Source: an uncultured Alphaproteobacteria bacterium (GTDB taxonomy: Bacteria > Pseudomonadota > Alphaproteobacteria > HIMB59). From it: a stretch of 35,796 nt of DNA. Numbering within the stretch: position 1 is the stretch's first letter; each line of letters starts with the position of its first letter. The DNA lies in NCBI GenBank assembly GCA_902521795.1, contig CABYSX010000012.1:1-35796 (forward strand), in the 5' to 3' direction. This document shows, one piece after another, positions 1 to 35,796 of the stretch. Under the pieces are notes generated by a model. It was not told the origin of the DNA, ran no database searches, and saw only the letters and a program-made list of their open reading frames with translations. Position numbers and translations under genes: made by a program.

Positions 1-162
1 AATAAAAAATTAAATATAAATTTAAAAAATACATCTGATATTTACAAAAAAATTGATCAATTAATTAGAAGGCCCGACATCATAAATCAAATTCAAAAAA
101 ATAAAAATTTATTGATTAATAAAAATTCGAACCAAAGTATTTTTAAGATTTTGACTAATTAA
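1..162 (+). CDS. C-terminal end of an unidentified protein (5' part outside window)
   Basis: Frame 1 is open from the first base to a TAA at 160-162 and encodes the last 53 residues of a protein that begins upstream. The tail is Lys/Asn/Ile-rich, with a central IRRPDIINQIQ-like amphipathic stretch. That is too little for a family call. The neighbours are polysaccharide genes, so a sugar-modifying enzyme or glycosyltransferase is a reasonable guess but only a guess. Its 3' end overlaps by 8 bp the convergent deacetylase gene that ends at 155, the same dense packing seen across the window. Confidence 0.5.
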   Translation, partial: NKKLNINLKNTSDIYKKIDQLIRRPDIINQIQKNKNLLINKNSNQSIFKILTN

Positions 163-841
163 ATAAATTGTTTATCGAAAATGCCTCTGCGTAATTAGTT
201 CCAATTTGTGCCCCCCTGTATTGAGCACTTATATCAATAAACTTTTTAGATCTCATATGAGGAAATTTTCTATTCTCATATCTAAATTTACCTATTGCCC
301 TCTTTTTTGCTTCAATATCTTCTTTCAATAAGATGCTAAAAAAATTTGGATCAAATTGATTAGGTCTATTAAAAGATGTGCTACTTAAAGTTTCACAAGA
401 AAATAAATCAATAAGTAAGCCATCTAATTGTCTAGTAGCAAGCAAAGCTGCTTCAAAGCAATATTTGTGATCTATATTTGTACAATATTTATGGTGAGTA
501 AAAACAGCATCAGGATTATAGTCTTTTAAAATTTTCTTAAAAAATTTGGCTAAATTTAGTAATGGTTCAGAGTCAAATGCATTGTCTTTAAAATCCCCAA
601 TTAAAACATTATTTTTTTTTATTCCCAAAATAGAGCAAGCCTCTTTTAGATCTTTAATATGATTTTCGCTTTCCGATTTCCTTGGAATAGACCTGCTAGA
701 TAACCCTTTTGAAGCAATAACAATTTTTACATCAATATTGAACCTTCTCATTTTGTGAATCGTTCCCCCAGCGGATAATGTTTCATCGTCTGGATGAGCA
801 AAAAAATATAATACTTTTTTATAACTAAATTTATTTTTCAA
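155..841 (-). CDS. PIG-L / LmbE-family zinc-dependent deacetylase
   Basis: A 228-residue protein of the PIG-L (LmbE) family, metal-dependent enzymes that remove an acyl group from N-acetylated amino sugars or related conjugates. The signature AHPDDE is at residues 15-20, giving the first His/Asp zinc ligands, and a THHKYCTNIDH segment in the middle provides the later His. Length fits the family (about 220-270). The start is TTG at 841, supported by an AAAGG ribosome site about six bases upstream and by HPDDE lying at its usual distance from the N-terminus. It is divergent from the FkbM methyltransferase gene and lies in a polysaccharide region, so a de-N-acetylase acting on a surface sugar is likely; the exact substrate is not readable. 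Confidence 0.85.
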   Translation of the reverse strand: MKNKFSYKKVLYFFAHPDDETLSAGGTIHKMRRFNIDVKIVIASKGLSSRSIPRKSESENHIKDLKEACSILGIKKNNVLIGDFKDNAFDSEPLLNLAKFFKKILKDYNPDAVFTHHKYCTNIDHKYCFEAALLATRQLDGLLIDLFSCETLSSTSFNRPNQFDPNFFSILLKEDIEAKKRAIGKFRYENRKFPHMRSKKFIDISAQYRGAQIGTNYAEAFSINNLFN

Positions 842-925
842 ATTTTACCTTTTAAAAAATTTTAATAAATTTAGTCTAATTAATTAATTTTTAAAGTATA
901 AAAATATAAGGTTAAGTTTCAATAA

Positions 926-1873
926 ATGATAAGTAAATTAAAGCTTTATTTAAGGATTATAATTGACTCAATTAGAATTTATTTACTCAAAGAGGAAATA
1001 GGAAAAAAGAGGTATATATATTTAAAGGAATTATATTTATGGAATTTATTTAAATTAAATAGAGTTATTCTTAAAAAATTTAAATATCAATACGAAATAA
1101 CAATTAATAAAATAGGTGAAGTAATTTTAAATGAAAATAATGTAAAAATATCAATTAACCGAGATAATTTACAACTACTTCACAGAAATTCACCTGATAA
1201 TCTTTTTTATAGTGATATGCTTATAAAAAATTTAAAATTTTTTGAAACGAAAAATAATTTAAATATAAAAAATATTATAGACCTAGGTTCAAATATTGGG
1301 ACTATGACATTTAATTTAGCACAAGAATATCCTAATTCAAAAATTGTATCTATCGAGGGGTCTCAAGATAATTTTAATGTACTCAAAAAAAATTATGAAA
1401 TACAACAAATTAATTTAGAAAATGTTTTTTTAGAAAATTTAATAATAGGACCAAAAAATAAAGAAATTTATTTTTCAGAGGGTTTGGGAGAAAAATCTCA
1501 AATTGTAAGTAAAGATATTAAAAATTTCGACACTATATCTGGAATAAAAAAAAATAAAATTTATAAAAATGTTGTCGAATTAGAGGATGTGATTAATAAA
1601 TATAATATGGATAGAATTGACTTCTTGAAAGTAGATATAGAAGGCTCTGAGATATATTTATTTAATTCAATTTTTAAAATAAAGCCAAAAGTTATAGTTA
1701 TGGAATATAATTTTCAAAAAATAGATTTAAAAGATCAACTCATTTTTTTTAAAAAACTAATAGATCTAAATTATGAATTTTTTGAAGAAAAACATCTCAA
1801 TAAAATAGGTAATATTGAAGAATTTCTCATACAAAATAAAAAAGTAGATATTTGGGTAGTAAGGAAAAATTGA
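926..1873 (+). CDS. FkbM-family SAM-dependent methyltransferase
   Basis: A 315-residue FkbM-type methyltransferase. The SAM-binding motif I is IIDLGSNIGT (about residues 117-126), followed by an acidic loop (SIEGSQDN), and the family's second signature, DFLKVDIEGSE, lies near residue 240. FkbM-family enzymes O-methylate sugars and other small molecules and are common in bacterial surface-glycan clusters. The first 110 residues are a poorly conserved, basic, helical region. The 3' end overlaps the next glycosyltransferase gene (TTGA at 1870-1873, or more if its earlier TTG is used), so the two are probably translated together. The acceptor sugar cannot be deduced. Confidence 0.85.
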   Translation: MISKLKLYLRIIIDSIRIYLLKEEIGKKRYIYLKELYLWNLFKLNRVILKKFKYQYEITINKIGEVILNENNVKISINRDNLQLLHRNSPDNLFYSDMLIKNLKFFETKNNLNIKNIIDLGSNIGTMTFNLAQEYPNSKIVSIEGSQDNFNVLKKNYEIQQINLENVFLENLIIGPKNKEIYFSEGLGEKSQIVSKDIKNFDTISGIKKNKIYKNVVELEDVINKYNMDRIDFLKVDIEGSEIYLFNSIFKIKPKVIVMEYNFQKIDLKDQLIFFKKLIDLNYEFFEEKHLNKIGNIEEFLIQNKKVDIWVVRKN

Positions 1874-2982
1874 AAAAAAAGAAGAATATACTTTATGTCT
1901 ACACTGGTGGTAGGAGTGCCAGAAATAACAAGTATCGTCCAAAAGAGTTTTTTTATGGATATCATGAATTAAAGAAAAATAAGCATTTATCAGTAGATTT
2001 TATTGAGATTGATAATCTTTTTGACAAAAAAGATTATTTTTCTTTGAATACTCTCTTCTTTAAAATTAAAGATACTTTTTTTTTAAAATATTATGGAATT
2101 GGTTTTAGGACTCATCAACTAATAAAGCACCGTGGCCTTTTAAAGAAATATGATGTGATTATTGGTACTAATGACTCTATTTCATTAGGATTAATGGAAA
2201 TAAAAAAAAAATTTAAACATCAATATAAAATTATATATTTGAATATGGGACTAACGAATAATATTAATATTTTAAAGAAAAAAAGAAAAAAATTCTTATT
2301 TATAAAAAAGTACTTTGAGTCAAGATTTAAACTATTTCATAAAGTTTTATCCGTGGGAAAAAATGAAACAATATTTTTTAAAAGAATTTTTAAAAAACAT
2401 AAAAACATTTTTCAATATATAGGTTTTTGTATAGATACTCAATTTTGGAAAAAATTAAGTCAAAAAAAAATTAAACATTTCCTATTCGTTGGATCTGAAA
2501 TTAATAGAGATTTTTCAATGGCATTTAAAATTGCTAAAATAAATCCTAAATATAATTTTGTATTTGTTACAAATTTTAGATATAAAAATAATTTACCAAA
2601 TCTAAAAGTTTATAATGGCTCTTTTAAGAGACCTGCCATATCAGATAGTTTACTATTAAAATTATATAATCAGGCTTATTGTGTATTTTTACCAATTAAA
2701 TCTGAAACTACATTACCTTCAGGTCAAAGTGTAGCTATGCAAGCTATGTCTACAAAATGTCCAGTTGTGATAAGTAACTATCATGGGTTATGGGATAAGG
2801 ATGTACTCAGAAATAAAAAAAATGTTTATATTGTTAAAAATAGCGTGTCTGAATTTTCCAAAGCATTGTTAAAAACAGTTCATTACGATGAAACAATCAA
2901 GATTAGAAATAAGGCAAGAGAAACTATGATCAGATTATATTCATTAGATTTATTTGCAAAAAAACTCTTAAAATATTTTTAG
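1870..2982 (+). CDS. Glycosyltransferase, GT4-like (GT-B fold)
   Basis: The open frame can begin at TTG 1852, but I prefer TTG 1870: AAGGA at 1861-1865 is well placed for it and it shares TTGA with the stop of the preceding methyltransferase gene. That gives 370 residues. The N-terminal half has a Rossmann-like opening (NILYVYTGG). The C-terminal half resembles the donor-binding domain of GT4 glycosyltransferases: FLFVGSEINRD, then a DSLLLKLYNQA segment and FLPIKSETTLPSGQSVAMQAM, which takes the place of the usual P-x-x-x-E-x-F-G-x-x-x-x-E-A-M region. The match is divergent, so the family call is moderate. It probably transfers a sugar during assembly of the surface polysaccharide served by the neighbouring nucleotide-sugar genes. 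Confidence 0.7.
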   Translation: MKKKKNILYVYTGGRSARNNKYRPKEFFYGYHELKKNKHLSVDFIEIDNLFDKKDYFSLNTLFFKIKDTFFLKYYGIGFRTHQLIKHRGLLKKYDVIIGTNDSISLGLMEIKKKFKHQYKIIYLNMGLTNNINILKKKRKKFLFIKKYFESRFKLFHKVLSVGKNETIFFKRIFKKHKNIFQYIGFCIDTQFWKKLSQKKIKHFLFVGSEINRDFSMAFKIAKINPKYNFVFVTNFRYKNNLPNLKVYNGSFKRPAISDSLLLKLYNQAYCVFLPIKSETTLPSGQSVAMQAMSTKCPVVISNYHGLWDKDVLRNKKNVYIVKNSVSEFSKALLKTVHYDETIKIRNKARETMIRLYSLDLFAKKLLKYF

Positions 2983-3006
2983 TGTATTTTATCAAATAAA
3001 GGTAAT

Positions 3007-4071
3007 ATGTTTCAGTTAATGGCTAAGACTGTTAAACAAAAAAAAGCAATAATAACAGGCATAACTGGTCAAGATGGATCTTATCTAGCAGAATTATTAA
3101 TTAAGAAGGGCTATCAAGTTCACGGACTTATAAGAAGAGCATCAATCATTAAAACTGATAGAATAGATCATATTTTCAATAATCCTAAAATCTTTAATAA
3201 AACTTTTTTTCTACATTATGGAGATATGACTGATGATATTTCAATTAATAGCTTAATTTATAAAATTAGACCTGATGAAATATACAACTTAGCAGCTCAA
3301 AGCCATGTAAAAGTTAGTTTTGAATTACCAATGTATACTGCTAATGCTGATGCACTAGGAACACTAAGAATTCTTGAGTCTGTAAAAAGCCTTAGATTAA
3401 ACACAAAAGTTTATCAAGCATCTACATCTGAAATATATGGAAACTCATCAAAAGTAAAACTTGATGAAAATTCTGTATTTAGACCAGTAAGCCCCTATGG
3501 TATTGCTAAACTTTATTCATTTGAAATAATTAGAGCTTACAGAAAAGCTTATAATATGTTTGCTTGTAACGGAATTCTATTTAATCATGAAAGTCCAAGA
3601 AGAGGAGAGACATTTGTTACAAGAAAAATCACTAAAGGTCTAGCTAATTACGTACATAAGCAAGAGTCTTTTTTATTAGGTAATTTAAATGCATACAGAG
3701 ATTGGGGTCATGCTAAAGAATATGTCGATGCTATGTGGAAAATGATGCAATTAAAAAAACCTATAGATTTAGTCATATCAACAGGTAAAAGTTATTCGGT
3801 AAGGGACTTCCTTGTTGAGGCTATGAAAATATTAGAAATAAATTTTATTGAAATAAAAAATAGAAAAGAAACAAAATTTATTGATAAAAAAAATAATCAA
3901 CTTATTTGTAAAACTGATAAAAGATATGAAAGACCTAATGAGGTAAATTATTTACTTGGTAACTCTAATCTTGCATTTAAGAGGATTAAATGGAAACCAA
4001 AAGTGACTTTCAAAGAATTAGTTAAAGAAATGGTAAATTTTGATTTAATTAATGTTAAAAAAGAAAAATAA
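3007..4071 (+). CDS. gmd: GDP-mannose 4,6-dehydratase
   Basis: Converts GDP-D-mannose to GDP-4-keto-6-deoxy-D-mannose, the entry to GDP-fucose, GDP-colitose, GDP-rhamnose and GDP-perosamine. The 354-residue short-chain dehydrogenase-fold protein has the NADP-binding GITGQDG (residues 18-24), the family-typical HGLIRRAS, the catalytic STSEIYG (T140, E142) and YGIAK (Y164, K168), and the substrate-site segment FNHESPRRGETFVTRK. The spacing matches E. coli GMD exactly with an offset of eight. ATG 3007 follows AAAGGT; ATG 3019 is a possible alternative. It overlaps the next gene by 20 bp, so enzymes two and three of the same pathway are co-translated. Confidence 0.95.
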   Translation: MFQLMAKTVKQKKAIITGITGQDGSYLAELLIKKGYQVHGLIRRASIIKTDRIDHIFNNPKIFNKTFFLHYGDMTDDISINSLIYKIRPDEIYNLAAQSHVKVSFELPMYTANADALGTLRILESVKSLRLNTKVYQASTSEIYGNSSKVKLDENSVFRPVSPYGIAKLYSFEIIRAYRKAYNMFACNGILFNHESPRRGETFVTRKITKGLANYVHKQESFLLGNLNAYRDWGHAKEYVDAMWKMMQLKKPIDLVISTGKSYSVRDFLVEAMKILEINFIEIKNRKETKFIDKKNNQLICKTDKRYERPNEVNYLLGNSNLAFKRIKWKPKVTFKELVKEMVNFDLINVKKEK

Positions 4072-4999
4072 CAATAAAATAGTCTTGATAACTGGTGGTT
4101 CGGGGATGGTTGGAAGAAACCTTAAGTTTTCCTTGAAAATGAATAATGTAAAGTATCTTTCACCTAGTAGTAAAGTTTTAAATCTTTCGCATATAAAAAG
4201 TATAGAGACTTTTTTTAAAAAAAATGAATTTGACTATATTGTTCATTGTGCAGGTTTAGTTGGTGGCATAGAAAAAAATATAATAAATCAATTAGCTTTC
4301 TATCAAGAAAACTTAGAAATTGGTTATAATTTAGTTAATACAGCTAATAAATTTAAAATTAAAAATTTAATAAATCTCGGCTCATCATGTATGTATCCAA
4401 GTATTTTTAAAAGAAGCTTTAAAGAAAAAGACTTGATGAGTGGGCCAATAGAAGAAACTAATTATGGATATGCACTAGCTAAAATAAATATTGCATTATT
4501 TATCAAACTTATAAGAGAAAAAAATAATATAAATTACTCAACGATTATTCCACCAAACTTATATGGGTATCACGATAATTTTAATCCTAGTAGTTCTCAC
4601 CTAATTCAAAGCATCATAACAAAGTGCATTGATTGTCAAAAAAAAAGGAAAAAAAATATTACAATTTGGGGGACTGGAAAAGCTAAAAGAGAATTCTTAT
4701 TTACAAGCGATCTTACTGATTTTATCTCAAAGGTTATTAAAAATGATTTAAAATTGCCTATACTACTTAATGTTGGATATGGAGAGGATTTTTACATTAA
4801 AGAGTATTATGATTTTGTACAACAGTGCTTAGGAACTAGATTTAAATATAAATTTGATAAAAAAAAACCAGACGGTGTTTTTAGAAAATTAATTGACTCA
4901 AGCGTAGCCAAAACTAAATTTAATTGGATACCTAAAACAGATATAAAAATGGGAATTTCCAAAATAATAGATTTTTACAAAAAAAATTATGACATATAA
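4052..4999 (+). CDS. fcl: GDP-4-keto-6-deoxymannose epimerase/reductase family (GDP-L-fucose synthase or ColC-like)
   Basis: A 315-residue extended short-chain dehydrogenase with GGSGMVGRN (15-23) for NADP binding. The GDP-fucose synthase catalytic set is present with a constant +4 offset from E. coli: S111, C113, Y140, K144 and H183, within NLGSSCMYP, NYGYALAK and NLYGYHDNF...SSSH. The classical product is GDP-L-fucose. However, the same fold includes ColC, which epimerises C5 and reduces C4 of GDP-4-keto-3,6-dideoxymannose to give GDP-L-colitose, and the next gene encodes a ColD-like dehydratase. I therefore cannot choose between fucose and colitose from sequence alone. It overlaps gmd by 20 bp and the downstream gene by 11 bp. 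Confidence 0.88.
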   Translation: MLKKKNNNKIVLITGGSGMVGRNLKFSLKMNNVKYLSPSSKVLNLSHIKSIETFFKKNEFDYIVHCAGLVGGIEKNIINQLAFYQENLEIGYNLVNTANKFKIKNLINLGSSCMYPSIFKRSFKEKDLMSGPIEETNYGYALAKINIALFIKLIREKNNINYSTIIPPNLYGYHDNFNPSSSHLIQSIITKCIDCQKKRKKNITIWGTGKAKREFLFTSDLTDFISKVIKNDLKLPILLNVGYGEDFYIKEYYDFVQQCLGTRFKYKFDKKKPDGVFRKLIDSSVAKTKFNWIPKTDIKMGISKIIDFYKKNYDI

Positions 5000-6167
5000 A
5001 TTAGTTGAAAATACTATCGGCATATCAGAGAAAAAGGCTTTAAAAAAACTTATAAGTGAGGAGAAGCAGTTAACTTATAGTAGTAATGTAAAAAAACTCG
5101 AAAACAAAATTGCTAAGATACACAAAAGAAAATACTGCATTATGGTAAATTCTGGATCATCTGCGAATTTATTAGGAATTTCATCAGCAATTTACAGTAA
5201 AAATATAAAAATTAATAAAAATGATGAAGTCATTGTTCCTACACTATCTTGGAGCACTACTTACGCACCTTTGATACAATATGGTCTTAAATTAAGATTT
5301 GTAGATATTAAAATTAGTACTTTAAATATAGATGAGGATCTAATTGAAAAAGCTATCACTAAAAAAACTAAAGCAATTTTTTGTGTAAACATTTTAGGTA
5401 AATGTTGCAACTATGACAAAATAATTAAAATAGCAAAAAGAAATAATCTTTATTTATTTGAAGATAATTGTGAGTCATTTGGATCAATACATAAAAATAG
5501 AATTAGTGGGACATTTGGTTTATTTTCATCTCTCTCATCCTATTTTTCTCATCATATAAACACAATTGAAGGAGGTTATCTTTTGACAGATAATTTTGAA
5601 TTATATTGCAATGCACTTTCAATAAGATCTCATGGCTGGATAAGAGAGCAACCAAAAAATAGTCATTTATTAAAAAGTAAAATTAATAATCATATTAAAC
5701 AATTTAGATTTTTTTTACCTGGCTATAACTTAAGACCAACAGAAATAAGTGCAACAATTGGACTTATTCAATTAAAAAGAATTGATAAATTTTTAAAAAA
5801 TAGAAGATATAATGCTAAGTTCTTTTATAATCTTTTTAAAAATGAAAATTTTGTTTCTCAAGAGTATAACAAGGATGATAGTTTTTTTGGATTTACTATT
5901 ATTATTAAAAATAAACTTTATCCAAATTTATTAGAAATAATAAAACAAATAAATAAGAAAAAAATAGAGACTAGACCTATTATTTCTGGAAATATATTAA
6001 AAAATAAAATGCTCAAGTATGCAAAATACTCAGTTTACAAAAATCCGAGAAATGCAGAGTTTATAGAGAAATTTGGTTTTATGATTGGAAATAGATCAAC
6101 TATTTTGAATAAAAATGAAAAAGAAAAATTAATGGAATTATCAAATATTTTGAATAGTTATTCTTGA
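4989..6167 (+). CDS. PLP-dependent sugar 3-dehydratase, ColD-like (catalytic Lys replaced by His)
   Basis: A 392-residue member of the DegT/DnrJ/EryC1/StrS fold. PLP-site residues are visible (NSGSSANL, EDNCESFG with D159), but the lysine that normally forms the Schiff base is replaced: FSHHINTIEGG puts a histidine at 188. ColD, the GDP-4-keto-6-deoxymannose 3-dehydratase of colitose synthesis, also has His188 and is about 388 residues. The FLPGYNLRPTE segment also resembles ColD more than the iron-sulfur RfbH enzymes. With gmd and an epimerase/reductase directly upstream and overlapping, the expected product is GDP-4-keto-3,6-dideoxymannose. Start ATG 4989 overlaps the preceding gene by 11 bp. 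It ends overlapping the convergent channel gene by 10 bp. Confidence 0.82.
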   Translation: MTYKLVENTIGISEKKALKKLISEEKQLTYSSNVKKLENKIAKIHKRKYCIMVNSGSSANLLGISSAIYSKNIKINKNDEVIVPTLSWSTTYAPLIQYGLKLRFVDIKISTLNIDEDLIEKAITKKTKAIFCVNILGKCCNYDKIIKIAKRNNLYLFEDNCESFGSIHKNRISGTFGLFSSLSSYFSHHINTIEGGYLLTDNFELYCNALSIRSHGWIREQPKNSHLLKSKINNHIKQFRFFLPGYNLRPTEISATIGLIQLKRIDKFLKNRRYNAKFFYNLFKNENFVSQEYNKDDSFFGFTIIIKNKLYPNLLEIIKQINKKKIETRPIISGNILKNKMLKYAKYSVYKNPRNAEFIEKFGFMIGNRSTILNKNEKEKLMELSNILNSYS

Positions 6168-7255
6168 TTTTTTTCTATATATATTGATTGACTCGGAAAA
6201 GCAAAATTTAAACCAATTTTTTCAACTGAGTCTTTGATTTTTTTTGCAAGATCCTCTTTTGTTAATAAATATTTTTCCCAATCATTTGTTGAAGTAAAAC
6301 AGTATACAAGAATATCAATTGAACTATCGTTAAACTTATCTAGCCTCACAAAACATTTATAGTTTTCGTTCACTATGAATGTTTCACTTCGTTCAATATA
6401 AGAGGAAATTTCTTTAGTAAATTTTTTTATTTGTTCAATCTTTGCACTATACTCTAAACCAATTATCCAATTTATCCTCCTAAAATTTCTATTTGAATAA
6501 TTTAAAATGGGAGCTTCAGCAAAAATATAATTAGGAATTGTTATAGGTGTTGAGTCAAATTTTCTAATTAATGTAGATCTAAAACCGATATGTTCAACTG
6601 TACCTTGAGTATAACCAGGTAAGTTAATTACGTCTCCAATATGAAATCTTTTCTCCAATAAAATCATTATACCGGAAATAAGATTCTTAAATAAATCTTG
6701 GGCTCCTAAAGCTACTGCTACGCCGAATAAACCAAGACCAGCGATAACTGGACCTATTTTTATACCCCAAACCTCTAATACAGCAACGACACCCAAAAAA
6801 ATAATCAAATACTTGATAGACCTTATTAACCATAAAACTAATGCCTTTGTTAATAAAACTTCGAGTTTTAACATTAGTTTTGAAAATAATATTAATGACT
6901 GATGAATTAACCAAAATACAAATATTGTTGCTAAAGTGTTATTAATTTTTTGAAAATATAAACCCAAAGTTGACTCAATATCGATATATAAAGTAATTGT
7001 AAGACTTACTAAAACAATTGGTAAAAGTTTAAATGGTGGAATGAGAGCTTCGTATAATTTGTCGTCAATTTTATTTCCAGTTTTAAAAATAATTTTTTTT
7101 AGCTTATTAACAACTAATTTTGCAAATATACTTCTAATCAATAAGGCAAAAATAAAAGATAATAAAATTATACAAATATTTAATAGGCTCATACCAAAAA
7201 CTCCATTATCTAATATTAACGATATTTGAAATATAAAACTCTCAACTAATTTCAT
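6158..7255 (-). CDS. MscS-family mechanosensitive ion channel
   Basis: A 365-residue inner-membrane channel of the MscS family, opened by membrane tension to release solutes during hypo-osmotic shock. About five hydrophobic segments precede the pore helix region, whose Gly/Ala pattern (GLGLFGVAVALGAQDLFKNL) is the family hallmark. It is followed by the beta domain (FHIGDVINLPGYTQGTVEHIGFRST, here interrupted for length) and a soluble C-terminal domain with TITIPN. It is longer than E. coli MscS (286), nearer the YnaI/YbdG-size members. It begins two bases after the stop of the upstream sugar-dehydratase gene, so the two are likely one transcript despite unrelated roles. Confidence 0.93.
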   Translation of the reverse strand: MKLVESFIFQISLILDNGVFGMSLLNICIILLSFIFALLIRSIFAKLVVNKLKKIIFKTGNKIDDKLYEALIPPFKLLPIVLVSLTITLYIDIESTLGLYFQKINNTLATIFVFWLIHQSLILFSKLMLKLEVLLTKALVLWLIRSIKYLIIFLGVVAVLEVWGIKIGPVIAGLGLFGVAVALGAQDLFKNLISGIMILLEKRFHIGDVINLPGYTQGTVEHIGFRSTLIRKFDSTPITIPNYIFAEAPILNYSNRNFRRINWIIGLEYSAKIEQIKKFTKEISSYIERSETFIVNENYKCFVRLDKFNDSSIDILVYCFTSTNDWEKYLLTKEDLAKKIKDSVEKIGLNFAFPSQSIYIEKNQE

Positions 7256-7257
7256 TT

Positions 7258-8460
7258 TTAATTTCTTGAGTCGATAAATTTTATTATTGATTGATGAAAG
7301 TGTTTAAACATAGATTTTGTCATTCCATGATGCACAGGTAATAAAACCCCATTTTTCATAACATTATCAGAATTTGGATATCCATTTTTGGAAACTCTTT
7401 TTTTTATATTTTTAAATGCAGGTTGTCGTAAAATATTTCCTGTGAAAACAACTCTTGTTTGAATATTGTTTTTTTCTAAAAAAATTTGGAGCTCTTTTCT
7501 TGTAAATTTATTATTTTTTTTTATTAATAATGGGTAAGCTAACCAGGCAGTGCTTGCTCTTTTATTTTCGCTAGGCGTTGTAAAGTATTTATTATATAAA
7601 TTAAAAAAACTAGTTTGTAATTTAAAATTTTGTTTTCGAACCTTAATGTAATTGTTTAAATTTTTAAGTTGTTCAAGACCAAATGCAGCTCCAATTTCAC
7701 TACCCTCGTAATTATAACCTATTTCCTCAAAAACAAATTTTTTATCATAATCAATGCCATCCAATTTAATATCAAACCTATTTTCAATTTTCTCACTATT
7801 TTCATCATATAAAGACGAGCTTCTGCCCCATGATCTCAATAATTTAGCCTTATTTTTTACTTTTTGATTGTTTAAACACAGAGCTCCTCCATTACCAGCA
7901 CAATTTATAATATGGGAGCCATAAAAACTTGTTATTGAAATATCACTATAGTAGCCAGTCGGTTTAGAATTGAGTTTTGCTCCAATAGTGTCAGCAGAGT
8001 CTTCTATTGTTACAAGATTATGTTTTTTTGCAATTTTGAATATTTTGTCCCACTCACAAATATTGCCCATTAGGTTAGGTGCTAGAATAGCAACTGTTTT
8101 TTTTGTAATCATTTGCTCTATTTTATTTACATCTATACAGTAAGTGTTTTTTTCTACATCAACAAAACTAGGAATTAAATTATTTTTTACAAGACAACCA
8201 ACTGAGGTCGAAAAAGTTAAAGCAGGTGTTATTACTTCAGAGCCTTTAGGAAAATTTAGTGACTCTAAAGCTAAATATAATGCTGATGAACCTGAATTCG
8301 TAAAAAGGCAATATTTTTTATTAAAAAGTTTAGCAATTTTAATTTCAAAGTTTCGAGTATTTTTTCCCATTTGTGTAGTTTTTTTTAAGCAATTTACTAC
8401 AGCTTTTATTTCATTTTTGCCATAAACAGTTTTAGCATATGAAATTTTTGGATGGATCAT
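7258..8460 (-). CDS. Second His-type sugar 3-dehydratase homologue (RfbH-like but lacking the Fe-S cysteines)
   Basis: With the start at ATG 8460 this is a 400-residue DegT/RfbH-fold protein. I reject the earlier TTG near 8535 because it lies inside the groEL terminator hairpin. The PLP-site motifs TNSGSSAL and EDSADTIG (D154) are present. The position of the Schiff-base lysine is histidine (FYGSHIINCAGNGG, H183), as in RfbH/E1 and ColD dehydratases. Downstream, GIDYDKKFVFEEIGYN matches the RfbH layout. Yet the cysteine cluster that binds the [2Fe-2S] centre in E1 (around WGRDCYC) is SSS here (about 214-216), and the usual Glu-Gly-Gly is Asn-Gly-Gly. A 3-deoxygenation-type reaction on a nucleotide sugar is likely; the substrate is unknown. 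Confidence 0.78.
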   Translation of the reverse strand: MIHPKISYAKTVYGKNEIKAVVNCLKKTTQMGKNTRNFEIKIAKLFNKKYCLFTNSGSSALYLALESLNFPKGSEVITPALTFSTSVGCLVKNNLIPSFVDVEKNTYCIDVNKIEQMITKKTVAILAPNLMGNICEWDKIFKIAKKHNLVTIEDSADTIGAKLNSKPTGYYSDISITSFYGSHIINCAGNGGALCLNNQKVKNKAKLLRSWGRSSSLYDENSEKIENRFDIKLDGIDYDKKFVFEEIGYNYEGSEIGAAFGLEQLKNLNNYIKVRKQNFKLQTSFFNLYNKYFTTPSENKRASTAWLAYPLLIKKNNKFTRKELQIFLEKNNIQTRVVFTGNILRQPAFKNIKKRVSKNGYPNSDNVMKNGVLLPVHHGMTKSMFKHFHQSIIKFIDSRN

Positions 8461-8520
8461 AATTTGTTTATAATAGAAAAAAAAAGAACATGATAGAGGT
8501 AATATTTTAAAACTTGTGAT

Positions 8521-8547
8521 AAAAAAAAGCCGCAAGATGCGGCTTTT
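8521..8547 (-). terminator. Rho-independent terminator of groESL
   Basis: Read on the minus strand, 20 bases after the groEL stop, the sequence forms a hairpin with a GC core (GCCGC at 8529-8533 pairing with GCGGC at 8539-8543), extended by four A:T pairs and a five-base loop, and followed by a run of eight T. It separates groESL from the downstream dehydratase-mscS pair. The apparent upstream start codon of that gene falls inside this structure. Confidence 0.9.
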
Positions 8548-8566
8548 AAAAAATTAAAAAAGATGT

Positions 8567-10237
<1,671 letters not shown>

Positions 10238-10241
10238 TCAA

Positions 10242-10532
10242 TTACTTCTCAATAATTCCCATGATGTCAGACTCCTTCATGATTAGGAGTTCTTTACCAT
10301 CAATTTTAACTTCTGTGCCAGACCATTTACCAAACAAAATTCGATCACCTTTTTTTACATCCAAAGCAACCACTTGCCCGTTTTCGTTTCTAGCACCACC
10401 ACCTACAGAAACAACTTTTCCCTCCATAGGTTTTTCTTGGGCAGTATCAGGAATAATAATACCGCCTTTTGTACGATCTTCTTGCTCAACTCTTTCTACC
10501 AAGACTCTATCGTGTAAGGGTTTTAAATTCAT
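10242..10532 (-). CDS. groES: Co-chaperonin GroES (Hsp10)
   Basis: The 96-residue GroES subunit, the heptameric lid of the GroEL chamber. Typical segments are [12 protein letters not shown] at the N-terminus, the mobile loop [36 protein letters not shown], and the end [12 protein letters not shown] 10532 has a good AGAGG ribosome site seven bases upstream. It is the first gene of the groES-groEL operon. The CIRCE operator and a probable sigma-32 promoter lie immediately upstream, so both HrcA repression and heat-shock sigma factor activation are likely. Confidence 0.98.
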
Positions 10533-10562
10533 TTTTTTACCTCTATATCTAAAATTTAGTTT

Positions 10563-10589
10563 TTAGCACTCACTTTTATAGAGTGCTAA
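10563..10589 (-). promoter_or_regulatory. CIRCE operator (HrcA binding site) of groESL
   Basis: A perfect match to the CIRCE consensus: TTAGCACTC at 10563-10571, a nine-base spacer, and GAGTGCTAA at 10581-10589. CIRCE is bound by the repressor HrcA, whose activity needs GroE, giving feedback on chaperonin level. It lies 31 bases upstream of the groES start, in the 5' leader, downstream of the likely promoter at 10601-10628. Confidence 0.97.
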
Positions 10590-10600
10590 TTATTAATAGT

Positions 10601-10628
10601 AAATGGTTATTATATTCCCAGTTTCAAG
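10601..10628 (-). promoter_or_regulatory. Probable heat-shock (sigma-32/RpoH-type) promoter of groESL
   Basis: On the minus strand CTTGAAA (10628-10622), a 13-base spacer and AACCATTT (10608-10601) resemble the sigma-32 consensus CTTGAAA-N13/14-CCCCATNT. The -35 box is exact and the -10 keeps CCATTT. Predicted transcription would start just upstream of, or within, CIRCE, the usual arrangement. A TATAAT in the spacer is badly spaced for a sigma-70 promoter. Confidence 0.55.
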
Positions 10629-10768
10629 CTAAAATTTCTTAAATAATGAAAAGTATTGATATTTATAGCTATTTAAATGATTATCCCTATATGCAAAATT
10701 GCTCAGATTATAAAACATCTATTATACTAATTATGACTTATGTGCTTTTTAAAGATTGGATATAACAA

Positions 10769-12925
10769 TTGCTTGAAAATAATTTTACTAAACAATTAGT
10801 ATTGATAGGTGGAGGGCATGCAAATGTTCAGGTTCTTAAGAAACTATGTATGAATAGAATAAAAGGACTTCATACAGTTCTAATTAGTGAGAGTTATGAG
10901 GCTACTTATTCAGGCATGACTCCTGGATATATTCATAAGGATTTTAGTAAAGAGGAAATAAGTATAGATCTTCAAAGATTGTGTTTTAATGCTGGAGCTA
11001 CTTTTATCAAGGATAAAGTAGTCAAGATAGAAACTAACAATCAAAAATTAGAATTACAAAATTTTTACTCAATTAATTATGATTTACTATCAATTAATAC
11101 CGGTTCAATTTCAAATTCAAAAAAAATAAGTTTAGAAAATTCATCAAAATGTTTTTTTGTTAAGCCAATAAGTGTGCTAGTCAAAAACTTAGGAAAAATT
11201 GATCAAATTATAAAAAACAAAAAAAATAAGATTGTTATTATTGGAGGAGGAGTAGCATCTTATGAATTAGCCTTTAGTCTTGTAAAAAGATATGAAGAAC
11301 CTTTAAAGATCACAATTTTAGGAAAAAAAATATTAGGTGAAAAAAATTTAAATCAAAAAACAAAAAATAAACTAAGAGCAATAGCTAAAAATTTAGGTAT
11401 AAAAGAATATTTAGGAGAAGTTGTTTCAATATCAGAAACAAATTTAACTTTAAAGAATGGTGAAAAGATAGATTGTAATTTTAGTTTACTTTCTACAGGT
11501 GCAAATATTGATATGTGGTTGTTAGAAAGTAATCTTAATAAAGATGAAAGCGGGTTTATTGCTGTTGATAAGTATCTTTTATCTACTAATTATAAAAATA
11601 TTTTTGTTACTGGAGACGCCTGTAGCATTGAAAATAATATAAGGGCAAAATCAGGAGTGATGGCAGTACGCCAAGGCGAAATATTAAAGGAAAATATTTT
11701 TCTTAAGATTACTGGTAAGAAGCTAATTAAATTTAGGCCACAAAAAAACTGGCTATACTTAATTGGTACGTATAAAAACTATGCATTATTAAATTATTTT
11801 TTCTTATCTTTTCATGGCCGGTGGTGCTGGAAACTCAAAGTATGGATTGACAAAAATTTTATTAATAAATTTAAATTTACTGAAAATCAAAATATGACTA
11901 AAAAAAATTTTGAATTAGAAAATTCAAAGGATAATAAAATGTATTGTCAAGGTTGTGGTTCTAAAGTTTCAAAAAGCACCCTAGTTAACTATATAAAAAA
12001 AATAGATAATAATGTTGATTTAAGAGACTCTTCTATTATTAATAATAACTCTTCCAAGATATTACAAACCATAGATCATATAAAACTTTTTTCGTCTCTT
12101 AATCCTTTTGATTTTGGCAAAATTAGCTATTTACACTCCCAAAATGATATCTTGGCAGCAGGTGGAGTTGTTAAATCGCTAAGTGTGTCCCTTGGTATTC
12201 CCTTCTCTAGAAATTTTATTGAAAAATTTTATTTAGAATATTTTATGGAAGGAATTAAATCTGAAGCAAATAAAGATGAATGTCTAATTTCATCTGGTCA
12301 TAGCTATCAATCAAGAGAGTCAGGTATAACACTAACTTTAAATGGTGAGATAAAAAGTAATTCTTCCAAAAATTCTGCTAGGGAAGGTGATCTTATTTAC
12401 CTGTCTAAACCACTTGGAACTGGTTACTTGCTAGCTGCATATTTTAATAACTCTGAAATGCTTTCAAGTAACGATTTTGAAAAAATAATTAAAAGTCTAA
12501 TGAAAGGAAATCTTTTTGCTGTAAATTCTGCAAGAAGTTCTGGATGTCATACTATGACTGATATCAGTGGATATGGATTATCGTCTCATCTTATTGATAT
12601 ATGTCATTCATCTGATTTGTCTTCTAGATTAATAATAAATAAAAATATTTTGATAAATTCTAATCTCGACCTATTAAAGATATTTCAAAGCACAGGGTTT
12701 GAAAATAATTATAAATCTACTAGTAAATACATTGAAATTTCAGAAAAGCATCCTCTAAAAAATATACTTTACGATCCACAAACAAATGGTCCAATGTTAA
12801 TGGCTATTGAGAGGAAAAATAAAGAAAAATTTGAAAATTATTTTTCGGATAAATTTGATAATAAACCTATCTTAATTGGTAGATTTGTGAATAAATCAAA
12901 AAAAATTATATATGTTGATGAATAA
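10769..12925 (+). CDS. selD: NADH-dehydrogenase-like flavoprotein fused to selenide, water dikinase
   Basis: A 718-residue two-domain protein. Residues about 1-370 are a pyridine-nucleotide-disulfide oxidoreductase of the type II NADH dehydrogenase kind: FAD-binding VLIGGGHANV near residue 12, a second nucleotide fold at IVIIGGGVASYE, and FVTGDAC towards the end of the FAD domain. Residues 391-718 are SelD, which makes selenophosphate from selenide and ATP. QGCGSK gives the catalytic Cys396 and Lys399 (C17 and K20 of E. coli); the second Cys of E. coli is Ser here. This fused architecture is known from marine cyanobacteria and others. The start is TTG 10769 because a stop lies two codons upstream in frame. 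No selA/selB or 2-selenouridine synthase gene is in the window. Confidence 0.92.
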   Translation: MLENNFTKQLVLIGGGHANVQVLKKLCMNRIKGLHTVLISESYEATYSGMTPGYIHKDFSKEEISIDLQRLCFNAGATFIKDKVVKIETNNQKLELQNFYSINYDLLSINTGSISNSKKISLENSSKCFFVKPISVLVKNLGKIDQIIKNKKNKIVIIGGGVASYELAFSLVKRYEEPLKITILGKKILGEKNLNQKTKNKLRAIAKNLGIKEYLGEVVSISETNLTLKNGEKIDCNFSLLSTGANIDMWLLESNLNKDESGFIAVDKYLLSTNYKNIFVTGDACSIENNIRAKSGVMAVRQGEILKENIFLKITGKKLIKFRPQKNWLYLIGTYKNYALLNYFFLSFHGRWCWKLKVWIDKNFINKFKFTENQNMTKKNFELENSKDNKMYCQGCGSKVSKSTLVNYIKKIDNNVDLRDSSIINNNSSKILQTIDHIKLFSSLNPFDFGKISYLHSQNDILAAGGVVKSLSVSLGIPFSRNFIEKFYLEYFMEGIKSEANKDECLISSGHSYQSRESGITLTLNGEIKSNSSKNSAREGDLIYLSKPLGTGYLLAAYFNNSEMLSSNDFEKIIKSLMKGNLFAVNSARSSGCHTMTDISGYGLSSHLIDICHSSDLSSRLIINKNILINSNLDLLKIFQSTGFENNYKSTSKYIEISEKHPLKNILYDPQTNGPMLMAIERKNKEKFENYFSDKFDNKPILIGRFVNKSKKIIYVDE

Positions 12926-12944
12926 ATTTAATTAAAATTTTAAA

Positions 12945-13985
12945 ATGATTGATAATAATGAATTATTTTTTGTTGTACTAATATCTTTAATTGTTCAAGT
13001 AAATCTATTTTTTTTCATAAAATTTTTAAGAAAGAAAGGTATCAAATCTAATTATTTTGCAAAACAAAAAATTCATGAAGGAGAGGTTCCTAGAGTTGGG
13101 GGATTATTATTTTTATCGTCTTTTTTTGTTTCTTTTATATTTATAAAAATAAGTCATTTATCATTAATATTACCTTTGTTAATTGGTAGTTTGATAATCT
13201 TCTTATTTTCGTTCTATGAGGATCTAAAACAATCTTTGAGTCCTTATTTTAGATTATCAATTTTATTTGTAGGGTCATTTGTATTTGTATTTTTTTCTAA
13301 ACTTCCTGATATAAATATTTCAATACTTCTATTAATAAAAGATTATGAGATAATTAAAATATTATTATTTATTCTTAGCTTAATGCTTTTGATGAATGGT
13401 TTTAATTTTATAGATGGTCTTAATGGGTTAAGTTCATTTAATTTTATATCTATAATGTCTAGTATTCTTTATATAGGATATTCTTATAATGATTATTTAA
13501 TTATTGAGCTATCAACTTTTATCATTGTAATTGCTTTTTTTATTTTTCTTTTAAATTTTCCTTTTGGAAAGATATTTTTAGGAGACAGTGGATCATATGT
13601 TTATGCGCTTTTTTCAGGAGCATTAATCATTTATTTATTTGAAAGGCATAGTCAATTACCTACTTTATTGGCAATGGTTATATTATCTTATCCGATTACT
13701 GAGATGCTTTTTTCAATATTCAGGAAAATATACTTAAAATATTCACCTCTCAAACCGGACGTAAATCATTTACATCACCTTGTTTTTAAAAAACTTCAAG
13801 GAAATCTGAAAACAAGAAATAATATAGCTAGTTTAATTATGTTACCCTTTTGTATTATGCCTTTTGTATTAACATACTTTTCAGTTAATTATAATTTGAA
13901 TGATAATTTCTTAAAATTTATATTTTATTTTATTATTTATTCATTGAGCTATTTATTTTTAAATAAATCAATAAATAAGATTTAG
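12945..13985 (+). CDS. Undecaprenyl-phosphate sugar-1-phosphate transferase, WecA/MraY family
   Basis: A 346-residue polytopic membrane enzyme (about ten hydrophobic segments) of the polyprenyl-phosphate N-acetylhexosamine-1-phosphate transferase family. It loads the first sugar phosphate onto undecaprenyl phosphate to start O-antigen or related glycan synthesis at the inner face of the membrane. Family signatures in order: VPRVGGLLF near residue 50, YEDLKQSLSP in place of the usual DDxK loop, the catalytic FNFIDGLNGL, FLGDSGSY, and the cytoplasmic His motif NHLHHLVFKK. It is WecA-like rather than MraY because the MraY-specific motifs are missing and mur genes are absent nearby. It follows selD by 19 bases. 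Confidence 0.9.
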   Translation: MIDNNELFFVVLISLIVQVNLFFFIKFLRKKGIKSNYFAKQKIHEGEVPRVGGLLFLSSFFVSFIFIKISHLSLILPLLIGSLIIFLFSFYEDLKQSLSPYFRLSILFVGSFVFVFFSKLPDINISILLLIKDYEIIKILLFILSLMLLMNGFNFIDGLNGLSSFNFISIMSSILYIGYSYNDYLIIELSTFIIVIAFFIFLLNFPFGKIFLGDSGSYVYALFSGALIIYLFERHSQLPTLLAMVILSYPITEMLFSIFRKIYLKYSPLKPDVNHLHHLVFKKLQGNLKTRNNIASLIMLPFCIMPFVLTYFSVNYNLNDNFLKFIFYFIIYSLSYLFLNKSINKI

Positions 13986-13986
13986 T

Positions 13987-14682
13987 CTATTCCTTGAATT
14001 TTTTTTTAAAGATTAAAATAAATATTATCAGTACCACTATAATTGATAATGGAACCATATACTGTGGTTGAGTTATGAGAGAAAAAGTCAGTTGAGTTTT
14101 ATTAATAAAAATTTCCTCTAATCCTTGTCCTATGCTTCCAAAAATAAAAGACCATGGCGCTAGCCCGATTAAAGTAGTATAGAAGAATTTTTTATTCTTG
14201 GCTCCAAGGCCTGCTAAAATTAAATTTTGTATAAAAAAAGGAACTACAGGGATAACACGGATTAATATCATTAACTCTAAATCATTTTTGTTAAAGTAAT
14301 TTTCTATGTGTGAATATTTATTTAAGAATTTTCTTTTGATAAAATCCAAAAAAAAGAATTTAGAAATTAAAAAAATACTAAAAGCTCCTATTGTACCACC
14401 AATTATGGATATGGCTCCCCCTAACCATGTTCCAAATAGAAAACCATTAATCATAGAAAGCAAAGATGCAAATGGGAAATTACACATAATTAGAAAACTG
14501 TATGAAATGATAAATATAAATATTGATATAAAGAAATTCTGTAATATATAGTTTTGAATGATTTCTAAATTGAAAAAAAAGGTTTGAAGTTGAAAAAAAT
14601 CTTTATTTAAAAAATATAAAATCCATAAAATTACAATTATAGTTAATAAAAAAAAAATTAATAATTTTCTTGATAAGTTCAC
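13987..14682 (-). CDS. TVP38/TMEM64-family (VTT-domain) membrane protein
   Basis: A 231-residue inner-membrane protein with about six hydrophobic segments. The VTT-domain signatures are NGFLFGTWLGGAISIIGGTIGA in the middle (given here only as a position, about residues 82-103) and RVIPVVPFFIQNLILAG, matching the family's R-x-x-P-x-x-P-F-x-x-x-N pattern. VTT proteins such as DedA, YdjX and TMEM41B are linked to lipid scrambling or undecaprenyl-phosphate flipping; which applies here is unknown. The start is GTG 14682, sharing TAGTG with the stop of the upstream ccdA-like gene, so translation is coupled. The context (CcdA above, lipid-linked glycan and phospholipid enzymes on both sides) fits an envelope role. 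Confidence 0.85.
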   Translation of the reverse strand: MNLSRKLLIFFLLTIIVILWILYFLNKDFFQLQTFFFNLEIIQNYILQNFFISIFIFIISYSFLIMCNFPFASLLSMINGFLFGTWLGGAISIIGGTIGAFSIFLISKFFFLDFIKRKFLNKYSHIENYFNKNDLELMILIRVIPVVPFFIQNLILAGLGAKNKKFFYTTLIGLAPWSFIFGSIGQGLEEIFINKTQLTFSLITQPQYMVPLSIIVVLIIFILIFKKKFKE

Positions 14683-15410
14683 TAAATTAAAAGCATTTCT
14701 AATGAAGGTAAAATCGAATTAAGTTTAAAACCCAAAGATTGAATTGATCCATTAAAAATTAACACACCTGTAATAAGGAGAATTGTACCAGTTATTAATT
14801 GAAAATAACGAATGTATCTATTTAAAAAACTAGTCATTATTAATAATTTACTCATCATAAGACCAACTATTATAAAAGGGACTGCCAAACCCATTGAATA
14901 AAAGGACAATAATATAGCTCCATTTACACTATCTTTAATAGCAACAGCCAATACCGATCCTAAAATTGGTCCTATACATGGACTCCAACCAAAAGCGAAC
15001 GCAACTCCTATTAAAAAAGGAAAATAAAGGTTGTTTTGAAAACCTTGTAACTTAAATTTACGCTCAAAATCTAAGAAAGGAATTTTAATAATGCCAATAA
15101 AGTAAAGTCCTAAAGTAATAATTAATATTCCTGATATAAAATTTAACTGTCTTTTAAAATCAAAAAAAATATCACTTAAAAAATCTATTGACGCTCCCAT
15201 GATTATAAATACAAAGGAGAAACCTAGTGTGAATAATAAGACATAGGGAAATAACTTAAGAGTATTCACACCTGATGAATTTTCCAAATCAGCAAAAGAT
15301 TTACCAACAATGTATGATATAAATCCTGGAACTATAGGTAAGACACAAGGAGAAAGAAAACTTAAAATACCAGCTAAAAAAGCAACAGTTAGGGGGATAT
15401 CTTGAACCAT
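14682..15410 (-). CDS. ccdA: CcdA/DsbD-type transmembrane thiol-electron carrier
   Basis: A 242-residue protein with six membrane segments, equal to the DsbD transmembrane domain or CcdA. Such proteins carry reducing equivalents from cytoplasmic thioredoxin across the membrane for cytochrome c maturation and periplasmic thiol repair. The two redox cysteines sit in LSFLSPCVLPIVPG (segment 1) and FGWSPCIGPILGS (segment 4), the repeat-like pattern typical of the family. No DsbD alpha or gamma domain is attached. It is the first gene of a two-gene minus operon with the TVP38-type protein. An exported methionine sulfoxide reductase in this window (20093-20551) could be a client of the same reducing route, which is inference. 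Confidence 0.9.
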   Translation of the reverse strand: MVQDIPLTVAFLAGILSFLSPCVLPIVPGFISYIVGKSFADLENSSGVNTLKLFPYVLLFTLGFSFVFIIMGASIDFLSDIFFDFKRQLNFISGILIITLGLYFIGIIKIPFLDFERKFKLQGFQNNLYFPFLIGVAFAFGWSPCIGPILGSVLAVAIKDSVNGAILLSFYSMGLAVPFIIVGLMMSKLLIMTSFLNRYIRYFQLITGTILLITGVLIFNGSIQSLGFKLNSILPSLEMLLI

Positions 15411-15450
15411 GAAATTATAGTAATATTATACTTACCTCACAATAACACAG

Positions 15451-16065
15451 ATGTTTGATCACCAAATTCAAAAATTCACTCAAAAACCACTTATTGTTAT
15501 AGCTAAAATTTTTTTAAAAATAATAAAACCCAATCATATGACAATATTAGGTTTCATATTTGGACTATTTATGTGCATTTTAGTTTTTTTTCAATTTTAT
15601 ATTACTGCTCTTATACTCTTAATACTAAATAGATTTTGTGATGGCTTAGATGGAACAATGGCTAGACTGACTACTCCTACACCATTGGGAGGGTACTTAG
15701 ATATTGTCTTTGATTTTACTATCTACTCGGGATTTGTTTTAGCTTTTGGATTAAGTAATAGTAATTACACAATAATTTCCATGGTTTTACTTTTTTTATA
15801 TATAGGCACGGGTACAACATTTCTTGCGCAAGCAGTACTGCAAACGCAGTCAGATAAAATTCCTCATGGCACAGAGTTAAATCAAGAATTACCTAAAAGT
15901 TTTTATTACTCATCTGGGTTAATTGAAGGTACTGAAACAATTATTTTTATGATTTTGTGTCTGTTATTACCAAATTTATATATTTTCATATCAATTATAT
16001 TTGGTCTTTTATGTTTAATAACCTTCATCTCTAGAGTTGTTGTTTGTTACAAAGAGTTTATTTGA
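15451..16065 (+). CDS. CDP-alcohol phosphatidyltransferase family protein
   Basis: A 204-residue membrane enzyme with a complete CDP-alcohol phosphotransferase motif: D-x2-D-G-x2-A-R-x7-G-x3-D-x3-D is present as CDGLDGTMAR followed by GGYLDIVFD. These enzymes displace CMP from a CDP-linked alcohol to form a phosphodiester lipid. The exact product (phosphatidylglycerophosphate, phosphatidylserine, an inositol lipid or other) cannot be read. The unusual conserved GTGTTFLAQAVLQ segment and the short soluble N-terminus do not point clearly to PgsA or PssA. It is divergent from ccdA and overlaps the convergent small membrane protein gene by 8 bp. Confidence 0.88.
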   Translation: MFDHQIQKFTQKPLIVIAKIFLKIIKPNHMTILGFIFGLFMCILVFFQFYITALILLILNRFCDGLDGTMARLTTPTPLGGYLDIVFDFTIYSGFVLAFGLSNSNYTIISMVLLFLYIGTGTTFLAQAVLQTQSDKIPHGTELNQELPKSFYYSSGLIEGTETIIFMILCLLLPNLYIFISIIFGLLCLITFISRVVVCYKEFI

Positions 16066-16414
16066 TAAAGGCTAAATAACCTTCCATAAATATTTTTGCT
16101 ATAACTAAAGTAATAACAAAGAATATTAATTTTAAAAATATTCTTACAATTCTTCCTGGCTCAAAACCAGCGTAATAAGCTTCAAAAATGTTAAATCCAT
16201 CAAATAAATATTTGATAACAATTTTTTTTGACTTATGAAGAACGTAGGCTAAGGGTTTGCAAACTAAATGATATCCAAGAATAGTGAATAAAATCACAAT
16301 AATAAGACTTATATTCATCATAAAAGACCAAATAATTAAAGAAAGTATCCAGTATCCAAGAAATGTCATACGTTCAACTTGATCTGGCCGAGAAAATATT
16401 TGGAAGTAATTCAA
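16058..16414 (-). CDS. Small conserved-looking membrane protein of unknown function
   Basis: A 118-residue protein, not recognised. A polar N-terminus (FSRPDQVERMTFLGYW) leads into a long hydrophobic stretch (about 18-55), then a basic amphipathic loop (LHKSKKIVIKYLFDGFN), a YYAGFEPGRIVR segment and a C-terminal membrane helix (about 88-112). The start is TTG 16414, directly abutting the TAG of the amino-acid dehydrogenase gene, so it is the last gene of that minus operon; ATG at residue 16 is an alternative. Its position suggests a link to that operon but no function can be assigned. Confidence 0.65.
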   Translation of the reverse strand: MNYFQIFSRPDQVERMTFLGYWILSLIIWSFMMNISLIIVILFTILGYHLVCKPLAYVLHKSKKIVIKYLFDGFNIFEAYYAGFEPGRIVRIFLKLIFFVITLVIAKIFMEGYLAFIK

Positions 16415-17449
16415 CTATTGAAATCCTGCCTCAGCAAGTTCATTTGAAGAAACGGTTGTGAGTTGGTTTTTTTCTTTTGAAAGAGTTAAGATTTTAATTA
16501 GCTGGTTTTTGATACTAATAAGTTTATTTTTTGCTTCAGTATCTAAATATTCCATATCCTCTTTAATACTTGAACGTAAAGCTAAAATAATTACCCCTCC
16601 AGCATTTACACAATAATCAGGACAAAAAGTGATACCCATATCAAATAAATTTTTTTCAATAGTATTATTTTCTAATTGGTTATTTGCAGCACCAATAACA
16701 CAATCGACTTTAACAGAATTTGCAAACTCAATAAATTCTGTATTTAAATCTCCTCCTGTTGCGCAAGGAGAGAATATATCTATGCTATCAAAAGATGTAT
16801 TCTGATATTTTGAGAGGAATTTAAATCCTGCGTTCTCAATAAGACTTCTATTAGACTCAAAATCAACAACTTCTACTATAGCCCCTACCTCTTTACAAAA
16901 ATGAGCTAGTCTAGATCCAACTTTTCCAAAACCTTTAAGAACAATTTTTTTATTTTCAATTGAACTTGAGTCATATTTAAATTCATTGTAGCCCAATATC
17001 GCATTAAAAACACCATATGCTGTGCTTTGACCTGAGTCTGTTCCTTTTGTGCTACAAACATAATTAGTATATTTTTTTAGTTCGACCAAATCTTGATCTA
17101 CTATGCCTATATCTCCAGCTGTAATGTAAGAACCATCAAGACGATCCAGCATTTTTCCATAAAGTTCATACATTTTATTTTTAGAAACCCTAGAGTTAAT
17201 AGTAGCTTTTCCACCTCCAAAATCTAAGTCAGCTAAAGAATTTTTATAGGTCATAGCCTTTGAGAGTTTCAATACATCTTTTTTTTGATCATCTTCACCA
17301 TGGTAACCAAAAAAACGACATCCCCCTAAAGCAGGACCTCTTTTTGTATTATGAATAGCTATTATAGAATAAAAACCAGTTACACGCTCTTCAGCTAGTA
17401 ATACTCTTTCGTATCCATCTTGTTTTAAGTCAGTAAATTTTAAGCTCAT
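16415..17449 (-). CDS. Leucine/valine/phenylalanine dehydrogenase (Glu/Leu/Phe/Val family)
   Basis: A 344-residue NAD-dependent amino-acid dehydrogenase that interconverts a branched-chain (or phenyl) amino acid and its 2-oxo acid plus ammonia. The substrate site is GPALGGCRF (38-46), the catalytic lysines are K69 in MTYKNSLADLDFGGGK and K81 at its end, and GDIG (112-115) supplies the Asp of the family. The NAD domain begins at VLKGFGKVG. Spacing agrees with Bacillus leucine dehydrogenase (K68, K80). It overlaps the MutT gene by 20 bp and sits in an operon with two transporters, which may move amino acids or their products; this is inference. Leu versus Val preference cannot be decided. Confidence 0.9.
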   Translation of the reverse strand: MSLKFTDLKQDGYERVLLAEERVTGFYSIIAIHNTKRGPALGGCRFFGYHGEDDQKKDVLKLSKAMTYKNSLADLDFGGGKATINSRVSKNKMYELYGKMLDRLDGSYITAGDIGIVDQDLVELKKYTNYVCSTKGTDSGQSTAYGVFNAILGYNEFKYDSSSIENKKIVLKGFGKVGSRLAHFCKEVGAIVEVVDFESNRSLIENAGFKFLSKYQNTSFDSIDIFSPCATGGDLNTEFIEFANSVKVDCVIGAANNQLENNTIEKNLFDMGITFCPDYCVNAGGVIILALRSSIKEDMEYLDTEAKNKLISIKNQLIKILTLSKEKNQLTTVSSNELAEAGFQ

Positions 17450-17843
17450 TATTGATAATTTGATCTATAATTTTTTTATCACCATCAAGAAAATCATAGC
17501 TAGGTAAGTCCTCTTTTTCAATCCAATTAAGATTATTATGCAAATTATTTTTAATTTCACCTTTATAATTTGAAATCAAATAGAAATTTAAATGAATGTG
17601 CTTATCTAAGTCTTTGTATGTGTGAAAGTAGTCTATCAAAAAACTAAAATTTTGAATAGTTATTGATAGCTCCTCTTGTATTTCTCTAATTAGTGCTATC
17701 TCCTTTGTTTCTTTATCCTCAATTTTACCTCCAGGAAATTCCCATTTTAAACCATGATCTTTATTCTTTGTCCTCTGACAAATTAATAGTTTTTGATTTT
17801 TAATAATCAAACCTCCTACAACATTTATAATATTATTTCTCAT
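17430..17843 (-). CDS. mutT: MutT-like Nudix hydrolase (8-oxo-dGTP diphosphatase type)
   Basis: A 137-residue Nudix protein. The Nudix box G-x5-E-x7-R-E-U-x-E-E-x-x-U runs from G39 to I61 (GGKIEDKE then REIQEELSI), with Ser instead of the second conserved Gly. NVVGGLIIKNQKLLICQR at the start and LKWEFPGGK are typical of MutT, which clears 8-oxo-dGTP from the nucleotide pool and prevents A:T to C:G changes. Length matches E. coli MutT (129). It overlaps the EamA gene by 11 bp and the dehydrogenase gene by 20 bp. Other nucleotide substrates are possible. Confidence 0.88.
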   Translation of the reverse strand: MRNNIINVVGGLIIKNQKLLICQRTKNKDHGLKWEFPGGKIEDKETKEIALIREIQEELSITIQNFSFLIDYFHTYKDLDKHIHLNFYLISNYKGEIKNNLHNNLNWIEKEDLPSYDFLDGDKKIIDQIINNELKIY

Positions 17844-18702
17844 ATTTTGTTCGAGCGATATAAATTCCTATTAGTATTAATGCACTTCCAAAAAACTGAA
17901 TTGTTGTCAGTTTTTCTTGAAAGAAGAAGTAGGCTAGAACTGTTGCGGCGATGGGTTGAATTAAAAGACATAGAGATGAGAGAGATGCAGATAAATATGC
18001 CAAAGAATACGTAATAAATGATTGTCCCATAAATTGACAAATAAATCCTAAAAGAAATATTATCGTAATTGTAAATAAGGACTGTGGAATCAAACTTTGC
18101 TCAAAAAGTATTGAAACAATAAAAAGAATTATTGCTGTCACTATTCCTGAAATAAACATAATAGAAGTTGAGTTATATTTTTTTCTTAATTGACTAATTG
18201 TAACTATATAGCTTCCGTACCAGACTGCTGTTAACACTCCTAAAAGATCTCCTATAAATTGTGATTTGTTAAATTTAAAGCTCTCACCTAGCAACATTAA
18301 CATTCCCACTATAGACAATAATGTTGCTAAATAAAAAAATTTAGAAAATCTCTCTTTTAAAAAAATTAAGGAAAAGATAATAACTACTATTGGAGCGAGG
18401 TTTGATAAAAAGGTAGCTTTCGAGACAGTGGTAAGTTTTATTGACCAGTGCCAACAAATCAAGTCTAGAGCAAAAAAAATACCTGAAACTAGAAAAATTA
18501 CGTAACTATTATTAAATTCAGGAAATTTAACTTTCTCAATTATATTGAAAGATGAAAAAAATAAAAAAAAGGGCAAGCTTATAAAAATTCTATAAAAAGC
18601 AGTCATTATTGGATCTACATCAGAAAATCTTACAAAGATCGGTGAGAAAGCAATCGCAATGGCACCTATTATTAAAATAAAGAATGGGTTAATTTTAGGC
18701 AA
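17833..18702 (-). CDS. EamA/DMT-superfamily transporter
   Basis: A 289-residue inner-membrane protein with about ten hydrophobic segments arranged as two EamA repeats. The first repeat has FSPIFVRFSDVDPIMTAFYR and TLSKATFLSNLAPIVVIIFSL-like features; the second has SLCLLIQPIAATVLAYFFFQE, the usual repeat end. Members export amino acids, purines or other metabolites; substrate unknown. The start is TTG 18702, overlapping the upstream MFS gene by 8 bp, with no better start nearby. Being co-translated with an MFS carrier, MutT and a branched-chain amino-acid dehydrogenase, a role in moving an amino acid or oxo acid is plausible but unproven. Confidence 0.9.
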   Translation of the reverse strand: MPKINPFFILIIGAIAIAFSPIFVRFSDVDPIMTAFYRIFISLPFFLFFSSFNIIEKVKFPEFNNSYVIFLVSGIFFALDLICWHWSIKLTTVSKATFLSNLAPIVVIIFSLIFLKERFSKFFYLATLLSIVGMLMLLGESFKFNKSQFIGDLLGVLTAVWYGSYIVTISQLRKKYNSTSIMFISGIVTAIILFIVSILFEQSLIPQSLFTITIIFLLGFICQFMGQSFITYSLAYLSASLSSLCLLIQPIAATVLAYFFFQEKLTTIQFFGSALILIGIYIARTKYEK

Positions 18703-19897
18703 AAACTTCTTCTGATTTTTCTTTTTCTACAATAGGTAGGTGAATAAAAGCAGAAAATAATGAGATAACTATTGCCATTATCCATGCCAAGTCAAGAGAA
18801 CCATAAGCATCTATTACTAAGCCCCCCACAAAAGATCCAAAAAAAGCACCTGCTTGATGGGAAACCATTACAATACCAAAAAGAGTTGATAGGTATCGTG
18901 TTCCAAATCTATTTGCAACAATACCTGAGGTTGGAGGAACTGTTGAGAGCCAGAGTAAGCCAATTAGACAACTAAAGCCAATAACAATAAAATTATTAGT
19001 TGGTAAAATTAATAGGAAGAATATTACTATGCTCCTTGAAAAATAAATAAAAGAAAGGACATATTTTTTTTTAATAATTCCAGAAATCTTTCCTGATATT
19101 AAAGTACCCATCATGTTAAATATTCCAATTAATGTTAATCCAGTTGCAGCAATAGTAGTTTCAAGTCCTTTTAATTTTGTAAAAACTGGAAGATAATTTG
19201 AGATTAAAGCTACATGTAAGCCGCAAACAAAAAATCCTAAGATTAAATATTTATAGCTTTTATCTTTGAAAGCCTCTTGAAGAACATCTGAAATTTTTCT
19301 TTTGGTAAATTCTTTTTTATTTTTCTTTTCAGGTTTAGGTAGTAAAAAAATTAAAGATAAAGGAATCATAAATAAGAAAAAAATAGATGTTATTTTAAAT
19401 GATAAACTCCATTGATATGTGGATACTAAAAATTGATTTATCGGTGTAAATATGAACATACCAGAGGCAGCAATAGACATTAATATCCCTGTTACAGTAC
19501 TTTGTGTTTTATCATCTGCATAAAACTTTGACACGCCTCCAATAATAACTGGTACAGAAATCACTCCAGCAGAAAGTCCGCCTATGACACCAATACCAAA
19601 TAAGAAATGAATCGGGTCAACAGCAGATGATGCTACATAAAATGATAAAGAGACACCGATAAATCCTACGCAAAGAGTTTTTACATACCCTTTTTGTTCA
19701 GCAAATGCCCCTGCTATAGGTGACATGGAGCCCCACAGTAAGTTAAAAAATCCATAAGTTAGTCCGATTAATGAAGCACTAAAAACAGTTGATCCTAATA
19801 AATCAGGAACGTAAATACCTAAAGACATTCTAAAACCATTCCCTACACATAGTATTAATCCACTGATTAATATGAGGAAAAACGATTTCATCCGCAT
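18695..19897 (-). CDS. Major facilitator superfamily transporter
   Basis: A 400-residue MFS protein with twelve hydrophobic segments and a basic central loop (PKPEKKNKKEFTKRK). GNGFRMSLGIYVPDLLG, the region after helix 2 (AFAEQKGYVKTL) and LWLSTVPPTSGIVANRFGTRYLSTLFG are reminiscent of MFS members often annotated as oxalate/formate antiporter-like or monocarboxylate carriers. Substrate unknown. It is the first gene of the five-gene minus operon ending at 16058. ATG 19897 or the ATG two codons later could be the start. It is divergent from the 27-residue basic protein gene, with 66 bases between them to hold both promoters. Confidence 0.9.
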   Translation of the reverse strand: MRMKSFFLILISGLILCVGNGFRMSLGIYVPDLLGSTVFSASLIGLTYGFFNLLWGSMSPIAGAFAEQKGYVKTLCVGFIGVSLSFYVASSAVDPIHFLFGIGVIGGLSAGVISVPVIIGGVSKFYADDKTQSTVTGILMSIAASGMFIFTPINQFLVSTYQWSLSFKITSIFFLFMIPLSLIFLLPKPEKKNKKEFTKRKISDVLQEAFKDKSYKYLILGFFVCGLHVALISNYLPVFTKLKGLETTIAATGLTLIGIFNMMGTLISGKISGIIKKKYVLSFIYFSRSIVIFFLLILPTNNFIVIGFSCLIGLLWLSTVPPTSGIVANRFGTRYLSTLFGIVMVSHQAGAFFGSFVGGLVIDAYGSLDLAWIMAIVISLFSAFIHLPIVEKEKSEEVFA

Positions 19898-19963
19898 AAA
19901 TTATATTAATGGTAGAAAAAAAATATGTTTATTTTTTAAGTTAAATATCTATTATACGCCGTC

Positions 19964-20047
19964 ATGGGTTACCCTAAAAAACATCGTGGCAGACGTAAAA
20001 TCGGTTCTCGAAAACGTCGCGCTAAACGAAGAGCAAAAAAGAAATAA
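19964..20047 (+). CDS. 27-residue Arg/Lys-rich protein, probably ribosome- or RNA-associated
   Basis: ATG 19964 to TAA 20047 encodes 27 residues beginning MGYPKKHRGRRKIGSRKRR, with 17 basic residues and no acidic one. The size and charge are like small ribosomal proteins of the bTHX or COX24/bS22 type, but I do not recognise a clear match. Arginine is mostly CGT, CGC or CGA, unlike the AGA-rich neighbours, which suggests selection for efficient translation or a conserved origin. A TATTAT box at 19950-19955 ends eight bases before the ATG and there is no Shine-Dalgarno, so the message may be leaderless. It sits alone between divergent MFS and co-directional msrB. A longer frame that covers it in another phase looks like a shadow. 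Confidence 0.7.
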   Translation: MGYPKKHRGRRKIGSRKRRAKRRAKKK

Positions 20048-20092
20048 TTGTATTCATTTTTAATTTTTAATTCTTAAAATAAAGCTAATATT

Positions 20093-20551
20093 TTGAATAG
20101 AAGATTTTTTTTAACTTTTACTTTAGGAGGGTGTTTAGTTGGGTTGAAACCTTTATTATCTATGGAAAAATTAGTGTTAACTGAAACAGAATGGAAAGCA
20201 AAACTCACAGAAGAGGAGTATTATATACTTAGACAATCAGGAACAGAGCGCCCTGGTACAAGTGTCTTAAATAACGAAAAAAGGAACGGTGTTTATCAGT
20301 GTGCTGGATGTGATCTTCCTTTATTTAATTCTGATATGAAATTTGATAGTGGAACTGGTTGGCCATCATTTTTTGATTACATTCCAAATTCATTAGGTTT
20401 TAAAACAGATTTTAAAATTGTAATACCAAGAAAAGAATATCATTGCGCCAGATGTGGCGGTCATCATGGCCATGTATTCAAAGATGGTCCAGAACCAACT
20501 GGGCTAAGATACTGTAATAATGGTTTTGCTTTAAAGTTTATTCCAAGTTAA
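20093..20551 (+). CDS. msrB: Exported peptide-methionine (R)-S-oxide reductase
   Basis: A 152-residue MsrB, which reduces methionine R-sulfoxide in proteins. Zinc ligands are C70/C73 and C118/C121, the substrate loop is GTGWPSF (87-93), and the catalytic Cys is C141 in RYCNNG. The N-terminus (NRRFFLTFTLGG, then a hydrophobic run to about residue 22) looks like a twin-arginine signal, so the enzyme probably works in the periplasm after folding in the cytoplasm, consistent with zinc loading. The start is TTG 20093. There is no second resolving Cys near the N-terminus, so reduction by another thiol system is likely. It overlaps the convergent bioY gene by four bases. Confidence 0.92.
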   Translation: MNRRFFLTFTLGGCLVGLKPLLSMEKLVLTETEWKAKLTEEEYYILRQSGTERPGTSVLNNEKRNGVYQCAGCDLPLFNSDMKFDSGTGWPSFFDYIPNSLGFKTDFKIVIPRKEYHCARCGGHHGHVFKDGPEPTGLRYCNNGFALKFIPS

Positions 20552-21096
20552 TTTTTTTTTATTAGCAAATAAGAAATTGAAATAGCTAATGCTATTTTTA
20601 AAAGTTCACTATAAACAAAAGGATATAAACCTGCTTTAATTGATTTTTCAAAACCAATAAAGCCAGCAAGATGAGATAATCCACAAACAAAAATTATAGC
20701 CGCCCCAATCAATATTGAAAAAGTGACCTTTAGTAAATTTTTATTAAATAAATTTTTTGAAAAATAAGCGATTACAAAAGAAGCTAAAACCATACCATAC
20801 AAAAAACCAAAGGTTGGCGACATCACATAACCAAATCCTCCACCAGCAGCAAAAATAGGTAGTCCTATTAACCCGAGAATAACATAGGATAAAGTTGAGT
20901 AGAACCCTACCATGCCCATAGAGGCAGCAATAAAATAAACCACAAAGGTTTGAAGAGTCATAGGAACTGGGTAAAATGGAATACTTATCTTACTAGACAC
21001 AGACAAAAGGATAATGCCTAATAAGAAAAAACCTAATTTCGAAATATTGCTAGATAAATATTGACTGAGAATTGTGATATTTTTTCTATTTTGCAT
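20548..21096 (-). CDS. bioY: Biotin transporter substrate-binding subunit BioY
   Basis: A 182-residue membrane protein with six hydrophobic segments, the S component that binds biotin in ECF transporters. Typical signatures are SSKISIPFYPVPMTLQTFVVYF near the N-terminus (substrate site), GLPIFAAGGGFGYVMSPTFGFLYG in the middle, and GLSHLAG. No BioM/BioN energising subunits are present, as in many alphaproteobacteria where solitary BioY works alone or with a shared module. It lies 38 bases after the transaldolase gene on the same strand. A weak match to the alphaproteobacterial BioR box lies just upstream (21102-21111), which could mean biotin control. Confidence 0.93.
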   Translation of the reverse strand: MQNRKNITILSQYLSSNISKLGFFLLGIILLSVSSKISIPFYPVPMTLQTFVVYFIAASMGMVGFYSTLSYVILGLIGLPIFAAGGGFGYVMSPTFGFLYGMVLASFVIAYFSKNLFNKNLLKVTFSILIGAAIIFVCGLSHLAGFIGFEKSIKAGLYPFVYSELLKIALAISISYLLIKKN

Positions 21097-21134
21097 AGAT
21101 ATTATTTATAATTTTGTTTGAAGTTTGGCAATAA

Positions 21135-22091
21135 TTATAATTGTTCTCTAATAGTTTCCTTGAGTTTTAATAGGTCTTTGTTGAATAATCTAATTCCCTC
21201 AGCGAGCTTAAAAGAAGCCATTTGATTCTCATTTAAATGCCAACGAAAAGAACTTTCGTTTACATTTATTCTGTCAATATCTATTTGGCTAGACTGATTT
21301 TGTGATAGTTTTTGATCCAAATCCCCTTCTGATTTATTTAATTCTTCAAGCAGAGATGGGCTTATTGTTAATTTATCACATCCTGCTAAATTGATTATTT
21401 CGTCTTTGTTTCTGAAAGATGCAGCCATTACAATGGTATTATAATTGTACTTCTTAAAATAATTATAAATTTTCTCAACACTTTCGACACCAGGATCGTT
21501 AGTTGCATCATAGTCTTTTGAACTGTTTTCTTTGAACCAATCAAGAATTCTTCCAACAAATGGTGATATCAAAAAAGCACCCGCCTCTGCACACGCTACA
21601 GCTTGGGTTAAAGAAAATATTAATGTGCAATTACATGATATTCCCTCCGCTTCTAATTTTTTAACAGCTTGAATACCCTCCCAAGTTCCAGCAATTTTTA
21701 TTAGAATTCTATTTCTAGGAACTCCAGATTGTTCGTAACTATTGATAATTTGTTTGGCTTTTTCGACTGTTGCCTCTGTATTAAATGATAAGTCAGAATC
21801 CACCTCGGTTGAAACGTAACCTGGCACTATTTTTGTCAATTCTATTCCAAAAGCTATTGCAAGTTGATCTGCAATATAATCAACTTTATCATTTAATTGA
21901 TTAAATTTTCTACTTTTTGAATTAGCTAATACTTCATCAAAAAGTTTTTTATATTTATTGGATTGAACTGCTTTAAATATTAAAGATGGATTTGTCGTAC
22001 AATCATCAGGGCTAAATTTTTGTATACTGTCTATATCTCCAGTGTCAGCAACAACTGAGGAAAATTTTTTTAGACTTTCTAATTGAGACAT
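21135..22091 (-). CDS. tal: Transaldolase, class 1 (TalB type)
   Basis: A 318-residue transaldolase that moves a dihydroxyacetone unit between sugar phosphates in the non-oxidative pentose phosphate pathway. It is co-linear with E. coli TalB (317 residues): VVADTGD (catalytic Asp16), DDCTTNPSL, the Schiff-base Lys132 in IKIAGTWEGI, CNCTLIFSLTQAVACAEAG and SPFVGRILDW. The usual Ser after IKxA is Gly here. ATG 22091 has no clear Shine-Dalgarno. It is the first gene of a pair with bioY. Confidence 0.96.
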   Translation of the reverse strand: MSQLESLKKFSSVVADTGDIDSIQKFSPDDCTTNPSLIFKAVQSNKYKKLFDEVLANSKSRKFNQLNDKVDYIADQLAIAFGIELTKIVPGYVSTEVDSDLSFNTEATVEKAKQIINSYEQSGVPRNRILIKIAGTWEGIQAVKKLEAEGISCNCTLIFSLTQAVACAEAGAFLISPFVGRILDWFKENSSKDYDATNDPGVESVEKIYNYFKKYNYNTIVMAASFRNKDEIINLAGCDKLTISPSLLEELNKSEGDLDQKLSQNQSSQIDIDRINVNESSFRWHLNENQMASFKLAEGIRLFNKDLLKLKETIREQL

Positions 22092-22150
22092 CTTGAAAAT
22101 AAATATTGTTTCTTAATACTTATTAAAGCTATATATTAATAAAACTTCTT

Positions 22151-22657
22151 ATGCAAAAAAAAATAATTATATGTGGATTAGCAGATATTCAAGATTGTGT
22201 TGACAAATACAACCCGGATAAAATGCTAACAATCATTAATAAAAACTTTGAACCTGAAACACCCCTAGGTATGGATAAAAATAGACACCTTAAAATGTTA
22301 ATTGATGATATATCTGAGCCTAGAGATGGATTTATATTACCTGAAAAACATCATGCTCAAGAATTATTAGATTTTACTGATGACTGGGATAAGACCAAAC
22401 CTATATTAATTCATTGCCATATGGGCATAAGTCGCTCTACCGCAACAAGTTTAGGGGTTGCAGGAAAATTTGCACCTGAGAACATTGAATTAATCATTGA
22501 AAATCTGAAAGAAATAGCACCACATGCTAGTCCTAATAAAATTATGATGAAATATTATGATGAATTATTGGACTTAAACAACAGGCTTTATGGGTCTGTC
22601 CCTTATTTTAACCCTGAACCAATTGAAGAAAGTAGAATTGTAGAATTAAATTTTTAA
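22151..22657 (+). CDS. Protein-tyrosine/dual-specificity phosphatase-like protein
   Basis: A 168-residue cytoplasmic protein with the cysteine phosphatase P-loop IHCHMGISRS (C89-x5-R95), which forms a thiophosphate intermediate on the Cys. DD at 52-53 (LIDDIS) is a candidate general acid, as seen in small bacterial tyrosine-phosphatase-like proteins. The N-terminus IIICGLADIQDCV is a beta strand and turn typical of that group. The substrate, protein or nucleotide/inositol phosphate, cannot be deduced. It is divergent from transaldolase and followed after nine bases by a 52-residue Cys-pair protein that is probably on the same transcript; a terminator hairpin follows that gene. Confidence 0.82.
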   Translation: MQKKIIICGLADIQDCVDKYNPDKMLTIINKNFEPETPLGMDKNRHLKMLIDDISEPRDGFILPEKHHAQELLDFTDDWDKTKPILIHCHMGISRSTATSLGVAGKFAPENIELIIENLKEIAPHASPNKIMMKYYDELLDLNNRLYGSVPYFNPEPIEESRIVELNF

Positions 22658-22666
22658 GATAATTTT

Positions 22667-22825
22667 ATGAATAATAGTTGTGAAGTATGCAAAAAGAAAA
22701 TTATAGAACCACTATATTGGGCCGATCCAAAATTTTATAGTATCCCAAAAAAGGTATTTTTTTGTGGTGCTGATTGCTCACTAATTTATTATAAGAAAAT
22801 TAAAAAATTATTTAAAATTCAATAA
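22667..22825 (+). CDS. Small Cys-pair (zinc-ribbon-like) protein, 52 residues
   Basis: ATG 22667 to TAA 22825, a frame too short for most callers. It encodes 52 residues with two cysteine pairs, C5-x2-C8 (SCEVCKKK) and C33-x3-C37 (FFCGADCS), separated by 24 residues, a spacing compatible with one zinc site of zinc-ribbon or treble-clef type. The C-terminus is Lys-rich (KKIKKLFK), suited to nucleic-acid contact. I do not recognise the family. It follows the phosphatase gene by nine bases and is followed by a terminator at 22838, so the pair looks like a complete transcription unit. The Cys pattern and the fit between stop and terminator are the main evidence that it is real. Confidence 0.6.
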   Translation: MNNSCEVCKKKIIEPLYWADPKFYSIPKKVFFCGADCSLIYYKKIKKLFKIQ

Positions 22826-22837
22826 ATTCAATATTTA

Positions 22838-22870
22838 TAGCTATGCATATTTTGCACAGCTACTTTTTAA
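22838..22870 (+). terminator. Rho-independent terminator after the phosphatase / Cys-pair operon
   Basis: TAGCTATGCA (22838-22847) pairs with TGCACAGCTA (22853-22862) with one A-C mismatch and a TATTT loop, then CTTTTTAATTT. It lies 12 bases after the stop of the 52-residue gene, in the right position and direction to end that transcript. Confidence 0.65.
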
Positions 22871-22914
22871 TTTCTGCAATTTAATTTTTAACAGAATATT
22901 AGTATCTATATGTA

Positions 22915-22980
22915 TTCGAAAAACTAGCTCCAACCTTATTCCTATCCTTACTTATTCCTCCGGAGCTAGTTTATTTAAAT
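22915..22980 (+). ncRNA. Candidate small structured RNA with a G-free C/U-rich loop
   Basis: In the 222-base gap between the Cys-pair gene and the exonuclease I gene, a perfect 11-bp stem (22921-22931 with 22962-22972, AAACTAGCTCC/GGAGCTAGTTT) encloses a 30-base loop without a single G. The loop holds CTTATTCCT twice (22935-22943 and 22951-22959) and ends in TCCTCC, complementary to Shine-Dalgarno GGAGG. The sequence after the stem is only moderately T-rich, so it is not a standard terminator, and a real terminator already stands upstream at 22838. A weak TATATG at 22907-22912 could be a -10 box starting a short RNA near 22918. Strand is assumed from that. Confidence 0.45.
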
Positions 22981-23047
22981 TTTCAAAATATTAAATTTTC
23001 TAAGTAGAACTTTATTATACAAATTGAATGCATATAATTTTTAAAAT

Positions 23048-24475
23048 ATGAGTGATCGTTATATTTTTTGGGATCTGGAGACTACAGGACGAAATGATAA
23101 ATTTAATCAAATCACTCAAGTAGGTGCTGTATTAACGGATCATAACTTTGAAGTAAAAGATAAATTAGAAATACATAGCAAATTAAGAGAGGGAAAATGG
23201 TTTGAGCCAGGTGCGTTAATCACAACTGGTGTTGATCCAAGAAGTTTAATACAAAATAATTATCCAAATTATTACGAAGCAAGTACTCAATTGTATGAAA
23301 CTTTTCAAGAATGGTCATCGTCATCTGCAATTTTTGTAGGTTTTAATAATATTAACTTTGATGAACCCTTTTTAAGGCAGGCACTTTATCAAAATTTGTT
23401 ACCTGAAATTTATATGACAGTAACAAACAATAATGTGCGTATGGACGTTTTTGATATATTAAGATTAGTCTCAGTATACAGCCCAGAACATATAAAATTT
23501 AATACTGATGACCAAGGTTATCCCATACTCAAATTAGAAGAAGTTTTTAAGCTCAACAATATTTCAATAAGCTATGAGGCAGGACCGCACGATGCTGTTT
23601 TTGATAGCCTTATAACCTTAGAACTTAATAAGATACTAAATGTGAGATGTCCAAAAATTTGGAATGCAGCCTATGAATTTCGTCACAGAGATACTCCTAA
23701 AAAATTCATGCTAGAAAATTTAGTTTTTACCAATACTACTTTTTGGGGAAGAAGACCGACGATTAAATCTCAAACTCTTATAGGAGGTATACCAGGAAGA
23801 AATCATTACTATCTAGTTTATAATTTGCATACTGATCCAGCTAAGCTGATGGACTTAGATGACAAAGATCTACTTAAAAAGATGAATGATGGAGCTAAGA
23901 GAATATGTGAGGTTTTTGATGGCTCAAAATCAAAAACACTTTTGAATGAAAGTTATTCATTCAAAGATACTAAATTTGCAGAATTAGGAGTGAATGAGTT
24001 AAGAAATAGAGCAAATTTTATAAAAAAAAATGAACAGTTTTGTTCAAGGTTGATCAAACTTCATCTCTCTAATCAAAAAGAGTGGCCTGAGCCTTTTAAT
24101 GTTGAAGATAGAATTTTTGAGAGCTTTCCATCGCATCAAGATAAAAAACTAATGATTGATTTTCATACTTCTCCGAATGAAAAGAAGTATGAAATTGCAA
24201 AACACTTTAAAGACGACCGATACAAAGAAATTGCAATAAGAATCATATATGAGATAGCCCCACATACTCTACCTGAAAATGATAAAAGAAATTATGAATT
24301 TGAAATAAAAGAACGTTTTAATGATGATGACAAATCTAAATGGAATTCCAAAAATAAAATACTTTCTAGCTTAGACACTGACTTAGATAAAATGATAACA
24401 GATGAAAATGAGAGAGTTCAGTTTAAACAAAAAGTTATAACCTTTTTAAACAATGAGTCAGCAAAATGGGATTGA
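23048..24475 (+). CDS. sbcB: Exodeoxyribonuclease I
   Basis: A 475-residue 3'-5' single-strand DNA exonuclease, the same length as E. coli ExoI, acting in recombination and mismatch repair. The DEDDh exonuclease residues are visible: FWDLETTG (D9, E11), GFNNINFDEPFL in the second motif, and GPHDAVFDS with the His and last Asp. The later regions NAAYEFRHRDTP, WGRRPTIKSQTLIGG, GRNHYYLVYNL and FPSHQD fit the SH3-like and C-terminal domains of ExoI. ATG 23048 follows a run without a strong ribosome site. It stands alone, with its 3' end two bases from the convergent nucleotidyltransferase gene. Confidence 0.95.
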   Translation: MSDRYIFWDLETTGRNDKFNQITQVGAVLTDHNFEVKDKLEIHSKLREGKWFEPGALITTGVDPRSLIQNNYPNYYEASTQLYETFQEWSSSSAIFVGFNNINFDEPFLRQALYQNLLPEIYMTVTNNNVRMDVFDILRLVSVYSPEHIKFNTDDQGYPILKLEEVFKLNNISISYEAGPHDAVFDSLITLELNKILNVRCPKIWNAAYEFRHRDTPKKFMLENLVFTNTTFWGRRPTIKSQTLIGGIPGRNHYYLVYNLHTDPAKLMDLDDKDLLKKMNDGAKRICEVFDGSKSKTLLNESYSFKDTKFAELGVNELRNRANFIKKNEQFCSRLIKLHLSNQKEWPEPFNVEDRIFESFPSHQDKKLMIDFHTSPNEKKYEIAKHFKDDRYKEIAIRIIYEIAPHTLPENDKRNYEFEIKERFNDDDKSKWNSKNKILSSLDTDLDKMITDENERVQFKQKVITFLNNESAKWD

Positions 24476-24477
24476 AA

Positions 24478-25359
24478 TTAGATATTAGTTAAATATTCCT
24501 TAATATATTTTCCGTAATCAGATTTAATTAATTTTTCTGCTATATTATTTAATTCATTTTTATTGATAAACCCCTGTTCAAAAGAAGCAATTTCATAAGA
24601 ACCAATTTTTAAATCATTTTTCTCTTCATACAGTTTTACTTTTTGGGCTGCTTCTAATAAAGCATTCGCATTTCCAGTATCGTGCCAGACAATTGAGTCA
24701 TCTAAAATTTCCAAAGCTAGTTTTTTTTTGGATAAATAAACCTCAATTAAATCAGTTATCTCTAACTCGCCTCTGTTCGAGGGTTTAAGTGTCTTGGCAT
24801 ACTCTGAAGCATCAGAGTCAAAAAAATAGAAACCTGGAATTATCAAATTACTTTTAGGTTTCGAAGGCTTTTCTTCTATGCCAATAATATTATTATTTTC
24901 ATCTAATTCTATTACGCCAAAATTTTCTGGATCTGGAACTGGTAATCCGAATACACTTCCACCTACATCTTGCATCTTAAGAAGAGCTGAATTGGCATAA
25001 TCAAAATATTTTTTACCAAGAAAGATATTATCACTCAATGCTAAAACTGAGGGGTTGCCATCTAAATACTTAGCAGCAATAAAATATGCATCAGCTATAC
25101 CTCTTTGTACTTTTTGTATTTCGTAAGAAAAATTAAGACCAACATCAGAACCAGAACCAAATGTTTTTTCAAATATTAAAAGGTCATCCTCCTGGACTAT
25201 AAATAAGATATCTTTAATACCTAATCTTATTAATGTTTCTAAAGGATAATAAATCATTGGCTTATCATATAGTGGTAACAATGGCTTTGAGGCAGGGATT
25301 GTTGCAGGCATTAATCTTGTGCCTTTACCAGCGGCAAGAATAATCCCTTTAATTTTCAT
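24478..25359 (-). CDS. RmlA-type sugar-1-phosphate nucleotidyltransferase
   Basis: A 293-residue nucleotidyltransferase of the glucose-1-phosphate thymidylyltransferase (RmlA/RfbA) family, activating a sugar-1-phosphate with a nucleoside triphosphate, usually to dTDP-glucose. The signature LAAGKGTRLMPATIPASKPLLP binds the triphosphate (residues about 8-29), then DKPMIYYPL, QRGIADAY, SDNIF for metal, ENFGVIELD, EEKPSKPKSN and WHDTGNANALLEA follow in RmlA order. LAAG instead of LAGG and SDN instead of GDN are mild departures. No rmlBCD genes are near. Its ATG overlaps the TGA of the CBS gene by four bases, so the two are translated together. Confidence 0.88.
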   Translation of the reverse strand: MKIKGIILAAGKGTRLMPATIPASKPLLPLYDKPMIYYPLETLIRLGIKDILFIVQEDDLLIFEKTFGSGSDVGLNFSYEIQKVQRGIADAYFIAAKYLDGNPSVLALSDNIFLGKKYFDYANSALLKMQDVGGSVFGLPVPDPENFGVIELDENNNIIGIEEKPSKPKSNLIIPGFYFFDSDASEYAKTLKPSNRGELEITDLIEVYLSKKKLALEILDDSIVWHDTGNANALLEAAQKVKLYEEKNDLKIGSYEIASFEQGFINKNELNNIAEKLIKSDYGKYIKEYLTNI

Positions 25360-25832
25360 ATCCAGCCGAATGATTTAGTTAAAAATAATATTGGAATGAT
25401 CATGCAAATAAATGTAATCAATATTATATTAAGCTTAGTGCTATCTCTTACAGAGTTAATTAAGTCTCTGTGAGATATAAAATTTATTAATTTATTTTTC
25501 TCATCAACAACCGGGAGGTGTCTAATATTATTTTCACCCATAATTTTGATAGCTATTTCTGAGGATGTTTTTAAATCAACAGTTATAATTTCTTTGGTCA
25601 TAATGTCTGATGCTGATACTAAATCAGGATCTCTTCCATCTTTAACACATTTCCGAACTATATCTCTCTCTGATACAACACCTAATAATATTTTTTGATC
25701 GTCTAATATTGGAACTGCTCCAATATTCTTTAAATCCATGCTGTCAGCTATTTCACTAACAATTGACTCAGGGCCAAAATATACATACTCATCATTTAAT
25801 TTAATTTTTTTAATATCTTTAATACTTGGCAT
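25356..25832 (-). CDS. Membrane-anchored protein with two CBS domains
   Basis: A 158-residue protein with two CBS motifs in tandem (about residues 15-75 and 78-135). Typical pieces are GAVPILDDQKILLGVVSERDIVRKC, DIMTKEIITVD and IRHLPVVDEKNKLINFISHRDLI, each quoted only in part of the motif. A single hydrophobic helix closes the protein (about 138-154, NIILITFICMIIPILFL). CBS pairs bind adenine nucleotides and regulate attached or partner enzymes. Because it is translationally coupled (ATGA) to an RmlA-type nucleotidyltransferase, regulation of that enzyme at the membrane by ATP/AMP is an appealing inference. CBS-nucleotidyltransferase fusions are known in surface-sugar clusters. Confidence 0.85.
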   Translation of the reverse strand: MPSIKDIKKIKLNDEYVYFGPESIVSEIADSMDLKNIGAVPILDDQKILLGVVSERDIVRKCVKDGRDPDLVSASDIMTKEIITVDLKTSSEIAIKIMGENNIRHLPVVDEKNKLINFISHRDLINSVRDSTKLNIILITFICMIIPILFLTKSFGWI

Positions 25833-25932
25833 TGTCTTATTATATAAGTAATTAGGTATTAAAATAAATTAAGCGTATTGAAGCACTTAACTCTTCAAAA
25901 AATGTAATTTTTCGCATATTGTTGCAAATTAA

Positions 25933-26928
25933 ATGTTCAGATTTTTTAATTCAAAAAAATGGTTTTTATGGGCTTGGGCTGGATCAGCTGCGATTTTAGG
26001 AAGCCTATGGGTTCAGGTAGAAATCGATGTCAAAATCAATGAGTGGTTTGGAACTTTTTACGATATGATTCAAAAAGCTCTTGCTGAGCCTAATTCGATT
26101 ACTATTGAGGAATATTGGGCTGGCTTAATGTCTTTTATTACTCTTGCTGGTATTTATGTTGCTATTGCTGTTTTAGTGAGTTTCTTCACTGCCCATTTCT
26201 TATTTAGATGGAGAACTGCAATGGTCGAGTGGTATCACAGCGTTTACAACTATGCTCGTACAATTGAAGGAGCAGCTCAAAGAGTTCAAGAAGACACTAT
26301 AAAGTTTGGAAGAATAATGGAAGGTCTTGGAACTAGTTTAATTGAGTCTATAATGATAATTGTACAATTCTTACCAATTTTATTAGGACTCAGCGCTGGT
26401 ATTCCAATATTCTTTTTTGGTGATTGGGAATACGGTTTAGTTGTTGGTGCATTAATATGGTCAGTTGGTGGAACTATTTTTTTAATTCTTCTTGGAATTA
26501 TCCTTCGCCTTGTAGGTGTAGAGTATGATTTACAAAAACAAGAGGCAGCTTACAGGAAAGTGTTAGTGATTGCTGAAGATGATGAAACTGTCCGTCCTAA
26601 AACAATTGAAGAATTATTTGACGACGTTAGAAAAATTCATTTTGTTTCATATATTCGTTACCTGTACTTTAACATTGGCAGAATTGCCTATTTACAAGCA
26701 AATGTTTTAAGTGCTTATGTATTCTTAGCACCAGCAATTGTTGCAGGAGTAATTACTCTTGGTGTAATGCAACAAATTATCCGAGCCTTTGGAAGAGTTG
26801 AAGGATCAATGCAATATTTATTAAAATCTTGGCCAACGATTATTGAGTTAGCTAGTGTTTATAAAAGACTTAGAGAATTTGAGAGAAAACTTAAAGCTAC
26901 TGCAGGTACTGCCAAGGTGTCTGAATAA
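25933..26928 (+). CDS. SbmA/BacA-family peptide transporter, N-terminally short
   Basis: A 331-residue inner-membrane protein of the SbmA/BacA family, proton-driven importers of peptides and of proline-rich antimicrobials, related to a very-long-chain lipid A function in rhizobia. The family hallmark IEGAAQRVQEDT is intact, as are FRWRTAM, EAAYRKVLVIAEDD, YLYFNIGRIAYLQ, GVITLGVMQQI and YKRLREFE. Compared with E. coli SbmA (406 residues) it lacks roughly the first 75 residues, so it begins just before NEWFGTFYDMIQKAL, and loses the first membrane segments. No upstream frame restores them. The last 32 bases overlap, in antisense, the 46-residue membrane peptide gene. Confidence 0.9.
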   Translation: MFRFFNSKKWFLWAWAGSAAILGSLWVQVEIDVKINEWFGTFYDMIQKALAEPNSITIEEYWAGLMSFITLAGIYVAIAVLVSFFTAHFLFRWRTAMVEWYHSVYNYARTIEGAAQRVQEDTIKFGRIMEGLGTSLIESIMIIVQFLPILLGLSAGIPIFFFGDWEYGLVVGALIWSVGGTIFLILLGIILRLVGVEYDLQKQEAAYRKVLVIAEDDETVRPKTIEELFDDVRKIHFVSYIRYLYFNIGRIAYLQANVLSAYVFLAPAIVAGVITLGVMQQIIRAFGRVEGSMQYLLKSWPTIIELASVYKRLREFERKLKATAGTAKVSE

Positions 26929-27037
26929 ATATTTTTGACATTACATATATAGAACTCAACATAATTAGAACAATTACAATCCATACCCATCTATTTTTCT
27001 TATCATAGTTTTCACCATTTTTATTGGGATCTGCCAT
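26897..27037 (-). CDS. 46-residue single-span membrane peptide
   Basis: ATG 27037 to TAG 26897, below the size limit of usual gene callers. It encodes a polar head (MADPNKNGENYDKKNR), one hydrophobic helix (about residues 17-33, WVWIVIVLIMLSSIYVM) and a short tail (SKIFIQTPWQYLQ). Positive residues in front of the helix suggest a cytoplasmic N-terminus. The aromatic and basic borders on both sides are those of a true membrane segment. Family unknown. It is convergent with, and overlaps by 32 bp, the end of the SbmA-like gene. It lies on the same strand as the GNAT gene, which ends 32 bases upstream at 27069, so it may be the last gene of that transcript. Confidence 0.6.
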   Translation of the reverse strand: MADPNKNGENYDKKNRWVWIVIVLIMLSSIYVMSKIFIQTPWQYLQ

Positions 27038-27068
27038 AATATTTAAATATAATATAAATTAATCAAAA

Positions 27069-27497
27069 TCAATTATGCTTTTTTAGATATCTTGTTCTGT
27101 TAACTACAGTGTAATTTTTAAAAAGCTTCTGAGCGAGTAAATTACTTTTTTCTACTCCTTTAATAATTAGATCAAGCTTTTGATCTTTCGCTATTTCTTC
27201 TATTTTGTTCATTAAAGATCTTGCGACACCAATTTTTCTAAAATCTTTCAATACGTATAGAACATCTAAAACAATATTCTTCTCATAATATGTCTCATTA
27301 ATTTTAGCAACAATAATTCCCAAAAATTTATCTTCATTTTTTGCTGCAAAAGCAAAATAATCATCCTGAAATACACATGTCCAAAATAAACTAAAATTTA
27401 CTTCATCAAATTGAAAAGAATTTGATGAGGCACTCTCATTGATTATATTCTTCCAACTCTGAAGATGTATTTGTTTTGGTTTTTCTATTGTGAACAT
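27069..27497 (-). CDS. GNAT-family N-acetyltransferase
   Basis: A 142-residue GNAT protein that moves an acetyl group from acetyl-CoA to an amine of unknown identity. Beta strand 4 and the CoA loop read VLDVLYVLKDFRKIGVARSLM (about residues 75-95), with R-K-I-G-V-A matching the pyrophosphate-binding Q/R-x-x-G-x-G/A motif. The end contains SNLLAQKLFKNY, typical of the last helix. No more specific subgroup is visible. It is transcribed alone or with the small membrane peptide downstream, divergent from cysE with 95 bases between. Confidence 0.85.
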   Translation of the reverse strand: MFTIEKPKQIHLQSWKNIINESASSNSFQFDEVNFSLFWTCVFQDDYFAFAAKNEDKFLGIIVAKINETYYEKNIVLDVLYVLKDFRKIGVARSLMNKIEEIAKDQKLDLIIKGVEKSNLLAQKLFKNYTVVNRTRYLKKHN

Positions 27498-27567
27498 TTA
27501 AGTATCAATTTAACAATTAATTGCTTTCATTTATATTAATTATTGATTAAAGACTTGATCTTATAGC

Positions 27568-27588
27568 GATAAGCCTTATCTGTATAAT
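27568..27588 (+). promoter_or_regulatory. Palindrome and -10 box upstream of cysE
   Basis: GATAAGCCTTATC (27568-27580) is a perfect palindrome around one central C, followed two bases later by TATAAT (27583-27588), whose last base is four bases before the cysE ATG. If this is the true -10, the transcript would start at or inside the start codon (leaderless) and the palindrome would sit where an operator overlaps the promoter spacer. No good -35 is obvious. Confidence 0.35.
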
Positions 27589-27592
27589 AGTT

Positions 27593-28177
27593 ATGTTTGA
27601 GAATTTAAAAAAATATATTGAGTCCATTAAAGCCAGAGATCCTGCAGCTACCTCGTTATTACTTGTTATTTTAACATACCCAGGAGTTAAAGCAGTGTTC
27701 TTTCATCGGATAGCAAATTTCATTTGGGAGCTTAATTTAAAAATTCTAGGAAGAATGATCTCACAATTATCTAGATTTTTGACTGGAATTGAAATTCACC
27801 CTGCTGCAAAAATTGGAAAAAATTTTTTCATTGATCATGGCATGGGTGTTGTGATTGGAGAGACAGCTGAGATAGGCAACAACGTCACTATTTATCATGG
27901 AGTAACTTTAGGTGGAATATCTCCTGCTATTAAATCCTCAGAACAAGTAGGCATAAAAAGACACCCTACTCTTGAAGATGATGTGATTGTAGGATCTGGC
28001 GCTCAAATATTGGGCCCTGTATTAGTAAAGAGTTGTGCACGTATTGGCTCAAATGCTGTTGTTACTAAAGATGTACCTAAAGGTGGAATAATGGTTGGTA
28101 TACCTGCTAAAAATATTAGTTCAGGAACTAAAAAAACTGATGCCACGTTTGCTCCATATGCTGTTACAAAAAAATAA
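27593..28177 (+). CDS. cysE: Serine O-acetyltransferase
   Basis: A 194-residue serine acetyltransferase making O-acetylserine, the first step of cysteine synthesis. The C-terminal left-handed beta-helix is clear: [18 protein letters not shown] with the catalytic DHG pair, then [31 protein letters not shown] and [12 protein letters not shown]. It is of the short kind, lacking part of the N-terminal helical domain of E. coli CysE (273 residues), as in many Gram-positives and some alphaproteobacteria. The end lacks the Ile tail used by CysE to bind CysK. It is convergent with the following oxidoreductase gene with no space between them. Confidence 0.93.
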
Positions 28178-29167
28178 TTAAATTTGATCGATACGACTCA
28201 TAAGTTCTTCTGAAATAAAAATATCTTTATTAATATTTTCTTCAAACGCTTTCAATCGCTTTGAACCAGGTGTTCTAGAACCTTCTTGGGATGCAATGGA
28301 AATAAGAAGTTGCTCTAAACGAGTTTCAAAATCTTGATTAAATTTTTTTGGATTAATAGCTATAAAAAATTGACCTGTAGAGGGAGGGCCACCATCCTCA
28401 CCTGCAAATGATGAGGCCTGTGTGCCTAAGTTTCCTCCAGCGACACATGCAGTTAAGATTTCAACCAATAATCCTGTGCTAAAACCTTTGTAACCACCAC
28501 TAGGAGCCATTGTTCCTTTAAGAGCTTCTTTTGCATTTGTCGTGACTTCACCATATTTATCATATGCCCATCCCTTTGGTATTGGCTCGTCAGTTTTTGC
28601 TCTCACAGAAATTTCACTTTTTGCAATAACGCTGGCTGATTGATCGATAATAATTGAAGCCTTACCATTCAAGGGTGCAGCCATTGAATAAGGGTTAGTT
28701 CCTATTACTGGCTTAATACCTCCAACGGGGGCTATTGAAGCTGGTGCATTTGTAAAACCTAATCCTAATAAATTTTGTTCAGCAATTCTTTTAGTGTGAA
28801 AACCAAGAACTCCACAGTTATATGAATTGTAAATAGACATGCAGGAAATTCCCTCGTTGGAACTCATTTCAATTAAATGCTTTAAACCGATATTAATTGC
28901 TGTGTGTGCAAAACCATTATCTGCATCAACTTTGATCGATGAATTAGAAATTTGCTCATATGTAGGAGAAGCGTTACCTTTTATCTTACCTATCTTAAGA
29001 TGATTGCAATATATTGGTAAATAGTGAAAACCGTGACTTTTGATACCACAATATTCGGCATCAATTATACCATCAATTATACCCTCGGAGTTTTTGAGAG
29101 AGCATCCCGATTTTAACAACTTTTCAGAAGCTAAATTTTTGGCCAGAGTTTTTTTAAAATAAGGCAA
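28178..29167 (-). CDS. Malate/L-lactate dehydrogenase-family NAD(P)-dependent oxidoreductase (PF02615 type)
   Basis: A 329-residue member of the Ldh2/MDH2 family, unrelated to classical malate and lactate dehydrogenases. The family includes ureidoglycolate, sulfolactate and delta-1-piperideine/pyrroline-2-carboxylate reductase. Features: GIKSHGFHYLPIY (the SHG motif with catalytic His), DADNGFAHTAIN, GFHTKRIAEQNLLGLGFTNAPASIAP, GTNPYSMAAP, GYKGFSTGLLVEIL. The start is TTG 29167; the N-terminus is slightly short for the family. Because the neighbouring operon on the other strand imports a betaine-type compound, a cyclic-imine (proline-betaine or hydroxyproline) role is conceivable, but that is speculation. 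Confidence 0.88.
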   Translation of the reverse strand: MPYFKKTLAKNLASEKLLKSGCSLKNSEGIIDGIIDAEYCGIKSHGFHYLPIYCNHLKIGKIKGNASPTYEQISNSSIKVDADNGFAHTAINIGLKHLIEMSSNEGISCMSIYNSYNCGVLGFHTKRIAEQNLLGLGFTNAPASIAPVGGIKPVIGTNPYSMAAPLNGKASIIIDQSASVIAKSEISVRAKTDEPIPKGWAYDKYGEVTTNAKEALKGTMAPSGGYKGFSTGLLVEILTACVAGGNLGTQASSFAGEDGGPPSTGQFFIAINPKKFNQDFETRLEQLLISIASQEGSRTPGSKRLKAFEENINKDIFISEELMSRIDQI

Positions 29168-29244
29168 TATAGTTAATTAAATGGCTTTTATTAAATGAAT
29201 CAAGATAAATGAATTAAATAAGACAATTTAGACTCAAATACTAT

Positions 29245-29274
29245 TTGCATGATTATGTCCTAAATGTTTATATG
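29245..29274 (+). promoter_or_regulatory. Possible sigma-70 promoter of the betaine-transporter operon
   Basis: TTGCAT (29245-29250), an 18-base spacer and TATATG (29269-29274) stand about 30 bases before the binding-protein gene, in the only sizeable gap upstream of the operon. Each box is an imperfect match in A+T-rich DNA, so this is a candidate only. Confidence 0.35.
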
Positions 29275-29293
29275 TCATTAGATATATCTACAT

Positions 29294-29300
29294 AAGGAGG
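29294..29300 (+). promoter_or_regulatory. Unusually strong Shine-Dalgarno site of the binding-protein gene
   Basis: AAGGAGG lies four bases before ATG 29305. It is the only full-length Shine-Dalgarno I noticed in a window where most genes have weak or no site, and fits a protein needed in large excess over its membrane partners. Confidence 0.85.
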
Positions 29301-29304
29301 AAAT

Positions 29305-30303
29305 ATGTCAATTTTACGATTATTTACCGCGCTCTTCCTTGCATTAGGGATAACCTCCATTTCTTCTAATGTTAAAGCTGGGGCACACTGCAGTAATGTT
29401 ACAATTGCAGAAATGAACTGGGCCTCTGCTCAGGTCATCGCACACATCGACGCTGTTCTCTTAAGAGGACTTGGATGTGAAGTGGAATTAATTCCTGGAG
29501 ATACTATGCCAACAGCAACATCTCTAGTTGAAAAAGGTGAGCCTTCAATAGCTCCTGAATTATGGTCTCAAAATATAAAGCCAATCTTAGATCCTGCTGA
29601 AGCTGAGGGTTTAATCAAAAACGTTGGTAAAGTGTTTGAAGATGGTGGTGAAGAAGCAATTTGGATACCAACATACATAGCTCAAGAACATGGCATTGTT
29701 ACTATCGATGATGCTCTTGCAAGACCTGATTTATTTCCACACCCTGAAGATTCAAGTGTAGCAGGTTTCTACGGATGTCCTGCTGGTTGGAACTGTCAGA
29801 TTACTACAACTCAGATGTTTAAGGCATTCGGTATGGCTGATGCTGGATTTGAATTTATTGATCCAGGTTCAGGAGGTGCTCTTTCAGGTGCAATGGGTGA
29901 GGCATACAACAAAGGTGAAGGTTGGATGGGTTACTATTGGGGCCCAACAGCTATCCTTGGTAAGTATGATATGACAAAACTTGATGAAGGTGTTGATCAC
30001 AACCATGAAACCTGGCTTTCAGAAATCAATGATCTCAATGTAGAAGCTCCAGGCAGAAATAAATATCCTGCCTCAGTTGTGGAGACTTATGTTGGTAAAG
30101 ATATGCTAGGAAACTCAGAAGTTATGGGTTACTTGGAGAAAAGAAGCTTTAACAATACTCTTCTTAGTCAAATACTCGCATGGAAAGAAGAAAATCAAGC
30201 TGAGGCTGAAGAGACAGCATACTATTTCTTAGAGAATTTTTCTGATGTTTGGGGAAAATGGGTACCATTTGACCAAAAACTAGATATACAAAACTCTCTA
30301 TAA
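29305..30303 (+). CDS. proX: Betaine/proline-type ABC transporter, periplasmic binding protein (ProX/OpuAC family)
   Basis: A 332-residue exported binding protein. A Sec signal peptide (MSILRLFTALFLALGITSIS..., about 25 residues) ends near KAGAHC. The mature part has the OpuAC-domain pattern: VTIAEMNWASAQVIAHI, a VEKGEPSIAPELWSQN hinge region, and many Trp and Tyr (WIPTYIA, GWNC, GYYWGPTA) of the kind that cage quaternary amines by cation-pi contacts. The ligand (glycine betaine, proline betaine or a similar compound) cannot be fixed from sequence. It heads an operon with permease, ATPase, aldehyde dehydrogenase and an M19 homologue. A strong terminator after it would lower expression of the rest. 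Confidence 0.92.
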   Translation: MSILRLFTALFLALGITSISSNVKAGAHCSNVTIAEMNWASAQVIAHIDAVLLRGLGCEVELIPGDTMPTATSLVEKGEPSIAPELWSQNIKPILDPAEAEGLIKNVGKVFEDGGEEAIWIPTYIAQEHGIVTIDDALARPDLFPHPEDSSVAGFYGCPAGWNCQITTTQMFKAFGMADAGFEFIDPGSGGALSGAMGEAYNKGEGWMGYYWGPTAILGKYDMTKLDEGVDHNHETWLSEINDLNVEAPGRNKYPASVVETYVGKDMLGNSEVMGYLEKRSFNNTLLSQILAWKEENQAEAEETAYYFLENFSDVWGKWVPFDQKLDIQNSL

Positions 30304-30319
30304 AAGCTTTATACTGTTT

Positions 30320-30350
30320 ACCTGGGGACTATGTCCCCAGGTTTTTTTTA
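30320..30350 (+). terminator. Strong intercistronic rho-independent terminator after the binding-protein gene
   Basis: ACCTGGGGAC (30320-30329) pairs perfectly with GTCCCCAGGT (30333-30342) around a TAT loop, followed by eight T. It lies 16 bases after the proX-like stop and before the permease gene. Partial read-through would give much more binding protein than permease and ATPase, a known arrangement for ABC importers. A separate promoter for the permease is not obvious. Confidence 0.93.
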
Positions 30351-30368
30351 ATATGAATTTTAATATAT

Positions 30369-31259
30369 ATGTCTAATTTCCTAACAGATTTTCCAGAAAT
30401 GCCTAACAAGCAGTTTCGCGAATTCAAAAAAGGTGTTGATGCTAGTTATAAAGATTTTGCTCGTGAATGGGGTGATTTGATTGATGCAATGTTTGATCCT
30501 CTTTTAAAAATGCTTGTTTTTTTTGAAAAAACCCTCATTGCTACACCCTGGCCGATATTTATGATTGTTCTTTTAGGTCTTACTTATTGGGGAAGTAGAA
30601 GTATTAAGTTAGTGATTGGAACTTTTTTAGCTTTTGTGTTTATAGGGTACTTTAGGATGTGGGATGAAACAATGAGTACTATTGCTATCATACTTACATC
30701 TGTAATCATGTCCGTTGTAATAGGTCTGCCGACAGGAATAGCAATGTCTAGATCTGATCGTACCCAAAGTATAGTTACCCCAATTTTAGATATCATGCAA
30801 ACAATGCCGCCATTTGTGTATTTGATACCTATCGTAATGTTAATGGGCATTGGAAAGATACCAGGATTAATTGCTGTTGTAATTTATGCAATACCTCCTT
30901 TAATTAGATTAACTAATTTAGGTATTCGAGAAGTGGACAAAGAGGCTTTAGAAGCTGCTGATGCATTTGGTGCCACCAAAAAACAAAAGCTATATCAGGT
31001 TCAACTCCCTTTAGCTTTACCAACAATTTTTGCTGGCATTAATCAGACTATTATGATGGCTTTAGCGATGGTTATTATTGCTTCAATGATAGGCGTGAAA
31101 GGCTTAGGCCAACCAGTTTTACAATCTATTTATAATCAATATTTTACCAAGGGTGTATTATATGGTCTTGCCATAGTAATCGTGGCTATTGTTTTTGATA
31201 GAGTATCCCAGTCTTATGGTCAACGAATTCAAAAACATCGCTCCGGTAAAATAGTTTAA
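30369..31259 (+). CDS. proW: Betaine/proline-type ABC transporter, permease (ProW family)
   Basis: A 296-residue inner-membrane permease. A soluble N-terminal stretch of about 55 residues precedes six membrane segments. The cytoplasmic coupling loop is EAADAFGATKKQKLYQVQLPLALP, containing the EAA-x3-G signature that docks the ATPase. QTMPPFVYLIPIVMLMGIGKIPG and IPPLIRLTNLGIREVD are typical of ProW/OpuAB. It follows the binding-protein gene after a strong terminator hairpin, and its stop abuts the ATG of the ATPase gene, so the two inner-membrane parts are made together. Confidence 0.95.
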   Translation: MSNFLTDFPEMPNKQFREFKKGVDASYKDFAREWGDLIDAMFDPLLKMLVFFEKTLIATPWPIFMIVLLGLTYWGSRSIKLVIGTFLAFVFIGYFRMWDETMSTIAIILTSVIMSVVIGLPTGIAMSRSDRTQSIVTPILDIMQTMPPFVYLIPIVMLMGIGKIPGLIAVVIYAIPPLIRLTNLGIREVDKEALEAADAFGATKKQKLYQVQLPLALPTIFAGINQTIMMALAMVIIASMIGVKGLGQPVLQSIYNQYFTKGVLYGLAIVIVAIVFDRVSQSYGQRIQKHRSGKIV

Positions 31260-32282
31260 ATGTCAGAAGCAAAAATACAGATTAAAAATCTTTATAAAAT
31301 TTTTGGAAAAAATCCCAAAGCTGCAATGGAGTATGTTAAAAATGGGGTTGGAAAAGATGAATTGTTGGAAAAGCATAATCATGTTCTTGGACTAAAAGAT
31401 ATTAACCTCGATATTCACGCTCAATCTGTTCAGGTTGTTATGGGATTATCTGGATCTGGAAAATCAACTTTAATTAGACATATTAATAGATTAATTGAAC
31501 CCACAGATGGAAGTGTAACTGTCGATGGTGATGAAGTTTTGAAAATGAATGAAGAGGAACTTCGAAGTTTTAGAAGGAGTAAAACTGCGATGGTCTTTCA
31601 ACGTTTTGCCTTACTTCCCCATAAAACTGTTTTACAAAATACCATTTTTGGTCTTCATATACAGAATATTAGTGAAGAAGATGCAAACAAGAGTGCTCTT
31701 CGATGGATTGAAAGAGTTGGTTTATCAGGCTATGAGGATAAATATCCTCAACATTTATCAGGTGGAATGCAACAACGCGTGGGTTTAGCAAGGGCCTTAA
31801 CTAATGACGGTGATATTCTTTTGATGGATGAAGCTTTTAGTGCGCTGGATCCTCTAATCCGTAAAGATATGCAAGATATACTTTTAGAGCTTCAGGACGA
31901 ACTTCATAAAACAGTCGTTTTTATTACACATGACCTTGACGAGGCTTTAAAAATTGGAGACCGTATTGCTATTTTAAAAGATGGAATTATGGATCAAGAG
32001 GGAATACCTGCAGAGATTTTGCTAAATCCAAAAACAAAGTATGTAAAAGACTTCGTAGAGGATGTAAATAGAGCAAGGGTGATTAAAGCAAAACATATAA
32101 TGAGTGAAATCAATGGCCAAGATATCAGTGGGGCTATGCCAATAGACCAAGATGATTTTATTGATCGTTTTATTGATAAAGTTATTTCAGATAAACCTGA
32201 TAACTTAGTCATTCAAGACAAAAATAAAAAAAATATAGGTTTTTTATCTACACAAAAACTTTCTGAGATCTTAAAAAGATAA
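31260..32282 (+). CDS. proV: Betaine/proline-type ABC transporter, ATPase (ProV family)
   Basis: A 340-residue ABC ATPase powering the importer. Walker A is GLSGSGKST (62-70), the Q-loop is VFQRFALLPHKTV, the signature LSGGMQQR, Walker B ILLMDEAFSALDP, and the switch His is FITHDLDEAL. The long N-terminal segment before the Walker A (KIFGKNPKAAMEY) is characteristic of ProV/OpuAA. At about 340 residues it is shorter than E. coli ProV (400), so the C-terminal CBS pair, which senses ionic strength in OpuA, is reduced to little more than one domain-sized region. Start ATG follows directly on the permease stop. Osmotic gating through two CBS domains may therefore be weaker or absent. Confidence 0.95.
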   Translation: MSEAKIQIKNLYKIFGKNPKAAMEYVKNGVGKDELLEKHNHVLGLKDINLDIHAQSVQVVMGLSGSGKSTLIRHINRLIEPTDGSVTVDGDEVLKMNEEELRSFRRSKTAMVFQRFALLPHKTVLQNTIFGLHIQNISEEDANKSALRWIERVGLSGYEDKYPQHLSGGMQQRVGLARALTNDGDILLMDEAFSALDPLIRKDMQDILLELQDELHKTVVFITHDLDEALKIGDRIAILKDGIMDQEGIPAEILLNPKTKYVKDFVEDVNRARVIKAKHIMSEINGQDISGAMPIDQDDFIDRFIDKVISDKPDNLVIQDKNKKNIGFLSTQKLSEILKR

Positions 32283-32285
32283 TAT

Positions 32286-33725
32286 ATGAAAACATCTAAC
32301 TATATTGCTGGCCAGTGGGTCGAGGGTACCAGTTCAATTAAAAATATTAACCCTTCTGATACTTCCGAAATAATCGATGAGTATACTAATTGTACTGATG
32401 AACAATTTGAACAATCTATTCGTTCTGCCGTTATCGCTCAAAAAGAGTGGGAGACCTTAGGAATTGAAAAGAAATCACAGATACTTATAAATATAGGTGA
32501 TGAACTAATCCAAAAGTCTCAACAAATTGGGGAATTATTATCTCGAGAAGAGGGAAAACCATTAAACGAGGGTATTGGTGAAGTAACAAGAGCTGGTCAA
32601 CAATTTCAGTATTACGGGTCAGAGTGTTTACGTTTATATGGTGAGAAAATTCCCTCAACTAGACCTGGTTTTCAAGTTGAAATATCAAGAGAGCCTCTAG
32701 GTGTAGTTGGTATTATTTCACCTTGGAATTTTCCAATAGCAATTCCCGCATGGAAAGCAGCGCCTGCAATGATGTGTGGTAATGCCGTGATCTTAAAACC
32801 AGCCTCTCTAACAATAGGGAGCGCTATCGCTTTAACTGAGATAATTGTAAAGCAAGATATACCTGCTGGTTTATTTAATTTAGTCTTGGGTTCTGGAGGT
32901 GATATCGGCCACAAAATAGCAACCCATCCTGAAATTGCTGCAATCACTTTTACTGGATCTGTTGAAGTTGGAAAACAACTTTATCAAAACTCTTCACCTA
33001 CTATGAAAAAAATGCAAATGGAAATGGGCTCTAAAAACCCACTAGTTGTAATGGATGATGCAGATTTGAAAACAGCTATTACGTGTGCGGTTAATGGAGC
33101 GTATGGTGGAACAGGTCAAAAGTGTACTGCTTCCTCAAGATTAATTGTTCATGAAAAAATTTATAAAGATTTTGTAAAAGGCTTATTAGAGAGTATTAAA
33201 AACTTAAAAGTAGGACATGCTTTAGATGAAGGAACACAAATGGGACCTGCCTCAAATCAATCTCAGTTTGAGTCAAACTTAAATTATATTGAAGTTGGTA
33301 AAAGTGAAGCTAAACTTGCGTTTGGAGGAAACCCTATGAATATGAGGACCCCAGGATATTATATGGAACCAACCTTGTTCATTGATGGAGATAATAAATC
33401 TCGCATTAACCAAGAGGAAATGTTTGGACCAATCGCATGTGTTATTCCTACAAAAAACTTAGATCACGCTCTTGAAATTGCTAATGCTACAGATTTTGGA
33501 CTATCCAGTGGTATTATTACTAATTCATTAGCAAAAGCTGAGTTTTTTAAACAAAATATTAAAACTGGTGTAACGACTGTCAATTTACCAACTGCTGGCT
33601 TAGATTATCATGTACCCTTTGGAGGAAGAAAAGCCTCAAGTTTTGGTCCTCGTGAGCAGGGAACATACGCCAGAGACTTTTACTCTCAAGTAAAGACTTC
33701 CTACATTAATTCTGGATCCGTATAA
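32286..33725 (+). CDS. NAD(P)-dependent aldehyde dehydrogenase
   Basis: A 479-residue aldehyde dehydrogenase oxidising an aldehyde to a carboxylate. The catalytic residues are N148 in SPWNFP, E246 in KMQMEMGSKNP and the nucleophile C280 in GTGQKCTASSR; the coenzyme fold contains TFTGSVEVGK. The general shape is like 2-oxoglutarate-semialdehyde (2,5-dioxovalerate) and succinate-semialdehyde dehydrogenases, not clearly betaine-aldehyde dehydrogenase, but the substrate cannot be settled by eye. It starts three bases after the ATPase gene and is followed seven bases later by the M19 homologue, so it is probably a catabolic step for what the transporter brings in. Confidence 0.92.
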   Translation: MKTSNYIAGQWVEGTSSIKNINPSDTSEIIDEYTNCTDEQFEQSIRSAVIAQKEWETLGIEKKSQILINIGDELIQKSQQIGELLSREEGKPLNEGIGEVTRAGQQFQYYGSECLRLYGEKIPSTRPGFQVEISREPLGVVGIISPWNFPIAIPAWKAAPAMMCGNAVILKPASLTIGSAIALTEIIVKQDIPAGLFNLVLGSGGDIGHKIATHPEIAAITFTGSVEVGKQLYQNSSPTMKKMQMEMGSKNPLVVMDDADLKTAITCAVNGAYGGTGQKCTASSRLIVHEKIYKDFVKGLLESIKNLKVGHALDEGTQMGPASNQSQFESNLNYIEVGKSEAKLAFGGNPMNMRTPGYYMEPTLFIDGDNKSRINQEEMFGPIACVIPTKNLDHALEIANATDFGLSSGIITNSLAKAEFFKQNIKTGVTTVNLPTAGLDYHVPFGGRKASSFGPREQGTYARDFYSQVKTSYINSGSV

Positions 33726-33732
33726 TTCTCGG

Positions 33733-34701
33733 ATGAATTTTCGAGTCGACAATCTTCAGTATTGTAACTGGTCTAGAGAAATATTTGAAATAAATCATGA
33801 GGCTAAATTAGATGCAGTTCATGCAACAATTTGTTATCACGAAGATTACGACGAGGTTCTCTCTAATATAAAGACTTGGAATACTTATTTTGAAAAAAAT
33901 AAAGATTTAATCTTTCAAGGCAAAAGTTCAAAAGATATTGCAAAAGCAAAGCACGAGAATAAGACTGCTATATTTTATGGCTTACAAAATTGCTCTCCTG
34001 TTGAAGATAATATTGATTATGTAGAGTCTCTAAAAGAATTGGGCGTACTATTCATGCAACTTACTTACAATAATCAATCATTACTAGCTACTGGATGTTA
34101 TGAAAAACGTGATAGTGGTATTACTCGAATGGGAAAAGAGGTTATTAAAGAGATGAATCGGGTAAATATGATTATTGATATGTCCCACTCAGCAGAGTTT
34201 TCAACTTTAGAAGCAATCGAAATTTCTATTCAGCCAATTGTTGTAAGTCATGCCAATCCTTTGTTCTGGCATCAGGGGCTTCGAAATAAATCAGATGAAG
34301 TATTAAAAGCATTAAATGATAGTGGCGGAATGATCGGGTTCTCATTATATCCTCACCATCTTAAAGATACTTCAAATTGCACTCTTCAATCATTTTGTGA
34401 GATGATTGCAGAAAGTACAAAAAAAATATCTGTTAAGCAGATTGGTATTGGCTCAGATCTTTGTATTCATCATCCTGATAGCATAGTTGAATGGATGAGA
34501 AATGGTACTTGGACAAAAACAAAAGATTTTGGCGAAGGAACATCTAATAACGCAGGTTTTCCTCCACAGCCCTCATGGTTTAAAGATGCCAGAGGTTTTG
34601 AAAATCTCCATAAAGGTTTAAAAAATGTTGGCTTCAGCGAAGATGAGACGCACGACATCTTGGGTAATAATTGGTACAATTTTTATAGGAAATTTGATTG
34701 A
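33733..34701 (+). CDS. Membrane-dipeptidase (M19) homologue lacking three usual metal ligands
   Basis: A 322-residue soluble protein of the renal-dipeptidase (M19) amidohydrolase fold. Two zinc-ligand histidines are kept at the right spacing: H152 in DMSHS and H173 in VVSHANP (21 apart, as in the human enzyme). The other zinc site is not canonical: the D-G-H-x-D start is DNLQYCNW (L8 and Y10 where His and Asp should be), and the bridging Glu of G-x-E-G is Gln85 in GLQNC. Other family segments (QLTYNN, IGIGSDL) remain. A subfamily with GxQN and NNQ is known to me from other alphaproteobacteria. A different metal content or substrate is likely. A TGATG overlap joins it to the next gene. Confidence 0.85.
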   Translation: MNFRVDNLQYCNWSREIFEINHEAKLDAVHATICYHEDYDEVLSNIKTWNTYFEKNKDLIFQGKSSKDIAKAKHENKTAIFYGLQNCSPVEDNIDYVESLKELGVLFMQLTYNNQSLLATGCYEKRDSGITRMGKEVIKEMNRVNMIIDMSHSAEFSTLEAIEISIQPIVVSHANPLFWHQGLRNKSDEVLKALNDSGGMIGFSLYPHHLKDTSNCTLQSFCEMIAESTKKISVKQIGIGSDLCIHHPDSIVEWMRNGTWTKTKDFGEGTSNNAGFPPQPSWFKDARGFENLHKGLKNVGFSEDETHDILGNNWYNFYRKFD

Positions 34702-35796
34702 TGCAAATAGATTTAAGAAAACCAGAATTAGTCATGAAATTAGACCGATTAGGCTCCTTTCATCAATCTAAATTGTCTTTTCTAAGAAGTTTTATAAGAG
34801 AATTTAAGAATTGGGAATTTAAAACTAATGAATTCAACTTAGATAATCGAGGCTTTGGTCATATTGTTTATGTTGTAAATAATGGACAAAAACAGTACTC
34901 CCTAATTTGCTTTTCAAATCATATTGAAGATAGTGAAAGATCTGATCGAGTTATAGCTACGAAATGGGATGCATCTTTTGTTTTATTTGATGGAGTTCCA
35001 GCTAAAGAGGATATTGAAAGGCTTAAAGCTAATGTTCCTCTCCAAGAGCAGGGAAGAGTGAGTGATAAGGAACTTTGCCTATCTCGAGCTAACAAATCAG
35101 TACGTGTTTTTGAACATGTAGTAGATAAACTGTCTAAAGGTATACAGCCTGATACTAAGCTTCTATACAGCGTGGGTTATCTTTATCGAACTACTGCTGT
35201 ATATGGCTCTGGAAAATTTGGATTAGCTGATCGAATTAAAATTCAAGATAGAGAAGAGCTTAAAGGGCCATTTAGATTGGAGATGATGCTTGTATACCTT
35301 GCAAGACAATTTACTTTCGATGTCGTCAACCATGTAGCTCACTTTCGCTCTCCAAATAAGGCAATTAAACTTAGCGAAGATATTGCTAGAAATTTAGGCA
35401 TTGGTAATTCTACAGGTTTGGGAATGGCACCCTTTATAGTAAATCATCCAGCTTTATTAAATCAATGGATCATTGCAAAAGAAAAAGCATTAAAAGCCAT
35501 TCGATCAATTTTATCTGTGAGTCAAAAAGATAAAGATATTTTTGAGTCATATCTTTCTGCTATTCAAGAGAATATTAAATATTGGAATACGGAAAGTGAT
35601 TACCAAAAGAAAAAAAATAAACAGCTTTTAAAAGACTTAGATAGTTTTCAAAATTTTTATTCAACATATACATTGAAAAATTATTTTTGGAATTCTATTT
35701 ACGAGTGGACAGAAGCAAATACTCAATCTGAATGCTGTGAGTTTATTGTTTCATTAATGATGGAGGTTTATCCAGATATTGTAGAACCTCTCAGTT
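34701..35796 (+). CDS. Unrecognised protein, 3' end beyond the window
   Basis: The frame opens at ATG 34701, sharing TGATG with the M19 gene stop, and stays open to the last base, giving 365 visible residues with no stop. I do not recognise the family. It is a soluble-looking, charged protein with conserved-looking blocks: HIVYVVNNGQKQYSLICFS, RSDRVIATKWDASFVLFDG, SRANKSVRVFEHVVDKL, YRTTAVYGSGKFGLADR and GIGNSTGLGMAPFIVNHP. The Gly-rich last block may be a nucleotide- or substrate-binding loop. No signal peptide or membrane span is seen. Tight translational coupling to an M19 homologue and aldehyde dehydrogenase suggests a role in the same catabolic route. It is the strongest unknown in the window. 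Confidence 0.8.
   Translation, partial: MQIDLRKPELVMKLDRLGSFHQSKLSFLRSFIREFKNWEFKTNEFNLDNRGFGHIVYVVNNGQKQYSLICFSNHIEDSERSDRVIATKWDASFVLFDGVPAKEDIERLKANVPLQEQGRVSDKELCLSRANKSVRVFEHVVDKLSKGIQPDTKLLYSVGYLYRTTAVYGSGKFGLADRIKIQDREELKGPFRLEMMLVYLARQFTFDVVNHVAHFRSPNKAIKLSEDIARNLGIGNSTGLGMAPFIVNHPALLNQWIIAKEKALKAIRSILSVSQKDKDIFESYLSAIQENIKYWNTESDYQKKKNKQLLKDLDSFQNFYSTYTLKNYFWNSIYEWTEANTQSECCEFIVSLMMEVYPDIVEPLS

Follow-up and report, generated by a model that had tools for sequence, protein, structure and literature searches.

A covarying hairpin RNA with a near-invariant anti-Shine-Dalgarno loop in the HIMB59 lineage of marine Alphaproteobacteria

Results

The window, as the term is used here, is the whole stretch of DNA that was analysed, 35,796 nucleotides from an uncultured alphaproteobacterium of the HIMB59 group, a group that has been equated with AEGEAN-169 and SAR11 subclade V (PMC10308909). 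The hairpin that is the subject of this study is preceded by a small cysteine-rich open reading frame (ORF) and an imperfect palindrome, and is followed by sbcB, which encodes an exodeoxyribonuclease I-like protein (Table 1). The 52-aa product of the small ORF was not matched by any Pfam or NCBIfam model above cut-off and showed weak zinc-binding-like similarity only. In some relatives the palindrome is perfect or close to it. It lies about 60 to 80 nt upstream of the RNA, probably marks where the small gene before it ends, and may possibly serve as a terminator or a regulator site. The initial annotation had taken this region to hold a separate terminator, and a conserved palindrome was indeed found there; its terminator role is likely but uncertain, as most relatives are missing the T-run after it. 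At the start of sbcB (23015-23048) there is no visible Shine-Dalgarno (SD) sequence, and a TATAAT-like box lies shortly before the ATG, which suggests that the sbcB mRNA may be leaderless or nearly so.

Table 1. Positions of the hairpin, its neighbours and a candidate target in the window
Feature	Position	Strand	Basis or remark
52-aa cysteine-rich ORF (CxxC ... CxxxC)	22667-22825	+	always adjoins the hairpin
Upstream imperfect palindrome TAGCTATGCATATTTTGCACAGCTA	22839-22863	+	conserved in alignment A1; altered in locus L103, where it is pairable by eye
Sigma-70-like promoter region in most relatives	22880-22908	+	TTGACT-N16-TATAAA; poor match in the sub-clade of the window
5' stem arm AAACTAGCTCC	22921-22931	+	sequence; covariation with 3' arm
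30-nt loop AACCTTATTCCTATCCTTACTTATTCCTCC	22932-22961	+	A, C and T only, no G; sequence and conservation
Anti-SD heptamer TTCCTCC at loop end	22955-22961	+	complementary to GGAGGAA
3' stem arm GGAGCTAGTTT	22962-22972	+	sequence; pairing kept via two-sided changes
sbcB, exodeoxyribonuclease I-like	23048-24475	+	Exonuc_X-T_C match; not counted in the RNA unit
Candidate target: betaine-binding protein gene proX, SD AAGGAGGAA (29294-29302) and start codon	29294-29307	+	

Reading of the sequence bore out the perfect 11-bp stem and the 30-base G-free loop with an anti-SD end that had been described in the initial annotation. Both copies of a doubled CTTATTCCT were likewise present in the loop of the window (22935-22943 and 22951-22959); as an invariant part of the element the repeat did not hold up, since its first copy has changed in the three divergent members described below. 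The 64-nt segment containing the hairpin gave a folding energy of -15.0 kcal/mol (z = -5.65), and equally stable structures were obtained from 0/200 shuffled sequences; for a 101-nt context fold the z value was -3.97, again with 0/200 shuffles as stable. When about 1.23 Mb of sampled DNA (from the window, its own genome, genomes G001 and G009, and the sister-family genome G130) was scanned for stems with a minimum of 10 bp and four GC pairs that enclose a G-free loop of 18 to 45 nt, four hairpins were found, and this was the only one with CCTCC in its loop. An A/T-rich stretch lies directly 3' of the second stem arm, and stem and tail together could be an intrinsic terminator of the small RNA itself, one with a large loop; a simple terminator scan did not call the hairpin. 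No Rfam family was found in the window at gathering level and none relevant to the locus up to an E value of 10, the window contains no tRNA, and the literature searched, which was of partial coverage, gave no description of the hairpin RNA.

The distribution of the element in the genus (HIMB59/AEGEAN-169 type), whose members are abundant in the ocean, was surveyed first at the DNA level and thereafter with a covariance model, one match at E 0.08 being left out of the count. The hairpin was present in 43 of 52 genomes, including all ten of those at least 90% complete, and was single-copy, at one locus per genome. The nine genomes in which it is missing are all incomplete; the 52-aa ORF is likewise missing from eight of them, and the ninth has a broken contig at this place. 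The ORF itself was found in 44 genomes, and in 43 of these, all but the one with the broken contig, it is accompanied by the hairpin. In this genome (G031:C27, locus L136), the 52-aa ORF runs straight into a fragment of a transaldolase region. The loss of the hairpin is apparent only, the contig being broken or chimeric past the ORF; the break is probably a single-cell amplification chimera by which the hairpin was removed artefactually. A candidate second copy in the window's own genome (C8:6774-6798) was rejected as a 25-nt A/T-rich chance match in an aminotransferase-like gene. Within the filters of the searches, the 162 genomes of the order held no homologue outside the genus at E <= 0.01, and a class-wide sample of 385 genomes held no member, one match there at E 0.03 not being the hairpin element. 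With relaxed search criteria, 39 sister-family genomes yielded only scattered matches with E >= 0.07 and no common site, and a search of viral contigs was without match.

Across 33 distinct loci, 83% of the loop columns were invariant as compared to 2 to 4% of those in the 3' flanks, and 25 of the 30 loop positions were fixed. Fourfold-degenerate sites of sbcB differ at 0.62 to 0.67 across the genus, yet the hairpins are 91 to 96% identical to that of the window. In three divergent members (G002, G008, and G009) the stem is held by compensatory changes; with these members added, both sides had changed in five of the 12 pairs and 99.6% of cells were paired, and pairing dropped to 32 to 63% in slid controls. 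For four of five covariation measures the real value was reached in 0/500 shuffles, counts that are not to be equated with probabilities because the sequences are related. The divergent members retain TTCCTAT(T/C)C(C/T)T and TTCCTCC as loop cores and still have no G in their loops, and TTCCTCC is invariant in all members, even where adjacent loop positions and loop length have changed. A covariation check of the stem had been proposed in the initial annotation; it yielded compensatory changes and a nearly invariant loop, not a stem and loop that vary freely. We concluded from these results that the hairpin is a structured RNA with strong selection on its loop, and that its conservation and covariation are far beyond chance. 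One of the few length changes observed was a TA insertion within the loop (CTTATATTCCTCC), found in L057:2886-2930 and L062:2899-2940.

The one-sided changes in the stem indicated which strand is the RNA. All of them give G-U when read on the + strand and A-C if read on the - strand; many loci carry a wobble, and about seven cases, as judged by eye, appear to be separate. As these changes are G-U compatible only on the + strand, the RNA strand is the + strand.

The three divergent genomes also differ in the gene that follows. There, an ABC-transporter ATPase gene takes the place of sbcB, and the hairpin and the upstream ORF (L103:1260-1418, L104:523-681, and L105:1315-1473) stay, so that the linkage of these two survives exchange of the downstream gene. 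Because the downstream gene differs, the hairpin is not the leader of one gene. The ATPase at these loci (L103:1567-3125, L104:836-2304, and L105:1665-2456) is GldA-like, and in L103 and L104 it is followed by a permease gene.

A sigma-70-like promoter with a score of 10/12, rarely reached in shuffles, was found just upstream of the hairpin in 20 of 39 distinct loci; its -10 element ends 9 to 12 nt before the stem, and the TATAAA hexamer is kept in 26 of the 39 loci. In the sub-clade of the window itself the score was 7/12, no better than that of shuffled sequence. From the promoter matches and the possible terminator after the stem, we infer a putative separate transcript of about 60 to 65 nt.

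The 3' end of 16S rRNA in the genus is GGATCACCTCCTTTC, with the tail CACCTCCTTT, and the loop therefore has the CCTCC core in common with it and can pair with GGAGGAA. In genome G001, sites of the form GGAGGAA-N2-9-ATG were enriched (47 vs 8 in a reversed control), and the proteins encoded behind them are, from reading of their sequences, largely periplasmic substrate-binding proteins. In a 273-kb sample of the window's own genome, chosen without regard to GGAGG sites, GGAGG preceded the start of 8 of 246 genes, and six of the eight encode substrate-binding proteins; a Pfam check covered ten proteins, including these eight and ProX. Strong GGAGG SDs, at about 3% of the genes in the own-genome sample, are concentrated on transporter substrate-binding proteins in two families of the order, as seen in samples from G000, G001, G009, and the sister-family genome G062. 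The proX gene (29305-30303), with an OpuAC domain and the leader AAGGAGGAAATATG, belongs to this class of binding-protein genes, and its SD could form seven perfect pairs with the loop end.

We considered whether the presence of GGAGGAA on binding-protein genes was proof of the RNA, and rejected this after a control with the sister family, which is without the RNA. Each of nine sister-family genomes has 38 to 55 GGAGGAA start sites, and in one of these genomes the sites examined were again mainly on binding-protein genes; the SD pattern thus does not need the RNA. When duplex energies were calculated between start regions and the real loop, genes for secreted proteins were favoured no more than by shuffled loops. 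The complement of the loop core (TAAGGATAGGAAT, allowing one mismatch), sought on the sense strand near starts, gave no conserved site, the matches examined being antisense or coding. The pattern of strong SDs therefore marks a plausible target class for the loop, yet is not evidence that the RNA acts there.

A search for Hfq (PF17209) gave no match in eight genomes of the genus, seven of them at least 90% complete; control genomes, including Caulobacter, were matched. The remainder of the loop is as conserved as its anti-SD part, and pairing with SDs alone is therefore an insufficient explanation. The near-invariance of the whole loop suggests that an RNA partner or a protein may read more than the heptamer.

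Discussion

It is very probable that the hairpin represents a new small regulatory RNA. Our main reading, to which we assign a probability of roughly one half, is that of a stand-alone anti-SD small RNA that masks strong SDs without Hfq and so turns down nutrient-uptake genes. We propose that a one-hairpin RNA of about 60 to 65 nt, transcribed from the + strand, would hold out its 30-nt unpaired G-free loop; that UUCCUCC and UUCCUAUYCYU would pair in trans with purine-rich SD regions (GGAGGAA, and sites like AAGGA or AGGAAUA); that masking of the SD by the loop would block ribosome binding, with no need of Hfq; and that the outcome would be repression of nutrient-uptake genes such as proX. Such genes would be the natural targets because strong SDs are rare and are found mainly on the genes of periplasmic substrate-binding proteins.

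With a covarying stem and an invariant unpaired UUCCUCC, the hairpin is built like the anti-SD-loop small RNAs, and it is outside the cuckoo/alpha-r14 family. Membership in that family was rejected on three grounds: the motif CCUCCUCCC is absent from the loops of all members, there is a single hairpin in a single copy, and there is no Rfam match. The initial suggestion of a cuckoo-like RNA thus survives as that of an analogous structured anti-SD hairpin, as attested by the covarying stem and the near-invariant loop, and falls as that of a distant cuckoo member, the features of which are absent. The NfeR1/alpha-r14 RNAs of the Rhizobiales have an unpaired anti-SD loop, and ABC transporter substrate-binding proteins have been validated as their targets (PMC10746234, PMC8844928); alpha-r14 RNAs have three hairpins, with CCUCCUCCC in each, and often several loci (PMC10746234, PMC7143759). 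The RNA described here is like them in being alphaproteobacterial and in having a conserved unpaired anti-SD loop motif with changing stems; unlike alpha-r14, it has one hairpin and one copy, its UUCCUCC lies in a 30-nt loop, and its hosts have no detectable Hfq. In AbcR1 and AbcR2 (alpha-r15), the loop motif CUCCUCCC of the 5' hairpin and a second motif repress ABC transporter mRNAs (PMC8844928). These RNAs, at 114 to 121 nt with several stem-loops and tandem copies, are unlike the hairpin and have no sequence or structural match to it. NfeR1 and AbcR1/2 are thus validated alphaproteobacterial precedents in which anti-SD loop motifs repress ABC transporter binding-protein genes (PMC10746234, PMC8844928, PMC7143759). 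For the hairpin RNA, the most likely mechanism would be that its loop masks SDs in trans, without Hfq.

Two further comparisons are of interest. The small RNAs CcsR1-4 have anti-SD loops and are located downstream of a small ORF, ccaF1. In Rhodobacter sphaeroides these four RNAs are processed from the transcript of ccaF1, a DUF1127 gene with an RpoHI/RpoHII promoter (PMC10253847). The hairpin RNA also lies downstream of a small ORF; in contrast to CcsR1-4, it is a single hairpin, and in many relatives a sigma-70-like promoter is present between ORF and hairpin. An operon of the CcsR type was rejected, as the 52-aa neighbour is not a DUF1127 (CcaF1) protein. Candidate structured RNAs in Pelagibacter ubique (rpsB, rpsL, ffh, SAM-V, and others) were likewise found by comparison (PMC2704228). 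They share with the hairpin a conserved RNA structure in a streamlined marine alphaproteobacterium, and differ from it in being mostly cis-acting leader elements.

Cold-shock proteins and ribosomal protein S1 have loose preferences for single-stranded RNA, and the hairpin might instead be a protein-binding small RNA or decoy, the loop of which is read by a CspE/CspL-type cold-shock protein or by S1, with the anti-SD match incidental. The conservation of all 30 nt of the loop beyond the anti-SD part, the lack of detectable Hfq in the lineage, and the finding that predicted duplex targets were no better than those of shuffled loops would all be consistent with this, and in Pelagibacter ubique, which is also streamlined, a role in post-transcriptional regulation has been proposed for cold-shock proteins (PMC2864753). 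We consider such a role unlikely, since loose protein preferences would not fix 25 of 30 positions, and TTCCTCC has stayed invariant despite changes in neighbouring loop positions and in loop length. Somewhat less probable still is a trans-pairing RNA whose main targets are not SDs, the whole loop pairing with one or a few specific mRNAs or, as a sponge, with a small RNA. A full loop that is near-invariant across the genus is what would be expected for a long fixed partner; against it, no conserved sense-strand complement was found outside the RNA in a search made with the loop core.

The position of the hairpin between two same-strand genes, the short distance of 75 nt that separates its end from sbcB downstream in the window, and the A/T-rich sequence after its stem could point to a terminator or a cis-acting leader for a neighbouring gene. 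This is quite improbable. Intrinsic terminators are marked by a GC-rich stem, a short loop, a T-run, and a loop free in sequence, a description that the hairpin does not fit; terminator loops are not kept at such a level, and here a 30-nt loop is nearly invariant. Another palindrome is already present 3' of the upstream ORF, the hairpin is still there in the three divergent genomes with an unrelated gene downstream, and sbcB has its own TATAAT-like box near the start and no visible SD to control. A DNA-level element, either a protein binding site or a single-stranded DNA hairpin, would account for a highly conserved single-copy inverted repeat and is very improbable. The stem changes, with wobbles at many loci, fit G-U pairing on just one of the strands, and the symmetry expected for a dimeric protein site is lacking from the long loop that separates the arms. 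The one-strand wobble pattern was also the ground for rejecting a single-copy palindromic site for DNA recombination or segregation.

Returning to SD masking by a small RNA, we suggest that, with strong SDs occurring almost exclusively on genes for transporter binding proteins, a generic anti-SD loop could become a selective regulator of these genes in this lineage. It is possible, although we hold this broader view only tentatively and as rather doubtful, that a minimal RNA of one hairpin and about 60 nt restrains nutrient uptake globally, without Hfq, in these streamlined ocean bacteria. Protein regulators are few in streamlined marine bacteria, and the means by which such cells adjust their uptake of nutrients are a standing question. 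The hairpin is a precise candidate that can be tested, in a group with at least two cultured strains. Even if its targets were to be others, it represents a clearly covarying RNA family that Rfam does not contain; if the proposal is true, it would provide a simple post-transcriptional handle on transport proteins in genomes without detectable Hfq.
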